From positions 1 to 55,774 of the IMG/VR virus record IMGVR_UViG_3300033143_001114: 55,774 nucleotides of DNA. The stretch is one strand, 5' to 3'. The notes below the pieces were generated by a model. It worked only from the letters and a program-made list of their open reading frames with translations, had not been told where the DNA came from and searched no databases. This DNA is from a virus. Position 1 is the stretch's first letter. Every line of letters starts with the position of its first letter. Positions 1-55,774 of this stretch are shown here, in pieces. The position numbers and the translations under genes are program-made.

Positions 1-1
1 A

Positions 2-1165
2 AATACTGATACGTTTAAGACTTGGAGAGTAAGTCATAACAATATTATAGACTTAATAAATCTAGGTACAATAGGAACGGTTACTGTAGATTCAGTTAGG
101 GAAATGCTTAACTGGGTAGAGTCAGCAGGCATATTCAACGGTTGCTCAGTAACAGATGCAGGTGGCGGTAATGTTGATGTTGCTGGCGGTGAAGCATTTT
201 TAAGGATTGGAGCAAACGTAGGTGACGAAATTGTGGTTGCACAAATACCACCTCTTGCAGCTATCACTCCTACTGATCAAGACATTACATATATTTGGGC
301 AGACTATAATGCTGGTGTACCTTCAATTGGTTCTTCAACAAATGCAAACGATTTCAATGGGCACGATAAATGTTTAATCGCCCTTGTTTCAAGAGAAGGT
401 ACAGACGTTACAATTCTTGAAGCACAAGAAAAACCTGTTGATAACTCAAATCGTATTAATCAAATGATGATTGATACACACGGTATTCACCATGTTCAAG
501 GTGGTTCAAGAATAAGTGAAACAGGTACAAGGAACTTTGCAGTATCAGCAGGCGCATTTTACCGTGGCTTGAAGAAGGTTACTCATCCAGATCATGATAC
601 AGCAGGCGCAGACAACTTTGAATACTATTATAAAGATGGTATAGGTGGTTGGGTAGAAGTTGGATCCCAAACACAAATAGATAATGTAAACTATGACGAT
701 GGCTCTGGTACACTGGCCGCATTGACCGCAGGTAACTATTCAGTTCATTGGGTGTACATGAAGATAGGAACTAACAAACACGAGTTATATGTATTGTATG
801 GAAGTGGTGATCATGCAACGGTTGAAGATGCAAGAGCAGAAGAAGTTCCTGCTTCAATACCACCTACGTTAGAAGAAGTGGGTGTGTTGTTAGGTAAAAT
901 AATTATATTGAAGAATGATAATTTATATGCTTCTGTTGAAACTGCCTTCGGTGCATCATTCATAGCAGGCGCACCATCAAACCACGAAAACTTAACTGGA
1001 TTACAGGGTGGAGCAGTTGGCGATCATTATCACTTAACAGGTGCAGAGCATACAACAATTAGTGGTCATCCTGGGGATACAGCAAACCCACATAGTGTGA
1101 CGGCTGTACAAGTAGGTGCTGACCCTGAAGGTGAAGCTCTTGCAATGTCAATAGCCCTAGGATAA
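2..1165 (+). CDS. Phage tail fibre/virion structural protein (5' partial)
   Basis: The frame is open from the left edge, so the first in-frame ATG at 104 is internal; about 387 residues are visible. The first visible residues (NTDTFKTWRVSHNNIIDLIN) match the N-terminal pattern common to marine T4-like fibre proteins, so only a few residues may be missing. The middle is mixed beta-type sequence, and the end has a fibre-like segment (GAVGDHYHLTGAEHTTISGHP) resembling short repeats in phage fibre shafts. A fibre or baseplate-decoration role is inferred from composition and from the fibre genes that follow. No enzymatic motif was seen. Confidence 0.7.
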   Translation, partial: NTDTFKTWRVSHNNIIDLINLGTIGTVTVDSVREMLNWVESAGIFNGCSVTDAGGGNVDVAGGEAFLRIGANVGDEIVVAQIPPLAAITPTDQDITYIWADYNAGVPSIGSSTNANDFNGHDKCLIALVSREGTDVTILEAQEKPVDNSNRINQMMIDTHGIHHVQGGSRISETGTRNFAVSAGAFYRGLKKVTHPDHDTAGADNFEYYYKDGIGGWVEVGSQTQIDNVNYDDGSGTLAALTAGNYSVHWVYMKIGTNKHELYVLYGSGDHATVEDARAEEVPASIPPTLEEVGVLLGKIIILKNDNLYASVETAFGASFIAGAPSNHENLTGLQGGAVGDHYHLTGAEHTTISGHPGDTANPHSVTAVQVGADPEGEALAMSIALG

Positions 1166-1171
1166 TAAATA
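1164..1171 (+). promoter_or_regulatory. T4-type late promoter AATAAATA
   Basis: An NATAAATA element lies 26 bases before the GTG start of the next structural gene, with GGAG between them. T4-like late promoters consist of only this -10-type box recognised by gp55, which is encoded in this window. Confidence 0.45.
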
Positions 1172-1196
1172 GTTTAAATAAACTGGAGATAATAAA

Positions 1197-1541
1197 GTGG
1201 CAACAAACGAATTTAAAAGATTCTCTGTAACTATATCAGCGATCACAGAAGGTACTGCAAATACAGTATATACCGTTCCTGTTGGAAAGGAAGTAGTTAT
1301 TGTAGGTATGAGATTTGCAAACCAAGGCAATGCAAACGAGCTTGCTCTTAATGTGTTCATTGAAGATGGCGGGGCAAACAAATTTTACCTATCAGGTAAG
1401 AATACACCATTACCAATAGGTTCAGCATTAGAAATGCAACAAGGTAAAACTGTTTTGATTGCAAATGATATTTTGAAAACATATGCAGACATTGCAAATG
1501 AAGGCGATCTTACTTTATCAATATTAGAAAGAACACCTTAA
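1197..1541 (+). CDS. Small phage structural protein
   Basis: A 114-residue protein with a GTG start preceded by GGAG. It is rich in beta-forming residues (ITEGTANTVYTVPVGKEVVIVGMRF) and looks like a compact beta-sandwich: the pattern 'TVYTVPxGKxxxIxGMRFANQ' resembles small head- or fibre-decoration proteins of phages. It sits between two fibre genes, so a minor virion component is likely. No catalytic residues or membrane segment are visible. The family was not recognised with certainty. Confidence 0.55.
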   Translation: MATNEFKRFSVTISAITEGTANTVYTVPVGKEVVIVGMRFANQGNANELALNVFIEDGGANKFYLSGKNTPLPIGSALEMQQGKTVLIANDILKTYADIANEGDLTLSILERTP

Positions 1542-1553
1542 GGATAAGGAATC

Positions 1554-2759
1554 ATGCCAGGATATATAGGTAGAACAGAACTAAACACCGTTGGTGGAGC
1601 AATATCAAGAAATGCTTTTGTTGGTAATGGGGCTCAAACCTCTTTTGGGCCTTTAGACCAAACACCTTTTGACGAGGAAGAAACTATTGTAACGATCAAT
1701 GGTGTTGTTCAACACGACGCGTCTTATGCAGTGGTTGTAGATTATGTAAACTTTGCGGTGGCTCCAGATAACTTAGATGATATAGAAGTTAAGGTTCATT
1801 CAACAGAAAGAAAACCTGCTGAAGGTGTTGGCCCAGAAGAAGTTACCCTTGCAAATTTAAGTACAGTAGATATTATAACTTCTAATGATAAATTTGATAG
1901 AGCGTTAATTCCCTCAAAGCGATTAGTAGAGTTAGCAGTAAATGATCTAAATGCCTCCAAGGCTGATTACGAAAACGCTTTCGTTTTAATGACTGTTACT
2001 GGTAAAACTTTTGCTATAAGCACCTGGAATGGTGGTGGTGAATTTGTGATTGCCGCGGCAACAGGACAGTTTAACCTGGCCGTGGCCTTTGGTATGGGAA
2101 CTATTAAGACAGTAGATGCTGTAGGTAATACAGGAGAACTCACTGGACCTATAACTATACAAGCCAATCAGATAGTTAAGGTAAGATATACAGCTAACGA
2201 TGAAGCTATAGTGGAGTTACCTTATATTGTAGCTGGAGGTTCAGCTGGGAATTCATGGAACTTATTAGACACGGCAACTTTTTCAAGTACACCATCTTAC
2301 AATGTTCCTATTGTGCTAGGCGCATATGAGAGATATAAACTTGACTTTATAAATTTTGTACCTAGTTCAAACGGAAGCCATTTATCAATGCGTGTAAGAA
2401 ATGCTGGCATCCAAGATAGTGGAAATAATTATAGATATGTTATGAATCTTACAAATGAAAATGCTTTAACAGAATCAATATTAGGAACTGGAGGATCATC
2501 TACAAGTGAAATTGTACTTGCTACAAGCTTATTAAATACAACATATAAGTTTAATGGAACTTTTTACCTTAATGATCCTAGTGATGTTGGTAATAGAACA
2601 GAAATACGTGGTACATTTTCTTATACTAATTCAAGTGGTGTTCGTTTTAATGGTAGAGGTAGTGGATGGTATACCCCACTATCGGCTGTAAGTGATCTAT
2701 TAATATTCATGAGTGGTGGATCTCTAGCAAGTGGCAAAATGAAACTTTACGGAAAATAA
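1554..2759 (+). CDS. Tail fibre-like protein
   Basis: 401 residues with GGATAAGGA before the ATG. Residues ~20-85 form the common N-terminal fibre domain: 'FVGNGAQTSFGPL' followed by 'VTINGVVQ', a Tyr and 'FAVAPDNLDDIEVKV', seen in many tail fibres and spikes. The middle (~150-225) is a beta-rich domain, and the C-terminus (~235-401) looks like a receptor-binding or capping beta-sandwich (NSSGVRFNGRGSGWY). The start MPGYIGRTEL is shared in style with the next gene (MASSPYIGRSLES), which suggests a common attachment peptide. Host recognition is inferred. Confidence 0.7.
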   Translation: MPGYIGRTELNTVGGAISRNAFVGNGAQTSFGPLDQTPFDEEETIVTINGVVQHDASYAVVVDYVNFAVAPDNLDDIEVKVHSTERKPAEGVGPEEVTLANLSTVDIITSNDKFDRALIPSKRLVELAVNDLNASKADYENAFVLMTVTGKTFAISTWNGGGEFVIAAATGQFNLAVAFGMGTIKTVDAVGNTGELTGPITIQANQIVKVRYTANDEAIVELPYIVAGGSAGNSWNLLDTATFSSTPSYNVPIVLGAYERYKLDFINFVPSSNGSHLSMRVRNAGIQDSGNNYRYVMNLTNENALTESILGTGGSSTSEIVLATSLLNTTYKFNGTFYLNDPSDVGNRTEIRGTFSYTNSSGVRFNGRGSGWYTPLSAVSDLLIFMSGGSLASGKMKLYGK

Positions 2760-2773
2760 TAGGATAATATAAA

Positions 2774-3481
2774 ATGGCAAGTAGCCCATATATAGGAAGA
2801 TCATTAGAATCAAGCGTTGAAGATGGAGAAGTTACTTCGGTTAAACTTGCGACAGGTGCTGTAACGTCTGCAAAGCTTGGAGCGAGTGCTGTTACAAATG
2901 CAAAGATTAACAACGGTGCTGTATCAGAAGATAAACTTGCGGTTGCTGTTCAAACAAAATTAAATAGCGGTTCTGGAATTGTTACAGGTATAAATCCAAC
3001 AACATCATATTTTGTAAATAACTCAACAGTCTTAGTACAGGCAACAAGTTTAGTTTGCTCAATACCAGAGGCTGGTATTTACGCTATAGATATAATGTTG
3101 AATACAGGACACGACACAGTTGTTCCAACTGCAGGTTTAAGATTGAATGCAAGATACACAGGATCATACTGGGCGAATAATGGTCGCACGAAAGGTTTTT
3201 GGACGCTCCACCACACAACTGATACTGGAGGCACATCGTCTCAAACTACAATTCAAGGACAAACTAACTTACCTTCTACTATTAATATGGGAAGTAACTC
3301 ACATGGACAATTTTCAATAAGTGCAGGAAATGATTATTATTACCAGTTTGTTGAAGGTAAGTTCATTTTAGATGCTGCAGACGTTGGAGACGTAGAGATT
3401 TGGTTTGCACAGAATACTGCCGTAGCATACAACACATCTATTAATAGAAACTCTTGGATTAAAGCAACTAAGATAGCGTAA
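2774..3481 (+). CDS. Tail fibre-like protein with short shaft repeats
   Basis: 235 residues. The N-terminal ~20-60 has repeats of the form G-A-V-T-S-A-K-L and G-A-V-T-N-A-K-I, a pattern typical of trimeric fibre shafts. After ~75 comes a globular beta-rich head (YFVNNSTVLVQ, IPEAGIYAIDIML, NDYYYQFVEGKFILD) that resembles C1q/TNF-like or other jelly-roll heads of phage fibres; that fold is inference. It follows a fibre gene at a 14-base spacing and precedes the sulfotransferase by 9 bases, so all three probably share a transcript. Confidence 0.68.
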   Translation: MASSPYIGRSLESSVEDGEVTSVKLATGAVTSAKLGASAVTNAKINNGAVSEDKLAVAVQTKLNSGSGIVTGINPTTSYFVNNSTVLVQATSLVCSIPEAGIYAIDIMLNTGHDTVVPTAGLRLNARYTGSYWANNGRTKGFWTLHHTTDTGGTSSQTTIQGQTNLPSTINMGSNSHGQFSISAGNDYYYQFVEGKFILDAADVGDVEIWFAQNTAVAYNTSINRNSWIKATKIA

Positions 3482-3490
3482 CGGAATATA

Positions 3491-4219
3491 ATGTATATCA
3501 CAAAACAATTTATATATCTTCATGTCCCAAAAACTGGTGGACAAACAATGCTTAGAATGCTAGAGCGTTTTAGGTTCATGTTCAGAGGTAGGGGTAGAGG
3601 ATTTCATAGATCAGTAGATTCACTCAATCCTAAAATGTTGGAAGATAAACAAAAATATGCCTTAGTTAGGAACCCTTGGGATTGGTATACATCTTGGTAT
3701 TATTATTTAAAAGAAACTCCAAGCTTACATAATGTTTTATTTAAAACAATAAGCAATAATGGAAAATATAGTTTTAAGAGATCTATCAATAATTTATTTG
3801 ATATGATTGAAGGTGGTGAAGAAATCAATGGTGAATTTAATACAGCTATTGTTAATGCACCTTTAAGACGACCACTTCAAGTTAGTGGAGACGATGTTGA
3901 AAGGATGCAGTCTTGGGATTGTGGTTTACAATCTTTTTATTATCACTACTTAATATTTGGAGATGAAGCTCTTGACAGTCATGATTATTCTAATGTTACA
4001 ATAGGTAAACAAGAAACTTCAAGAGAAGATCACCTTAACTTTTTCAAGAGTTTAGGTATTGAAAATGATAGACTAACAAAAACAATAACAAACCATCGTA
4101 GATTAAATGCTACTAAGAAAGACTACGGTAAGTATCAAGATCAATATGACAATGCACTGAGAGATCGTGTTGCAGAAAAAGAAAGTTATATCATAGAAAA
4201 GTATGGCTATACATTTTAA
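3491..4219 (+). CDS. Sulfotransferase-family protein
   Basis: 242 residues. Two hallmarks of PAPS-dependent sulfotransferases are visible: an N-terminal 5'-phosphosulfate-binding loop, IYLHVPKTGGQTM (residues ~8-20), and a 3'-phosphate motif, LVRNPWDWYTSWYYYL (~58-73). The length and the HVPKTGG form fit the Sulfotransfer_2-like group acting on glycans or proteins rather than small cytosolic enzymes. It has no signal peptide or membrane anchor, so it should act in the host cytoplasm. It sits among fibre genes at spacings of about 10 bases; substrates could be fibre proteins or host surface sugars, which the sequence does not decide. Family is confident, substrate unknown. Confidence 0.85.
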   Translation: MYITKQFIYLHVPKTGGQTMLRMLERFRFMFRGRGRGFHRSVDSLNPKMLEDKQKYALVRNPWDWYTSWYYYLKETPSLHNVLFKTISNNGKYSFKRSINNLFDMIEGGEEINGEFNTAIVNAPLRRPLQVSGDDVERMQSWDCGLQSFYYHYLIFGDEALDSHDYSNVTIGKQETSREDHLNFFKSLGIENDRLTKTITNHRRLNATKKDYGKYQDQYDNALRDRVAEKESYIIEKYGYTF

Positions 4220-4228
4220 GGAAAAATA

Positions 4229-4876
4229 ATGGCAACTAAAATAAAAGGATCAAACATAGCACCAGGTGCGGTTGAATTAGCACATCTTGCCCCAGGTGCT
4301 GTATTACATGGTATGAAAACACTCACCGCAGGAAATGCTTGGTCTGCGGAGTTTACAGGCCCACATACAATAATTTTATGTGCTGGTGGTGGCGGTGGTG
4401 GCGGTGGAGCTACAGGATCTCCAGGTGGTTATGGTTATCCAGGTGAAGGTGGTGATGGTGGTAATTTTGCAATTACACAAATGATAATACAGTCTTTAAC
4501 AAAAGATGTTTCATATACAATTGCAATAGGAGCAGGCGGCATTGGCGGTGCCCCAGGTTTCCCAGGGCTGGCTGGACAACAAGGTGGAAGTACAACGTTT
4601 GACAGCACTACAATGATTGGCGGCGCTGGCGGAGATGGTGGCGGTGGTGCTTACACAACTGCAAACGGCGATGTAGGTTTAAATTGCATTCCTTATGGGT
4701 TAGGTGGTGCTGGTGGAGTAAGTGCTCCTGGAGTAGATGGTAATCCAGGAAGTGCTGGAGCAGGCTTTGGAGCAGGCGGTGGCGGAGGCGGCGGTGGCGG
4801 TTATCATGTATCTATAGGATATCTTGGAGCCGTGGGTGGTGCTGGGTCCCCAGGATTTATATTAATATTATGGTAG
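4229..4876 (+). CDS. Glycine-rich fibre tip/adhesin-like protein, copy 1
   Basis: 215 residues. A short N-terminal piece with the fibre-like repeat 'APGAVELAHLAPGAV' is followed by long poly-glycine tracts interspersed with 'PGGYGYPGEGGDGGNFA' and ending in 'YHVSIGYLGAVGGAG'. Poly-glycine sandwiches of this sort form receptor-binding tips in T4-like phages (gp38-type adhesins), so host recognition is a reasonable inference. It is strongly paralogous, at DNA level too, to the gene at 12124-12834. Its last codons overlap the start of the downstream cupin gene. Confidence 0.75.
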   Translation: MATKIKGSNIAPGAVELAHLAPGAVLHGMKTLTAGNAWSAEFTGPHTIILCAGGGGGGGGATGSPGGYGYPGEGGDGGNFAITQMIIQSLTKDVSYTIAIGAGGIGGAPGFPGLAGQQGGSTTFDSTTMIGGAGGDGGGGAYTTANGDVGLNCIPYGLGGAGGVSAPGVDGNPGSAGAGFGAGGGGGGGGGYHVSIGYLGAVGGAGSPGFILILW

Positions 4877-4885
4877 ACATTAAAT
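4380..4885 (+). repeat. Duplicated glycine-rich module, copy 1
   Basis: This stretch is close to identical in long blocks to 12333-12852. Similarity runs from the start of the poly-glycine part through the stop codon and into the first five codons of the following gene (Met-Val-Asp-Ile-Lys), then ends abruptly. Confidence 0.8.
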
Positions 4886-5271
4886 TAATAACAGAAAAAA
4901 TAGTTTCGGAAATTGATGGTGGTCCTATTGAAGCAGAATATATAACCGCGGTTTTAAAATTGGTTGCTGGAGATAGAGATAAACTATATCAATATAATAA
5001 ATTTGAAGTAGATGTTTATGGTGGAATTATTTATAGAAAAATGTTGATATCTGGAATAGGGGAAGCTGTTAAATCTCATAAACATGTTTATGATCATTTT
5101 ACCTTTATTCATAAAGGGAGTGTAGATATAAATGGTGAAATATTCCATGCAGGGCAGTTTGCAAAGGTACCTGCAGAAGCCATCCATACAATTAAAGCAT
5201 TAACAAACGATTGCGAAGTTTATTGTATTCACTCAGAATATGAAGCAGAGCAAGGAGAACTAAACAAATGA
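4870..5271 (+). CDS. Cupin-domain protein
   Basis: 133 residues. A cupin barrel is suggested by 'SHKHVYDHFTFIHKGSVDING' (motif-1-like His residues), a turn 'HAGQFAKVP', and a second His segment 'AIHTIKAL' (~95-105). Cupins bind a metal through such His residues; the substrate is not identifiable. The start overlaps the glycine-rich gene by 7 bases (ATGGTAG), so translation is probably coupled. Its counterpart after glycine-rich copy 2 is a different double-stranded beta-helix enzyme. A role in modifying fibre or host molecules is speculative. Confidence 0.65.
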   Translation: MVDIKLITEKIVSEIDGGPIEAEYITAVLKLVAGDRDKLYQYNKFEVDVYGGIIYRKMLISGIGEAVKSHKHVYDHFTFIHKGSVDINGEIFHAGQFAKVPAEAIHTIKALTNDCEVYCIHSEYEAEQGELNK

Positions 5272-5630
5272 AAGGTTTTATAGTATTTAATAAAAATGAT
5301 GATTCAGAAGTTGCTAGATATTCTGGCGGGGCTCAAACTCCTGCAGATATATTATCTGCAAATGGTTTTGATACTGATATTGTAGATTGTTTAGACTTTG
5401 AAATAGATAAAGGTATGGCGGAAGCAGATTTCAGCGTAGCATCTGGGGTAATTGTCGAGGCTACTGTAGATACTGCTACTAAGAATCTTAGGATAGCTAA
5501 TAAACAACTTCTTCAAAATGAATTAATTATAGAAACATTACTAAACGAGATTAATCTAATAAGGACAGCACAAACATTACCTACTAGAAGTAAGGCAGAT
5601 ATAGAGGCTTTTCTAGATAGCAGGCTATAA
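5268..5630 (+). CDS. Unknown fibre-region protein, possible fibre chaperone
   Basis: 120 residues, overlapping the cupin gene by 4 bases (ATGA). The N-terminal half is beta-rich (GFIVFNKNDDSEVARYSG), and the C-terminal half is helical with Leu- and Asn-rich heptads (LLQNELIIETLLNEINLI). A beta domain plus C-terminal helix after an adhesin gene resembles tail-fibre assembly chaperones, but no diagnostic motif is present. The family was not recognised. Confidence 0.45.
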   Translation: MKGFIVFNKNDDSEVARYSGGAQTPADILSANGFDTDIVDCLDFEIDKGMAEADFSVASGVIVEATVDTATKNLRIANKQLLQNELIIETLLNEINLIRTAQTLPTRSKADIEAFLDSRL

Positions 5631-5648
5631 AACCCAAATCACAGCGGC

Positions 5649-5656
5649 AATAAATA
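5649..5656 (+). promoter_or_regulatory. T4-type late promoter AATAAATA
   Basis: An NATAAATA box 39 bases before the next ATG. A second AATAAATA at 5675-5682 is too close to the start codon to give a useful leader. Confidence 0.4.
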
Positions 5657-5694
5657 GTACAAACAATAATAAAAAATAAATAAATGGAACTATT

Positions 5695-6054
5695 ATGACA
5701 GATAGAGAAGTTCACACAGGGAATTACAATGGCTTGGATAGAAGAATCCCAGCCCAGGAATGGCACACAAATAAAAATTATTTTTTGTCAATCATCTTCT
5801 TGATCATCGCTAATATAGGATCTACCGTCTGGTGGGCAGGCGGGATCAACTCAGATGTAAGGCAGTTGAAGGAAAGACCTGATCTAACAGAAAGGGTTGT
5901 CCAGCTTGAAACTACTATCGCTCTAAATGAAAAATATTTTAATGAGTTTAGAAGAACTCTAGAAAGTATGAATACCACAATCACTAGAATCGATCGTGAG
6001 CAAGCCCGTAGAAAATCAATTGTTGATAGAGCCGAAAAAAACCAATCTAACTAA
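5695..6054 (+). CDS. Membrane-anchored coiled-coil protein
   Basis: 119 residues. One hydrophobic segment at ~30-51 (FLSIIFLIIANIGSTVWWAG) is followed by a charged helical C-terminus predicted to coil (ERVVQLETTIALNEKY, MNTTITRIDREQARR). The layout of N-terminal cytoplasmic tail, single membrane helix and long coiled coil matches small phage holin-accessory or spanin-like membrane proteins. It lies inside the fibre region, far from the lysis cassette at 17990-19029. The exact role is unknown. Confidence 0.5.
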   Translation: MTDREVHTGNYNGLDRRIPAQEWHTNKNYFLSIIFLIIANIGSTVWWAGGINSDVRQLKERPDLTERVVQLETTIALNEKYFNEFRRTLESMNTTITRIDREQARRKSIVDRAEKNQSN

Positions 6055-6069
6055 AGATGAATACTAAAA

Positions 6070-6441
6070 ATGAAAAGACGTTTAGGATCGTTCTATCGAG
6101 GGGACACAAAAACTTTTAAAATTGTAGTTGCAGATATTGACGACGTACCTGTGGATATCACAGGGTGGGAGTTTTGGTTTACTATGAAGGCAGATGATTA
6201 TCTACCTGACACTGAGGCAGTTATCCAAAAACATATATCAATCCCTTTGCTGGATGCAGAAGGATTGTTAGGAAATGCTTATGTGGTATTATTGTCTACA
6301 GAGACAGAAGTAATTCCAATAGGTACATATTTTTATGACTTCCAAAGAGTTCTGCAACAGGCTCCAGGTGATCCACCAAGTGTAACAACGATAATGTCTG
6401 GCACAATTTCAGTCATCTCAGACATAACAAGGAGCGTTTAG
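6070..6441 (+). CDS. BppU-like baseplate/fibre attachment protein, paralogue A
   Basis: 123 residues. The opening 'GSFYRGDTKTFKI', the central 'ITGWEFWFTMK' and the late 'IGTYFYDFQRVL' are typical of the Ig-like N-terminal domain of phage upper-baseplate (BppU) proteins. Here the domain stands alone. It is clearly paralogous to the gene at 13678-14031, which shares 'YRGDTKT', 'DITxWxxWxT' and 'YFYDFQRV'. A structural connector between baseplate and receptor-binding protein is inferred. Confidence 0.6.
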   Translation: MKRRLGSFYRGDTKTFKIVVADIDDVPVDITGWEFWFTMKADDYLPDTEAVIQKHISIPLLDAEGLLGNAYVVLLSTETEVIPIGTYFYDFQRVLQQAPGDPPSVTTIMSGTISVISDITRSV

Positions 6442-6443
6442 TC

Positions 6444-6722
6444 GTGGCGGATACAATTAAAGTAACGATTGTTGAGACAGGTCCACCAGGCCCAGCGGGT
6501 CCGATAGGTCCAACAGGTCCTGCAGGTGGCGGAGGTGGTGGCGGCGCGGTTGTAAGTCCTACAGAACCAACATCTGCTGTCGCTGGTGATATGTGGTACA
6601 ATCCAGATGACGACGAGCTTTTTATATATAATGTAAATATTGGACAATGGGAACAAATACCGTTTGTATCAGATTTTAGTGACCCAGGTGGTACATTAAT
6701 CATAGAAGGTGGTGGTTTCTAA
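6444..6722 (+). CDS. Short collagen-like structural protein
   Basis: 92 residues with a GTG start three bases after the preceding stop and GGAG about 10 bases upstream. Residues ~11-27 are collagen-type Gly-X-Y triplets (GPPGPAGPIGPTGPAG), followed by a run of Gly and then the fibre-like segment 'AVAGDMWYNPDDDELFIYNVNIGQWEQI', which is common in phage fibres. It is probably a trimeric connector. The AspH-like gene at 12842 is a hydroxylase, but no link to these prolines is shown. Confidence 0.6.
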   Translation: MADTIKVTIVETGPPGPAGPIGPTGPAGGGGGGGAVVSPTEPTSAVAGDMWYNPDDDELFIYNVNIGQWEQIPFVSDFSDPGGTLIIEGGGF

Positions 6723-6733
6723 ACCATCTTTTT
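6711..6733 (+). terminator. Terminator overlapping a stop codon
   Basis: A 7-bp stem (GGTGGTT/AACCATC, one G-T pair) with a TCTA loop spans the stop codon of the collagen-like gene and is followed by TTTTT. A late promoter box follows directly. Confidence 0.55.
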
Positions 6734-6741
6734 AATAAATA
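6734..6741 (+). promoter_or_regulatory. T4-type late promoter AATAAATA
   Basis: An NATAAATA box placed immediately after a terminator and 45 bases before the start of the 603-residue fibre gene. The position makes it one of the better late-promoter candidates. Confidence 0.55.
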
Positions 6742-6786
6742 ATAACAAATATAATAAACAACGTATAGAACAAGGAAGGCATAAAA

Positions 6787-8598
6787 ATGGCTCTTATTCA
6801 AATTAAACGCTCTACAGGAACAGCGACACCGCCTTCACTGGCTGAAGGTGAATTAGCGTATTCAGAATTATCCGATAATTTATTTATTGGTAAATCAGGG
6901 TCAGTAGTTGCCAAGATTGGCGGCTTGACAGAAGTCAATAAATTAGCTGGTGTTGAGGCACTTGCCGATGTAACAGATACAGCAAACGTTACCGCAGCAG
7001 GCGCGTTGATGGACAGCGAGTTAGCTTCCGAATCAGCAGTTAAAGCAACTACAGCGGCATTTTTGACTGCAGACGAAACTAAATTAGACGGTATTGAAAC
7101 CGCAGCTACAGCAGATCAAACAGGCGCTGAGATTAAAACAGCTTATGAAGCAGAAGCAAATGCATTTACAGATGCACAGTTTACTAAATTAGGTGGAATT
7201 GAAACATCAGCCGATGTAACAGACACAGCAAACGTAGACGCTGCAGGTGCAGTAATGCACACAGACGTATCTGGTGGCAACGATGGCTTCTTATTGAAGA
7301 CTGGTGCTGAAACATACGAATCAGTTAAACTTAATAGAGGCGCGGCTGCTGCTCCAATTGCAACAGACGACACTAACTCAGGCTACTCAGTAGGTTCACG
7401 TTGGATTGATACTACAAACAACGAAGAATGGTTATGCGTAGACGCAACTGCAACTTCGGCTGTTTGGTTAATGGTTTCAGGTGGTGGTGACGTAGATGGT
7501 CCAGGCGTAGCAGTAGATAACGCTGTAACACGTTTTGATGGTACTGACGGTAAGAACGTTCAAAGCTCTGGTGTAGTAATTGATGATTCAGACAACGTTA
7601 CTGGAATTGCTAATCTTAGCTTAACAGGAACAGTAGATGGTCGTGATGTTGATGCCGACGGTACAGCACAAGATGATCACATTGCAGACGTTTCAGGTAA
7701 CCCACACGCTGTAACATTAGAACAAGCACGTTCAGAAAATGGTACACTTGCAGGTAATATTGCAATGGGTGGTTTCAAAGTAACAGGTGCTGGTAACGGT
7801 ACCGCAGCAGGCGACTTAGTTAATAAGAGTCAATTGGATGCGGCACAAGCTGGTATTTTGGTTAAAGATGGTTGTCGTGTTGCTACAGATGCAGCACTTC
7901 CTGCAGTAACCGCAGCAGGCGCAAGCGTTGGTAAAACTTTGACAGCAGATGCAGTAGGCATTTTAACTGTTGACGGAGTTGCAACTTTATTAGGTGATCG
8001 TGTTTTGGTTAAAGACCAAGTTGCTCAAATAGACAATGGTATTTATGAAGTAACAACCGAAGGTACAGCAGGCGTTGCGTTTATACTTACTCGTGCTACT
8101 GACTATGACGGCGACCCTGCATCAGAAATCACTGAAGGAACATTCACGTTCATTAGTGAAGGTACTGCAAATCAGAAATCAGGTTGGGTATTGTTAGATG
8201 ATGCTGACTTTACAGCAGGTGTTGCAAATGTTGACGTTGCAAGCAACGAATTAGTATTTGCTCAGTTCCAGGGCTTACCAGCATACGTAGAAGGCTCAGG
8301 CATTGATATTACTGGTGATACAATTTCAATGGATATCACTAACTTAACAACAGCGGCCGTTGTTGCTGCAGATGAACTAGCGTTTTACGATATAAGCTTA
8401 GGTGCAATACGCAAAACTACAGTTTCATTGTTACTAGGTGCTATCAGTGGTCTAAGTAATGTATTGAACGACGCAGACATTTTTGTTGGTAATGGTTCAA
8501 ACATTGCAACAGGTGTTACAATGTCAGGCGATGCTACAATGGCAAATGACGGTACAATCACACTTACAGCCGCAGCGTTAGATGGTGGTTCATTCTAA
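6787..8598 (+). CDS. Large tail fibre protein
   Basis: 603 residues. The N-terminus 'ALIQIKRSTGTATPPSLAEGELAYSELSDNLFIG' is the common phage fibre head-binding domain (MTD-like N-terminal fold). Two similar segments at ~55-165 (VTDTANVTAAGALMD, VTDTANVDAAGAVMH, each with 'TKLDGIET'/'TKLGGIET') are shaft repeats. Residues ~330-480 carry a domain seen in many fibres (SQLDAAQAGILVKDGCRVATD, GDRVLVKDQ, YDGDPASEI). The C-terminus 'GDATMANDGTITL' is typical of fibre ends. It is flanked by a terminator/promoter pair upstream and a strong hairpin downstream, so it may be a single-gene unit. Confidence 0.85.
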   Translation: MALIQIKRSTGTATPPSLAEGELAYSELSDNLFIGKSGSVVAKIGGLTEVNKLAGVEALADVTDTANVTAAGALMDSELASESAVKATTAAFLTADETKLDGIETAATADQTGAEIKTAYEAEANAFTDAQFTKLGGIETSADVTDTANVDAAGAVMHTDVSGGNDGFLLKTGAETYESVKLNRGAAAAPIATDDTNSGYSVGSRWIDTTNNEEWLCVDATATSAVWLMVSGGGDVDGPGVAVDNAVTRFDGTDGKNVQSSGVVIDDSDNVTGIANLSLTGTVDGRDVDADGTAQDDHIADVSGNPHAVTLEQARSENGTLAGNIAMGGFKVTGAGNGTAAGDLVNKSQLDAAQAGILVKDGCRVATDAALPAVTAAGASVGKTLTADAVGILTVDGVATLLGDRVLVKDQVAQIDNGIYEVTTEGTAGVAFILTRATDYDGDPASEITEGTFTFISEGTANQKSGWVLLDDADFTAGVANVDVASNELVFAQFQGLPAYVEGSGIDITGDTISMDITNLTTAAVVAADELAFYDISLGAIRKTTVSLLLGAISGLSNVLNDADIFVGNGSNIATGVTMSGDATMANDGTITLTAAALDGGSF

Positions 8599-8602
8599 TC
8601 AT

Positions 8603-8610
8603 TATAAATA
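8603..8610 (+). promoter_or_regulatory. T4-type late promoter TATAAATA
   Basis: An exact late-promoter consensus five bases after the preceding stop. A strong hairpin begins about 25 bases further on, before the next gene, an unusual order. Confidence 0.5.
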
Positions 8611-8634
8611 TAATGGTATGAAGAAGTAAACAAC

Positions 8635-8663
8635 GATGCCCTTCATATGAAGGGCATCTTTAT
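8635..8663 (+). terminator. Perfect 24-base palindrome, terminator-like
   Basis: GATGCCCTTCAT and its exact reverse complement ATGAAGGGCATC abut and are followed by TTTATA. This is the strongest hairpin between the two giant fibre genes. It may terminate the upstream transcript or cap the 5' end of the transcript that begins near 8615. Confidence 0.65.
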
Positions 8664-8702
8664 ATAACCTTAGCTATATAGCTTTAAAATATAAGGTGCC
8701 AA

Positions 8703-11700
8703 ATGGCAAACGAAATCGTATTAAAAAGATCTGCGGTTGCGAACAATGCTCCAGCCGTTGGAGACTTGGCTCTCGGTGAAGTTGGTATTAATACAAATGA
8801 TGGTCGCGTATTCATTAAAAAGAATGACGGCGCAGACTCAATTGTAGACATTACTGATAACGTAAGAACTAAAACAACTACAGACCCTTCAGCAACAGAT
8901 GACAATTCAAGTGGTCACCGTCCTGGTGACTTATGGCTAAACACAACCTCACAAAATGTATTCATACTTGTAGATGATTCAAACGCTGCGTCCATATGGA
9001 CAAACATAACAAGTGATCGCGGCGGTAGTCTACTTCACAGTCAATGGGGTTTAGTTCACACAATAGATAATCCAAACGCCTTTGGGACAAGTCAATATGA
9101 CTTTTTTGGTTCTGCTGTTTATGGTAGCAGTGGAGCAGCCTCTGCGGTATCAGGCGATTATATGGTTATTGGAGCTAACCAAGAAGATGAGGTAGGTGGT
9201 AATGGTTCTGGTAAGGTTTATGTTTTCAATATACACACAGGTTTATTAGCACGAACAATAGATAATCCAAACGCCTACGGAACAGTTTCAAATGATTATT
9301 TTGGTAGGTATATAGATATTGATGGAACTAAATGTGTAATTGCTGGTTCTGGTGAAGATGATGCAGGTGGTAATAGTTCTGGTAAGGTTTATGTTTATGA
9401 CGTAACAACTGGAGAATTATTACTTACAATAAATAATCCTAATCCTTATGGAACCAGTGCGTATGATGAGTTTGGCGTTTCTGTTGGGATCAGTGGTAAT
9501 AATATTATTGTAGGCGCACACAATGAAGATGAGTCAGGACTAACTAATTCTGGTAAGGCTTATATATTTAATGCAACAACTGGAGCCTTATTACAAACAT
9601 TAAATAATCCTAACGCATATGGAACGGCTGCTTACGATCAATTTGGTAATCAAGTCTCAATTGATGGAAATAATTGTATTGTGGGAGCAAGATTTGAAGA
9701 TGATGCAGGTGGCCTTAGTGCTGGTAAAGCTTATATATTTACAGTCTCAACTGGAGCTTTATTACATACTCTAGATGATCCTAACGCATACAGCACTTCT
9801 GCTGGCGATCAATTTGGTAATAATCTTGACATAAGTGGAAACTATGCTGTTGTAGGTGCATGGTATGAAGACGACGGAAATAATTATTCAGGTAAGGTTT
9901 ATATTTTCAATGTAACAACAGGTGCTCTACTTTGGACTTTAGATAATCCAAATCCTTATGGAACTTCGTACTACGATGCGTTTGGTGCTAAAGTAGCTGT
10001 AGAAGGTAACTACGCCGCAGTAACCGCATGGTTTGAAGATGATGCAGGTGGGAATCAGTCAGGTAAGGTTTATATTTATGACGTTACAACTGGAGGTTTA
10101 ATACACACTTTTGATAATCCAAACGCATATGGAACAGCCGCATATGATTACTTTGGTTCTATTGTTTCATTATCAGACAAATATATTATTACTGCGGCAT
10201 CTTATGAAGATGATGTATCTGGAATTCAATCAGGTAAAGCGTATGTGTTTGCTCTTGAGGATTTATATGAAACAGATGCGCAAAGTTTATTAGCAGCTAT
10301 AAAATCTATAGGTGATGGTAGCGGTATAAATGCTACTTACTTAGAAGGTAAAGATTCAAGTGAATTTGCTACGTCAGATGATTTATCTTTACTTGCTCCA
10401 CTGGCAAGCCCTGCACTAACAGGAACTCCAACTGCTCCAACTCAAAGTGCAGACGATAATAGTACGAAGCTTGCTACAACTGCCTATGCAGACGCCCAAG
10501 CTCTTTCAGGTGGCGACCCAGCATTTACAAGTGATCCTTTAGGATTTAATTATCCAACTGCCCCAGGTGCCAACTCAATAGCGATTGCTATTGACGCAGA
10601 CGCGAAAGAACAAAACTGCATTGCTTTTGGTAATGGAGCACAAGCAGGTTTAGTTGATTCAGGAACAGGAAATCGAAATGCAATTGCAATAGGAATTCTT
10701 GCAAAAGCGTATAATAGGTATAGTCTTGCATTAGGCGTTGAGGCAGTGGCTGGCTTAACTGGCGCAAGTGTTTTTTATGCAACTGCAATCGGTTGGAACT
10801 CATTATGCGAGGGTGCATCTGCAATTAGTGTTGGGTCATTATCTAAAGCTCTTGCATACGAAAGTATTGCTATTGGTTCCTCTGCCGAAGGAAGAGAAAG
10901 TAATTCTATTGCAATTGGCCCAGCCGCACAATCAGGACAAACTAATGGTGGTGGAGACGAACAAGATACAATTGCAATAGGAAACGTAGCGAAAGCGTAT
11001 GAGAGTGGCGGTATTTCAATTGGTAGAGCTGCAACCACAGGTAAAAATGGAACAAGTATTGACCCTTATGCAATTGCAATAGGTTATCAATCAGAAGCAA
11101 TTGAAGAAAAATCAATTGCTATAGGTTATACAGCGGACAGTAAAGGAACATCCGCTGTATCAATTGGTGACGGAGCTATAGCAAAAGAAACAGCCAATGT
11201 TGCAGTAGGACAATATGCTTTAACAGGACAAACTGAAGGTGGAAGTAATGAAGGATCTGCCATTGCTGTAGGAGCAAGTTCAAAATCATACGAGATAGGA
11301 TGTGTGAGTATAGGTGCTCTTGCAACTTCAGGTAGAAACGGATCAACAAATGATCCTTATGGTGTTGCTGTAGGTTATTTTGCTATTGCAGACCAAGGAT
11401 ACACAACTGCATTAGGATATTTTGCCAAATCAAAAGGAACATCTTCAGTTTCAATAGGAGCAAACTCCGAAGCAAAAGAATCTACAACAATTGCTATAGG
11501 TGCCTCAGCGATTGCAGGTAGGACATATGCATCTGCAACAAATGAACGAGCAATTACAATAGGTGTTCTTAGTAAGGCTTATAATAAAGGATGTGTAACT
11601 TTAGGTGCTGGGGCAGTATCAGGTGATGTGGGTACTAATAATGAAGATTATGCAATTGCAATAGGTGATAGTGCAAATGCAGTTTTAGCAAATACAATCG

Positions 11701-12119
11701 CGCTTGGACAAGGTGCAACTGTAACTAACAAAGGTGAAATGGTAACTGCATTAGGAACAAACGCCTTTGAGAAGAAAATTGTATTACAACAAGATTTCAC
11801 TTCGGCATCATTCACAGCCTTCACAGATTCACCAGTTATCCCAAGTAATAAAGCATGGAAGTTCACAGCACAAATAATTGCTCGTCAAGCTGTAACAGGT
11901 GAGGTTGCTTCATATAAAATTGATGGAATGATTAAGAACATTGCAGGAACAACTACAATAGTTGGAACAAATTATACTCTTGAAGAAGAAGAAGATGCAA
12001 CTTGGGATTGTGTATTAGTTGCTAATGATACAAATGATACTTTAGAAATTCAATTTAAGACTGACGGAACAGCAAACGCCGTTTCCGTACTTGCTAACAT
12101 ACTGATAATGGAGGTATAA
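8703..12119 (+). CDS. Giant fibre: FG-GAP-like propeller plus YadA-like head
   Basis: 1138 residues, the largest protein here. Residues 1-100 are a fibre N-terminal domain like the preceding gene's (ANEIVLKRSAVANNAPAVGDLALGEVGIN). Residues ~119-520 hold seven repeats of about 57 residues with the pattern 'DNPNAYGT..YDxFG', 'ISGNxxIVGA', 'EDD', 'SGKVYIF', 'TTGALL'; these are FG-GAP-type blades and the number seven fits one closed beta-propeller. A linker holds 'TQSADDNSTKLATTAYADA'. Residues ~620-1020 are YadA-head-like repeats (SIAIG, AVSIG, ALG at intervals), as in trimeric adhesins. The C-terminal ~115 residues form a beta-sandwich cap. Host binding is inferred. No chaperone or protease signature was seen. 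Confidence 0.85.
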   Translation: MANEIVLKRSAVANNAPAVGDLALGEVGINTNDGRVFIKKNDGADSIVDITDNVRTKTTTDPSATDDNSSGHRPGDLWLNTTSQNVFILVDDSNAASIWTNITSDRGGSLLHSQWGLVHTIDNPNAFGTSQYDFFGSAVYGSSGAASAVSGDYMVIGANQEDEVGGNGSGKVYVFNIHTGLLARTIDNPNAYGTVSNDYFGRYIDIDGTKCVIAGSGEDDAGGNSSGKVYVYDVTTGELLLTINNPNPYGTSAYDEFGVSVGISGNNIIVGAHNEDESGLTNSGKAYIFNATTGALLQTLNNPNAYGTAAYDQFGNQVSIDGNNCIVGARFEDDAGGLSAGKAYIFTVSTGALLHTLDDPNAYSTSAGDQFGNNLDISGNYAVVGAWYEDDGNNYSGKVYIFNVTTGALLWTLDNPNPYGTSYYDAFGAKVAVEGNYAAVTAWFEDDAGGNQSGKVYIYDVTTGGLIHTFDNPNAYGTAAYDYFGSIVSLSDKYIITAASYEDDVSGIQSGKAYVFALEDLYETDAQSLLAAIKSIGDGSGINATYLEGKDSSEFATSDDLSLLAPLASPALTGTPTAPTQSADDNSTKLATTAYADAQALSGGDPAFTSDPLGFNYPTAPGANSIAIAIDADAKEQNCIAFGNGAQAGLVDSGTGNRNAIAIGILAKAYNRYSLALGVEAVAGLTGASVFYATAIGWNSLCEGASAISVGSLSKALAYESIAIGSSAEGRESNSIAIGPAAQSGQTNGGGDEQDTIAIGNVAKAYESGGISIGRAATTGKNGTSIDPYAIAIGYQSEAIEEKSIAIGYTADSKGTSAVSIGDGAIAKETANVAVGQYALTGQTEGGSNEGSAIAVGASSKSYEIGCVSIGALATSGRNGSTNDPYGVAVGYFAIADQGYTTALGYFAKSKGTSSVSIGANSEAKESTTIAIGASAIAGRTYASATNERAITIGVLSKAYNKGCVTLGAGAVSGDVGTNNEDYAIAIGDSANAVLANTIALGQGATVTNKGEMVTALGTNAFEKKIVLQQDFTSASFTAFTDSPVIPSNKAWKFTAQIIARQAVTGEVASYKIDGMIKNIAGTTTIVGTNYTLEEEEDATWDCVLVANDTNDTLEIQFKTDGTANAVSVLANILIMEV
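9057..10272 (+). repeat. Seven tandem propeller-blade repeats
   Basis: Seven in-frame units of roughly 170 bases, each coding a variant of 'DNPNAYGT' through 'GKVYIF..TTG'. Repeat boundaries are clear at protein level; DNA copies have diverged, arguing against very recent expansion. Confidence 0.8.
10572..11770 (+). repeat. YadA-type left-handed roll repeats
   Basis: About 400 codons with recurrent 'AIAIG', 'SIAIG', 'AVSIG' and 'VAVG' spaced about 14-30 residues apart, often followed by 'A(K/E)(A/E)' and 'TG(K/Q)N/T'. This is the signature of the trimeric YadA head. Confidence 0.75.
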
Positions 12120-12123
12120 GAAA

Positions 12124-12834
12124 ATGAAAGTAAAAAATCCTACCATTGATGGTGCGGTATTAACAGGTGACTCAACCGCAGTTACACAAAGCGCAGATGA
12201 TAATAGTACAAAAATTGCTACAACTGCCTACGCAGATAATGCAGGTGGCGGTGGCGGAGGTGCAAGTACAATTAAGTTAATATCTTCTGGAACTACGTTC
12301 ACTGCTTTATATACAGGTATTCATACAATATTTTTATGTGGTGGTGGCGGTGGCGGTGGCGGCGGCCAAACAGGTACACCTGGTGGTTATGGTTATCCAG
12401 GTGAAGGTGGTGATGGTGGTAATTTTGCAATTACACAAATGATAAAACAATCTCTAGTAAAAGACACTGTATATACAATTGCAATAGGAGCTGCTGGCGG
12501 TGGCGGCGCGCCAGGATATCCAGGCGTAGCTGGACAACAAGGTGGAAGTACAACGTTTGACGGCGTTACCATAACTGGCGGTCCAGGCGGCGACGGCGGC
12601 GGCGCCGCCTACACAACTGCAAACGGCGACGTGGGGATAAATTGTATTCCTTATGGGTTAGGTGGTGCTGGTGGAGTAAGTGCTCCTGGAGTAAATGGTA
12701 ATCCAGGTGGTGCAGGTACAGGACATGGGGCTGGCGGCGGTGGCGGCGGTGGCGGCGGTTATCATGTATCTATAGGATATCTTGGAGCGGTAGGTGGCCC
12801 TGGGTCCCCAGGATTTATATTAATATCATGGTAG
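12124..12834 (+). CDS. Glycine-rich fibre tip/adhesin-like protein, copy 2
   Basis: 236 residues, paralogue of the gene at 4229-4876. The N-terminus differs: it carries 'TQSADDNSTKIATTAYADN', also present in the giant fibre just upstream, which suggests the two proteins share an attachment segment. From ~80 onward the glycine tracts, 'PGGYGYPGEGGDGGNFAITQMI', 'QQGGSTTFDG' and the terminal 'GYHVSIGYLGAVGG' match copy 1. By analogy with T4-like gp38 adhesins it probably forms a receptor-binding tip. It is followed 7 bases later by a 2-oxoglutarate oxygenase gene. Confidence 0.75.
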   Translation: MKVKNPTIDGAVLTGDSTAVTQSADDNSTKIATTAYADNAGGGGGGASTIKLISSGTTFTALYTGIHTIFLCGGGGGGGGGQTGTPGGYGYPGEGGDGGNFAITQMIKQSLVKDTVYTIAIGAAGGGGAPGYPGVAGQQGGSTTFDGVTITGGPGGDGGGAAYTTANGDVGINCIPYGLGGAGGVSAPGVNGNPGGAGTGHGAGGGGGGGGGYHVSIGYLGAVGGPGSPGFILISW

Positions 12835-12852
12835 ATATAAAATGTTCTTTGA
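12333..12852 (+). repeat. Duplicated glycine-rich module, copy 2
   Basis: Near-identical in long blocks to 4380-4885, including the last residues and the relic start ATG-GTA-GAT-ATA-AAA of the gene that follows copy 1. In copy 2 that relic frame ends quickly and a new gene starts at 12842. Confidence 0.8.
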
Positions 12853-13357
12853 TGGTAGTTATAATAACTTAGGAAAAATTGATTCGTCATTACTTGATGA
12901 AATAAAAAATAAAATTATTAATATAAGTGAAGATGAGTGGCTGGATGATTCTATTGAAAGACAGCAATCATTCACAGTTCATAAAAACGTAAATAACTAT
13001 AATATATTATTTGATTATGGAAATTTCCAAGAACTTGATAATAATAAAACAATAGATCGAAGATCAAATTGGAGTGAATTAGATAATATAGTAGATGGAG
13101 AAATTGTTGGTTTATTAATTGTTAATCTACACGCAGGTAAAGATATACCACTACATGTAGATGATGGTGAACATTTAAAAAACTCACGTAGAATACATTT
13201 ACCAATAATAACAAATAAAAATGTTATTTTTAACGTAGACGGAGAGTATATAAATATGAAAGAGGGTTATTTATATGAAATAAATAATATGAAGCCCCAC
13301 AGCGTTAAGAATAAAGGTTTGAGAGATAGAATACATATTATAATAGATGTGAAATAA
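12842..13357 (+). CDS. AspH-type 2-oxoglutarate/Fe(II) oxygenase
   Basis: 171 residues. The aspartyl/asparaginyl beta-hydroxylase fold is indicated by an HxD iron motif 'IPLHVDDGEH' (~98-107), the following 'RRIHLPI' strand and the distal 'NNMKPHSVKNKGLRDRIHIIID' with the third iron ligand His and an Arg suited to bind 2-oxoglutarate. The size equals a single catalytic domain without a membrane anchor, so it acts in the cytoplasm. The substrate is unknown; fibre proteins made at the same time are the obvious guess. It occupies the position held by the cupin gene after glycine-rich copy 1. Confidence 0.8.
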   Translation: MFFDGSYNNLGKIDSSLLDEIKNKIINISEDEWLDDSIERQQSFTVHKNVNNYNILFDYGNFQELDNNKTIDRRSNWSELDNIVDGEIVGLLIVNLHAGKDIPLHVDDGEHLKNSRRIHLPIITNKNVIFNVDGEYINMKEGYLYEINNMKPHSVKNKGLRDRIHIIIDVK

Positions 13358-13369
13358 GGAAAAAACAAA

Positions 13370-13642
13370 ATGGCATTAGAATTAGGAATCACAACAGAAC
13401 ATGGTATTACGTTAGCAAATTCTTATACAAGAATTGTAAATTACTCAGGTGATATTGATAATGTTCGTGTCCAAACAATAACACACGCAGATGCAGCGGC
13501 AAGAACAGCAAATGATAAACAGATTAAGTCTGAATCATATGTATTTTCTGCTCCTGACACTGTTCCTGCTGGTGGATTAATAGATTGGGCTTATGCTCAA
13601 GTCAAAGCACTACCTGAGTTTACAGGATCAGTAGACGTATAA
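13370..13642 (+). CDS. Small conserved phage protein of tail region
   Basis: 90 residues. The pattern 'TTEHGITLANSYTRI' near the start, a Tyr-rich middle and the end 'WAYAQVKALPEFTGSVDV' resembles a small tail-region protein found in many dsDNA phages, usually ending 'AY..LK.LPEF'. Function is unknown. It stands 12 bases after the oxygenase gene and precedes a late promoter. Confidence 0.55.
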   Translation: MALELGITTEHGITLANSYTRIVNYSGDIDNVRVQTITHADAAARTANDKQIKSESYVFSAPDTVPAGGLIDWAYAQVKALPEFTGSVDV

Positions 13643-13645
13643 ATA
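13638..13645 (+). promoter_or_regulatory. T4-type late promoter TATAAATA
   Basis: An exact consensus overlapping the stop of the preceding gene, 33 bases before the next ATG. Confidence 0.6.
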
Positions 13646-13677
13646 GTATTATACATAATCTAAAAGACTAGGCAGCT

Positions 13678-14031
13678 ATGCACATAAAAAGACTAAACGG
13701 AATTTACCGAGGCGATACGAAAACTTATAAGTTCAACTTCCCTGGAGTTGATATTACGGATTGGACTATCTGGCTGACTTTAAAAATAGATGAGTTGTCG
13801 TCTGATGCCGCTGCGGCTATTCAAGTATCATCTACAGCAGGTGATAATGTTTTAGATGACCCAATCAATGGGATCATGTATGTCACTATCCCATCAGATC
13901 AGTCTGGCACATTAGAGCCTGGCCAATATTTTTATGACTTCCAAAGAGTCATTCAAGGAAGCCCTCCTGATGTTAGAACATTATTGGCAGGACAGGTTGA
14001 GATTTATACAGATATCACGCTTGCGACCTAA
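13678..14031 (+). CDS. BppU-like baseplate/fibre attachment protein, paralogue B
   Basis: 117 residues, paralogue of the gene at 6070-6441. It shares the opening 'LNGIYRGDTKTYKF', 'DITDWTIWLTLK', 'MYVTIPS' and 'GQYFYDFQRVIQGSPPDV'. The fold is most likely the Ig-like N-terminal domain of upper-baseplate proteins. As with copy A, it begins a short run of structural genes, so each may attach a different receptor-binding set. Confidence 0.6.
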   Translation: MHIKRLNGIYRGDTKTYKFNFPGVDITDWTIWLTLKIDELSSDAAAAIQVSSTAGDNVLDDPINGIMYVTIPSDQSGTLEPGQYFYDFQRVIQGSPPDVRTLLAGQVEIYTDITLAT

Positions 14032-14040
14032 GGGGTAATC

Positions 14041-14625
14041 ATGGGATACCCTGCAATAAATCAAGTTTCAAACACTGTTCATCTAGCAGAAGAATTTATT
14101 ATAAATCTTGTTGAGGAGACTCTTGAGATAGGCCCAGGTGATTCAATCACAATGGACCTCGTTGAAGATACCATTGAGGTATTAACAACTGAAGAGATTA
14201 TTACAGTATCTCCTGAGGAAGAAGTCCTCCAGTTCAACCTTTCAGAAGTAATCGAAATAATCAAGCCTGTAGAAACTGGCTTGCAATATGCTGAAGACGC
14301 AATAACCTCAATCAGGGTAGTTGCTTCACATTCAACCAAGATATATACAGCTATAAGATGGCTGGTGTATGCTAGGTCTACGATTGACCCAACAAATAAA
14401 AAATATTTTCAGGTATCAGCCTTTCACGATGGAGACAGTGTTGACGATGCCACCCAGGTGAAATTCTTTTGTATTGGTAATATGACCTTTGGGTTAGATA
14501 TAATAGATATAGATTTTGATGTTCAATTAAGTGGGGCTGGAGCAAACCAGGTAATGTCACTGACTGTACAGTCCACAGAAGAGGTCGATGTGAGAGTTTC
14601 AGCAGATGCCATTGTTGAAATGTAA
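14041..14625 (+). CDS. Structural protein sharing a C-terminal domain with its neighbour
   Basis: 194 residues. Residues ~15-80 are acidic, beta-rich imperfect repeats (ITMDLVEDTIEV, IITVSPEEEVLQFNLSEVIEI). Residues ~95-194 form a domain also present at the end of the next gene: both share an aromatic 'KW/RWxVY', 'FxVxAxHDG', 'LDIxIDxxVSGAGAxQVMxL' and 'VDVR' near the terminus. The domain may be a trimerisation or receptor-binding cap. No catalytic signature. Confidence 0.6.
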   Translation: MGYPAINQVSNTVHLAEEFIINLVEETLEIGPGDSITMDLVEDTIEVLTTEEIITVSPEEEVLQFNLSEVIEIIKPVETGLQYAEDAITSIRVVASHSTKIYTAIRWLVYARSTIDPTNKKYFQVSAFHDGDSVDDATQVKFFCIGNMTFGLDIIDIDFDVQLSGAGANQVMSLTVQSTEEVDVRVSADAIVEM

Positions 14626-14636
14626 AGACCTTAATT

Positions 14637-14644
14637 CATAAATA
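14637..14644 (+). promoter_or_regulatory. T4-type late promoter CATAAATA
   Basis: An NATAAATA box 42 bases before the ATG of the next structural gene, with GGGAGAG as a strong ribosome binding site in between. Confidence 0.5.
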
Positions 14645-14685
14645 ATAACAACGGATAGTTAATTACAACATAGGGAGAGACACAC

Positions 14686-15957
14686 ATGTCGTCTAATTCA
14701 TTTTTTGAAGTCGAAAAGGGCTTACAAATTGGGTCAGCAGTATTTTTATCAGGGGCTGGCGCTCCAGGTGGGGCTGGTGATCCTGATCTCGTTGGTTTAG
14801 GTTCATTTTACTTAGACACAACAAATGGTCAAATTTATCTTAAAGATACGGCTGGTACAGGTGTTGATAAGTGGGATACACTTTCAACCTCTACATACGT
14901 AGATAGTCAAGTTACTGCAGGTGGTTCATGGCGCGAACCAGTAGAAGCAATTGAAGATACATTAACTGCTACACCAGCCGCAGCAACAAATACAATCGAC
15001 GGTGAAACTATAGTCACAGGAATGCGAGTATTGTTCACCAACCTTACTACTCCAACAGATAGGAATGTTTGGGTTGCAACTGGTACAACAGGTGCGTGGA
15101 CATGGACAGAAGATGTACAAGAAGAAACATCTGGTGATACAATCTTTGTTTACAATGGTTCACACGCAGGTCAAACTTGGGTTTATAACGGTACTGATTG
15201 GATCCATACAGCGTCTACATCAGATGATGAATTAGGCTTTTTACGTTCATTCATTGGTAAAGGTGCAGCAGGTTCAGAATCTCCATCATATGCGAGTGCT
15301 TTGGTTGTAACACAAAACGCAAACTTAGAAACTGCAATTGGTGAATTAGATGTAGTTGTAGATGGTAACACAACAGACATTGGAACAAATGCAGGTGCTA
15401 TTACTAACTTACAAAACGAAGACGGATTTATTCGTACGTTTGTAGGTAAGAGTGCAGCAGGTTCAGAGACACCAACTTATACATCGAATGGTTATATTTC
15501 TAATGGTGATACATTAGAAGCTGCTATTGGCAAGTTAGATAATCAAATCGGTATTAACGTAGGTAATATTAATGCCAACGCTTCTGAAATTGCACAAGCA
15601 AGAACAGAAACACAGGCACTTAACGTTACAACTTTAACAACTGTAGATAGTGTGAATTGTGATGTTACAGCCGCTGTCAAGTGGATGGTATATGTTCAAG
15701 GTAACTTGGTAGGTGATGCCGCTAAGAAATTTTGTATTGAAGTTTTTGCAACTCATGACGGACACAACGTATCAGGTGGCGCAGACGCAACTCAAGCAGA
15801 CGACACACAATACGCTAAATTGAAAGTTGGAAACCTTTCAGGCTTAGACATTAGTATTGACGTTTCAGGTGCAGGCGCCGCTCAAGTTATGAACTTGAAG
15901 GTTGTATCAACAGACGCAGTAGATGTTAGAGCTGTAAGAGAAGTTATTGACTTTTAA
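14686..15957 (+). CDS. Tail fibre-like protein
   Basis: 423 residues. It contains the widespread phage fibre segment 'GSFYLDTTNGQIYLKDTAGTGVDKWDTL' (~45-70), a domain with 'WREPVEAIEDTLTATPA' (~85-170), two shaft repeats 'GFLRSFIGKGAAGSESPSY' and 'GFIRTFVGKSAAGSETPTY' (~183, ~247), and a short coiled region. The last ~110 residues are the shared C-terminal domain described for the preceding gene, ending in 'VDVRAVREVIDF'. Confidence 0.75.
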   Translation: MSSNSFFEVEKGLQIGSAVFLSGAGAPGGAGDPDLVGLGSFYLDTTNGQIYLKDTAGTGVDKWDTLSTSTYVDSQVTAGGSWREPVEAIEDTLTATPAAATNTIDGETIVTGMRVLFTNLTTPTDRNVWVATGTTGAWTWTEDVQEETSGDTIFVYNGSHAGQTWVYNGTDWIHTASTSDDELGFLRSFIGKGAAGSESPSYASALVVTQNANLETAIGELDVVVDGNTTDIGTNAGAITNLQNEDGFIRTFVGKSAAGSETPTYTSNGYISNGDTLEAAIGKLDNQIGINVGNINANASEIAQARTETQALNVTTLTTVDSVNCDVTAAVKWMVYVQGNLVGDAAKKFCIEVFATHDGHNVSGGADATQADDTQYAKLKVGNLSGLDISIDVSGAGAAQVMNLKVVSTDAVDVRAVREVIDF

Positions 15958-15985
15958 TAGTTGATAACACATAACAGGAATTGTT

Positions 15986-16486
15986 ATGGCGACAAACTTA
16001 GATAAAGCGTTTGAAGTAGACGCAATAGTAATAGGTGAACTCGTCGGCATCGTAGCTGGTGTCGACGATCCTACTATATCAGGGCAGACCGCACCTTTAG
16101 GATCTTTATATTTAAGAACAAATGGTGACATTTTTAAGAAGGCTGGCGCAGGAAATATTGATTGGGAAGTCCTGGAAGCCACAACACAAACTCTTACTTC
16201 TACAAATGAATATAAAGGCCACGTTAATGTTGCTGTTAATTATAACGCAACAGATAAGGTTATAATTCTAGTAGACAGTACAGCACAAGCAGTAACAATC
16301 TCTCTACCAGATGCAGCAACATACCTGAATAAAATATTCCATGTAAAATGGAAAGCGGGTAATAACCTTGTATCTATATCAGCACAAGCAGGTCAAAATA
16401 TTGACGGTGACCAGGTTCATATAATGGGCGATCTATATGATTCATTAGAATTTATATCAGACGGCTCAGATTGGTTTATTGTATAA
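15986..16486 (+). CDS. Small fibre-like structural protein
   Basis: 166 residues. An N-terminal segment 'GQTAPLGSLYLRTNGDIFKKAGAGNIDWEVL' is a shortened form of the fibre motif in the preceding gene. The C-terminal half (TDKVIILVDSTAQAVTISLPDA, GQNIDGD, DSLEFISDGSDWFIV) is a beta-rich domain often found at the ends of phage tail fibres. Probably a fibre or tail appendage protein. Confidence 0.65.
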   Translation: MATNLDKAFEVDAIVIGELVGIVAGVDDPTISGQTAPLGSLYLRTNGDIFKKAGAGNIDWEVLEATTQTLTSTNEYKGHVNVAVNYNATDKVIILVDSTAQAVTISLPDAATYLNKIFHVKWKAGNNLVSISAQAGQNIDGDQVHIMGDLYDSLEFISDGSDWFIV

Positions 16487-16495
16487 GGAATTAGA

Positions 16496-17470
16496 ATGGC
16501 GTATAAACACCAGCAAAATGTACAAGACGGCGAAACATTAATAGGTGAAGCAGGTCCTAATACGACTAAAGGTTCTCTTATACATGTTAAAGATAATACT
16601 GGTAAAGCAAGACCATTATCAACAGATGCCGCGGGTGACATACGCGTCGCGACTCAGGGGCAAGTGCTTCCTGATGATCCTACCGCAGCGAGGAAGGGGT
16701 CTTTGCTATATGTTGAAGACGCTGCAGGTAACGCACAAACATTAAAAACAAATGCTGACGGTGATATTCCTGTTGCTCCGAGAGATTTGATTTTAGATGG
16801 TGACCCAGTTGCAGGAATTAAAGGTCCGTTGATTCATGTTGCAGATGACATTGGAGATGCTACACCTTTAACACTTGAGCCAGATGGCTCTGTAAAAGTT
16901 TCACAAACACAATTACCGCCGCCTATCGTAGGACAACAAAACGTTACACGATTTTTGACAGGTTCATTAGGATCGGCAGGTATTGTTAGGAGTGGTGTAA
17001 CATTACAACAAGGTGTAGATGGGTCTGCTTCACCAGTAGAATTTTATATAGGATCACACCTTGATTACGATATTCACGTTATGCAAATTACTATTGTTAT
17101 AGGTGACTCGGCGGTTACTCATAACAACTTTGGTAATGTTAATCCATTAACAAATGGTTGGACGTTAGAGATTCAAGAGTCTGGTGAAACATACGAGATT
17201 ATTTTAAATGCTAAGACAGGTGGTGAGTTGATTGCACAATCTGGTTTTAGTAATCCGTTTGGTGATGGTCTTGGTTCGTTTGAATTGACAAACTGGGACG
17301 GGAACAGTGATGCTTCTATTATTACAATACCTATTTACCAATGGCTTCCTAATGGCTTGCGTATTGGTCGAGATTCATTAGATGAATTAAGATCAAGAGT
17401 AAATGATGATCTAACAGGACTACAACACTTTGAAGTTCGTATCTTCGGATTTAAGAACTACCCAGTATAA
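16496..17470 (+). CDS. Structural protein with three N-terminal repeats
   Basis: 324 residues. Three consecutive repeats of about 45 residues span ~15-150: 'TKGSLIHVKDNTGKARPL', 'RKGSLLYVEDAAGNAQTL' and 'IKGPLIHVADDIGDATPL', each ending in 'DGDI/DGSV' plus a strand. The C-terminal ~170 residues form a beta-rich domain (FYIGSHLDYDIHVMQITIVIG, FEVRIFGFKNYPV). It is followed at 9 bases by another structural gene. The family was not recognised; a virion role is inferred from context. Confidence 0.6.
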   Translation: MAYKHQQNVQDGETLIGEAGPNTTKGSLIHVKDNTGKARPLSTDAAGDIRVATQGQVLPDDPTAARKGSLLYVEDAAGNAQTLKTNADGDIPVAPRDLILDGDPVAGIKGPLIHVADDIGDATPLTLEPDGSVKVSQTQLPPPIVGQQNVTRFLTGSLGSAGIVRSGVTLQQGVDGSASPVEFYIGSHLDYDIHVMQITIVIGDSAVTHNNFGNVNPLTNGWTLEIQESGETYEIILNAKTGGELIAQSGFSNPFGDGLGSFELTNWDGNSDASIITIPIYQWLPNGLRIGRDSLDELRSRVNDDLTGLQHFEVRIFGFKNYPV

Positions 17471-17479
17471 GGAATAACA

Positions 17480-17965
17480 ATGGCAGATGCACCACATAAA
17501 ACGGAAGACGGATTACCTAAAGTTTATCCTTCATGTAGGCCTCATGGAACTACAACCTATTTTACTGGTGCGGGTGATCACCCAGTAAATGGCGTAGGTC
17601 AAGGAAATAAATTATTATTTAAGTTAGGTGTTAATGATCCTAGTCAAAAAGTTGATCTTACATTCAATGAAGATGTATACATTAAAGACGGTTATATGAT
17701 TGCAAGGGGCGCGCCGTTTGGTGCGTCTGTTGATATTGAAGTTTATCATCCTGGTCTACAGAAGGTTGTTAGTTGTTTTGGTAAAGCTATACCTATTTTA
17801 GACAATGGTTGGTTCCCTTTAGATACAGAGGATAGATCATTAATGCCTGCGGGATTAATGTTAAGAATAACATGCCGTAATGCTGACGGAGTAGATAATG
17901 CTGAAGGTTCTGCTGAATTTGTAATGGCAGGAAGAATAGAAATGTACAGGAAGACTACTGTATAA
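17480..17965 (+). CDS. Structural protein, fibre region
   Basis: 161 residues. It is beta-rich and Gly/Pro-containing (PSCRPHGTTTYFTGAGDHPVNGVG, GNKLLFKLGVND, FVMAGRIEMYRKTTV) and has no membrane segment or catalytic motif. Three Cys occur, two at separated positions, so a structural metal site is not evident. It is probably translated with the preceding gene and closes the fibre region before the lysis genes. Not assigned to a family. Confidence 0.5.
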   Translation: MADAPHKTEDGLPKVYPSCRPHGTTTYFTGAGDHPVNGVGQGNKLLFKLGVNDPSQKVDLTFNEDVYIKDGYMIARGAPFGASVDIEVYHPGLQKVVSCFGKAIPILDNGWFPLDTEDRSLMPAGLMLRITCRNADGVDNAEGSAEFVMAGRIEMYRKTTV

Positions 17966-17968
17966 ATA
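17961..17968 (+). promoter_or_regulatory. T4-type late promoter TATAAATA
   Basis: An exact consensus overlapping the preceding stop and 22 bases before the first lysis-type gene, which has AAGGAGA directly upstream. Confidence 0.55.
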
Positions 17969-17989
17969 TAATATAATAAGGAGAAAGCA

Positions 17990-18253
17990 ATGGACGCTTT
18001 TTTGAATTTCATACATAAAGGACAAGTAGTACGTAGAGCAATTTTGTTATGGGCGGTTTGGCTTTCAACTGTTGTATCTTTTGAGATGATAGAATACTCT
18101 ATCAAGTTTTCAGAGAAAAATGGTGAGGAGTTATTAGGTGTTGCTGCGGTTATTGGCGCAATCCTAACACCTGTCCTTGGCTTAACTGGTTGGATAATTA
18201 AAAATTATGCTGCAAATCCTTCAGTCGTAGAGAAGGATCAAAAAGAAGGATAA
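17990..18253 (+). CDS. Holin-like small membrane protein
   Basis: 87 residues with two hydrophobic segments (~17-35 AILLWAVWLSTVVSFEMI, ~48-70 LLGVAAVIGAILTPVLGLTGW) and a charged C-terminal tail (VVEKDQKEG). Two-helix topology, size and its place directly before a spanin pair fit a class II-type holin or holin-like protein, which would time lysis by opening the inner membrane. Sequence alone does not prove holin function, and no endolysin adjoins it. Confidence 0.6.
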   Translation: MDAFLNFIHKGQVVRRAILLWAVWLSTVVSFEMIEYSIKFSEKNGEELLGVAAVIGAILTPVLGLTGWIIKNYAANPSVVEKDQKEG

Positions 18254-18256
18254 ATT

Positions 18257-18667
18257 ATGTTTGGGGCATTAATCAGTTTTATGGGTGGAGCAAAACTTAA
18301 ATTAATAGGTGCTGGTATCATTGCACTTCTATTATGGGCTGCTTGGAGTCATTACACTTATATAAGAGATGATCGTATTCAGCTTATTAAAGATAAAGCT
18401 ATAATTGAAACTGCTCTTAAAACAGAGAAGGCCAGCTTTTCGTCTTATAAAATAACAACTGAAAAGAACTATAAAGATATTCAAGAAGATATTATTAGCT
18501 TGGATAAAGATTATAAAAAATCTGAGAAGAAGGTTAGAAAGTTTAGCAAGATGCTTGAAAGACATGATCTTGGTCACTTGACATTTAAGAAGCCAGGATT
18601 AATTGAACGTAAAGCAAATAGAGCAACAAAGAAAGTCTTTAAAGACTTTGAGGAGTTAGGCGAATGA
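18257..18667 (+). CDS. Inner-membrane spanin (Rz-like)
   Basis: 136 residues. An N-terminal signal-anchor (~14-30 LKLIGAGIIALLLWAAW) is followed by a periplasmic helical domain with coiled-coil character (KDKAIIETALKTEKASFSSY, DYKKSEKKVRKFSKML). The C-terminal stretch 'RATKKVFKDFEELGE' is amphipathic. This is the layout of i-spanins, which link to an outer-membrane lipoprotein and fuse the membranes at lysis. The stop overlaps the start of the lipoprotein gene by 4 bases (ATGA), typical of Rz/Rz1 pairs. Confidence 0.75.
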   Translation: MFGALISFMGGAKLKLIGAGIIALLLWAAWSHYTYIRDDRIQLIKDKAIIETALKTEKASFSSYKITTEKNYKDIQEDIISLDKDYKKSEKKVRKFSKMLERHDLGHLTFKKPGLIERKANRATKKVFKDFEELGE

Positions 18668-19029
18668 AAAAATTAATTATCATTGCCCTTGCTTCTACTT
18701 TTATGCTTTCAGGTTGTTTTTGGAACACAAAAACTGAATATATAACTAAAATTGTTGAGGTTCCAGTTAATAATATAGTTTATGCAAGGCCAATGCGTCC
18801 TTCACTATTAAACATAGAGTGGAAAGTTTATGGTGAAAAGAACCGAGGTGATGCTGTTATATATTTACAAGATAAAGCTTTAATGTGTTTAAGTATACCT
18901 CATTATGAGAACCTTGGGAAAAACATGACAAGGATTTACTCAACCGAAGAAGGTTTATATAGTTTGTTAGATAAATATGAAGCTGATAGAGCTACAGATG
19001 AAGCCAAAGAAGCTACAAAGGAAGAATAA
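18664..19029 (+). CDS. Outer-membrane spanin lipoprotein (Rz1-like)
   Basis: 121 residues. A lipoprotein signal peptide ends in the lipobox L-S-G-C (Cys ~18). The mature part begins with a short linker, has a proline-containing segment 'ARPMRPSLLNI', and ends in a charged tail (EADRATDEAKEATKEE). Together with the overlapping i-spanin gene, this fits an o-spanin anchored in the outer membrane and hence a Gram-negative host. It is longer than lambda Rz1, so an additional domain is possible. Confidence 0.72.
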   Translation: MKKLIIIALASTFMLSGCFWNTKTEYITKIVEVPVNNIVYARPMRPSLLNIEWKVYGEKNRGDAVIYLQDKALMCLSIPHYENLGKNMTRIYSTEEGLYSLLDKYEADRATDEAKEATKEE

Positions 19030-19031
19030 TA

Positions 19032-19778
19032 ATGGCAACAAGCGTTTTTAATAGATTAGAATCACCACAGGAGTTAATTGACTACGCCTGCAGGAAACTG
19101 GGTGCGCCTGTCATTAATATTGAGATAGATCAATCTCAAGCCGAAGATAGAATAGATGATGCGATGCAATTGTTTATGCAACGGCACTATGACGCCGTCG
19201 AAGAAGTATGGATCAAAACAACTTTCAATGCATCTGATATAACTCGTGGCTACAAAAGAATGGATGAAAATTTAGTTGCTGTTATTGGTATGATTGAACA
19301 CTCATCTAGTTCATTAGAACCAGCTTGGACAGATATCACCTACCAATTAAAATATAATAACATGGTAGATATCACTTCCCCAGATATTGTTAATTATGTA
19401 TTGACAATGGAACATATTAATTTGATCAATAGTCTAATCAAGCCTAAAAGATCATTTCAGTTTAACAAATATTCACACCAATTAAAAGTTATGGGTAATT
19501 TGAAAGCTGGAGACTTTGTTGTGGTTCAAGCTTATAAAAGTTTAAATCCAGACTTTGTTTTAGACATATACAATGATGAATGGTTAAAGAGATACGCTAC
19601 TGCTCTTATTAAAAGACAGTGGGGAGCAAACTTGAAGAAGTTTGAAGGTGTACAGATGCCAGGTGGAATCACACTTGACGGACAATCAATTTTTGACGAA
19701 GGTAATGAGGAAGTTCAATCTCTTGAACAAGAGTTTTCACTAACATATGAATTACCCGTCGACATGTTCATGGGATAA
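19032..19778 (+). CDS. 13: Neck protein, T4 gp13-like
   Basis: 248 residues. The N-terminal 'LIDYACRKLGAPVINIEIDQSQAEDRIDDAMQLF' and the late 'YNDEWLKRYATALIKRQWGANLKKFEGVQMPGG' are typical of gp13, which with gp14 forms the neck that joins the DNA-filled head to the tail. 'GQSIFDEGNEEVQSLEQEF' also fits. The gene starts the conserved virion block two bases after the o-spanin gene. In T4, gene 14 follows directly; here five small genes intervene. Confidence 0.85.
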   Translation: MATSVFNRLESPQELIDYACRKLGAPVINIEIDQSQAEDRIDDAMQLFMQRHYDAVEEVWIKTTFNASDITRGYKRMDENLVAVIGMIEHSSSSLEPAWTDITYQLKYNNMVDITSPDIVNYVLTMEHINLINSLIKPKRSFQFNKYSHQLKVMGNLKAGDFVVVQAYKSLNPDFVLDIYNDEWLKRYATALIKRQWGANLKKFEGVQMPGGITLDGQSIFDEGNEEVQSLEQEFSLTYELPVDMFMG

Positions 19779-19789
19779 GGAATTTAAAA

Positions 19790-20002
19790 ATGTCATTAGA
19801 AAAAACTGCAAAATTAATAATTGAAGGTAATGAAGACCCAAAACTTGATCAATTTTTTAAATTTCTAGATAAAATAGAAGCGCAAGCTAAAAAGAAACAA
19901 TCTGAAATGGATAAAATAGAAATACAATGGGATAAAGTAGTTGCTAAAATAGCAAAAGCGGGCGGCAAAGTTAGTTATAGTTTTAAGGATAGTTTAGCGT
20001 GA
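19790..20002 (+). CDS. Small charged helical protein
   Basis: 70 residues, Lys-rich and helical (KAQAKKKQSEMDKIEIQWDKVVAKIAKAGGK), preceded by AAGGAA. It lacks the capsid-targeting N-terminus of its neighbours but sits in the same island and overlaps the next gene by 4 bases. Function unknown; a packaged or core protein is possible. Confidence 0.5.
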   Translation: MSLEKTAKLIIEGNEDPKLDQFFKFLDKIEAQAKKKQSEMDKIEIQWDKVVAKIAKAGGKVSYSFKDSLA

Positions 20003-20316
20003 AAAACTTTAAAGAATTTATAGATGAAAAGGTTGATAAACGTCTAACAAAAGTTCTTCATCGTATACCTGCAAATATTAAAGCAACTTTAAATTATATA
20101 AAATATAAACATAAAACATTAAAAAAAACTGACGATGAGATTGTAGTTGAAATATCAAAAGGTAAGAAGAGGGTAGAAATAACAGTTCTTGCAGATGATT
20201 TAGAATATTTGAACTGGGTGTTATATGAAGGTAAAAATATTGTTGAATCTGGAAATGATAATGTTTATAATGAAGTTAAAAAAATAGTCAATAACTTTTT
20301 AGATAAGAATAAATAA
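19999..20316 (+). CDS. Candidate internal (injected) head protein with targeting peptide
   Basis: 105 residues with a GTG start overlapping the preceding stop (GTGA). The N-terminus 'MKNFKEFIDE' closely resembles the T4 capsid-targeting sequence 'MKTYQEFI(A/T)E', which the gp21 protease cuts after the Glu. The mature part is basic (KRLTKVLHRIPANIKATLNYIKYKHK), followed by an acidic beta region. In T4 such proteins (IPI, IPII, IPIII, Alt) are packaged and injected with DNA. The target activity is unknown. Confidence 0.6.
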   Translation: MKNFKEFIDEKVDKRLTKVLHRIPANIKATLNYIKYKHKTLKKTDDEIVVEISKGKKRVEITVLADDLEYLNWVLYEGKNIVESGNDNVYNEVKKIVNNFLDKNK

Positions 20317-20786
20317 TGAAAAACTTTAAAGAATTTATAAGCGAAGCCTCTACACCAGCCGAAGGTATGATGAAGGATATTGAAAAGAGTTTTAAAAAGC
20401 AATTTCCTAAAGGCTGGTCAATCATACACCAAGGTGGAGGTATATCAAAAGACACTATCTCTATAGTAATTGGTCTTATTGGTAACAAGAGCGATTTACC
20501 AAATGGGATATTAGAGAATGATCCAATGTTTCATTCATGGTTGTTATTTCAACACCCTAAAGGATACACCGCTGAGATACTACAAGCAGGAATTAGTATT
20601 AACCCACCAGAAGATAGTTACTTGGCAATGGGTAGAATTAAAACGAAATGGCGCAAGACAACTGGTGACGAAGCCAAGATGGTTAAAACGCTTGACGCTT
20701 TTTTTAAGAAGTTGAAGAAATTAGTTAAAGATAACGAAGATAACATCTTCGGACGAAGCAAATATAACGATAAATATTTTAAATAA
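20316..20786 (+). CDS. Candidate internal (injected) head protein with targeting peptide
   Basis: 156 residues. It begins 'MKNFKEFISEAS', again matching the T4 targeting peptide with predicted cleavage after Glu10. The mature part mixes helix and strands (FKKQFPKGWSIIHQGGG, HSWLLFQHPKGYTAEILQAGISINPPEDSYL) and looks like a folded domain, ending in Lys-rich sequence. The start overlaps the preceding stop by one base (TAATG). Possible anti-host effector; family not recognised. Confidence 0.6.
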   Translation: MKNFKEFISEASTPAEGMMKDIEKSFKKQFPKGWSIIHQGGGISKDTISIVIGLIGNKSDLPNGILENDPMFHSWLLFQHPKGYTAEILQAGISINPPEDSYLAMGRIKTKWRKTTGDEAKMVKTLDAFFKKLKKLVKDNEDNIFGRSKYNDKYFK

Positions 20787-20797
20787 GGAAAATCACA

Positions 20798-21040
20798 ATG
20801 AAGAAGGATTTAAGAGAAGAGGCAAGGAAAGTGATGGGGATAAATGAGGTAAAAGGTAATCCTAAATCCTTAACGAAAGATTTTAATGATTTGTTTCATT
20901 TAATGAAAAAAATGCCTGATGATATGCCAACTACATTAAATACATTATCTTCAAATAAACCTAAAATAGCTGCAGAATTGGATGGTGCTATTAGGACAGT
21001 TAATGAAATGGTTGGTAGAATTTTAAAAGGTAAAATTTAA
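20798..21040 (+). CDS. Small protein of the internal-protein island
   Basis: 80 residues, helical and Lys/Met-rich. It lacks the exact 'KxFxEFIxE' start but carries 'MGINEV' at ~13-18, where the I-x-E form could be a gp21 cleavage site after an amphipathic leader (MKKDLREEARKVMGINE). The rest is helical, with no catalytic motif. A packaged protein is a weak inference from context. Confidence 0.5.
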   Translation: MKKDLREEARKVMGINEVKGNPKSLTKDFNDLFHLMKKMPDDMPTTLNTLSSNKPKIAAELDGAIRTVNEMVGRILKGKI

Positions 21041-21061
21041 CAATTAAATAAGGAAAGTAAA

Positions 21062-21295
21062 ATGTCTAAATATAAAAGTCTAGAAGAATCAGTAAGGACA
21101 ATGAACGAAGCGTTTGATACAGGCAAAGTAATTAAAGCCTTGATTGATACTTCTTTCGGTGGTAGCAATGAAGAGCAAATGAAAGCTATCCAACTTATGA
21201 AAGGATTGGCAACATCAGATGATCCAATGTCAAACAAGTTTATGAAAGCATTAGATGCCTTCACAAGCAAGATGGATGCGGATAGCTTCAAATAA
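21062..21295 (+). CDS. Small protein of the internal-protein island
   Basis: 77 residues, mainly helical. The leader 'MSKYKSLEESVRTMNEA' could be a degenerate targeting peptide with cleavage after 'MNE'. A Met-rich helix follows (QMKAIQLMKGLATSDDPMSNKFMKAL). The stop overlaps the next start (TAATG). Function unknown. Confidence 0.5.
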   Translation: MSKYKSLEESVRTMNEAFDTGKVIKALIDTSFGGSNEEQMKAIQLMKGLATSDDPMSNKFMKALDAFTSKMDADSFK

Positions 21296-21594
21296 TGAAA
21301 ACGTTTGCTGAATTTATATCTGAAGGTAAGACTATAACACTTTCAAATAAAGTGTTTGATGAATTATGGGCTTTAGAATATGACACTGTAAGTAATGGTT
21401 CTCCAAAAGAGAAAATAGAATTGGCAGACGCGTTAGAAGCTGCAAAGAAGAAAGGCGCCAGTCGTGTTTTGAATGTATCAGATAAAGTTTATGAATATAC
21501 AAAGAAAGCTTTAGAGAATGCTATTGATATAGCCGACGATCAAAACAAAAAATCATTAATGAACACTCTTAAAAAGGCAATGGATAAACTGTAA
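21295..21594 (+). CDS. Candidate internal (injected) head protein with targeting peptide
   Basis: 99 residues. The start 'MKTFAEFISEGK' is very near the T4 capsid-targeting peptide, with predicted gp21 cleavage after Glu10. The mature 89 residues are helical and Lys-rich (LADALEAAKKKGASRVLNVSDKVYEYTKKAL). It overlaps the neighbours on both sides by one base, so translation is coupled from the preceding gene into gene 14. Confidence 0.6.
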   Translation: MKTFAEFISEGKTITLSNKVFDELWALEYDTVSNGSPKEKIELADALEAAKKKGASRVLNVSDKVYEYTKKALENAIDIADDQNKKSLMNTLKKAMDKL

Positions 21595-22241
21595 TGGCTA
21601 TTAAGTCTCATTTCAATTTATACGGATTAAATCCTGAGGATGGAAGCAATAACAACGAGCAAACTTTAATAAAAGATCTTGTTGCTGAGGCTATTCAAAT
21701 GTATGGTATAGATGTACAATACCTTCCTCGTACACTGCAAAAAGAAGATAAATTATTTGGTGAAGATATACTTTCATCATTCGACGACGCATATACAATT
21801 GAGATGTATATTCAAAACGTAGATGGTTATGAGGGTGAAGGTGAATTCCTTAAGAACTTTGGTTTAAGCGTAGGTGATCAAGGAACACTTGTTGTATCCT
21901 CACCAAGATTCACAGAAGTTACTACAATGGCAAAACCTCTTGAAGGTGATTTGATTTACTTCCCATTATCAAAAGGTTTATTTGAAATAAAATTTGTTGA
22001 AGATGAAAAACAATTTTATCCAGCAGGATCATTACCACAATATGTTCTAACTGTTGAATTGTTTACATACTCTTCAGAAGACTTCAATACAGCTATTCCT
22101 GAAATTGATATTATATCAGATGTTGATCAAGACCCATTAACTGTAGGTCCTGGTGACCCATCAGATGCAAGTGATGATATAGAAACTGAGGCAGCATCAT
22201 TCTTAGATTTTGAAGAAGATAATCCATGGGGTAATTATTAA
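21594..22241 (+). CDS. 14: Neck protein, T4 gp14-like
   Basis: 215 residues. 'SHFNLYGLNPEDGSNNNEQTLIKDLVAEAIQMYGIDVQYLPR' followed by 'EDILSSFDDAYTIEMYIQNVDGYEG' and 'FGLSVGDQGTLVVS' is the gp14 pattern in T4-like phages. With gp13 it forms the neck below the portal. It is shorter than T4 gp14 (256 residues), as usual in marine relatives. The C-terminus is acidic. The start directly abuts the preceding internal-protein gene. Confidence 0.85.
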   Translation: MAIKSHFNLYGLNPEDGSNNNEQTLIKDLVAEAIQMYGIDVQYLPRTLQKEDKLFGEDILSSFDDAYTIEMYIQNVDGYEGEGEFLKNFGLSVGDQGTLVVSSPRFTEVTTMAKPLEGDLIYFPLSKGLFEIKFVEDEKQFYPAGSLPQYVLTVELFTYSSEDFNTAIPEIDIISDVDQDPLTVGPGDPSDASDDIETEAASFLDFEEDNPWGNY

Positions 22242-23039
22242 ATGTTCGGTCAAACGTTTTATTTTAATACAAGTCGAAAGATTGTTGCTGGCTTTGGAAC
22301 TCTATTCAATAATATAAGTATTGAAAGGAAGGACGCTGCAGATGCAGTTGTTAAAACTTTAAATATTCCTTTGGCATATGCGCCTAAGCATAGATACCTT
22401 GCACGTTTAAGACAAGACTTAGCTGCAACAGGTGGAACAACTCCAAGTATCAAAACAACACTTCCTAGAATGAGTTATCATTTAGAAGGTTTTGATTATG
22501 ATGCAACAAGGCAAGTGAGTCCACTTAATTATAAAAAAACTAAACATGCTACAGACGCTAATTTGTTTATTAGGCAAATGAACCCTGTACCTTGGAACTT
22601 TAATTTTTCATTAAATGTATTTTCCAAAAACATGGAAGATGGTTTACATATCATAGAGCAAATAATTCCTTACTTCCAACCACACGTTAATATAACTATT
22701 AAAGACATCCCTGCTTTAGATATTAGAAGGGATATTTCAATAGGACTTCAAAGTGTTTCACCTACTGATAATTACGAAGGTAGTTATGACGACGAAGATA
22801 GAATATTGTCATGGGATTTTAACTTCCTAGCAAAAGGATATTTTTATCAGCCAATTACAGAGACTGGAGTTATTAAAAACTTTTTTGCTTATATCGGTAA
22901 CACTCCAGAATATGCAAATTGGTCTCCAGAACAAATTATAGAATCAGTTGGTGTATTAGTTGACCCTCAAAGCGCGGCTATAGATGATCCATTCACAACA
23001 CCTACTACTATAACTGAAGGTCCTATCATAAAACCATAA
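22242..23039 (+). CDS. 15: Tail sheath stabiliser/terminator, T4 gp15-like
   Basis: 265 residues, starting at the base after gene 14's stop. The N-terminal 'FYFNTSRKIVAGFGTLFNNISIER', 'LPRMSYHLEGFDYDATRQVSPLNY' and 'PWNFNFSLNVFSKNMEDGLHIIEQIIPYFQP' are characteristic of gp15, the hexameric ring that closes the tail and docks to the neck. Length matches T4 gp15 (272). Confidence 0.88.
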   Translation: MFGQTFYFNTSRKIVAGFGTLFNNISIERKDAADAVVKTLNIPLAYAPKHRYLARLRQDLAATGGTTPSIKTTLPRMSYHLEGFDYDATRQVSPLNYKKTKHATDANLFIRQMNPVPWNFNFSLNVFSKNMEDGLHIIEQIIPYFQPHVNITIKDIPALDIRRDISIGLQSVSPTDNYEGSYDDEDRILSWDFNFLAKGYFYQPITETGVIKNFFAYIGNTPEYANWSPEQIIESVGVLVDPQSAAIDDPFTTPTTITEGPIIKP

Positions 23040-23051
23040 GAGTAATAAATT

Positions 23052-23561
23052 GTGACTAAAAGAAAGAACACAATAAGTAAATCTACAAAAGCACTCGACG
23101 AAGCACTTAACATCGCAGAAGATATAATTGAAGCAGAGGTTATTGAAGATGTTCCTACCATTGTTGAGGAATCCAACGTTCAAATAATCACAGCGTCTGA
23201 TCAGAATAATAGTGTATCCAAAAGAGAAAATGAAATCGAAAGTGATTATGATCTTGCCCGTACAACTATGCGAGGTCTTTTAGTTAAAGGTAATGAGGCT
23301 ATTGAAAGGATATTAGAGCTTGCTAAGGGTAGTGAGCATCCAAGAGTTATTGAAGTTGCTGCAGGAATTATTAGAGATACTTCAAATGTAGCCAAAGACT
23401 TAATGCAAGTACATAAAATAAGAAATGACGTTGAGACACCAGGATCAAAAGGATCTACAGGAGAAGGTGGTGAAACTAAAGATGGTGTTACAAATGTTTT
23501 CATTGGTTCAACAGCCGATCTGAAAAAAGCCATAGACGATTCGTCAAAGAAGACTAAATAA
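23052..23561 (+). CDS. 16: Terminase small subunit, T4 gp16-like
   Basis: 169 residues with a GTG start. The central helical region 'DYDLARTTMRGLLVKGNEAIERILELAKGSEHPRVIEVAAGIIRD' is the conserved core of gp16, which forms a ring that regulates the packaging motor and recognises DNA for cutting. The acidic N-terminus and the flexible C-terminal tail (GSTGEGGETKDGVTNVF) are as in relatives. It precedes the large terminase by 4 bases. Confidence 0.88.
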   Translation: MTKRKNTISKSTKALDEALNIAEDIIEAEVIEDVPTIVEESNVQIITASDQNNSVSKRENEIESDYDLARTTMRGLLVKGNEAIERILELAKGSEHPRVIEVAAGIIRDTSNVAKDLMQVHKIRNDVETPGSKGSTGEGGETKDGVTNVFIGSTADLKKAIDDSSKKTK

Positions 23562-23565
23562 CAAT

Positions 23566-25242
23566 ATGATTGAAGATGCAGTAAAATTAAGTAGACACCA
23601 AACATACCTAGGTAATCCTAAGCTAAAGAGAGAAGCGGTTGAGATTGCTTTCACTCAAGATCAGATTGATGAATATGTTAAGTGCCGTGACGACATAAGT
23701 TATTTTGTTAGAAATTATATGAAAATCACCCATGTTGACGATGGCCTTATTCCTTTTGAGATGTGGCCGTTTCAAGATGAGTTATTACATCACCTTGTAG
23801 ATAATAGATTCAGTATTGTAAACACTGCGCGTCAGGTAGGTAAAACAACTATCACTGTCGCTTTCTTGCTCCACTATATATTATTTAATGATTATAAGTC
23901 TGTAGGAATACTTGCCAATAAAGGAGCAACTGCTCGTGAGATCCTAAGCAGATTACAATTGGCTTATGAATGTTTACCTTATTGGTTGCAACAAGGTGTA
24001 ATTGAATGGAACAAAGGTTCAATTGAATTAGAGAATGGTTCTAATATACTGGCGGCGTCTACTTCAAGTGCTACTGTTCGTGGTTATTCATTCTCAACAA
24101 TATTTGTGGATGAAGCTGCTTTCGTATCAACCAACATATGGGAAGGTTTTTATAATTCAGTATATCCAACAATATCATCTGGTAAGCATACCAAGATTAT
24201 ATTAGTTTCAACTCCAAATAGCCTTAACCACTTCTACAAGCTGTTCACGTTTGCAGAAGCAGGTAAAAATGACTACAAGCCGTTCTCCGTCACTTGGAGA
24301 GACGTTCCTGGCAGAGACGAAGCTTGGAAGCTTGAGACAATTAGAAATACGAGTGAGGATCAGTTTTCACAAGAACATGATTGCCAGTTCCTTGGTTCTA
24401 CTAATACACTTATATCCTCTAAGAAGATCAGAGCACTTACTCCAATCACTGAAATATATAGAGATGATGAAGGTAAGTATAAGATGTTCAAGGCTCCTGT
24501 AGTTAATAAAGAAGAGCCTAAATTAAATCATACTTACATGCTGACCGCAGATGTGGCGAGAGGCCGTGGGATGGATTACTCAGCATTGTCCGTTGTAGAT
24601 ATAACTGAATACCCATTCGAGCAGGTGGCAACATGGAGGAGTAATAATGTTTCACCTCTAATGTTCCCAGACATTATTGCAAAGATTGCAACCGATTATA
24701 ATATGGCATATGTCCTGATTGAGAATAACGATGCTGGTGAAGAAGTTTGTAATATCCTCAACTACGAATTAGAGTATGAAAATATATTGTCACCTATGGC
24801 AGGGAAGAAATTTCAACTAGGAGTGAAGACAACAAAATCAGTAAAAAGATTAGGTTGCTCAAACTTCAAAGATCTTGTAGAGAAAGACAAGCTTATCATA
24901 TATGACGAAGACACTGTTAATGAGATAGCTGGTTTTGTTGCCAAGGGCGTTTCATATGAGGCAGATGGGGATGGGCACGATGATCTTGTTATGGGATTGG
25001 TGATTTTCTCATGGTTATCATCTCAGGAGTTCTTCAAGGAATTATCTGACAGTGATATGAGAAAAACATTATTTCAAGAGAACATTAAAAGGCTGGAAGA
25101 TGAATTAACACCCTTCGGCCACATAGATAAAGGACTTCAATCAGCACCTGGACAGGGCACTTTACCAGATACCTTCAAAGAAGATGGTGAAGTGTGGCAT
25201 ACCGTGGGTGGTGAGGATGATACAGGTTTTGGATCACTCTAA
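23566..25242 (+). CDS. 17: Terminase large subunit, T4 gp17-like
   Basis: 558 residues. The N-terminal ATPase has an adapted Walker A 'NTARQVGKTT' (~86-95), Walker B 'IFVDEAAF' (~178-185) and coupling motif 'ILVSTPNS' (~211). The C-terminal RNase H-like nuclease has 'TADVARGRGMDYSAL' (~327), 'IENND' (~386) and 'GDGHDDLVMG' (~465), supplying acidic residues for metal binding. It powers DNA packaging at the portal and cuts the concatemer. All key motifs are intact. Confidence 0.96.
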   Translation: MIEDAVKLSRHQTYLGNPKLKREAVEIAFTQDQIDEYVKCRDDISYFVRNYMKITHVDDGLIPFEMWPFQDELLHHLVDNRFSIVNTARQVGKTTITVAFLLHYILFNDYKSVGILANKGATAREILSRLQLAYECLPYWLQQGVIEWNKGSIELENGSNILAASTSSATVRGYSFSTIFVDEAAFVSTNIWEGFYNSVYPTISSGKHTKIILVSTPNSLNHFYKLFTFAEAGKNDYKPFSVTWRDVPGRDEAWKLETIRNTSEDQFSQEHDCQFLGSTNTLISSKKIRALTPITEIYRDDEGKYKMFKAPVVNKEEPKLNHTYMLTADVARGRGMDYSALSVVDITEYPFEQVATWRSNNVSPLMFPDIIAKIATDYNMAYVLIENNDAGEEVCNILNYELEYENILSPMAGKKFQLGVKTTKSVKRLGCSNFKDLVEKDKLIIYDEDTVNEIAGFVAKGVSYEADGDGHDDLVMGLVIFSWLSSQEFFKELSDSDMRKTLFQENIKRLEDELTPFGHIDKGLQSAPGQGTLPDTFKEDGEVWHTVGGEDDTGFGSL

Positions 25243-25253
25243 AGGTACAGAAT

Positions 25254-25261
25254 CATAAATA
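25254..25261 (+). promoter_or_regulatory. T4-type late promoter CATAAATA
   Basis: An NATAAATA box 12 bases after the terminase stop and about 85 bases before the sheath gene, which has AAGGAGAA at its ribosome site. Confidence 0.5.
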
Positions 25262-25309
25262 ATTACAGTTATTAACATGTGGAACTAAAAAATCTATATA
25301 TTTAGAAAA

Positions 25310-25326
25310 GGGGTAAGGAATACCCC
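25310..25326 (+). other. Leader hairpin before the sheath gene
   Basis: GGGGTA and TACCCC form a 6-bp stem with an AGGAA loop. No T-run follows, so it looks more like a 5' leader structure stabilising or tuning sheath mRNA than a terminator. Confidence 0.35.
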
Positions 25327-25345
25327 CAGATAAGGAGAATAAAAA

Positions 25346-26902
25346 ATGGGTTTCAGTTTATCAGCTTCTGTAAACGTAAAAGAACTTGACCTGACTACTA
25401 CTGTCCCTGCAGTTGCGACCTCAATAGGCGCAATGGTTGGTGATTTTGCTTGGGGTCCTGTAGAACAAGTTACACTTGTTGACAGCGAAAACAATCTTGT
25501 AAAACACTTCGGCCTGCCAGGTGAGACAAACTTTGTAGACTGGTTTTCAGCTTCAAACTTCCTTTCATACGCAAACAATCTTAAGTTAGTAAGAGCAGTT
25601 GGCGCACTTGCAGAAAATGCTGGTGACACTGACGGCATCTTGGTTAAAAACTTAGATGATTATGATTTGAATGGAACAAGTATTGATGCATCATTAAATA
25701 GCTTTGTTGCTAAGTATCCAGGTGTATTTGGAAACGGCATTGAAGTAGAACTAGCAGACAGCACGAACTTTGTTGGTTGGACACACGAGGCAGACTTTGA
25801 CTATGCTCCAACAGGTCAAGAGATATTTGTGGTTGTGTTGTTAGATGGTGACATTGTTGAAAAATTCACAGCATCTGAAGATGTTGCTGCAAAAGACTTT
25901 AATGGTAATAACAACTATATTGAAGAATTGTTAAATCGTACTTCTCAATATGTTTATGTTGTTATGGCTAACTTAGACACAGGTACAAATGGTTTCAGTT
26001 ACCCACTTGCTGGCGGATTAGACGATGCTCCAGGTGATTCAGAACGTATATTAGGTTATGATTTGTTTTCAAACTCAGACGATATAGACATTAGCTTGGT
26101 GATGCAGGCAGGTGCTTCTAGCGTAGTTGGTTTGTATATCAAAGACAATATTGCAGACTCACGTAGAGATTGTGTTGCATTCTTATCACCTGCTAAAGCA
26201 GACGTGGTAGGTTCATTAACAGCAGTAACAGATACAATCGCAACCAGAGATGGTTTTGGTTCAAGCTCTTATTGTGTTATGGATAGCAACTATAAATATC
26301 AATATGACAAATACAACGACAAATATCGTTGGTTGCCACTTAACGCAGACATCGCTGGCTTATGTGCTAGAACAGATGATGTTGCTGATCCTTGGTTCAG
26401 CCCAGGTGGTCCTAACCGTGGTCAAATTAAAAATACAATCAAACTTGCTTACAATCCTTCAAAAGCTGAAAGAGATGAGTTGTATAAGAATGCTATCAAC
26501 CCAGTTGTTACATTCCCAGGTGAAGGAACATTGTTGTATGGTGATAAAACATTACAAACTAAGCCTTCAGCGTTTGATAGAATCAATGTGCGTAGATTGT
26601 TCATTGTACTTGAAAAGGCAATTGCAACATTTGCAAAATACAGCTTGTTTGAATTTAACGATGTGTTCACACGCAACCGTTTCGTAAGTGCTGTAGAACC
26701 ATTCCTACGCAATGTTCAAGGAAGACGTGGTGTAGTTGATTTTAGAGTTATTGCTAACGAGACTAATAACACAGGCGAAGTAATTGACAGAAATGAATTT
26801 GTAGCTGATATTTATATCAAGCCTAACAGAAGCATTAACTTTATATACCTTAACTTCGTAGCTATTAAATCAGGCGTAACATTTGAAGAAATCATAGGCT
26901 AA
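25346..26902 (+). CDS. 18: Tail sheath protein, T4 gp18-like
   Basis: 518 residues. The start 'SLSASVNVKELDLTTTVPAVATSIGAMVGDFAWGPV' is typical of contractile sheath proteins, as is the C-terminal domain 'DRINVRRLFIVLEKAIATFAKYSLFEFNDVFTR' and the terminal 'KPNRSINFIYLNFVAI' (the handshake strands). It is shorter than T4 gp18 (659), lacking outer domains, as in marine relatives. It has its own late promoter and a hairpin after the stop, giving high single-gene expression. Confidence 0.95.
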   Translation: MGFSLSASVNVKELDLTTTVPAVATSIGAMVGDFAWGPVEQVTLVDSENNLVKHFGLPGETNFVDWFSASNFLSYANNLKLVRAVGALAENAGDTDGILVKNLDDYDLNGTSIDASLNSFVAKYPGVFGNGIEVELADSTNFVGWTHEADFDYAPTGQEIFVVVLLDGDIVEKFTASEDVAAKDFNGNNNYIEELLNRTSQYVYVVMANLDTGTNGFSYPLAGGLDDAPGDSERILGYDLFSNSDDIDISLVMQAGASSVVGLYIKDNIADSRRDCVAFLSPAKADVVGSLTAVTDTIATRDGFGSSSYCVMDSNYKYQYDKYNDKYRWLPLNADIAGLCARTDDVADPWFSPGGPNRGQIKNTIKLAYNPSKAERDELYKNAINPVVTFPGEGTLLYGDKTLQTKPSAFDRINVRRLFIVLEKAIATFAKYSLFEFNDVFTRNRFVSAVEPFLRNVQGRRGVVDFRVIANETNNTGEVIDRNEFVADIYIKPNRSINFIYLNFVAIKSGVTFEEIIG

Positions 26903-26907
26903 TATGT

Positions 26908-26929
26908 TGGTGGGAGTAATATCCCACCA
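26908..26929 (+). terminator. Hairpin after the sheath gene
   Basis: TGGTGGGA and TCCCACCA form an 8-bp stem with a 6-base loop just after the sheath stop. No clear T-run follows; a late promoter box starts two bases later. It may be a terminator or an mRNA end-protecting hairpin. Confidence 0.5.
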
Positions 26930-26930
26930 G

Positions 26931-26938
26931 TATAAATA
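26931..26938 (+). promoter_or_regulatory. T4-type late promoter TATAAATA
   Basis: An exact consensus 31 bases before the tail tube gene, directly after a hairpin, giving sheath and tube genes separate transcription units. Confidence 0.6.
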
Positions 26939-26961
26939 ATATAACAAGGAATATCAAGAAA

Positions 26962-27453
26962 ATGAATATAACAGATTTCAAGGGATCATTTAATGCGTTG
27001 GCTAAACCAACTCTTTACAGAGTATATGGTTTTGGTGCCGATCGACAGCTTGAATTTTTATGTAAGGCAGCACAACTACCAGGCGCAACCTTGGGAGTTA
27101 TTGAAGTTCCTTACATGGGAAGAAAAATCAAAGTTGCAGGTGATAGAACATATGCAGAGTGGACACCAACTATTATGGCTGACGACACTTTTGCACTTAG
27201 AACCTACTTTGAAGAATGGACAAACAAAATCAATTTGCCAGAAGGAAATACTGGTCAATCATCTGTAGAGTCTTACAAAGAAGATGGTTACATTGAACAA
27301 TTGACTGAAGACAACAAAGTTATTGCAATATATAAAATGATTGGCTGCTTCCCAACAGAAGTTGCTCCAATTGACGTGTCTTTTGAGTCTAACGATACTG
27401 TTGAAGAATTTACAGTAACACTCCAAATGGATTATTGGATTCGCGAAAAATAA
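26962..27453 (+). CDS. 19: Tail tube protein, T4 gp19-like
   Basis: 163 residues, exactly the length of T4 gp19. 'GALAKPTLYRVYGFG'-like residues near the N-terminus, 'FLCKAAQLPGATLGVIEVPYMGRKIKVAGDRTYAEWTPTI' and the C-terminal 'PTEVAPIDVSFESNDTVEEFTVTLQMDYW' are hallmark strands of the tube fold. It polymerises as hexamer rings inside the sheath. Confidence 0.95.
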   Translation: MNITDFKGSFNALAKPTLYRVYGFGADRQLEFLCKAAQLPGATLGVIEVPYMGRKIKVAGDRTYAEWTPTIMADDTFALRTYFEEWTNKINLPEGNTGQSSVESYKEDGYIEQLTEDNKVIAIYKMIGCFPTEVAPIDVSFESNDTVEEFTVTLQMDYWIREK

Positions 27454-27483
27454 GCTTTACCAATTAATAAATAGGATTGTTTA

Positions 27484-28866
27484 ATGAATTTATTTGGTTT
27501 TAACATAACTAAGTCTACAGCAGAGAAAGAAGAAAGTAAATTAAAATCTTTCATTGCTCCTGACGAAAATGATGCAGCGATTGAACTTGAAGGTGGAGTA
27601 GGTAATTATCAGTATAACGCCGACTTTGAATTAAGTTACAAAAGTGAAGAGCAGCTTGTTACCCATTATAGATCAATGGCTTTACAAGCTGATATTCAAG
27701 CCGCATTAGATGACATTGTTAATGATGCCATTTCGTTTGACTCTGACGGCAAGCCAGTAGAAGTTAACCTTGAGAAAACAAAGTTTTCAAAGAGTGTTAA
27801 GAATAAAATTAAAACTGAATTTGAAGAAGTTTTAAGGATCTTAAATTTCAATGAGTCAGGTGATGAACTATTTAGACAATGGTATGTTGATGGAAAACAA
27901 TATCATCATATTGTAGTTAATCCTGATAAAGAATCTGAAGGAATTAAGGATATCAGGTTCATTGATCCGCGTAACATTAAGAAAGTTAGGAATGTTGAGA
28001 AGAAGATTGTTGACGGTGTTGAGGTAATTGCTTCAACAGATGAGTTTTTCATATATGAAGAGCGTACAAAAGAACGCGGCACCAAACAACAACTTCAAAT
28101 AGATCCTAAAGCGGTTGTATATACCCACTCAGGTTTATATGACGATGAAAAGAATGTTATGTTGTCTTATATGCATCAGGCAATTAAACCTTTCAATCAG
28201 TTAAAGTCACTTGAAGATTCAGTTGTTATTTACAGATTATCAAGAGCCCCTGAACGTAGAATATTTTATGTAGACGTTGGCAACTTACCAAAGACTAGGG
28301 CTGAAGAATACCTTAAGTCTGTAATGAGCAAGTACCGCAATAAGATTGTGTACGATGTTAATACTGGTAATGTAAAAGATAACGTTGCACATAGATCAAT
28401 GCTAGAAGATATTTGGTTGCCACGTAGAGAAGGTAGCCGTGGAACAGAAGTATCAACTTTAGAAGGTGGTCAAAACTTAGGCGAGATGGATGATGTTAAT
28501 TATTTCCGTCAAAAGCTATACGCTTCACTAAGGATCCCACTAACAAGACTTGATCAAGAAGCAACGGTTAGTATAAGTAGAGCAAGTGAAATATCTCGTG
28601 ATGAAATTAAATTTTCAAAATTCATAGAGAAATTACGTAAGAAGTTTGCACGTTTATTTTATAGACTACTTAAAACACAACTTATCCTTAAGAACATTAT
28701 CACTGAGGATGATTGGGATAAACATAAAGAAAACATCCTTTTCAACTTCACCTCAGACATGCATTTTGCTGAATTGAAAGAAGCAGAGATTATGTCAGAA
28801 AGAGTTGAGATGCTTGGCAACATGGAAGATTATGTTGGTAAATACTTTTCAATTGCTTATGTATGA
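27484..28866 (+). CDS. 20: Portal protein, T4 gp20-like, lacking its usual C-terminal tail
   Basis: 460 residues. 'YKSEEQLVTHYRSMALQADIQAALDDIVNDAI' near the N-terminus, 'FIDPRNIKKVRN', 'LSRAPERRIFYVDVGNLPK', 'AEEYLKSVMSKYRNKIVYD' and 'LPRREGSRGTEVSTLEGGQNLGEMDDVNYF' are diagnostic of gp20. It forms the 12-mer portal for packaging. The frame stops at '...VGKYFSIAYV', whereas relatives continue for roughly 15 residues into '..EIxEMDKQI'-type sequence and an acidic tail. That tail appears as a separate frame starting in the stop codon (ATGA). Confidence 0.93.
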   Translation: MNLFGFNITKSTAEKEESKLKSFIAPDENDAAIELEGGVGNYQYNADFELSYKSEEQLVTHYRSMALQADIQAALDDIVNDAISFDSDGKPVEVNLEKTKFSKSVKNKIKTEFEEVLRILNFNESGDELFRQWYVDGKQYHHIVVNPDKESEGIKDIRFIDPRNIKKVRNVEKKIVDGVEVIASTDEFFIYEERTKERGTKQQLQIDPKAVVYTHSGLYDDEKNVMLSYMHQAIKPFNQLKSLEDSVVIYRLSRAPERRIFYVDVGNLPKTRAEEYLKSVMSKYRNKIVYDVNTGNVKDNVAHRSMLEDIWLPRREGSRGTEVSTLEGGQNLGEMDDVNYFRQKLYASLRIPLTRLDQEATVSISRASEISRDEIKFSKFIEKLRKKFARLFYRLLKTQLILKNIITEDDWDKHKENILFNFTSDMHFAELKEAEIMSERVEMLGNMEDYVGKYFSIAYV

Positions 28867-29030
28867 TGGATAAACAAATTAAAGACGAAGAAGAAGCTGG
28901 CCTGAACGACGATGATGAAGATGATGGTGGTGGTGGCGGTGGAGACTTTGGCGGCGGTGGTGATGAAGAACCAGCCGATGAAAAACCAGATGATGGTGAA
29001 GAAGATGAAAAACCAAGCGGTGAAGAGTAA
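28866..29030 (+). CDS. Detached portal C-terminal tail (acidic, glycine-rich)
   Basis: 54 residues: 'MDKQIKDEEEAGLNDDDEDDG', a Gly-rich stretch, then an acidic Pro/Lys tail to 'KPSGEE'. Start ATG shares ATGA with the portal stop, so coupled translation is plausible. 'MDKQIKDE' is the sort of sequence that follows 'EIKE' near the end of gp20 in T4-like phages. I therefore read it as the severed portal terminus, split by a small out-of-frame deletion or by a sequencing indel. Confidence 0.6.
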   Translation: MDKQIKDEEEAGLNDDDEDDGGGGGGDFGGGGDEEPADEKPDDGEEDEKPSGEE

Positions 29031-29371
29031 TGCCTGATAAAGAAGCTAAAATTAAAGATGCAGTAGCCGAAGCCCTTGCTATAAAAAAGGAAGAGCGTTT
29101 AGCCACACTTAAGAAAATAGGTGTGATTGTAGGTATTGTTATGGCAGTAGGTGGCGCCTTATGGGGTTCTGCTCAGGCAGCTATTTATTATCACTTGGAT
29201 GAAAGATATGTTCAAGTTGCATCATATGTTGACGCTAAGAAGCAAGAACGTATTGCCTTCTTGAATGATAAAATATTTATTTTAACATTTAAAGTTAATA
29301 GTGGAACAGCATCTCCAATAGAACACGCTCTATTAGAACGCTATAAAAACGAATTAATAAATTTACATTAA
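29030..29371 (+). CDS. Single-pass membrane protein in the head cluster
   Basis: 113 residues. A basic helical N-terminus (EALAIKKEERLATLKK) precedes a hydrophobic segment at ~27-50 (IGVIVGIVMAVGGALWGSAQAAIYY), then a helical tail (KQERIAFLNDKIFILTFKV). It overlaps the preceding stop by one base (TAATG). Membrane proteins are not standard in the T4 head cluster; a role in attaching prohead assembly to the host membrane (as T4 gp40 or YidC assist) is only a suggestion. Confidence 0.5.
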   Translation: MPDKEAKIKDAVAEALAIKKEERLATLKKIGVIVGIVMAVGGALWGSAQAAIYYHLDERYVQVASYVDAKKQERIAFLNDKIFILTFKVNSGTASPIEHALLERYKNELINLH

Positions 29372-29388
29372 GACTAGGACATTAAAAA

Positions 29389-29547
29389 ATGGCTAAGAAA
29401 GATATGGCAGTAACCAAAATCAAATCACCTGCTGATTTTAAACAAACTATCGCAGATAGGCTTGATGAAAAGTCTATCACAGCACTTGAAGCACTTAGAG
29501 TAAGTCTTTCAAATAAAGTGCTAGAGAAGGCGTCTAATGACAAGTAA
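29389..29547 (+). CDS. Small prohead core-like protein (gp67-like candidate)
   Basis: 52 residues, too short for routine detection. 'KIKSPADFKQTIADRLDEKSITALEALRVSLSNKVLE' is a helical segment of the type seen in gp67-class prohead core proteins of marine T4-like phages ('F..I...L..K...ALE..K..V'). ATG is preceded by AGGA about 10 bases upstream. It overlaps the next gene by 11 bases. Assignment rests on position and pattern. Confidence 0.5.
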   Translation: MAKKDMAVTKIKSPADFKQTIADRLDEKSITALEALRVSLSNKVLEKASNDK

Positions 29548-30016
29548 AATCAAAAATTTAATTGATTTTTTAAGTAGCGATAAAACATCGCCCGCAGATG
29601 CCCTTGACGTTTTTAATGACGTTATGAAAGAGAAGTCAGACGAAGCTATTGATAGTCTTAGACAGCTTGCTTTTGAAGGTGTTACTGAAGAAGATGAAGA
29701 AGATCAATATGAGGAATGTGATTGCGAGGAAGGCGATGAAGATTGTAACTGCGAAGAAGTTGTTACAGAAGCTGGCCGAAAGATCGTAGTTAAAGTTGAC
29801 TCAAAAGGTAAACGTCGTAAGAAGCTTGTTTGTGGTCCAGGTAAAAAGAGTAAGGATGGTAAATGCGTTGTTCAAAAATCATCTGAAAAAATTGCTCGTA
29901 AGAAAGGATTGAAGAAAGCTGTACGCTCGAAGAAGGCTGGTGGTGCAGGAGCGAAACGTAAAGCTAACATTAAGAGAAATAAAGCTCTTAAAAAACGTAA
30001 GTCTCAAGGATTGTAA
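29537..30016 (+). CDS. Bipartite prohead core protein with a basic C-terminal part
   Basis: 159 residues. Residues ~1-50 are gp67-like helical sequence (IKNLIDFLSSDKTSPADALDVF). Residues ~50-76 are very acidic with Cys (EECDCEEGDEDCNCEE). A potential gp21 site 'VVTE|A' follows (~75-79). The remaining ~81 residues are extremely Lys/Arg-rich (SKGKRRKKLVCGPGKKSKDG, then KKRK at the end), suited to bind DNA. Cleavage would release a basic peptide inside the head. Role inferred from composition and place between portal and protease. Confidence 0.55.
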   Translation: MTSKIKNLIDFLSSDKTSPADALDVFNDVMKEKSDEAIDSLRQLAFEGVTEEDEEDQYEECDCEEGDEDCNCEEVVTEAGRKIVVKVDSKGKRRKKLVCGPGKKSKDGKCVVQKSSEKIARKKGLKKAVRSKKAGGAGAKRKANIKRNKALKKRKSQGL

Positions 30017-30017
30017 A

Positions 30018-30260
30018 ATGCCAAGTTTAGAACAACAATCAAAATCATTAATGGAAGGCGAAATCCTTAAAGAAAAGATTGCATCTACTAAAGCTGTTAA
30101 GAAAGAGTTAGGTAAGATGTTAAGTGTGATGGGTAAGATGAACGATAAGGTTGCTATGGAATTTGATGATTATATGGATAATAATTCAATACAAAAGATT
30201 TTAAGAAATATAGAAGATCTTGAAAGTACAATTATAAGTGTTGGACACAAATTAAAATAA
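30018..30260 (+). CDS. Small prohead core-like protein (gp68 position)
   Basis: 80 residues counted from the ATG that has AAGGA seven bases upstream; an in-frame GTG-type extension to 29940 lies wholly inside the previous gene and is not favoured. It is entirely helical (KEKIASTKAVKKELGKML, IQKILRNIEDLESTIISV). Position between gp67-like and gp21 genes matches T4 gp68. Sequence similarity is not demonstrable by eye. Confidence 0.5.
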   Translation: MPSLEQQSKSLMEGEILKEKIASTKAVKKELGKMLSVMGKMNDKVAMEFDDYMDNNSIQKILRNIEDLESTIISVGHKLK

Positions 30261-30271
30261 GGGAATATAAT

Positions 30272-30571
30272 ATGTCAAGTTTACAAGATGCAATTAAAAA
30301 TATTGGAAAACCAAAAGTTGATCCAATGGTTAAAGAGATAATTGAACACGAATTGTTCATTGAAAATCTTGCATATGGTTCAGAACCAGTAAACCCAGAA
30401 CAAACAAAAACAGAACGCGATTACTCTGCACAAGATATGGCTTGGAGCCTTATCAATACTGCAAGACGACTACGCGGCACGGAAGCAGATGATGCTGAGA
30501 TAATGAAAACTGTTAAAGAGCTTATGACACTTATACATAAGAACCTAACAGATCAAGGAATCAAGGTATAA
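30272..30571 (+). CDS. Unknown head-cluster protein
   Basis: 99 residues, helical. 'QDMAWSLINTARRLRGTEADDAEIMKTVKELMTLIHKNL' is an amphipathic region; the N-terminus is mixed (KVDPMVKEIIEHELFIENL). It sits two bases before the protease gene, so it is co-translated with it. Likely a core or regulatory component of the prohead; no known motif. Confidence 0.5.
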   Translation: MSSLQDAIKNIGKPKVDPMVKEIIEHELFIENLAYGSEPVNPEQTKTERDYSAQDMAWSLINTARRLRGTEADDAEIMKTVKELMTLIHKNLTDQGIKV

Positions 30572-30573
30572 AA

Positions 30574-31227
30574 ATGAAGCTGATCACAGAAATAAACGAA
30601 AATACAGAATTACTTACTGAAGGTAAGGGTAAAGATAAAAAATATTTCGTTGAGGGTATATTCCTTCAAGGTGGTATTAAAAACCGTAATGGACGTGAAT
30701 ATCCAGTAGAAACACTTATGAAAGAAGTGTCTCGCTACAATGCTCAATATGTAAAGCAGAATAGAGCGTTTGGTGAATTGGGTCATCCTGAAGGTCCTTC
30801 AATCAACTTAGATCGTGTATCACATATGATCACCAGTTTGAAGAAGGAAGGTAATGACTTTGTTGGTCGTGCCAAGGTTATGGACACACCATACGGTAGA
30901 GTAGTAAAGAATTTCATTGATGAAGGTGCTAAGTTAGGTATATCCTCACGTGGGATGGGTAGCATTAAAAAGGAAGGTAATAGGAATGTTGTTCAAGATG
31001 ACTTTTATCTTGCAACTGCAGGAGACATTGTTGCTGACCCTTCAGCCCCAAGCGCCTTTTTAAATGGTATTATGGAAGGAAAAGAATGGATCATGGAAAG
31101 CGGCGTCCTGATTGAAAAGGATGTTGAAGATTACAAAAAGCGTATAAATGCAGCAAGTAGATCTGTTTCAAGGGAAACTGAGAAAGAGATGCTGGCGGTA
31201 TTTGAGAGTTTCATAAATAAACTCTAA
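30574..31227 (+). CDS. 21: Prohead protease, T4 gp21-like
   Basis: 217 residues, near T4 gp21 (212). The herpesvirus-assemblin-type fold is shown by 'YFVEGIFLQGGIKNRNGREYP', the catalytic His in 'GELGHPEGP' (~69-71) and the catalytic Ser in 'LGISSRGMG' (~122-127). The enzyme cuts scaffold, capsid and internal proteins after L/I-x-E during maturation and then itself; 'LLTE|G' at its N-terminus is a possible self-site. The targets proposed here include the island genes at 19999-21594. Confidence 0.92.
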   Translation: MKLITEINENTELLTEGKGKDKKYFVEGIFLQGGIKNRNGREYPVETLMKEVSRYNAQYVKQNRAFGELGHPEGPSINLDRVSHMITSLKKEGNDFVGRAKVMDTPYGRVVKNFIDEGAKLGISSRGMGSIKKEGNRNVVQDDFYLATAGDIVADPSAPSAFLNGIMEGKEWIMESGVLIEKDVEDYKKRINAASRSVSRETEKEMLAVFESFINKL

Positions 31228-31238
31228 ACAAGCAAATT

Positions 31239-31246
31239 TATAAATA
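31239..31246 (+). promoter_or_regulatory. T4-type late promoter TATAAATA
   Basis: An exact consensus 12 bases after the protease stop, 50 bases before the scaffold gene, whose ribosome site is AGGAGC. Confidence 0.6.
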
Positions 31247-31295
31247 TAATTTATAATACAATTATAACAACAGGTATCTAGATTAGGAGCAAAAT

Positions 31296-32447
31296 ATGAA
31301 TTTTCAATGCCCAGAATGTGAAACTGTAATGGAACTTAAGGAAGACAAGCACGTTTGCCCTAATGCAGATTGCGGTCACGAAGTTACACTTGCAGAAGCT
31401 AACGAATTATTTGAAGATGGTAAAATCATTGGTCTTGTAGAAGACAGTGAAATTGATGAAATCCTTGAAACTTTGAAAGAAGCTAAGAAAACTTCTAAGA
31501 AGGAAGAAGAGGATGAAGATGAAGAAGATAAAGACGACGACGACGACAAAATGAAGAAAGAAGGTAAAAAGTCATCTAAGAAAGAAGAAGAAGATGATGA
31601 AGATGAAGACGACGACGACGACGACAAAATGAAGAAAGAAGGCAAGAAAACTGCCAAGAAAGAAGAAGACGACGAAGACGAAGATGATGAAGAAGATAAA
31701 GACGTGAAAGAAGAGTCTTTTGATATTGATTCACTTGATCTTGATATGTCAGAAGACGTTGCGGCTATGTTCAATGGTGAAGACTTGTCAGAAGCATTTC
31801 AATCAAAAGCATCTACAATCTTTGAAGCGGCTGTAAAAGCTAAAGTAAAAGACGTTGCTAAGGTACTTGGAGAGCAAAAGGTTGCTGCAATTAAAAAGGC
31901 AGTAGACGCTAACAAGACTGAGATGGAAGAAAGCTTGAATGATTACTTAGATTATGCCATTAAAGAATGGGTAGAAAAGAACCAAGTTGCACTTGAGTCT
32001 AAGACCCGTACTGAAATGACAGATAAATTCATGGAAGGGCTTGCTTCATTGTTCAAAGAACATTATGTTGATATCCCTGCTGACCGCTTTGATGTATTGG
32101 AAGCAATGGCAGAAGAACTTGCTGACACTAAGGAAAAGTTGGATGAGCAGATCACTAAAAATGTTGATGCTAACAAGAGCTTGAACGAAGCAACTTCAAA
32201 AGAAATCGTTTCAGAGATTGCTGAAGGATTAGCTGATACTGAAAAGGAAAAGTTGGAAAAATTAGCGGAAAATGTAAGCTTTGAAGATGAAAGCAAATTC
32301 CGTGAGGAAATCAAGACATTAAGAGAAAGCTACTTTAACAAGGGCTCATCTAGTGACGATGATGATGATAGAGGGAGCGCAGGTGGACTTACTGAGGAAA
32401 ATGATTTAGTCTCAAGCGTGTTAAAACACTTAGGTAAGAAAGATTAA
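31296..32447 (+). CDS. 22: Scaffold/prohead core protein, T4 gp22-like, with N-terminal zinc ribbon
   Basis: 383 residues. Residues ~4-30 are a zinc-ribbon-like motif (CPEC ... CPNADCGH), unusual for T4-type gp22. Residues ~65-145 are tandem acidic/basic repeats (EEEDEDEEDKDDDDDKMKKEGKK). The C-terminal ~200 residues are helical and contain 'DYLDYAIKEWVEKNQVALESKTRTEM', 'FMEGLASLFKEHYVDIP' and 'SYFNKGSS', the recognisable gp22 core. It builds the inner scaffold and is later digested by gp21. Synteny is exact. Confidence 0.85.
   Translation: MNFQCPECETVMELKEDKHVCPNADCGHEVTLAEANELFEDGKIIGLVEDSEIDEILETLKEAKKTSKKEEEDEDEEDKDDDDDKMKKEGKKSSKKEEEDDEDEDDDDDDKMKKEGKKTAKKEEDDEDEDDEEDKDVKEESFDIDSLDLDMSEDVAAMFNGEDLSEAFQSKASTIFEAAVKAKVKDVAKVLGEQKVAAIKKAVDANKTEMEESLNDYLDYAIKEWVEKNQVALESKTRTEMTDKFMEGLASLFKEHYVDIPADRFDVLEAMAEELADTKEKLDEQITKNVDANKSLNEATSKEIVSEIAEGLADTEKEKLEKLAENVSFEDESKFREEIKTLRESYFNKGSSSDDDDDRGSAGGLTEENDLVSSVLKHLGKKD
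31494..31700 (+). repeat. Acidic/lysine tandem repeat inside gp22
   Basis: Two to three in-frame copies of a unit coding an acidic run, then Lys-Met-Lys-Lys-Glu-Gly-Lys-Lys, then Lys-Lys-Glu-Glu. DNA copies are very alike, so length variation among relatives is likely. Confidence 0.75.
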
Positions 32448-32465
32448 ATTCTAAATCCTTAATAT

Positions 32466-32473
32466 TATAAATA
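32466..32473 (+). promoter_or_regulatory. T4-type late promoter TATAAATA for the capsid gene
   Basis: An exact consensus 60 bases before the capsid start. With the strong terminator after the gene this makes gene 23 a single-gene late unit. Confidence 0.65.
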
Positions 32474-32525
32474 AATACAAATATAACAATATTTACAAAA
32501 GAATACTTGTTTGAGGAGAAACAAA

Positions 32526-33731
32526 ATGCAAGCTATCTTAAATGAAGCAGTAAGAGAAAAGTGGGCTCCTATCATCGAATGTGAAGATGTAGCTCCAATT
32601 AAGAACAGAGAAGTGCGTAATAACACTATTCGAGTTCTTGAAAACCAAGAAAAAGATTTAAAGGAAGCGACTAAAGCTGGCGATATGGATAATTGGGATC
32701 CAGTCCTAATTAGCATGGTTAGACGTTCACAACCTACTTTGATTGCAAACGACCTTGTTGGTGTTCAACCAATGAGCGGACCAACTGGTTTGATCTTTGC
32801 TATCAAGTCATGGTACGGTAAGGTTCCAGGCGTTGGTACAGAAGCTTTGGCAATAACTGAACCAGATTCAGCTTACTCAGGTAAGTATGATACAGTAGAC
32901 GCAGAAGCGTTAGGTACTGCTGAAAATGTTGCTGGTGGAGTTGGTGACCCAGTTGCTGACCCAGTTGTTCAAACTGATCCTTGGAATGAAATGTCATTTG
33001 ACATTACTTCAACAACTGTGGCTGCAAAGACACGCGCATTGAAGGCTAAGTATACAACTGAATTAGCACAAGACTTAAAAGTAATTCATGGTCTTGACGC
33101 TGAAACAGAACTTGCTAACATTTTGAGCGGTGAAATTGTTGCAGAACAAAACCGTGAAATGGTACAAGAAATTAACACACAAGCTATTACAAGCACACAA
33201 GGCCAAGTACCAGGTACTTGGGACGTTGCAGATGCATCAACAGATACTGATGGTCGTTGGGAAATGGAACGTTATAAGAGTTTGATCATGGCTATTAACC
33301 GTGAGTCTAACCAAATTGCGCTTGAAACACGCCGTGGCCGTGGTAACTTCATCATTGCATCTGCTAACGTTGTTAGCGCATTGCAAACAGCTGGACGTTT
33401 TCACTACGCAGGTGGTGATTTAGGTCAGTTGGATGGCGACACTGTTGGTATCACGTTTGCTGGTGTAATGAACGGCATGCATAAAGTTTATATTGATCCT
33501 TATGCTGCAACTGACTATGTAACCGTTGGTTACAAAGGCGCAAACGTATATGACGCTGGTATCTTCTGGGCACCATATGTGCCATTGACAATGGTTAAAG
33601 CCATTGGTGAAGAAGACTTCCAACCACGCATTGGATTTAAGACACGCTACGGCTTGGCTTATAACCCATTCGTATCAGGTAACGTTGGCGAAAACTCATA
33701 TTACCGTAAGCTGCTTGTTACTGGTGTATAA
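32526..33731 (+). CDS. 23: Major capsid protein, T4 gp23-like
   Basis: 401 residues from the ATG preceded by GAGGAGA; a TTG five codons earlier is inside the ribosome site and not used. 'AVREKWAPIIECEDVAPIKNREVRNNTIRVLENQEKD', 'SMVRRSQPTLIANDLVGVQPMSGPTGLIFA', 'LKAKYTTELAQDLKVIHGLDAETELANILSGEI', 'RRGRGNFIIASANVVSAL' and 'GFKTRYGLAYNPF' are definitive. It is much shorter than T4 gp23 (521), lacking the insertion domain. A gp21 site 'LKE|A' at ~47 may give the mature N-terminus. Confidence 0.97.
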   Translation: MQAILNEAVREKWAPIIECEDVAPIKNREVRNNTIRVLENQEKDLKEATKAGDMDNWDPVLISMVRRSQPTLIANDLVGVQPMSGPTGLIFAIKSWYGKVPGVGTEALAITEPDSAYSGKYDTVDAEALGTAENVAGGVGDPVADPVVQTDPWNEMSFDITSTTVAAKTRALKAKYTTELAQDLKVIHGLDAETELANILSGEIVAEQNREMVQEINTQAITSTQGQVPGTWDVADASTDTDGRWEMERYKSLIMAINRESNQIALETRRGRGNFIIASANVVSALQTAGRFHYAGGDLGQLDGDTVGITFAGVMNGMHKVYIDPYAATDYVTVGYKGANVYDAGIFWAPYVPLTMVKAIGEEDFQPRIGFKTRYGLAYNPFVSGNVGENSYYRKLLVTGV

Positions 33732-33770
33732 GAGAAGTACAACAAAACAATAATAATAACGTTGTTTCAA

Positions 33771-33796
33771 AAGTGGCCGAAAGGCCACTTTTTTTG
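33771..33796 (+). terminator. Rho-independent terminator after the capsid gene
   Basis: AAGTGGCC-GAAA-GGCCACTT: an 8-bp stem with a GNRA-type loop, followed by a T-run. The clearest terminator in the window. Confidence 0.9.
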
Positions 33797-33798
33797 GG

Positions 33799-33818
33799 CT
33801 AAATAATCTGACTAAATA
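33799..33818 (+). promoter_or_regulatory. Two CTAAATA late-promoter variants
   Basis: CTAAATA at 33799-33805 and again at 33812-33818, right after a strong terminator and about 40 bases before the next gene. CTAAATA-type boxes are used as late promoters in some marine T4-like phages. Confidence 0.4.
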
Positions 33819-33854
33819 GTACCATAATAATAAACGTTCTAAAAGGATATTGGA

Positions 33855-34307
33855 ATGAAAGCAATATTAAGATTCAGTAGAAAGAGATGGAGCATTGCAA
33901 GCTGGTTTATCAGAGTATTCACTATGTCTAATTATAGTCATGTGGATGTAGTAATGCCTCACACAGAAGGTCAAAGATTATTTGGTGCTTTATTATGGAA
34001 AGGTGTATCATATCACAGAAGTACATATGATCATGAGAAAGATTATTACATTGAATTTGAAAATGAAATACAATACACAAGATTTTTCAAATTCCTTGAA
34101 GATCAAAAAGGAAAGGATTACGATATCATTTCAATTTTTGGTTTCTTCTTTCATAAACGCCAATGGCATGATAAGAACAAATGGTTTTGTTCTGAATTAA
34201 TAGCTGCGGCATCAGAGTATGCTGGCGTAAGGCTTTTGAATTTTCACACAAACAGAGTCACTCCTATTGATTTAATTAAATCTCTAAAGGTGTGGGAGGT
34301 TAAATAA
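33855..34307 (+). CDS. Permuted papain-like (NlpC/P60, YiiX-type) protein
   Basis: 150 residues. The pattern of a permuted NlpC/P60 enzyme is visible: a His in 'SNYSHVDVVMP' (~32-37) and the nucleophile Cys in 'NKWFCSELIAAASEYAG' (~114-126), after a strand 'DYDIISIFGFFF'. Such proteins act on peptide or lipid amide bonds; a cell-wall or membrane target at lysis or entry is possible. No signal peptide. It overlaps the tail gene that follows by one base (TAATG). Predicted to be late because of its upstream boxes. Confidence 0.65.
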   Translation: MKAILRFSRKRWSIASWFIRVFTMSNYSHVDVVMPHTEGQRLFGALLWKGVSYHRSTYDHEKDYYIEFENEIQYTRFFKFLEDQKGKDYDIISIFGFFFHKRQWHDKNKWFCSELIAAASEYAGVRLLNFHTNRVTPIDLIKSLKVWEVK

Positions 34308-34765
34308 TGTCAACTGACAATCTGAACATACAGAATAATTTTGTATTCACATTTGATAAGATCGATGGGGTTGCGTACAATACTCAAAATTTACAGCTTC
34401 CTGCAATAACGTTAGGTGAAACAATTGTCCCTAATAAATCAGTCGATTATTCTGTACCAGGAGACAAGCTTACATTTGATAAGCTGAATATAAGGTTCTT
34501 GGTAGATGAGGATCTTGAGAATTATATGCAACTTTATAAATGGTTAATGGATATGAGAAATCCAGAGACTTGTGAGAGAGCAGATATTTACTCTGATTGT
34601 CAATTGACCATATTAAACAATAATAAAAATGTTCTAAAGAAGTTCACTTTCGTGGACTGCTACCCAATCCTGCTAGATGTGCTTGAATTTGACTATGCAT
34701 CAGACGCAGACGCCCAATCAATATCAGCCACAATTTCTTATACATATTTTAAAGAATCTGCTTGA
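34307..34765 (+). CDS. Tail completion/tube-like protein (gp3 position)
   Basis: 152 residues. 'NFVFTFDKIDGVAYNTQNLQLPAITLGETIVPNK', 'VPGDKLTFDKLNIRFLVDEDLENYMQLYKWLMDMRNP' and 'VDCYPILLDVLEFDYASDADAQSISATISYTYF' are the strands of the gp19-like tube fold. In marine T4-like genomes the gene between 23 and uvsY is usually gene 3 (tail tip completion). I therefore favour gp3, but another tube-like baseplate protein cannot be excluded. Confidence 0.65.
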   Translation: MSTDNLNIQNNFVFTFDKIDGVAYNTQNLQLPAITLGETIVPNKSVDYSVPGDKLTFDKLNIRFLVDEDLENYMQLYKWLMDMRNPETCERADIYSDCQLTILNNNKNVLKKFTFVDCYPILLDVLEFDYASDADAQSISATISYTYFKESA

Positions 34766-34790
34766 TATTAAATCTTAGGTGTGCTATTAT
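34762..34790 (+). promoter_or_regulatory. Sigma70-like promoter before uvsY
   Basis: TTGATA, 17-base spacer, TATTAT with an upstream TGC (extended -10). An inverted repeat AGGTGT/ACACCT (34777-34804) surrounds the -10 box and may be an operator or a small terminator. Confidence 0.5.
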
Positions 34791-34823
34791 AACACTTTAC
34801 ACCTCAGAATAGGATAACAATAA

Positions 34824-35219
34824 ATGAAGCTTAAAGATATCCAGGCAATGGCTGATAAGGATCTTAAAATCAGCCAAGACCAACTACATGAAATATCAAT
34901 GGACGTACCATACCTCCATAACAAATATTATAAACATTTATCAGAAGCGCGCCTTGCTTTGAAACTTATTGAAGCAGGATACAATAAATTATATAAAGAA
35001 AAATATAATTACTTCTCTGTGGATTATAGTATATTATTAGATCGAAAAGAGATACCAATTTATATAGCCGCGGATCCAGATATTGTTCAGGCTGATAATA
35101 AAGTATTCCTCCAAAAAGAAAAAATCAAATACCTCGAAGCTATCATTGATAATATTAGTCGTATATCTTTCAATGTTAGAAATGCAATTGAATTTATTAA
35201 ATTCACACACGGCGAATAA
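34824..35219 (+). CDS. uvsY: Recombination mediator UvsY-like
   Basis: 131 residues (T4 UvsY 137). 'MKLKDIQAMADKDLKISQDQLHEISMDVPYLHNKYYKHLSEARLALKLIEAGYNKLYKEK', then 'YYIAADPDIVQAD'-like and 'LEAIIDNISRISFNVRNAIEFIKF', follow the UvsY pattern. It loads the RecA-like UvsX on gp32-covered DNA. It overlaps uvsW by one base (TAATG), the same pairing as in T4. Confidence 0.85.
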   Translation: MKLKDIQAMADKDLKISQDQLHEISMDVPYLHNKYYKHLSEARLALKLIEAGYNKLYKEKYNYFSVDYSILLDRKEIPIYIAADPDIVQADNKVFLQKEKIKYLEAIIDNISRISFNVRNAIEFIKFTHGE

Positions 35220-36772
35220 TGACAACAATACATCTAAAAAGATTAAATGATGTTCACATGTATGTAGACTGTGATAGGTCTATGGCCTATGAATTGTCAG
35301 ACTTCTTTTCATTTAAAGCACCTGGTTATTTCTTCAACCCATTATATAAGGCGGGAGTGTGGGATGGTGTAATCAGAATATTCAATGCCAACTCTAAAAA
35401 ATTGTATGTTGGTTTAATGGGACATATGGAATACTTCGCCAAGTCTCGTGGATATACTTTAAAGGTTGACGAAGGTATATTGACTGTTGATAAACGAATA
35501 ACGCCTGAGTTCACCAAAGAATTCACAGACAAGTTAAACGCATATGCTCTAGACAAATCAACAAACACATGGGAACAAATCAAAGCAAGAGATTATCAAC
35601 TCTATGCAATATATGATGCTCTGAGGTATAAACGTACAACACTTGTTTCACCTACATCCTCAGGTAAAAGTTTTATTATATACAGCCTTGTTAGATACAT
35701 TCAAACTCAATTAAAGAAAAATAGAAAGGTTTTGATTGTGGTTCCTACAATTGGCCTTGTTTCACAAATGAAGAAAGACTTTGAGGAATACTCATATAAA
35801 AATGGTTGGGACACAGAAGATAATGTTCACTTAATCCACGGTGGCCAGGATAAACACACAGATAAGAATGTAGTTATTTCAACATGGCAATCTATATACA
35901 AGATGGGTCCAAAATACTTTGAACAGTTTGGCGCAATAATTGGGGACGAGTGTCATTTATTTAAAGCCAAATCTCTATCATCTATAATGGACAAGCTAAC
36001 TGACTGCCCTTACCGTGTTGGCTTAACAGGAACATTAGGTTCTAAAACTGTTCATAAGCTTGTGCTTGAAGGTCTCTTTGGTAGATCAAAGAAATACATC
36101 TCAACAAAACAATTAATGGATAGGAAAGAAGTTGCTGACTTGACAATCAAGGCAATCAACTTAATATATCCTGATGAAGAGAAGAAAGCATTAACACAGG
36201 TTGTAAAAATCATCGACGGTGAGGAAGTTAAAAGGAAAGCCACATACCAAGATGAATTAAAATATATTCTAGAGCATAAGAAAAGAAATAATTTTATTAT
36301 CAACCTAACCAAATCACTATCAGCGAACACACTGATATTGTTCTCACGGAACGCTCATGGTGAGTATCTCCGAGACAAGATCACAGAGAATCTGAAAGGT
36401 ACTGGTCGTACTGTCTACTTTGTTAATGGTGGTACATCTAAAGATGACAGGGAACATATTAGATTAATAGTAGAGAAGGAAAAAAATTGTGTCATTGTGG
36501 CATCATACGGAGTATTCTCTACAGGCATTAGTATTAAGAACATTCACAATATAATATTTGGAGCACCTTCTAAATCTGAGTTCAGGGTGTTACAATCAAT
36601 AGGCCGTGGACTGAGAGTATCAGCTTCAAAATTCAAGGTAGTGCTGTGGGATATTGTAGATGACTTATCATGGAAACGCCACAAGAACTATGCACTGAAA
36701 CACTTTTTAGAAAGAATGAAACTGTACACCGCTGAGAAGTTTAAATACGAAATCCATAATGTGAAGCTATAG
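35219..36772 (+). CDS. uvsW: Recombination helicase UvsW-like
   Basis: 517 residues. An N-terminal ~100-residue domain resembles the small UvsW DNA-binding domain. Superfamily 2 motifs follow: Q-type 'ARDYQLYAIYDAL', Walker A 'SPTSSGKSF' (~142-150), 'DECH' box (~242-245), 'LTGTLG' motif III, 'GGTSKDDREHI', 'VASYGVFSTGISIKNIHNIIFG' (motif V) and 'QSIGRGLR' (motif VI). It unwinds branched DNA and R-loops, moving replication from origin- to recombination-dependent mode. Confidence 0.93.
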   Translation: MTTIHLKRLNDVHMYVDCDRSMAYELSDFFSFKAPGYFFNPLYKAGVWDGVIRIFNANSKKLYVGLMGHMEYFAKSRGYTLKVDEGILTVDKRITPEFTKEFTDKLNAYALDKSTNTWEQIKARDYQLYAIYDALRYKRTTLVSPTSSGKSFIIYSLVRYIQTQLKKNRKVLIVVPTIGLVSQMKKDFEEYSYKNGWDTEDNVHLIHGGQDKHTDKNVVISTWQSIYKMGPKYFEQFGAIIGDECHLFKAKSLSSIMDKLTDCPYRVGLTGTLGSKTVHKLVLEGLFGRSKKYISTKQLMDRKEVADLTIKAINLIYPDEEKKALTQVVKIIDGEEVKRKATYQDELKYILEHKKRNNFIINLTKSLSANTLILFSRNAHGEYLRDKITENLKGTGRTVYFVNGGTSKDDREHIRLIVEKEKNCVIVASYGVFSTGISIKNIHNIIFGAPSKSEFRVLQSIGRGLRVSASKFKVVLWDIVDDLSWKRHKNYALKHFLERMKLYTAEKFKYEIHNVKL

Positions 36773-36781
36773 GAGATTAAT

Positions 36782-37225
36782 ATGAGTGACAAAGATGATG
36801 GTTCAGGTAAAGATATGGATGTTGATGATATTGTAAATTTTGAGAGGCGAGATTATTGCTTTATCAAGCTGACAAACAAAACGCAATATTTAGGGAAGGT
36901 TAATATCCAGAAGATTGATGGTGATAGGTTCCTTATGATATATGACCCTATTGAGGTAGATTATGAAATAGATCCTGACTTTGAAGAACCTATGATGTAT
37001 TTCATGAATCCACTATTTGCCACAAAGCAAGAAGTCTTACCACTTGAGATGAAACATATAGAATTTTTTGGTGAGATGAACGACGACTATCATGAACTAT
37101 ATGTCACCCATACAGGATTAGAGATGGATGCCAGTGATATAGATTTAGATAAAAAGGTAGAAGAAGATAAACCAATCAAGAAGAAAGGTAATGTGCTTTA
37201 CTTAGGAAGGGTGAAAAAAGATTAA
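36782..37225 (+). CDS. Conserved small protein, possibly Sm-like
   Basis: 147 residues. 'DYCFIKLTNKTQYLGKVNIQKIDGDRFLMIYDPIEVDYE', 'MNPLFATKQEVLPLEMKHIEFFGEMNDDYHELY' looks like a short beta-barrel of the Sm/LSm kind. The N- and C-termini are acidic and flexible, and the last residues are basic (KKKGNVLYLGRVKKD). A gene of this kind often lies between uvsW and 55 in marine T4-like phages. Function unknown; the fold is inference. Confidence 0.55.
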   Translation: MSDKDDGSGKDMDVDDIVNFERRDYCFIKLTNKTQYLGKVNIQKIDGDRFLMIYDPIEVDYEIDPDFEEPMMYFMNPLFATKQEVLPLEMKHIEFFGEMNDDYHELYVTHTGLEMDASDIDLDKKVEEDKPIKKKGNVLYLGRVKKD

Positions 37226-37352
37226 TATTCTGGACGTATATATATTTTTATGGTTTAGTAGGTTTTATAGATATCGACTCAGGCTGGATGATGTTATAAA
37301 GAAAAAGATGATAAATATGAATCCTACTGAACTTTCCTTAATTACTCAAAAA

Positions 37353-37410
37353 TATCTACTACGAAGTAGATACAATCTAATTGCTACTCCGTAGCAATGG
37401 CCTTCGGCCA
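37353..37410 (+). other. Three tandem perfect hairpins
   Basis: TATCTACT-ACGA-AGTAGATA (37353-37372), ATTGCTAC-TCC-GTAGCAAT (37380-37398) and TGGCC-TTC-GGCCA (37398-37410), the last two sharing one base. An A-rich then T-run follows. It may act as a compound terminator, processing signal or small structured RNA. Confidence 0.65.
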
Positions 37411-37521
37411 AAACAATATTTTTTCAATATATTCCTTTCAAGGTATTGAAGCTTTTTATTATATCACGAATATTTCTTACTGTCAATACCAAAAGAACAA
37501 ATAGATGAAAAGAGTTGTGGT

Positions 37522-37550
37522 TTGTGTTATCATCCATATTATGCTATAAT
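37522..37550 (+). promoter_or_regulatory. Sigma70-like promoter before gene 55
   Basis: TTGTGT, 17-base spacer, TATAAT with TGC just upstream (extended -10). It lies 36 bases before the gp55 start. Confidence 0.65.
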
Positions 37551-37586
37551 AACAGACTAAGAATAACAATCAATCAGGAAACCTTC

Positions 37587-38147
37587 ATGGCTAAAGCAAA
37601 AAAGAAAGAACACTATGTCAACAACGTAGAATTTTACGAAGAGATGGTAGTCTTCAAAAAACTTCTAAAAGATGCTGAAGATGCAGATGAACCAAAACCA
37701 CAAATACCAACCCCAATAGCAGAGAAAATTCTAAAAATCTCAAACAAGCTATCCTTCATGCCGAGGTTCATTAATTATCCCTTCAAGGAGGAGATGATAG
37801 GAGATGCTATTGAAAACTGCATAATGTACATCCACAACTTTGATCCTGAGAAATCAAAAAATCCTTTTGCTTACTTCACACAAATATCTTACTGGGCGTT
37901 TGTACGCAGGATAATGAAAGAGAAGAAACAGTTTCATATTAAAGCCAAGTATGTTCAGAACCTGGATATCCTCCAAAATCTCCAAGAAGTGCAAGATGTT
38001 CAATCACATGATCTAGGTGGTAACTTCGGTAATGATTATACGAAGTTCCTGAGGACTTTTTATGATGTTGACCTTGAAGCTGAAGAACAAAAGAAAATAG
38101 ACAAACAGAATAAAGCCAAAGAAAAGAAAGCAGAGCAGGAAAATTAA
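37587..38147 (+). CDS. 55: Late-promoter sigma factor, T4 gp55-like
   Basis: 186 residues from the ATG preceded by CAGGAAACC; an upstream in-frame ATG at 37515 lies in the promoter and is rejected. The core 'RFINYPFKEEMIGDAIENCIMYIHNFDPEKSKNPFAYFTQISYWAFVRRIM' is the sigma region-2 segment of gp55. It directs host RNA polymerase to TATAAATA late promoters, many of which are seen in this window, with sliding clamp gp45 as activator. Gene 47 starts one base after its stop. Confidence 0.92.
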   Translation: MAKAKKKEHYVNNVEFYEEMVVFKKLLKDAEDADEPKPQIPTPIAEKILKISNKLSFMPRFINYPFKEEMIGDAIENCIMYIHNFDPEKSKNPFAYFTQISYWAFVRRIMKEKKQFHIKAKYVQNLDILQNLQEVQDVQSHDLGGNFGNDYTKFLRTFYDVDLEAEEQKKIDKQNKAKEKKAEQEN

Positions 38148-39215
38148 ATGAAAATAGCTTTACTTGGGGATACCCACTTCGGGGCTAGGGGAGACAGCCA
38201 GGCTTTTCATAAATACTTTTTCAAATTCTATGATGAAGTATTTTTCCCGTACTTAAAAGAAAATAATATAACTGAGGTCATACAGTTAGGTGATCTTATG
38301 GACAGGCGTAAATTTATAAACTACGTTACGCTGTCTGATATGAAGGAAAAATTCATTAACAAGTTTGTTGGTGATTTAAATCTTCATGTCTTGTTAGGAA
38401 ACCATGATGTATATTATAGGAACACAAACAGAGTAAACTCATTAACAGAGTTGTTTGGTAATCTTCACGATGATTATAATATTACAATTGTAGATAAAAA
38501 CATTACAATAGATTTTGATGGGTTGCTGATTGATATAATACCTTGGATCAATAAAGAGACCTATGAGGAATCAATGAAGTTTATAAAGAACTCAACCTCA
38601 ACTACCTGTATGGGTCATTTTGAAATCAAAGGTTTTGAAATGCACAAGGGTATGAAAGCAGGTGGTGGTCTTGGCTTGAATACCTTTAAGCCTTACGACT
38701 ATGTTTATTCAGGACACTTTCACACAAGATCCTCAAATAAAAATGTAACATATGTAGGAACTCCTTATGAATTAACGTGGAGTGACTATGATGATATCCG
38801 TGGGTTCCACATTTTAGATACTGATAATGGTATGGTAGAGTTTATTAAAAATCCTGCCAAGATGCATCATAAAATATTTTATGATGATAAAACTGAAAAT
38901 TATAAAGAACATGATGTTAAAAAATATAAAGGTTCTATTGTAAAAGTTATTATTGTTAATAAAACGAATAACCGTGGTTTTGAGAACTTCATTGAAAGAC
39001 TTTATAATGTAGACATTATCAATATGAATATTGTAGATGTTTCACTTGATTATTCTGAAGATGCTATTGACAGCATTGAGACTGAGGATACATTATCAAT
39101 ATTGTTTAATAGTATAGACAATCTAGAAGATGATAATAGAATGGACCGAGACCAGATGAAGAAGTACGTTAAAGAAATTTACAATGAAGCATTAGAGCAG
39201 GCTCAAGAAAAATGA
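38148..39215 (+). CDS. 47: Recombination endonuclease subunit gp47 (Mre11/SbcD-like)
   Basis: 355 residues. Metallophosphoesterase motifs are all present: 'GDTHFGAR' (~7-14), 'QLGDLMDRR', 'LLGNHDVYY', 'GHFEIKG' and 'SGHFHTRS'. Partner of gp46 in resecting DNA ends for recombination-dependent replication and host DNA breakdown. The C-terminus is helical and acidic. It overlaps gene 46 by 4 bases (ATGA). Confidence 0.94.
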   Translation: MKIALLGDTHFGARGDSQAFHKYFFKFYDEVFFPYLKENNITEVIQLGDLMDRRKFINYVTLSDMKEKFINKFVGDLNLHVLLGNHDVYYRNTNRVNSLTELFGNLHDDYNITIVDKNITIDFDGLLIDIIPWINKETYEESMKFIKNSTSTTCMGHFEIKGFEMHKGMKAGGGLGLNTFKPYDYVYSGHFHTRSSNKNVTYVGTPYELTWSDYDDIRGFHILDTDNGMVEFIKNPAKMHHKIFYDDKTENYKEHDVKKYKGSIVKVIIVNKTNNRGFENFIERLYNVDIINMNIVDVSLDYSEDAIDSIETEDTLSILFNSIDNLEDDNRMDRDQMKKYVKEIYNEALEQAQEK

Positions 39216-40921
39216 TAATATTTGAGAGTGTACAGTACAAGAATTTCCTATCCACAGGAAATAAGTTTATCAAGATCAAGCTAAATCAAAATGACAAGAC
39301 CCTTATCATAGGTAAAAATGGTGCAGGTAAAAGTCAGTTGATAGACGCCCTAACGTTTGCTTTATATGGCAAAGCGTTTAGGAAGATAAACTTAGGTCAA
39401 CTTGTTAATTCAATCAACCAGAAGAAGGCAGTTGTAGAACTGAGGTTTTCTATTGGCTCAATGAAATATAAGATTGTCCGTGGCATTACGCCTGCGAAGT
39501 TTGAGATTTGGATTAATGGGAACTTGAAACTTCAAGAGTCATCTTTAAAGGATTACCAACGTTTCCTTGAGAACAACATCTTGAAGATGAATGAAAAAAC
39601 ATTTAGACAGATTGTGGTATTGGGTTCTACTTCATATGTCCCATTCATGAGACTGTCAGCGGCCGATAGACGTACAGTGATTGAGGACCTACTTGATATT
39701 CAAGTGTTCTCAATTATGAACTTCCTTACCAAGACTAAACTTAATGTTATAGGTGATGATTATAAGGGCGTCCAATCTGAGTTGCGTATATTAAACAATA
39801 GTCTTGAATTGAAGAAAGAACATTTTGAGAGTATGAAGAATAAATCTATTGAAAGGATAGATGCTAACAACACTGAGATTAAATTCCTGAATGATAAGAT
39901 GGATGACTTTCAACAAAAGAATGATGAAAACGAAGTAAGTGTTAGAAGCTTTAGGATGGATATTGCAGATAGCGATACTGTCATTAACAATAAGAATAAA
40001 ATAAAAAACTTTAATAGCCAAATAAAAAGAAATAAAGGTAAGTTTATACAGGAAGCAGACTTCTTCATGAATAATGAGTCTTGCCCTAAATGTAAACAAG
40101 ATATAGATAATGATTTTAAAAATAATCATCTATGTGATATAAAGGGTAAAATTGAAAATGCTGAGAAAGGTTTGGTTGCTGCAAAAACTGAATTAGATAA
40201 ATTAAGTGTTAGGATAGATCATATCAATGAAACATTATCAAAGATATCCTTAGTAGAAAAAGACATCATAACAAACAATAGTGAGATAACTTCTATAGAT
40301 GCTTATATCAAAAAATTGATTGATGATAACAAAGACCTGCTTAATTCAGATAATAATAGTTTTGATGAATCTGAGATAGGTGTTATAAAAGATGATATTG
40401 ATAAATATAGTGGTAAGCGTGATAAACTAACATCGCAGAGTTTTTATTACTCTACGATAGTTGAAATGTTAAAAGATGGTGGCATCAAAACTCGTATCAT
40501 AAAGAGTTATATTCCTATCATAAATAAGCTTATAAGAAAATATTTCGATATTATGGAATTTGGAATTGATTTTACCTTTGACGAAAGTTTTAACGAATCT
40601 ATCTCTGACAGAAAGCGAGATAAACATACATACTTTTCGTTTAGTGAAGGTGAAAAAATGCGAATTGATTTGTGCCTACTATTCACTTGGAGAGAATTAA
40701 CCAGGTTAAGAAATAGTGCGGCAACCAACCTACTTATTTTTGACGAGATAGGTGATTCATCATTAGATGATTCTGGTTTCGAGGTTTTCATGAAAATAAT
40801 AAATGAGTCTGCCAAAAATCAAAATGTTTTTATTATCTCCCACAAGGGTGATATTATGGCAGACAAGTTTAGAAATGTTATCAGCTTTGAGAAAGTTGGT
40901 AATTTTACGGAGATGAAATAA
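39212..40921 (+). CDS. 46: Recombination endonuclease subunit gp46 (Rad50/SbcC-like)
   Basis: 569 residues. Walker A 'IIGKNGAGKSQL' (~31-42), a coiled coil interrupted by the zinc hook 'CPKC' (~291-294), signature 'FSEGEKMRIDLCLLF' (~471) and Walker B 'NLLIFDEIGDSSLDDSG' (~502-518) followed by the 'IISHK' switch His. ATPase partner of gp47. Length matches T4 gp46 (560). It overlaps the next gene by one base. Confidence 0.95.
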   Translation: MIIFESVQYKNFLSTGNKFIKIKLNQNDKTLIIGKNGAGKSQLIDALTFALYGKAFRKINLGQLVNSINQKKAVVELRFSIGSMKYKIVRGITPAKFEIWINGNLKLQESSLKDYQRFLENNILKMNEKTFRQIVVLGSTSYVPFMRLSAADRRTVIEDLLDIQVFSIMNFLTKTKLNVIGDDYKGVQSELRILNNSLELKKEHFESMKNKSIERIDANNTEIKFLNDKMDDFQQKNDENEVSVRSFRMDIADSDTVINNKNKIKNFNSQIKRNKGKFIQEADFFMNNESCPKCKQDIDNDFKNNHLCDIKGKIENAEKGLVAAKTELDKLSVRIDHINETLSKISLVEKDIITNNSEITSIDAYIKKLIDDNKDLLNSDNNSFDESEIGVIKDDIDKYSGKRDKLTSQSFYYSTIVEMLKDGGIKTRIIKSYIPIINKLIRKYFDIMEFGIDFTFDESFNESISDRKRDKHTYFSFSEGEKMRIDLCLLFTWRELTRLRNSAATNLLIFDEIGDSSLDDSGFEVFMKIINESAKNQNVFIISHKGDIMADKFRNVISFEKVGNFTEMK

Positions 40922-41268
40922 TGTTTGAATATAAAGCACAAGTAACAAGGGTTGTCGACGGTGATACTTTCAAAGCTACCGTTGATCTTGGTTTTAGGAT
41001 ATATGCAACTGAGACTTTCCGTCTTGGTGGTATTGATACACCAGAGACCTGGAGACCAAAAACCGAAGCAGAACGAGATCATGGTCAAGCTGCAAAGCAA
41101 AGAGTGATCGACCTTGTGGATGGTAAGGAAGTAATAATCAAAACCGCCAAAACTGGCAAGTATGGTAGGTGGATCGCCTTTGTCACTTTAGAGGACGGTC
41201 AGGACCTAACAGAACTTCTTATATCTGAAGGGTTTGAAAAGAGAACTGATTATAGACCTGACGAATAA
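40921..41268 (+). CDS. SNase-like (thermonuclease-fold) nuclease
   Basis: 115 residues. 'AQVTRVVDGDTFKATVDLGF' and 'FRLGGIDTPETWRPKTEAE' are the conserved SNase strands with the calcium-binding Asp and catalytic Arg/Glu region; 'KYGRWIAFV' supplies the second Arg region. Such small nucleases cut DNA or RNA nonspecifically. Translation is coupled to gene 46 through a TAATG overlap, suggesting work in host DNA breakdown or recombination. No signal peptide. Confidence 0.85.
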   Translation: MFEYKAQVTRVVDGDTFKATVDLGFRIYATETFRLGGIDTPETWRPKTEAERDHGQAAKQRVIDLVDGKEVIIKTAKTGKYGRWIAFVTLEDGQDLTELLISEGFEKRTDYRPDE

Positions 41269-41293
41269 GGGCTAAGTTATTGATTATAAAGAC

Positions 41294-41317
41294 AAAGGAA
41301 ATTCTTTTTCCTTTTTC
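41294..41317 (+). terminator. Weak terminator after the nuclease gene
   Basis: AAAGGAAA-TTCTT-TTTCCTTT: an 8-bp A/T-rich stem followed by T-rich sequence, ending the 55-47-46-nuclease unit. Confidence 0.5.
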
Positions 41318-41329
41318 TGCTCTTTCACC

Positions 41330-41370
41330 TTGATATCTCATCCTCATGTGCCATACTTACGGTATACAAT
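41330..41370 (+). promoter_or_regulatory. Promoter with conserved TTACGGTATACAAT leader, copy 1
   Basis: TTGATA, 16-base spacer, CATACT with upstream TGC, then TTACGGTATACAAT (41357-41370) and an A-rich stretch ending AGCGATT. The same arrangement precedes the MoxR-like gene. Confidence 0.6.
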
Positions 41371-41394
41371 TAAAAAGCGATTAGGAACTATATA

Positions 41395-43779
41395 ATGTCA
41401 AAGGTCAATATCAATTCAAAAAGCATCCTAGCCAAATTAATGGCTGCCGAGGATGTTCACGTTACCCATAACCCAAAAGCAAAAACCGCAAGCTTCAATG
41501 TCAAGACGCGGGAATTAACCTTGCCAATTTTTAAAGATATGAATGGCGTTATATATGACGGCTTCGTGTCACATGAGATAGGTCATGCTTTATATACTCC
41601 AATGGATGAGTTGCTTGAGGCTATCACTGTTAAGAAAATCAGCAAGAGTTTACTTAACATCGTAGAAGACGCCCGCATTGAAAAGCTGGTTAAAATCAAA
41701 TTCCCAGGTTGTGTCAAAATGTTTGCTTCATTTTATAGCAAATTATTTGCTGGTGGATTTTTTGGTCATACGCCAGTAGATCAAATGAAGTTTATTGATC
41801 GTATCAATGTTTATTTCAAAGTAGGCCCCCTTAGTGCTATTCAGTTTAACAAGGAAGAACAAGTCCTTGTTGATCTTGTTGCCAAAACTAAAACCTACTC
41901 AGACGTGGTTGAGGTTTCACAACTTATAAAAGAGTTTGTGAAAATGAACAAAGAGCCTATGCCAGAAATGCCAGAGGAAGATGAGAACGCTTTACCAGAA
42001 ATGTCAGAGTACGAGGAGTTAGAGCCACAGGAAGTTGAGGTTGAAGAAGATGAAGACGCAGAACAATCAATACCAGATGAAGACGCTGACACCGAAGATG
42101 GTGAAGCAGAAGAAGAAGATGTCCCAGGTACTGGTGATGAAGTAGAGTCTGATGAAGACGAAGACGAAGATAATGAGTGGGATGAAGGCTGTAAGGAGAA
42201 TGATGAAAACGCCGAAGACTCTGATGAAGACGACGCCGACGAAGTTGATGGTGATACGGATATAACTGGTGACGCCGACGAGGAAGTTGAAGGCGACGAC
42301 GATTCAGATGAATATGATGCAGAGGAAGGTGATACTGTAGACTCAGATGGTGATGCTGGTGGTGAAGGCGCAGGTGATAATGACAATGAAGAATTGACTG
42401 ACGAAGAACTTGAAGAAGAGTTAGAGTCAGATACTCAAAATGAGTTTGACGAAAAGTTTGAGAAAGATGCTGTTGAAAATAACCAAAACAATACATATGA
42501 AGAATTTCATATTGACCACATTAAAAATGTCCCAGAGAATGTTGTCACATATAAGGAAGGTATTGCAGAATGTTTAGAGTTTTATGATGGCCGTCAGGAT
42601 GTTGTCGATCGTATTAAAGATGAATACAAAAATCTTTCAAATACCACTAAACCTTTAGTTAAACATCTGATGAAGATTTTTGATCAAAAGAAGTCTGCTT
42701 CACTTTATGAGCGCACAAGAACTTGTAAGAGCGGTGTACTTGATACCAACAAGATGCACGCCTATAAAACAGTAGAAGATATATTCAAGCGTGGTAATGT
42801 AATTAAGAAAGGTAAAAATCACGGTTTTGTTATTGTAGTAGACTTTTCAGGAAGCATGAAAGAAATTATGTTGCCTACCATGCGCCAATTGTTGACGCTT
42901 GCCACGTTTTGTCGTAAGGCAAACATACCATTAGAAGTTTATAGCTTCACACAAGGCAAAGACTTGAAAGGTTTGAATGTTAAACCGTTTGAAGAATTTA
43001 CTTTCACGGCTACTAACGTTCATATGAACCAATTGCTTTCCGCTTCAATGAACAAGAAAGAGTTTAGTTTTATGTCGGCCATGTTATGGAACTTTGCTTG
43101 TCAGCTTGATAACTCATATTATGCTCGTGACTTTCCTAAGAAGTTGTTCAATATGTCAGGTACACCACTTGCCCAGGCTATTTTACTTACTTCGTCAATT
43201 GTCATGGATTTCAAGAAAGCGCATAACGTGGAAATTTGCAATACGATTTTTATGACTGACGGTTGTGGTCATGGAGGCCAGATGTTTAAAGCTGAAGGTG
43301 AAATTATAAATCGCAGAAATGCAGGCATGTATAAAAGTTACGGTGCAAATGCTTATTTCAATATCGTAGATGATGTAACTAAACAGGCTACAATGCATGT
43401 CCTAGATTCAGACAATAATGTATCCTTTGAAGATGTGCTTTATCAGTCATTGAAGGATCGAACAGGTTCATCGGTTATGACAATACGCTTGCAGAATCCC
43501 CGTGTCCCTAAGTACACACGGAAAAGAGTATTTGAAGAATTTGGTTTGGAGTTCACCCCAGCCCAAAAGGCTTTCACCAAGGAAGGTTATTTGGTAGCCG
43601 AGAATAGATATGGTGTGGATCAAGGTTTCATCATTAATACAAATATAATGTCCGAGACCAAAGCTGAGATGCCTAAACACGTGGACGCCACGAATGCAAA
43701 GCGTGAGTTTAATAAGAAAGCCAAGGCAATGGGCGCCAACCGATTCATATTCAATAAGATGATGGAATTACTGGCATAA
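41395..43779 (+). CDS. VWA-domain protein with metallopeptidase-like motif (CobT-like partner)
   Basis: 794 residues. Residues ~57-66 hold 'VSHEIGHALYTP', an HExxH zinc-peptidase motif with a downstream 'NIVEDARIEKLVK' helix that could supply a Glu ligand. Residues ~185-365 are an extremely acidic linker. Residues ~478 onward are a von Willebrand A domain with an intact MIDAS: 'VVDFSGSM' (DxSxS), 'SGTPLAQAI' (Thr) and 'FMTDGCGHGG' (Asp). VWA proteins of this kind pair with MoxR/CobS AAA ATPases. Phage relatives are called peptidase or CobT-like; the target is unknown. It shares its promoter-leader with the MoxR-like gene. Confidence 0.82.
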   Translation: MSKVNINSKSILAKLMAAEDVHVTHNPKAKTASFNVKTRELTLPIFKDMNGVIYDGFVSHEIGHALYTPMDELLEAITVKKISKSLLNIVEDARIEKLVKIKFPGCVKMFASFYSKLFAGGFFGHTPVDQMKFIDRINVYFKVGPLSAIQFNKEEQVLVDLVAKTKTYSDVVEVSQLIKEFVKMNKEPMPEMPEEDENALPEMSEYEELEPQEVEVEEDEDAEQSIPDEDADTEDGEAEEEDVPGTGDEVESDEDEDEDNEWDEGCKENDENAEDSDEDDADEVDGDTDITGDADEEVEGDDDSDEYDAEEGDTVDSDGDAGGEGAGDNDNEELTDEELEEELESDTQNEFDEKFEKDAVENNQNNTYEEFHIDHIKNVPENVVTYKEGIAECLEFYDGRQDVVDRIKDEYKNLSNTTKPLVKHLMKIFDQKKSASLYERTRTCKSGVLDTNKMHAYKTVEDIFKRGNVIKKGKNHGFVIVVDFSGSMKEIMLPTMRQLLTLATFCRKANIPLEVYSFTQGKDLKGLNVKPFEEFTFTATNVHMNQLLSASMNKKEFSFMSAMLWNFACQLDNSYYARDFPKKLFNMSGTPLAQAILLTSSIVMDFKKAHNVEICNTIFMTDGCGHGGQMFKAEGEIINRRNAGMYKSYGANAYFNIVDDVTKQATMHVLDSDNNVSFEDVLYQSLKDRTGSSVMTIRLQNPRVPKYTRKRVFEEFGLEFTPAQKAFTKEGYLVAENRYGVDQGFIINTNIMSETKAEMPKHVDATNAKREFNKKAKAMGANRFIFNKMMELLA

Positions 43780-43796
43780 GGCTTAGGTAGAATGAT

Positions 43797-43933
43797 TCTC
43801 AGCCACTTTCACATAGGACCGCTTACCAGCATACTAGGTGTTTATAAGTCGTTGATTAACAGTAGAACCGTGGCTGAGGCTACAGGAGATCAATCCTCAG
43901 CCACGTTAAAGGATACTTGATACCAGCATATGA
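43797..43933 (+). other. Structured element with three complementary arms
   Basis: CTCAGCCAC occurs at 43798-43806 and 43896-43904, and its complement GTGGCTGAG at 43870-43878, so the middle arm can pair with either flank. The downstream hairpin is strongest: an 11-bp stem 43869-43879/43895-43905 with a 15-base loop. Each CTCAGCCAC is followed after 16-17 bases by TACCAGCATA, so a module of about 36 bases is duplicated. It may be an attenuator, a small RNA or an origin-like structure. Confidence 0.6.
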
Positions 43934-43986
43934 GAAGAGATAATACCCATACAAAAATTAATTTTCTATTTATTTTAGCAAAGGCC

Positions 43987-44027
43987 TTGCAATAGGCTCC
44001 CAGTTTGCTATAATTACGGTATACAAT
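43987..44027 (+). promoter_or_regulatory. Promoter with conserved TTACGGTATACAAT leader, copy 2
   Basis: TTGCAA, 16-base spacer, TATAAT with upstream TGC, then TTACGGTATACAAT (44014-44027) and an A-rich stretch ending ACGAATT. It matches copy 1 at 41330-41370. Confidence 0.7.
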
Positions 44028-44072
44028 GAAAAAACGAATTATTTGATTTTTACTTGAGGATAGATATACATT

Positions 44073-45275
44073 ATGGCTAGATCAAAATATGAAAAGATTA
44101 GCGTTTCAGACTTCCTAATTTTAGTTAAGAAGCATTACCCTAATCAGTCAGAATTGAAGCGAACAGAATTACTTGATATTGCAAGTAAAGAACTGGTCGC
44201 TGTCCCAGAAGCTATTTGGGAAAGTAAAGTAGGCCGAGGCATTTACAATGTAGATACTTCAAACGTTGTGGAGTTTGTAGGTCCTATTCAAACTGCTCCC
44301 GTTAAGACACCACTTGCTGAGGCGGTTGCGCTTTCACCAAGACGTGGTGTAGAAGCAGTTTCAAGCGCGGGACAGAATTATGTCCCACCAAAAGATATTA
44401 CATATGTGCCTTGGGGTATTCACGCAGAAGCAGTGAAGATTATCAAGTCAGGTATCTTTTTCCCTACTTACATTACAGGCTTATCAGGTAATGGTAAGAC
44501 AATGGGACTTGAGCAGGCTTGCTCAAAAACAAAACGCGAATTTTTCCGTGTCAACTTTACCACTGAAACGGATGAAGATGATTTGATGGGTGGTTTCCGT
44601 TTGATAGAAGGTGATACTGTATTCAGTTACGGTCCAGTATCCGAGGCAATGTTGCGTGGTGCTGTATTGGTACTAGATGAAATTGACTTGGGTGACCCAG
44701 CTAAGATCATGTGCTTGCAGAGTGTGCTTGAAGGTAAAGGTTACTTTATCAAAAAGACAAATGAGTTTATAACTCCTCAACCAGGCTTTCAGATTTTTGC
44801 AACTGGTAACACAAAAGGTAAAGGTTCAGATGGAGCCTTCATGGCTACCAACGTTTTGAACGAGGCTTTCCTTGATAGATTTTCATCAACCCTTGAACAG
44901 GATTATCCTTCACAAGCGGTTGAACGTAAAATCCTAAGCAAGGTGATTGATACTTTGCCTAACAGCAAACATGATCCTGAGAAGGTTGGTGACTTTATTG
45001 AAAACCTCGTCAAGTGGGGTTCAATCATCCGTCAGACATTTGACCAAGGTGCGGTTGACGAGATTATTTCAACACGCCGTTTGGTTCACACTGTCAAGGG
45101 TTATGCAATTTTTGGAAGTATCAAAAAAGCAATTGACGGTGCCGTTGCCAGATTTGATGAAGACACTGTATTGTCATTCACGGATTTGTACAGCAAGATA
45201 GATGCTGGCATGGAAGATGAAATTGAGGCTGATTCAACGGTACTAAATGTACCATCAGAAGATTTCACGCTTTAA
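44073..45275 (+). CDS. cobS: MoxR/CobS-like AAA+ ATPase
   Basis: 400 residues. Walker A 'ITGLSGNGKTMGLEQ' (~131-144), Walker B 'VLVLDEIDLGDP' (~197-208), sensor-type 'FQIFATGNTKGKGSDG' (~238-252) and 'NEAFLDRFSSTLEQDYP' (Arg finger region). Phage members are usually named CobS after the cobaltochelatase subunit, but no other cobalamin gene is present, so a chaperone-like role with the VWA protein is more likely. The N-terminal ~100 residues are a separate helical domain plus linker. A terminator follows directly. Confidence 0.85.
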   Translation: MARSKYEKISVSDFLILVKKHYPNQSELKRTELLDIASKELVAVPEAIWESKVGRGIYNVDTSNVVEFVGPIQTAPVKTPLAEAVALSPRRGVEAVSSAGQNYVPPKDITYVPWGIHAEAVKIIKSGIFFPTYITGLSGNGKTMGLEQACSKTKREFFRVNFTTETDEDDLMGGFRLIEGDTVFSYGPVSEAMLRGAVLVLDEIDLGDPAKIMCLQSVLEGKGYFIKKTNEFITPQPGFQIFATGNTKGKGSDGAFMATNVLNEAFLDRFSSTLEQDYPSQAVERKILSKVIDTLPNSKHDPEKVGDFIENLVKWGSIIRQTFDQGAVDEIISTRRLVHTVKGYAIFGSIKKAIDGAVARFDEDTVLSFTDLYSKIDAGMEDEIEADSTVLNVPSEDFTL

Positions 45276-45283
45276 GATTGGTT

Positions 45284-45318
45284 TTGGTTGGTTGAGATAT
45301 TTCAGCCAACCGATTTTT
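45284..45318 (+). terminator. Terminator after the MoxR-like gene
   Basis: GGTTGGTTGA-GATATT-TCAGCCAACC: a 10-bp stem with one G-T pair, then GATTTTT. Ends the MoxR transcript before the clamp gene. Confidence 0.8.
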
Positions 45319-45346
45319 AAATATTATAATTAAATGAGGAATAGAA

Positions 45347-46036
45347 ATGCATATTACTGAGAATACAATGGGAGTTTTAAAGAACTTTGCAACAATCAAC
45401 CAAAGCTTATTTATTCGTAAGACAGATGGTGGAAAAAAGGTTATCACAACTTTATCAGGCGCCGAGAACATTATCGCTAAGGCTACTGTCGACGAATCAT
45501 TCCCGCAAGACATTGCCATTTACGATTTAAACGAATTCCTAAATACTTTGTCACTATTCAACGAGCCACAACTAGGCTTTGATTCAGATTCATTTATGGC
45601 AATCAAAGAAAAGAATGGCCGCACTTCATGTAAATACATGTATGCCCCAGTAGAGATTATGAAGAAAGCACCTGAAGATGGCTTGAAGATGCCGTCAGTA
45701 GATGTTGAATTTGTATTGTCAGAAGCTAACTTGGCACAAATTGTTAAGGCTTCAACTGTAATGGGACTTGAGGATGTTACTATCAAGGCAGAAGGCACAG
45801 AGATTGTGTTGGCTATTCATGATAAAAAGAACCCAACTTCAAACACGTTTGACCTTGTTGTAGGTGAATGTGCTGAAGGTACTTCATTCAATGTGGATTT
45901 CAAAATTGATAACTTCAAGTTTGTAGAGGACGGTTACAAGGTTGAAATTTCAACAAAGATGCTGAGTCACTTTGTTGGCCTTGTTCAAGGCATGGAATAT
46001 TGGGTAGCAATCGAATCATCTTCAACTTTTGGGTAA
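45347..46036 (+). CDS. 45: Sliding clamp, T4 gp45-like
   Basis: 229 residues (T4 228). 'VLKNFATINQSLFIRK', 'ISTLSGAENIIAKATVDESFPQDIAIYDLNEFLNTLSLF'-type sequence and the end 'GLVQGMEYWVAIESSSTFG' follow gp45. A trimeric ring, it tethers the polymerase and activates late transcription through gp55. Its ribosome site is GAGGAA. It starts the clamp/loader unit with genes 44, 62 and regA. Confidence 0.93.
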   Translation: MHITENTMGVLKNFATINQSLFIRKTDGGKKVITTLSGAENIIAKATVDESFPQDIAIYDLNEFLNTLSLFNEPQLGFDSDSFMAIKEKNGRTSCKYMYAPVEIMKKAPEDGLKMPSVDVEFVLSEANLAQIVKASTVMGLEDVTIKAEGTEIVLAIHDKKNPTSNTFDLVVGECAEGTSFNVDFKIDNFKFVEDGYKVEISTKMLSHFVGLVQGMEYWVAIESSSTFG

Positions 46037-46042
46037 ATCATT

Positions 46043-46993
46043 ATGAGCAACGAACGTGAGAGTATTTTTGTTGAGAAGTACCGCCCACAAACAATTGAAG
46101 AGTGCATCCTACCAAAAAGTTTAAAGGATGTATTTACAAAGTTTGTAGATAATAAAGAGTTTCCTAACTTGTTATTATCAGGTGGACCTGGCATAGGTAA
46201 AACCACTGTAGCCAAGGCTTTATGTAACGAGCTAGGTTATGATTGGATGATTATCAATGCATCATTAAACGCGAACATGGATAAACTAAGAAATGACATT
46301 TCAAAGTTTGCCAGCACTGTTTCGTTAATGAACAAAGGTGCCTATAAGGTTATCATACTCGACGAAGCAGATCATCTTAACCATCATATTCAACCCGCAC
46401 TTCGCGGATTCATTGAAGAGTTTTCAAGCAACTGTAGGTTTATATTCACCTGCAACTATAAAAATAAAATAATCGCACCACTTAGAGATTCACGTCTTGC
46501 CAATATTGATTTTAATATCAGTAAGAAAGACATGCCTCCTCTAATGGGTCAGTTTATGAAACGCATTGAAGGCATTCTTGAAGTTGAGGAAATCAAATAC
46601 GACAAGAAAGTTATAGCTGAATTAATTAAAAAGTTTTTCCCTGACTTCCGTAGGGTACTTAATGAAATACAGCGTTACGGTATAGGTGGGGAAATTGATA
46701 GCGGCATCCTTGCATCAATCGGCGACTTTGAAATTAATGATCTTGTCAAGCATCTTAAGAATAAAGACTTCACTGAGATGCGTAAATGGGTGGGCTCAAG
46801 TGTTGACATTTCACCAACAGAAATATTTAGACGTATTTATGATACGATGTATGAATATTTAGACAAGCAAAGTATTCCTAAAGCTGTTTTGATTTTGGCA
46901 GACTATCAGTACAAATCAGCATTCGTAGCAGACCAAGAAATCAATTTGGTTGCATGTCTAACTGAGTTAATGGTAGAATGTGAATATGTTTGA
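46043..46993 (+). CDS. 44: Clamp loader large subunit, T4 gp44-like
   Basis: 316 residues (T4 319). 'VEKYRPQTIEECILP', Walker A 'LSGGPGIGKTTVAKAL' (~48-63), Walker B 'VIILDEADHLNHH' (~104-116), SRC-type 'DSRLANIDFNI'. AAA+ subunit of the gp44/62 complex that opens and loads the clamp with ATP. It ends 8 bases past the start of gene 62. Confidence 0.95.
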   Translation: MSNERESIFVEKYRPQTIEECILPKSLKDVFTKFVDNKEFPNLLLSGGPGIGKTTVAKALCNELGYDWMIINASLNANMDKLRNDISKFASTVSLMNKGAYKVIILDEADHLNHHIQPALRGFIEEFSSNCRFIFTCNYKNKIIAPLRDSRLANIDFNISKKDMPPLMGQFMKRIEGILEVEEIKYDKKVIAELIKKFFPDFRRVLNEIQRYGIGGEIDSGILASIGDFEINDLVKHLKNKDFTEMRKWVGSSVDISPTEIFRRIYDTMYEYLDKQSIPKAVLILADYQYKSAFVADQEINLVACLTELMVECEYV

Positions 46994-47438
46994 ACTGAAA
47001 CCAATCCCTGAAAAGGTTGAAGAGCCTATAGTAAAGGAGAAGAAGTTAAACTTTTTTGCTTGCCTTAATGAGATCAACACAGGCAAGAGTGATATGTTCC
47101 GTGATGGTGAAGAGCCTTTAGAGATCGTTCAAAAAGCTTATGATTCATTCATGGTCAACCGAGGTTTAAGTTATTTTATAGATACAATCATGCATGCGAA
47201 TATGATGAACCTTAATTCGTCATTACCCAAGCAGATGCAAAATGACTTTCACCTAAATAGTGTAAGGAAACGGAAACGCTTTAGTAAATGGTTTAAGGGA
47301 TCTAAGTCAAAAGAGATTCAGATGATTGCTGAATACTTTAACTATAGTTATTCTAGAGCAGAACAAGTTATAGAATTAATTGATAATGAAACAATAAAAA
47401 ATATTAAATTGAAGATGAATAAAGGTGGCAAAAAATGA
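46986..47438 (+). CDS. 62: Clamp loader small subunit, T4 gp62-like
   Basis: 150 residues from ATG; a GTG two codons earlier (46980) is an alternative and no strong ribosome site separates them. 'LNFFACLNEINTGKSDMF', 'YDSFMVNRGLSYFIDTIMHANMMN', 'VRKRKRFSKWFKG', 'IAEYFNYSYSRAEQVIELI' fit gp62, though it is shorter than T4's (187). It overlaps gene 44 and, by ATGA, the RegA frame, as in T4 order 45-44-62-regA. Confidence 0.9.
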   Translation: MFELKPIPEKVEEPIVKEKKLNFFACLNEINTGKSDMFRDGEEPLEIVQKAYDSFMVNRGLSYFIDTIMHANMMNLNSSLPKQMQNDFHLNSVRKRKRFSKWFKGSKSKEIQMIAEYFNYSYSRAEQVIELIDNETIKNIKLKMNKGGKK

Positions 47439-47863
47439 TTGACGACGCAAACGACATTATTGATACTGGCAATTGGGGAGTTGAGAACATGGTTGAGATT
47501 ACTTTCGGCCATGAAGATGACTTCCTTAAAATCAAAGAAACACTTACTCGTATAGGCATCCCTTCATTCAAAGAGAATATCCTATATCAGTCATGTAATA
47601 TTTTACACAAGAAAGGTAAATATTATATTGTGCATTTCAAAGAGTTGTTCGCGCTTGACGGTAAGAACACTTCATTCACAAAGGGAGACGCACGCCGTAG
47701 GAATACTATTTTGAAGCTACTGGTAGAGTGGGGTTTGTGTGACGTTGTAGATGTTGCTCAAGTTGCCGACGGCTTCGAGGATGTAAACAGAATTAAAATC
47801 ATCAAGCATAGCGAACGTGATGATTGGAACCTTAAACAAAAATATAATATAGGATCAAATTAA
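47435..47863 (+). CDS. regA: Translational repressor RegA
   Basis: 142 residues from the ATG that overlaps gene 62 (ATGA) with AGGTGG upstream. The T4-like part begins at 'MVEITFGHEDDFLKIKETLTRIGIPS' (residue 19), whose ATG at 47489 has GGGGAG eight bases upstream; starting there gives 124 residues, matching T4 RegA (122). 'ILYQSCNILHKKGKYYIVHFKELFALDG' and 'LLVEWGLCDVV' are diagnostic. RegA binds early mRNAs at ribosome sites to stop translation. Which start is used is uncertain. Confidence 0.92.
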   Translation: MIDDANDIIDTGNWGVENMVEITFGHEDDFLKIKETLTRIGIPSFKENILYQSCNILHKKGKYYIVHFKELFALDGKNTSFTKGDARRRNTILKLLVEWGLCDVVDVAQVADGFEDVNRIKIIKHSERDDWNLKQKYNIGSN

Positions 47864-47864
47864 T

Positions 47865-48392
47865 ATGTCGATAAATAAAGACCAGGAAGAGTTCACAGCA
47901 GAAAATCAAATTCCTGTTGAAGAGACACCCGAGTTACACCCAGATAACTTCAAAGTAAAATCTCCTGAAATGAATTTGTTTGATTATATGCAATTAGCTG
48001 GCCGCACAAATAAAACATTCCCAGGCGGTGTTCAATTATCACAAGAGCAAATGGAAGTTTTACATGGCTCTATGGGTATGGTAACAGAAGCGGGTGAGTT
48101 GATGGACGCCATTAAGAAGAACTTTATTTATGGCGCACCACTTGATAAGGTGAACATGCAAGAAGAACTTGGCGACATCGCATGGTACTGGATATTGATT
48201 TGTAGATTTTATAGTTGGGATCCATACGAGATTTTGAAAATGAATATTGATAAACTGCAACTTCGTTTCCCTAATGCTTTTACAGAAGAAGATGCATTGA
48301 ATAGGGACTTGAATAAAGAGCGCGCACTTTTAGAAGAAAATGATCAAAAAACCTCCGATGGATATTGCGCTCACCCTAGAACTGAAGACTAA
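47865..48392 (+). CDS. mazG: MazG-like nucleotide pyrophosphohydrolase
   Basis: 175 residues. The all-alpha NTP pyrophosphatase motif is 'GMVTEAGELMDAIKK' (ExxE) and 'NMQEELGDIAWYW' (ExxD), which bind magnesium and the triphosphate, followed by 'ILKMNIDKLQLRFPNAFTEEDAL'. N-terminal ~35 residues are a disordered extension. Phage MazG is thought to adjust nucleotide or (p)ppGpp pools. Directly before the deazaguanine genes it could also clear unwanted nucleotides, which is inference. Confidence 0.85.
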   Translation: MSINKDQEEFTAENQIPVEETPELHPDNFKVKSPEMNLFDYMQLAGRTNKTFPGGVQLSQEQMEVLHGSMGMVTEAGELMDAIKKNFIYGAPLDKVNMQEELGDIAWYWILICRFYSWDPYEILKMNIDKLQLRFPNAFTEEDALNRDLNKERALLEENDQKTSDGYCAHPRTED

Positions 48393-48396
48393 TTTG

Positions 48397-48405
48397 TGAT
48401 ATAAT
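48397..48405 (+). promoter_or_regulatory. Extended -10 promoter before the deazaguanine operon
   Basis: TGA-TATAAT with a poor -35 match 17 bases upstream. GAGGTG ribosome site and ATG follow within 25 bases. Confidence 0.5.
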
Positions 48406-48424
48406 ACAACAGGTGAGGTGAACA

Positions 48425-48643
48425 ATGAACGCGAATATTTATGTAGTGTTTAAAGATGGTGTATATAATGCTCCTTGCGGCAGCTTGAGAAGCGTTGTGA
48501 CAAAGGTAAAAGACTTGGGCAACCTAGGCGATGTGCTGGTTGATACAGCGGCTATCCGTCAAGATGTGAAAGTAGGTAAAACATTTTCAATCAAAGGTTC
48601 CAATGGTGCTTTGATTGAAGTCCGTAAAGACACATTAGTTTAA
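48425..48643 (+). CDS. Small unknown protein
   Basis: 72 residues with GAGGTG before the ATG. It is beta-rich (IYVVFKDGVYNAPCG, VKVGKTFSIKGSNGALIEVRKDTL), perhaps a small barrel. First gene behind the extended -10 promoter and 14 bases before queD. Not recognised. Confidence 0.5.
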   Translation: MNANIYVVFKDGVYNAPCGSLRSVVTKVKDLGNLGDVLVDTAAIRQDVKVGKTFSIKGSNGALIEVRKDTLV

Positions 48644-48657
48644 GTGGGGATTATATA

Positions 48658-49239
48658 ATGTATAAAATTTCAAAAGACTTTTCATTATGTTATGGTCATC
48701 GTGTATGGACTCAAGAACTCAAAGAAGAATTTTGTCAAGATGGTGATTCAAGCTGTAAATGTAAACACCTCCATGGGCATGAAGGATTAATTAGAGTTGC
48801 ACTTGAGGCCAACCTATTAACAAAAGGTATGGTAACAGATTTCAAACATCTTGGTTGGGTTAAAAACTTCCTTGATGATAATTTAGATCATAAGTTTATC
48901 GTTGATAGAAATGATCCATTATTTTACAACATCATAGGTCTTGAAAAAGATATCCTCGATGATGCTTTAGATAGAGTATATCTAGATAACAATCTTGTAG
49001 GCTGGAAGATTTTACCATTACCTAATGCAAATTCAATAATGGCAGAATTGTTTGAGAGCTTTTTCATAGTTGACTTCACACCAACCTCAGAGAATCTTGC
49101 AGAATGGTTATATCATATTGTAATGCATAAGATGGTATCGTTTTACCCAGGAGTAAGAGTTGAGAGTTTAATGTGGCAAGAGACGCCAAAATCGAAAGCC
49201 ACTTATACTACACACAAACCTGGAGATGGTATATTTTGA
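48658..49239 (+). CDS. queD: 6-carboxytetrahydropterin synthase (QueD-like)
   Basis: 193 residues. PTPS-fold features: 'FSLCYGHRVW' (first zinc His), 'CKCKHLHGHEGLIRVAL' (zinc His pair and catalytic Cys region), 'GMVTDFKHLGWVKNFLDDNLDHKFI' and 'PTSENLAEWLY' with the substrate-binding Glu. Second step of preQ0 synthesis, converting dihydroneopterin triphosphate. It is longer than E. coli QueD (120), with an insertion at ~100-135, typical of phage forms. It overlaps queE by 4 bases (TTGA). Confidence 0.9.
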   Translation: MYKISKDFSLCYGHRVWTQELKEEFCQDGDSSCKCKHLHGHEGLIRVALEANLLTKGMVTDFKHLGWVKNFLDDNLDHKFIVDRNDPLFYNIIGLEKDILDDALDRVYLDNNLVGWKILPLPNANSIMAELFESFFIVDFTPTSENLAEWLYHIVMHKMVSFYPGVRVESLMWQETPKSKATYTTHKPGDGIF

Positions 49240-50111
49240 AATTAAAATACTCTGAAATATTTTACAGTATGCAGGGCGAGGGATACCATATAGGTGTCCC
49301 TTCCGTGTTCTTACGAACTTTCGCGTGTAACTTTGAGTGTAAAGGTTTTGGTCAAACTAAACCTTACTTACCTGAAGAAGATATGCCGCATAACAAGTTC
49401 GATATTACAACGATAAATAATATTAACGAATTACCTGTGTTTAATGTTGGTTGTGATTCATCTGCTTCGTGGGCAAAGAAGTATGCACACTTGGCTCCAA
49501 TGGACACTATGGCTGACCTTGCTAAGAAGATTGCAGCATTAACTCCAATGCAAGATGAATGGACCGTTAGAGAAACAGGGCATTTTATACATCTTGTAGT
49601 TACAGGTGGAGAGCCACTATTAAAAGGTAATCAAAAGAAATTTATTGAATTGTTAGAACAGCCAGAGTTTAGATACTTACGAGATATTACATTTGAAACA
49701 AATGGAACACAACAATTAACTGACGAATTTAGAACGTGGCTTTATAGGCAACAAGGTTTGAGAGTAACGTGGTCAATATCACCTAAGCTTTCAATATCAG
49801 GTGAGAAATATGGAGCAGCTATAAATCCTAGGGCAGTGCTTTCAATACAACAATCAATGAAACAAAACGATATAATTTATTTTAAATTTGTTGTAAGAGA
49901 AAGAGATAATATAAAAGAGATTATACATGCATTAGGTGATTATGAAGATGTGGGTATTCATACCAACATTGTCTATATAATGCCAGAGGGAGCAACACAA
50001 GAAGGTTTATCATTAACAGAAACCTCTGTTGCAGAACTTGCGCTTGAATGTGGTCTACGTTATTCACCAAGACTGCATGTAAATATATTTGGGAATAAAT
50101 GGGGAACTTAG
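49236..50111 (+). CDS. queE: 7-carboxy-7-deazaguanine synthase (QueE-like radical SAM)
   Basis: 291 residues from a TTG that overlaps the queD stop, with GGAG upstream; the frame extends back to 49173 inside queD, which is unlikely. 'SEIFYSMQGEGYHIGVPSVFLRTFACNFECKGFG' is the QueE start. The cluster Cys pattern is CNFEC, and 'NVGCDSSASW' about 40 residues on may give the third Cys; the canonical CxxxCxxC is absent. 'LVVTGGEPLLKGNQ' and 'FETNGTQQL' are radical-SAM GGE and QueE motifs. Third step of preQ0 synthesis. Confidence 0.88.
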   Translation: MKLKYSEIFYSMQGEGYHIGVPSVFLRTFACNFECKGFGQTKPYLPEEDMPHNKFDITTINNINELPVFNVGCDSSASWAKKYAHLAPMDTMADLAKKIAALTPMQDEWTVRETGHFIHLVVTGGEPLLKGNQKKFIELLEQPEFRYLRDITFETNGTQQLTDEFRTWLYRQQGLRVTWSISPKLSISGEKYGAAINPRAVLSIQQSMKQNDIIYFKFVVRERDNIKEIIHALGDYEDVGIHTNIVYIMPEGATQEGLSLTETSVAELALECGLRYSPRLHVNIFGNKWGT

Positions 50112-50112
50112 T

Positions 50113-50787
50113 ATGCCGTTAGATAAGAGATTTAGAATAGATGATCATATTTATTTTGTTCATGAATATGGATTGGACATGGACGGAAACGAAATACACG
50201 TCTACGGTGATGAAAGATATGTGAATGAAGAACAAACTGAACCTGGTGTAGAGTATTTAATGTCAGCTAGGTTTATTAAAAATATGAATTTGATTATGGG
50301 AAAAACCGGGAATGAGAATATATTAATTCATCTTAAATCCTGTGGAGGAATGTGGGAAGAAGGAATGGCAATGTATGATATAATTAAAACGTGTCCAAAT
50401 TATATCACAGGATTAAATTACACTCACGCTCGTTCTATGACTTCATTGGTTTTCCTTGCTTGTGATAAACGAGTAATGATGCCACACTCTACTTTTATGT
50501 TTCATGAAGGAACTTTCGCAATAAATGGAACAGTCAAACAAGCCAGAGTAGAAATGAAAGAGTTGGAGAGAACGTCTAAAGAGATGGTAGATGTTTATGT
50601 AGATATTTTGAAAAACTCTGAGCATGGAAAATATAGAGATAAATCTGTGAAGTGGATCAGAAATTGGGTATCAAAACAAATGAATGATAAAGAAGAAGTC
50701 TACTTGACCGCTCAAGAAGCGGTTGATGTGGGATTTGCTCATGAGATTTTTGATGGTGATTGGAGTAAAGTTTCAACAAGAAAATAG
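50113..50787 (+). CDS. ClpP-like serine protease
   Basis: 224 residues from the ATG with GGGGAA six bases upstream; an upstream in-frame start at 50089 lies inside queE. ClpP features: 'ILIHLKSCGGMWEEGMAMYDII', nucleophile Ser in 'ARSMTSLVFLACDKRVMMP' and His in 'STFMFHEGTFA'. Phage ClpP-like proteases usually process head or tail proteins or join host ClpX. Its place inside a nucleotide-modification operon is unusual and its target unknown. Confidence 0.85.
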   Translation: MPLDKRFRIDDHIYFVHEYGLDMDGNEIHVYGDERYVNEEQTEPGVEYLMSARFIKNMNLIMGKTGNENILIHLKSCGGMWEEGMAMYDIIKTCPNYITGLNYTHARSMTSLVFLACDKRVMMPHSTFMFHEGTFAINGTVKQARVEMKELERTSKEMVDVYVDILKNSEHGKYRDKSVKWIRNWVSKQMNDKEEVYLTAQEAVDVGFAHEIFDGDWSKVSTRK

Positions 50788-50810
50788 AAGTATCAATTAT
50801 TATAATAATG

Positions 50811-50819
50811 TGCTATAAT
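50811..50819 (+). promoter_or_regulatory. Extended -10 promoter before folE
   Basis: TGC-TATAAT with a weak -35 region, followed within 25 bases by GGGAGTG and the folE ATG. It resembles the -10 boxes before gene 55 and the MoxR gene. Confidence 0.5.
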
Positions 50820-50842
50820 ATGTAGAACAATGGGAGTGTTGA

Positions 50843-51478
50843 ATGATAGATAAATGGGTTAGTAATAAAAATAAAGTTGTGTCAAGTGGGGATATGGTTC
50901 AAATAGAACAAAATACAGAAGCTGCCGTCCAACAACTATTAGAAGCACTTTGTATAGATACTGAAAACGATCACAATACCAAAGACACTGCAAAGCGCGT
51001 CGCAAAAATGTTTCTTCATGAAACGTTTAAAGGTCGTTATGAAGCAATGCCCAAGGTTACAGCTTTCCCTAACGCAGGAAATTATGATCAAATTTACTTG
51101 ACGGGACCTATAACAATCAGGTCAACATGCGCCCACCACTTTCAAAACATTATAGGTAAATGTTGGATTGGTATTTACCCAGGTAAAAAAGTTATTGGCT
51201 TGAGTAAATTTAATAGGCTTGTTGATTGGATTGCATCCCGTCCTCAAATTCAAGAAGAAATGACGGTACAAATAGCCGACCTTATTGAAGAGCAAACACA
51301 AGCACAAGGAATAGCTGTTATTGTTAAAGCAGAACATATGTGTCTAACTCATCGTGGCTTTAAAGAACATGAGAGTGATATGACAACCTCAGTAATGCGA
51401 GGAACGTTTTTGAAGAACGTACATATGAAACAGGAATTTTTATCATTATTATCAGGAATGAAAGGGTTTAATTCATGA
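50843..51478 (+). CDS. folE: GTP cyclohydrolase I (FolE-like)
   Basis: 211 residues. 'DTAKRVAKMFLHETFKGRY', 'ITIRSTCAHHFQNIIGKCWIGIYPGKKVIGLSKFNRLVDWIASRPQIQEEMT' and 'VIVKAEHMCLTHRGFKEHESDMTTSVMRG' are diagnostic; zinc ligands Cys (TCAHH), His and the later Cys (EHMC) are intact. It makes dihydroneopterin triphosphate from GTP, the first step to preQ0. It overlaps dpdA by 4 bases (ATGA). Confidence 0.94.
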   Translation: MIDKWVSNKNKVVSSGDMVQIEQNTEAAVQQLLEALCIDTENDHNTKDTAKRVAKMFLHETFKGRYEAMPKVTAFPNAGNYDQIYLTGPITIRSTCAHHFQNIIGKCWIGIYPGKKVIGLSKFNRLVDWIASRPQIQEEMTVQIADLIEEQTQAQGIAVIVKAEHMCLTHRGFKEHESDMTTSVMRGTFLKNVHMKQEFLSLLSGMKGFNS

Positions 51479-52728
51479 AGGCGCAATTCTTACCAGCTAT
51501 ATCAACGGCAACTACAGGCTACCTAGCTGCAAACTCAGATGAAGATTTTCTAAACCATTCAGACAATATCACAAAGTCTTTCAGGTTTTTCAACCAAGAC
51601 AGTGATGCATATTTTCATCATCCGTTTGTTTTAATATCAGCTTCCCACTTGTTTAAGAAAACTGAAAACATCCGAGAGCATCTTGGTATCGACGACAAAC
51701 AATTTATTTTTATTGACTCAGGTGGTTACTCACTCGCCTCAGGAGCAATCAAAGAGAAAGATTGGAATGATCAGCTTGCATATAAATGGTCTAATAACAA
51801 CGGAAACGTTTTCCCAATACTTGATAGACCATTAATTCCTAATTGTGATTATGATAAACACTTGGACTTGTCATTTAAGTCTGCTGAATACTACGCAACA
51901 GAACGTCCAGGCGATGATAAGAAATTAATATTGAATGTTGTACAAGGTAGAAATACAAAAGAACTGAGTACATGGATCGATAAAATGGCTCAAATTCCTT
52001 TAGATGGTTGGGCACACGGTGGTCACCGAGGTCATATGTCAAACATCGTTGGAGTCATACTTGAATTAATAAATAAAGGCTTAATGGAAAACTCAAAGAT
52101 TCATCATATCTTTGGTGTATCATCATGCGCCTCAATGGTTTACTTTGCGGTTATTCAAGATGAATTACAGAAGCTTGGATTCAAAACACAATTAACATAT
52201 GATAGTTCTTACTTCCAAAGGTCATTTGCTTTTGGTAACTGGTTCCTTTATAAGAAGTTCGACGGCATGGTTAATATCAGACTTTCAAATAGGTATGATT
52301 GGTCACACGTTCCTAAAGGTACAAAGATCCCCTGTGAATGTCCTTTGTGTTCACCAGTTACAGACGTACATGAATTTTTTGAGAACTCTATGACTTTTTA
52401 CATGTTAGGCGCAATGCATAATCTCTACCAGATGCTTTCATATAAAAGATCAATTGAGAACTTGTTACACTTCGGCAGCGTACAACCAGCAACAGATAAA
52501 GAAGGTAATGTTTATAACGTAGACCCGTTTTTACAAACTGCATTACCCGCTAAGATGTGGAGAAACATTTGTGCAATCAAAGAAGCATTTGCTAATCCTA
52601 AGTCAGGTGCAAGGATTATGAATATGAAATTTGAAGATAGAAATGTTGAAACTCCACCACCAACTTTAAATCAATTCATGCCTGATTATGTAGAAAAAGA
52701 AACAATGTTAGATGAGGATAGAGTGTAA
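51475..52728 (+). CDS. dpdA: DNA 7-deazaguanine transglycosylase (DpdA-like, TGT family)
   Basis: 417 residues. The catalytic Asp region 'FIFIDSGGYSLASG' (~81-94), the 'LILNVVQGRN' strand, the 'WAHGGHRGHM' pocket, and the TGT zinc site 'CECPLC' with the following 'AMHNLYQML' His are all present. Bacterial tRNA enzymes have the same layout, but in a phage with folE/queD/queE/queC this paralogue is expected to insert preQ0 into DNA in exchange for guanine. The C-terminal ~40 residues are charged and variable. DNA rather than tRNA as substrate is inferred. Confidence 0.87.
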   Translation: MKAQFLPAISTATTGYLAANSDEDFLNHSDNITKSFRFFNQDSDAYFHHPFVLISASHLFKKTENIREHLGIDDKQFIFIDSGGYSLASGAIKEKDWNDQLAYKWSNNNGNVFPILDRPLIPNCDYDKHLDLSFKSAEYYATERPGDDKKLILNVVQGRNTKELSTWIDKMAQIPLDGWAHGGHRGHMSNIVGVILELINKGLMENSKIHHIFGVSSCASMVYFAVIQDELQKLGFKTQLTYDSSYFQRSFAFGNWFLYKKFDGMVNIRLSNRYDWSHVPKGTKIPCECPLCSPVTDVHEFFENSMTFYMLGAMHNLYQMLSYKRSIENLLHFGSVQPATDKEGNVYNVDPFLQTALPAKMWRNICAIKEAFANPKSGARIMNMKFEDRNVETPPPTLNQFMPDYVEKETMLDEDRV

Positions 52729-53219
52729 TGGCACATATGGCCTTTGATTTAGACGGCGTGTTATTATCCGACAATCATGTTGGAACGGATAAAGATGCGG
52801 CTTGTGATTTAACTACTGTTCTGAATTTCAGGATTAGGAACATGCTTAGATTATTTGTTCCTAATAAACGTTATGCTATTATAACAGGTAGACCTAAGCT
52901 TGATGAAACAGAAACTTTGTTTTGGATACACCAAAACTTGAGCGATAATTTACCAATAGATATTTATCATGATCGCCCGTGGATTGAGAACTTTGATATA
53001 GCCAAACATACGTTAGGTGCCGCAAAGTATAAAGCAGAAGTTTTAAATGAAGATACACTTATTGATGTTTATATTGAAAGTGATATAGAACAGGTTAAGT
53101 ATTTGCAAGATAATGTTAGAAATACTTGTTCAATATTACATTTTGAGACATTGGTAGTAAACGCAATAAACAATGAAGTAGAACACCAAAGGAGAATACA
53201 ATGGCAAAAGTCTTTCTAG
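52728..53219 (+). CDS. HAD-like phosphatase
   Basis: 163 residues. The haloacid-dehalogenase nucleophile motif is 'MAFDLDGVLL' (DxD, ~5-10) and motif II-like 'YAIITGRPKLDE' (~62). The later acidic motif could be 'DTLIDVYIESD'. Probably a nucleotide or sugar phosphatase of polynucleotide-kinase-phosphatase type. Coupled to dpdA (TAATG) and overlaps the phosphoribosyltransferase gene by 19 bases, so it likely belongs to the same pathway. Confidence 0.7.
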   Translation: MAHMAFDLDGVLLSDNHVGTDKDAACDLTTVLNFRIRNMLRLFVPNKRYAIITGRPKLDETETLFWIHQNLSDNLPIDIYHDRPWIENFDIAKHTLGAAKYKAEVLNEDTLIDVYIESDIEQVKYLQDNVRNTCSILHFETLVVNAINNEVEHQRRIQWQKSF

Positions 53220-53740
53220 AATATAAAGATTTAAAGAATATTTGCTGTTCAATCACTGATAAGATTAAACGCGAAGAAGAAAAACCTTTTACTGAGATTG
53301 TAGCAGTAACAAGAGGTGGGCTTACAGCGGCACATATTTTTGCAAAGGAATTAAACCTTGATGTAGGTATGTTCCTGCCAAAACCTTATCAGCTTGCACT
53401 TAACAACGATATTACCGAAGACACAAGGCTTTTACTTGTGGAGGATTTGGTTGCTCAAGGCAGAACATATGCTGAAATAAAAGACTTTTTCAGAATGTTC
53501 AATGAGTCAATAACAAACGAAATGACTGCCGAAGGTGTAGAGTACGAAGGCGTCAAGCATATTATTGATTGGGAATTTTGTCCAATCCTAATTGACGATT
53601 CATATGAGCCGAAGGACGAGTTTAAATACTTTGGCTATACTTCTAAAAACTGGGTTGTGTTCCCTTATGAAGACAGCGAGAAAGTTGTGATTGGGGATCG
53701 TGGCTTACATAGAGATGGGAGCGACCAATATGGGAAATGA
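53201..53740 (+). CDS. Phosphoribosyltransferase-family protein
   Basis: 179 residues. The PRPP-binding loop 'LLLVEDLVAQGRTY' (~78-91) and 'EIVAVTRGGLTAAHIFAKEL' (~33-52) are typical of type I purine or pyrimidine phosphoribosyltransferases. It could make nucleotides from free bases, including deazapurines, but specificity cannot be read. The C-terminal ~45 residues (YFGYTSKNWVVFPYEDSEK) resemble xanthine/guanine-type enzymes. Confidence 0.78.
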   Translation: MAKVFLEYKDLKNICCSITDKIKREEEKPFTEIVAVTRGGLTAAHIFAKELNLDVGMFLPKPYQLALNNDITEDTRLLLVEDLVAQGRTYAEIKDFFRMFNESITNEMTAEGVEYEGVKHIIDWEFCPILIDDSYEPKDEFKYFGYTSKNWVVFPYEDSEKVVIGDRGLHRDGSDQYGK

Positions 53741-54296
53741 AATATGGGAACAAATTAACCACGAACCTTATCCAAAAGAAGTAAAGGATAGAGTATTTGA
53801 ATTTGTTAAGTTTATAAACCTATATAAAACTTGCGGTCCTATTGCAGACTTAGGTTGTGGTAATGGTTTCATCGCAGACGAACTTTCCCGTATGCATAAT
53901 AAATTCAAGTCAATAGATTTGTATGATTACTTCCCAACACACGAATCAATTCAGAAAATTGACCTAAACAATTTTGGCAATACACCAGAACGTAAGTACA
54001 GCACCGTATACCTTTCACATGTGATGGAACATTTAAAAGATCCTGTATATACTTTGAATATTATTAAGAAGGAATTCCTTAATCCTTCACATGGTCGAGT
54101 TATTATTGCCGTTCCTAATGGCGAGTATGACAATGGACATAATCCTTTCGATAAAGAGATTGGTCATATTTCATTGTTTAGTAGATTCAGTATTGAAGAT
54201 AATATGAGGAAGGCAGGCCTTATCCCAAAAATTATAACTGTTAATACATTGGATGCGAACTACCCAGAGATATGGGCCGTAGGAGAATGTCCGTGA
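53730..54296 (+). CDS. Class I SAM-dependent methyltransferase
   Basis: 188 residues from the ATG with GGGAG eight bases upstream; earlier in-frame starts at 53691 and 53715 lie deeper inside the previous gene. SAM motif I 'PIADLGCGNGFIADEL' (~36-51), acidic 'IDLYDY', and 'VYLSHVMEHLKDPVYTL' with 'GRVIIAVPNGEYDNGH' follow the Methyltransf_11/23 pattern for small molecules rather than DNA N6A enzymes (no DPPY). Being in the deazaguanine operon suggests base tailoring, which is speculative. Confidence 0.75.
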   Translation: MGNEIWEQINHEPYPKEVKDRVFEFVKFINLYKTCGPIADLGCGNGFIADELSRMHNKFKSIDLYDYFPTHESIQKIDLNNFGNTPERKYSTVYLSHVMEHLKDPVYTLNIIKKEFLNPSHGRVIIAVPNGEYDNGHNPFDKEIGHISLFSRFSIEDNMRKAGLIPKIITVNTLDANYPEIWAVGECP

Positions 54297-55126
54297 TACC
54301 TAAAAGAAAGAAAGTTGCTGTAATGGTTTCAGGTGGCTTAGATAGTTTCATTGCATATGAATATGCTTTAACTGCTTTTGCCGATGAAGAATATACAGAA
54401 GTTATTCCTGTATATGTTCGATATGGTAGCCCTTATCAAGACAAAGAAGATGCTGCTATTGATAAGCTGTTCGGTAATATTAAAAATTTAAAAATCATTA
54501 ATGCTGACCTTGCCACAGAAGATCTTGATAATGTACCAACATTAGAACAACAAGAGATTTATGGTAGGAACTTGTTAATGTTATTTTATGGTGGAGTTGT
54601 GGGTGATGTTATTTGGCTGGCAAGCTTAGAAACTGAAATGAACCCAACGGCAGTTAGAGATAAACACCCAGAGTTTATGCATATGTGTTCTTCAATATTC
54701 TCGTATATATTTAAGAGCAAGCGTTTTGAAACTGTTGTGGAAACACCATTCAAGGACTTTACTAAATCGGATATTGTTCGTATTGCATTGAATGATTTAG
54801 GTATCACAGTGCAAGAGTTGGTGTCTACCTCTACTTGTTACCATGAAGAACACCACAATTGCGGGCAATGTTCTACATGTTTCAAACGTTGGATTGCAAT
54901 GACTAACAATGGAATTGACGAAGAAGATTATGTCACACACCCATATAGAGATAATGAATACGCCCAATGGGTGTGTATGGATATGAGACGTGTAGCAAAC
55001 GCAGGAATTGAAGAACCTCGTTATTCATATAAAAGATTGATCGAAACTCATAATGCTTTAAAGAGAGCAGGCTTTGAAGGAATATTTAAAGCCTATGATA
55101 ATTTAATAATCGACAGTGGGAGTTAA
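54293..55126 (+). CDS. queC: 7-cyano-7-deazaguanine synthase (QueC-like)
   Basis: 277 residues from a GTG overlapping the previous stop (GTGA) with AGGAG seven bases upstream; ATGs at 54272 and 54287 are less well placed. PP-loop 'AVMVSGGLDSFIAYEYAL' (~8-25), 'PVYVRYGSPYQDKE', and a C-terminal zinc site built from 'STSTCYHEEHHNCGQCSTCFKRW' (~181-203). It turns CDG into preQ0 with ATP and ammonia. Longer than E. coli QueC (231). Completes the pathway to preQ0. Confidence 0.88.
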   Translation: MIPKRKKVAVMVSGGLDSFIAYEYALTAFADEEYTEVIPVYVRYGSPYQDKEDAAIDKLFGNIKNLKIINADLATEDLDNVPTLEQQEIYGRNLLMLFYGGVVGDVIWLASLETEMNPTAVRDKHPEFMHMCSSIFSYIFKSKRFETVVETPFKDFTKSDIVRIALNDLGITVQELVSTSTCYHEEHHNCGQCSTCFKRWIAMTNNGIDEEDYVTHPYRDNEYAQWVCMDMRRVANAGIEEPRYSYKRLIETHNALKRAGFEGIFKAYDNLIIDSGS

Positions 55127-55128
55127 TC

Positions 55129-55431
55129 ATGGCATTAGATCAATTCAAAAGAGAAATAAGAGTAGGAGATATTATATCCTACCCTGGTAGACAGTCAAGT
55201 TCTATTTGGAACAATATCGCCGTTGTTAAAAAGCTAAATGTAAACGGTTCATTAGGAGTAACACGCGGCCCTCAATATAGATGGGAAACAAATCAAAACC
55301 TTAGAAACACGACTGTTCATATGACTCAAAGAGCTATCATCCTTAATAAAGAGGATCTAGCAACTGTTAAAGATAATAACATTCAAAACTTACTTCTTAT
55401 GTCAATTGTGTATCTTAATGAAACAAAGTAA
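55129..55431 (+). CDS. Small unknown protein
   Basis: 100 residues. 'FKREIRVGDIISYPGRQSSSIWNNIAVVKKLNVNGSLGVTR' looks like a small beta-barrel (SH3-like); the rest has 'HMTQRAIILNKEDLATVKD'. Two bases after queC and overlapping the next gene by 14 bases. A related pattern is seen in unannotated proteins of T4-like phages. Function unknown. Confidence 0.55.
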   Translation: MALDQFKREIRVGDIISYPGRQSSSIWNNIAVVKKLNVNGSLGVTRGPQYRWETNQNLRNTTVHMTQRAIILNKEDLATVKDNNIQNLLLMSIVYLNETK

Positions 55432-55774
55432 ATTAGAATCCTGGCTAGAGACTGGTGTTAATATTGTAACGGGGTTTATGATCGCTTGGGCGGCGTGGCA
55501 ATGGATAGTCCTTCCTATATGGGAATATGATGTAACACCAGCGGATAACTTTAACATAACAATGTTCTTCACTGTTATATCAATCATCCGCTCTTATTTG
55601 TGGCGCAGGTATTTCAATGACCTATTCCCTCACCAAACAAAATTACAGTCGTTCCTAGAACAATGCGCCAACATGGGCAGCGGCTTAATCATCTCAGTGT
55701 TCTTATTGACATATGTTATAAATCCTTTTTACGGATTTGAAGCATCGCCAATAGATAACATTTTAATAACTGCA
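55418..55774 (+). CDS. Small polytopic membrane protein, 3' partial (DUF7220-like)
   Basis: 119 residues are visible and the frame is open at the right edge. Pattern 'ESWLETGVNIVTGFMIAWAAWQWIVLPIW' then 'DNFNITMFFTVISIIRSYLWRRYFN' matches a family of small phage membrane proteins with a conserved 'SxxRSYxxRRxF' after the second helix. A second, weaker copy begins at ~82 (CANMGSGLIISVFLLTYVINPFYGFEASPIDNI), so the protein may be a tandem duplication. Role unknown. Confidence 0.6.
   Translation, partial: MKQSKLESWLETGVNIVTGFMIAWAAWQWIVLPIWEYDVTPADNFNITMFFTVISIIRSYLWRRYFNDLFPHQTKLQSFLEQCANMGSGLIISVFLLTYVINPFYGFEASPIDNILITA

Follow-up and report, generated by a model that had tools for sequence, protein, structure and literature searches.

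A preQ0 gene run with a putative DNA transglycosylase in a T4-like virus, and a phosphoribosyltransferase family that tracks the pathway

Why would a T4-like virus carry genes for making preQ0, and into which nucleic acid would the base go? We analyzed a stretch of viral DNA of 55,774 nucleotides (IMG/VR record IMGVR_UViG_3300033143_001114; that whole stretch is called the window here). This contig covers part of the genome of a T4-like myovirus. The original prediction was that genes at positions 48658-55126 specify a complete preQ0 pathway and a DNA transglycosylase, and that guanine is probably replaced in virion DNA. We put the probability at about 0.8 that this run is a preQ0 factory combined with a phage DNA transglycosylase, with the modified guanine in the DNA probably giving a shield from host restriction enzymes.

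Results

The genes for making preQ0 and a TGT-family gene are in one tight run. Profile matches confirmed that FolE, QueD, QueE, QueC, and a TGT-family enzyme, each with its key motifs, are all encoded on the plus strand of 48658-55126, in the order QueD, QueE, FolE, transglycosylase, and QueC. QueD (6-carboxy-tetrahydropterin synthase; 48658-49239) matched Pfam PTPS (6.1e-24) and the PHROG QueD-like family (5.1e-34). FolE (GTP cyclohydrolase I; 50843-51478) matched its Pfam family (8.6e-51) and NCBIfam NF006826 (168.5 bits, cut-off 162). QueC (7-cyano-7-deazaguanine, or preQ0, synthase; 54272-55126) matched the PHROG QueC-like family (1.3e-24) and Pfam QueC (5.7e-16), the sole Pfam family reported for it, and had no fused amidotransferase domain. 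Motifs read from the sequence were CxxxHGH in QueD, CAHH in FolE, and SGGLDS and CxxCxxC in QueC. From QueD to QueC, neighboring genes overlap by 1 to 25 bases, the exception being a 55-base gap 5' of FolE; with the later of two possible starts, the ClpP-like gene described below begins 1 base past the end of QueE.

QueE (7-carboxy-7-deazaguanine synthase; approximately 49236-50111) has an unusual cysteine motif. The gene has a TTG start that overlaps the QueD stop, and the product matched the PHROG QueE-like family (1.2e-50). The motif is CX3C-X37-C in place of CX3CX2C, and its cysteines C30, C34, and C72 (in the 290-aa reading) were kept in 164, 164, and 161 of 164 aligned rows. The Pfam scan found no radical-SAM domain in this protein, perhaps because of the split motif. 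The structural model (pLDDT 84.6) had E. coli QueE (6nhl) as its top PDB match.

The run has four other genes that were absent from the original prediction. A ClpP-like serine protease (50113-50787; the listed open reading frame starts from TTG at 50089) matched Pfam CLP_protease (7.2e-19) and the PHROG head maturation protease (8.8e-23), and among 88 loci searched was present only in the near-identical contig described next. A HAD-like protein (52728-53219) has a DLDG motif, seen by eye, and no Pfam match at 0.01; its match to the PHROG polynucleotide kinase was weak (0.0067), and we did not adopt that name. There is also a SAM-dependent methyltransferase (approximately 53730-54296; listed from TTG at 53691; Pfam Methyltransf_23, 5.3e-14) and a divergent copy of a Gpt-like purine phosphoribosyltransferase (PRT; 53201-53740; PHROG phosphoribosyl transferase, 2.4e-7), all on the plus strand.

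A near-identical contig, IMGVR_UViG_3300033155_000819 (G001), encodes all five pathway genes. Downstream in G001 are genes that, by eye, resemble those for a dNMP kinase and a DNA polymerase. G001 also has a 29-base deletion that fuses the HAD-like and PRT genes in frame. This fusion and the altered PRT of the window (see below) would fit a run that is present yet silent or broken, in a virus whose DNA is unmodified. We find that extremely improbable: the five pathway genes are open, their motifs are present, and the G001 copies are 100% identical to those in the window across their full length.

The transglycosylase is modeled with the TGT fold and keeps TGT active-site residues. The product of this gene (51475-52728), a predicted DpdA-like DNA guanine transglycosylase, matched Pfam TGT (1.9e-7, 30.9 bits, cut-off 26.3). 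Its model (pLDDT 82.5) has a TGT fold and aligned with human TGT (7nq4) over 302 residues (VIA-align Z 24.6, rmsd 3.7). The DSGG motif, the nucleophile Asp, and CxCxxC...H are present; the residues are D81, D117, Q157, G182-G183, and D243, with zinc ligands C287, C289, C292, and H315. The alignment columns that we checked show the same key residues as E. coli Tgt (catalytic aspartates, substrate pocket, and C3H zinc site). This set is a trait of the superfamily and so does not tell DNA enzymes from tRNA enzymes.

The enzyme is distant from models of tRNA Tgt. It scored 19.4 bits against TIGR00430 (cut-off 306.75) and 20.6 against TIGR00432 (cut-off 350), and on these scores we rejected tRNA Tgt as its identity. 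In a profile comparison it reached 22.6% with E. coli Tgt, represented by a single sequence, and its values with two other groups of phage enzymes were 99.7% and 98.7%. However, the DpdA2 group itself reached 93.2% with E. coli Tgt, so DNA and tRNA enzymes cannot be told apart by these percentages alone. In a tree, ten window-type rows formed one group (96/94) with E. coli Tgt outside it. By the test set beforehand, then, the prediction of a DpdA rather than a tRNA Tgt held up, with the deep order of the tree unsettled: the window group and DpdA1 were joined at 85/81 only, where long branches meet.

Might the genes instead raise queuosine in host tRNA? Phage preQ0 would be converted to preQ1 by host QueF and inserted at G34 by the phage TGT or host Tgt, aiding translation. 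The fold and the tRNA-Tgt-like residues are consistent with this; these residues include the zinc site, which is missing from the aligned columns of the DpdA1 and DpdA2 rows. The top structural matches were tRNA Tgts, and no enzyme named DpdA was among the matches listed, which is uninformative either way. A comparable cluster is interpreted in this manner in the paper on phage Ps15 (PMC9025141). Nonetheless, we consider a role in tRNA unlikely, given scores far under the tRNA Tgt cut-offs and a profile nearer to those of other phage transglycosylases than to that of E. coli Tgt. No QueF was found in the window, as the original prediction had stated, or in G001, and no tRNA gene was found in the window.

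Judged by sequence, the window enzyme falls among other viral enzymes, in a group distinct from DpdA1 and DpdA2. The match to DpdA1 (PHROG 887) was weak (E 0.0088, 16 bits), with a profile value of 24.9% with the enzymes of 9g, CAjan, and phiSM. There was no match to DpdA2 (PHROG 10773) at E 0.01 in the window or in G001; the profile value was 49.8%, and the DpdA2 rows formed a separate starred group in the tree. The tree and profile rows covered the window type, DpdA1, DpdA2, the two other phage groups, and E. coli Tgt; other DpdA types are DpdA3 and DpdA4, reportedly subfamilies of Cui et al. 2023, and the bacterial DpdA of the dpd cluster. The phiSM DpdA1 fragment (240 aa, interrupted frame) was left out of the tree and kept in the profile comparison, and the Dp-1 match, with seven internal stops, was not used. 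The Pfam TGT model had no match in ten reference phage records even at E 1, so it cannot serve to test for DpdA in general; with PHROG 887, DpdA1 was then identified in 9g, CAjan, phiSM, and Dp-1.

Support for DNA as the substrate comes from gene context. With the transglycosylase alone as query, no PDB sequence matched, and the phage proteins found (13 records) were only ~25% identical; the assignment of DNA as the substrate therefore rests on context. We fetched 13 viral loci with a window-type enzyme, including one near-identical to the window; in every locus, QueC adjoined the enzyme or QueD, QueE, or FolE was near. One peptide-pattern scan of a bacterial and archaeal genome collection found no relatives of the enzyme.

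A Gpt-like PRT family tracks the preQ0 pathway. Among diverse viral PRT loci (the best 80 of at least 600 matches), QueE was in the fetched stretch of 73 of 80, and five loci (L248, L301, L314, L320, and L322) had none of the four pathway genes. In control loci found with a thymidylate synthase from another phage, and not matched for phage type, QueE was in 1/80 and any of the four genes in 2/80. A second PRT scan (again the best 80 of at least 600) had a single locus, L160, with none of the four genes; in that scan pathway genes were counted rather than PRTs, and relabelling found few PRTs because iteration had narrowed the profile. A transglycosylase was present in 24/80 and 29/80 loci of the first and second scans, respectively. 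These counts are biased, as most of the PRTs from which the two queries were built lie near QueE; moreover, some contigs are near-copies, and some occur in the PRT sets as well as in the QueE set. With PRTs clustered at 50% identity, QueE was near at least one member in 18 of 22 clusters and near every member in 16; at 40% identity the values were 5 and 4 of 7. A smaller scan with a single PRT as query gave QueE in 8/10 and QueD in 10/10.

The linkage extends to isolated phages, and it is not obligatory. Eleven isolate records had a PRT match, and QueE was found in six of the seven examined; the remaining four records repeat phages or species already represented. Synechococcus phage BUCT-ZZ01 and Cellulophaga phage phiST are cultured viruses that have both preQ0 genes and a PRT. 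In PA5oct (L113) the match is the gene at 7013-7447 (row L113:6483-7001 was disregarded as the wrong gene), and in BUCT-ZZ01 a 118-aa gene that lies between the PRT and QueD genes matched nothing at E below 0.01. The pathway-bearing phages of Vibrio, Stenotrophomonas, and P. putida were absent among the PRT matches, indicating that the PRT is not required, and 3 of the 13 loci with window-type transglycosylases (L226-L228) had no PRT in the fetched stretch. Our literature search, mostly of papers outside subscription, found none linking a PRT to the preQ0 pathway, and we regard the association as new here.

The PRT of the window is altered. It matched the NCBIfam xanthine PRT (1.1e-8) at 34.8 bits, under the cut-off of 138, and its Pfam score of 23.5 bits was under the cut-off of 26.3. 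Used alone as query, it matched nothing among phage records at E 0.01 and nothing in the PDB below E 0.5. The E-D acidic PRPP pair is kept, and the (R/M)DG loop found in ten relatives aligned with it is missing. In purine PRTs, an Asp faces N7 of the base, an atom absent from 7-deazapurines. This Asp is Ala in the window copy, and because it was kept in all 80 other PRTs sampled (the best 80 of at least 600 matches), activity of the window PRT is doubtful.

The same substitution could point to entry at the nucleotide level, in which the PRT would form preQ0 nucleotide that, after reduction and phosphorylation, would serve the phage polymerase, making the transglycosylase secondary. The loss of the N7-facing Asp would suit a base without N7, PRTs of this family show tight linkage with the pathway, and kinase- and polymerase-like genes lie downstream in G001. 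We think this route very unlikely, since the Asp is retained throughout the other sampled PRTs and a transglycosylase occurs in the same run here and in the fractions of PRT loci given above. In addition, the DpdA of CAjan is essential for modification in that phage, according to Hutinet et al. 2019 (PMC6884629).

Discussion

We favor modification of DNA by base exchange. FolE, QueD, QueE, and QueC would convert GTP to preQ0. The DpdA-like enzyme would then remove guanine from selected positions in phage DNA, forming a covalent intermediate at Asp D243, and replace it with preQ0 or a later derivative, and the modified DNA would probably be shielded against host restriction enzymes.

The product is likely dPreQ0 or a derivative because no QueF was found. 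This part of the prediction, that the product would not be preQ1, agrees with our searches and is less firm than it was put: the record is a fragment, and QueF or ArcS elsewhere in the genome could change the product, which thus cannot be fixed. Host enzymes could likewise alter it. That guanine is "replaced" was too strong, although the gene set supports modification. In a survey of such phages (PMC6884629), the main derivative ranges from none in Orion, which has no preQ0 genes, through ~0.02-0.1% in 7-11 and nt-1, to ~32% of G in CAjan. Vibrio phage nt-1, which is T4-like and has such genes plus ArcS, contains 7-deazaguanines in its DNA, with each of three derivatives at only ~0.02 to 0.11% of G (PMC6884629). 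By analogy, the base change in the window virus may be slight.

The PRT family suggests a use for the guanine that is removed. One guanine would be freed per exchange, and a linked Gpt-like PRT would convert it to GMP, closing the loop with FolE. It is possible, and we propose it only tentatively, that many viruses with 7-deazaguanine have a dedicated PRT that recycles DpdA-ejected guanine in this closed cycle, and that loss of the Asp in the window copy marks a shift to a 7-deazapurine. Recycling in the window virus itself is doubtful, judging from the changes in its own PRT.

Free guanine is a by-product of DNA modification by base exchange, and the amounts could be large. For an assumed 160-kb genome with the G+C content of the window, 30% of G exchanged, and 50 to 150 progeny, ~0.9 to 2.7 million guanines would be freed, equal to 1.5 to 4.4 mM if the volume is taken as 1 fL; at 0.02% of G exchanged the concentration would be merely micromolar. 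If the PRT family takes up this guanine, then the means by which viruses afford heavy DNA modification would include a step open to test, and in metagenomes the PRT could serve as a genomic marker of such viruses.

As had been predicted, the preQ0 pathway with a transglycosylase corresponds to a gene set already published for 7-deazaguanine in DNA, that of group 2 in Hutinet et al. 2019 (PMC6884629). The window resembles the group 2 phages Escherichia phage CAjan and Mycobacterium phage Rosebush in having FolE, QueD, QueE, QueC, and a transglycosylase, here a TGT-superfamily enzyme with catalytic residues and of a non-tRNA type. It may also be like them in lacking QueF and an amidotransferase: in this incomplete genome, QueC is not fused to an amidotransferase and QueF was not found. 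It differs from them in that its transglycosylase is outside DpdA1, the QueE cysteine motif is split, and PRT, HAD-like, ClpP-like, and methyltransferase genes are added.

The viral PRTs have the PRPP motif and the C-terminal WIVFPWE segment in common with Gpt-type xanthine-guanine PRTs (PDB 1vdm and 1a95; NF006613); unlike those, they score under the NCBIfam cut-off, and in the window copy Ala takes the place of the N7-facing Asp.

Among transglycosylases, the DpdA2 of nt-1 and its relatives (PHROG 10773) share with the window enzyme an origin in T4-like phages, the TGT superfamily, DSGG, and the nucleophile Asp, but CxCxxC...H, kept in the window clade, is absent from the aligned columns of the four DpdA2 rows. 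The jumbo-phage enzymes of P. putida vB_PpuM and Xanthomonas PhiXhv (profile 98.7%) and a group of ~515-aa enzymes from IMG/VR contigs and phage PA5oct (99.7%) appear to belong to the same broad group. Both are only 16-24% identical to the window protein, and the ~515-aa group, unlike it, has lost the zinc cysteines. We conclude that this kind of system is already known and that the type of transglycosylase here is divergent, a zinc-keeping clade that would widen the range of DNA-type transglycosylases.

A preQ0 gene run in a T4-like phage

The window encodes a preQ0 pathway and a DpdA-like transglycosylase that we believe, at odds of roughly four in five, modify guanine in the phage DNA. The observation holds up, and systems of this kind are already known. 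The five genes named in the original prediction (FolE, QueD, QueE, QueC and the transglycosylase, TGT) were confirmed in place on the plus strand, where QueD begins at 48658 and QueC ends at 55126. FolE, QueD and QueC received the same call from Pfam, PHROG and NCBIfam; the TGT superfamily was named by Pfam and NCBIfam and weakly by PHROG; and QueE was called by PHROG and NCBIfam, with just a weak Fer4_12 match in Pfam. The order is QueD, QueE, ClpP-like protease, FolE, TGT, HAD-like, phosphoribosyltransferase (PRT), methyltransferase and QueC, and adjacent genes overlap or abut except for a 55-base gap 5' of FolE. For QueE (49236-50111, plus strand) the likeliest start is the TTG at 49236, which overlaps the QueD stop. 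The ClpP-like gene (50113-50787) is distant from the structural genes and, among 88 comparison loci, was seen only in the near-identical contig IMGVR_UViG_3300033155_000819.

At 55,774 bases the record covers part of a larger genome, so little can be concluded from genes missing in it. Of the 75 listed ORFs with 100 aa or more, 20 were scanned, and upstream genes matched T4-type terminase, tail sheath, portal, scaffold, major head protein, SbcCD-like nuclease, sliding clamp and clamp loader. A megablast search with 46000-55774 found no match among 50,697 phage records. The sister contig, 100% identical across the proteins compared, extends further downstream with genes resembling, by eye, a dNMP kinase and DNA polymerase; a deletion of 29 bases in it (about window 53184-53212) joins its HAD-like and PRT genes in one reading frame.

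A transglycosylase clade that retains the zinc site

The TGT belongs to a new clade of viral transglycosylases retaining the zinc site. It scored 30.9 bits on the Pfam TGT model (cut-off 26.3). Its AlphaFold model (pLDDT 82.5) resembled tRNA Tgts in the PDB (best Foldseek E 9.3e-11; VIA-align Z of 24.6 to 7nq4). Aligned to E. coli Tgt, it retains D81 and D243, D117, Q157 and the Gly-Gly residues, and C287, C289, C292 and H315, which from Zymomonas Tgt we take to be the general base and nucleophile, the pocket, and the zinc ligands, respectively.

The original prediction had placed this enzyme with DpdA rather than tRNA Tgt. The second part was supported by scores far below the cut-offs of the bacterial Tgt model (19.4 bits against 306.75) and archaeal TgtA (20.6 against 350); on the first, the enzyme lies outside the phage families DpdA1 (PHROG 887) and DpdA2 (PHROG 10773; Vibrio phage nt-1 and relatives). 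A 32-row tree united all ten window-type rows in one group (96/94) apart from the DpdA1, DpdA2, 515-aa and jumbo phage groups, the order between groups lacking resolution. Profile agreement was 99.7% with a group of about 515 aa (IMG/VR contigs and phage PA5oct), 98.7% with Pseudomonas putida and Xanthomonas jumbo phage enzymes, and lower with DpdA2 (49.8%), DpdA1 (24.9%) and E. coli Tgt (22.6%, one sequence); DpdA2 and E. coli Tgt agreed at 93.2%. The closest isolates, 13 records, were about 25% identical. Scanned viral contigs yielded 13 window-type loci, one near-identical to the window, and a single peptide pattern run against 84,980 bacterial and archaeal species genomes picked up no window-type enzyme.

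The viral enzymes of about 515 aa (L188, L155 and others) have lost the zinc cysteines and keep the final histidine and catalytic aspartates.

In all 13 window-type loci, QueC adjoins the enzyme or QueD, QueE or FolE is nearby. Five (L229-L231, L233, L237) share the order QueE, a 156-159 aa gene, PRT, QueD, FolE, QueC, TGT, with at most one additional gene between FolE and QueC; L232 ends before QueE, and L234 has TGT then QueC. The 156-159 aa gene, seen between QueE and PRT in L229, L233 and L013, is possibly a ribbon-helix-helix protein by eye and might regulate the run.

Glycosyltransferase-like genes lie beside the transglycosylase in two phage types, Synechococcus phage BUCT-ZZ01 (L007 11772-15929; by Pfam) and L226-L228 (by eye in L226, same-sized genes in L227 and L228). 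In the latter they lie between FolE and TGT and also after TGT, and profile search found no QueC, a pattern that could mean a glycosylated or carboxy-7-deazaguanine.

Predicted product and extent of modification

No QueF was found in the window, itself a genome fragment, or in the sister contig; a search of 30 records including that contig gave three matches at E 0.01, with Vibrio phage VH7D alone above the cut-off. The window QueC has no second Pfam domain. With no QueF found and a single-domain QueC, dPreQ0 or dADG is therefore predicted by the scheme in PMC6884629. In the phages measured there, the modified share of G runs from nil to about 32% (near 0.1% in nt-1), so the proposal that guanine is replaced was too strong and is better read as partial substitution. 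The methyltransferase might conceivably act at a later step.

A phosphoribosyltransferase family linked to the preQ0 pathway

A Gpt-like PRT family is newly linked to the preQ0 pathway. It recurs adjacent to preQ0 genes and was found in 31 of the 88 loci, a set mostly fetched through QueE and including many short stretches. Among window-type loci it was present in eight of 13 (L225, L229-L234, L237) and not found within the fetched stretch of three (L226-L228); the stretches of L235 and L236 are cut off. When loci were fetched through the PRT instead, 79 of 80 carried one or more of QueE, FolE, QueD and TGT in the stretch fetched, and 75 carried QueE; over 75 loci with both genes, the median distance from PRT to QueE was 2.1 kb. 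A more diverse query gave 75 and 73 of 80, against 2 and 1 of 80 for thymidylate-synthase control loci; both PRT sets were the best 80 of at least 600 matches. At 50% identity the PRTs fell into 22 clusters, 18 of them with one or more QueE-linked members.

One PRT matched 11 isolate records by tblastn: BUCT-ZZ01, five Cellulophaga phiST-type, two Brevundimonas phages, two Pseudomonas PA5oct and a faecal fragment. We covered seven of these, including two of the five Cellulophaga records and one of the two from PA5oct. QueE was held by six, identified by annotation and tblastn in BUCT-ZZ01 and by profile in phiST, phi13:1, both Brevundimonas phages and PA5oct; it was not found in the faecal fragment, whose PRT match was weak and partial. 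QueE thus accompanied PRT in four of five lineages, compared with QueE in at least 190 of 50,697 phage records (tblastn, window QueE). PRT adjoins QueE or FolE in BUCT-ZZ01, both Brevundimonas phages and PA5oct, and is about 20 kb from QueE and QueD in phiST. By profile search the family matched purine PRTs of known structure, with 1vdm first (5.6e-17) and XGPRT structures, for example 1a95, also among them.

TGT enzymes free one guanine per base inserted. Under our assumptions, freed guanine could reach millimolar levels at one third of G exchanged; a guanine PRT would convert it to GMP, which would feed FolE again. Linkage, family and arithmetic make such recycling a tentative suggestion. 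Several observations argue against it in the window's virus: its PRT retains both acidic residues of the PRPP site, but an Asp shared by 80 of 80 sampled PRTs is Ala in it; it lacks the (R/M)DG loop present in the ten relatives aligned with it; and several Vibrio, Stenotrophomonas and P. putida phages with the pathway were not among the tblastn PRT matches. As sole query, the window PRT found no phage record, and its PDB search gave nothing below E 0.5. The gene may be in decay, have a regulatory role or have changed substrate, and the nearby deletion in the sister contig is consistent with weak constraint on it.

QueE compared with known phages

The third iron-sulphur cysteine is displaced in QueE of the window's phage group. 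Among the 161 aligned QueE rows with all three cysteines (window included, duplicates kept), the spacing was CX3C-X34-42-C in 157. The best match of the QueE model was still E. coli QueE. Read directly from the sequences, QueE of 9g and CAjan has the ordinary CX3CX2C, unlike the window's group, and QueE of HVTV-1 and Campylobacter CP220 has shorter insertions, whereas the spacing in nt-1 is like that of the window's group.
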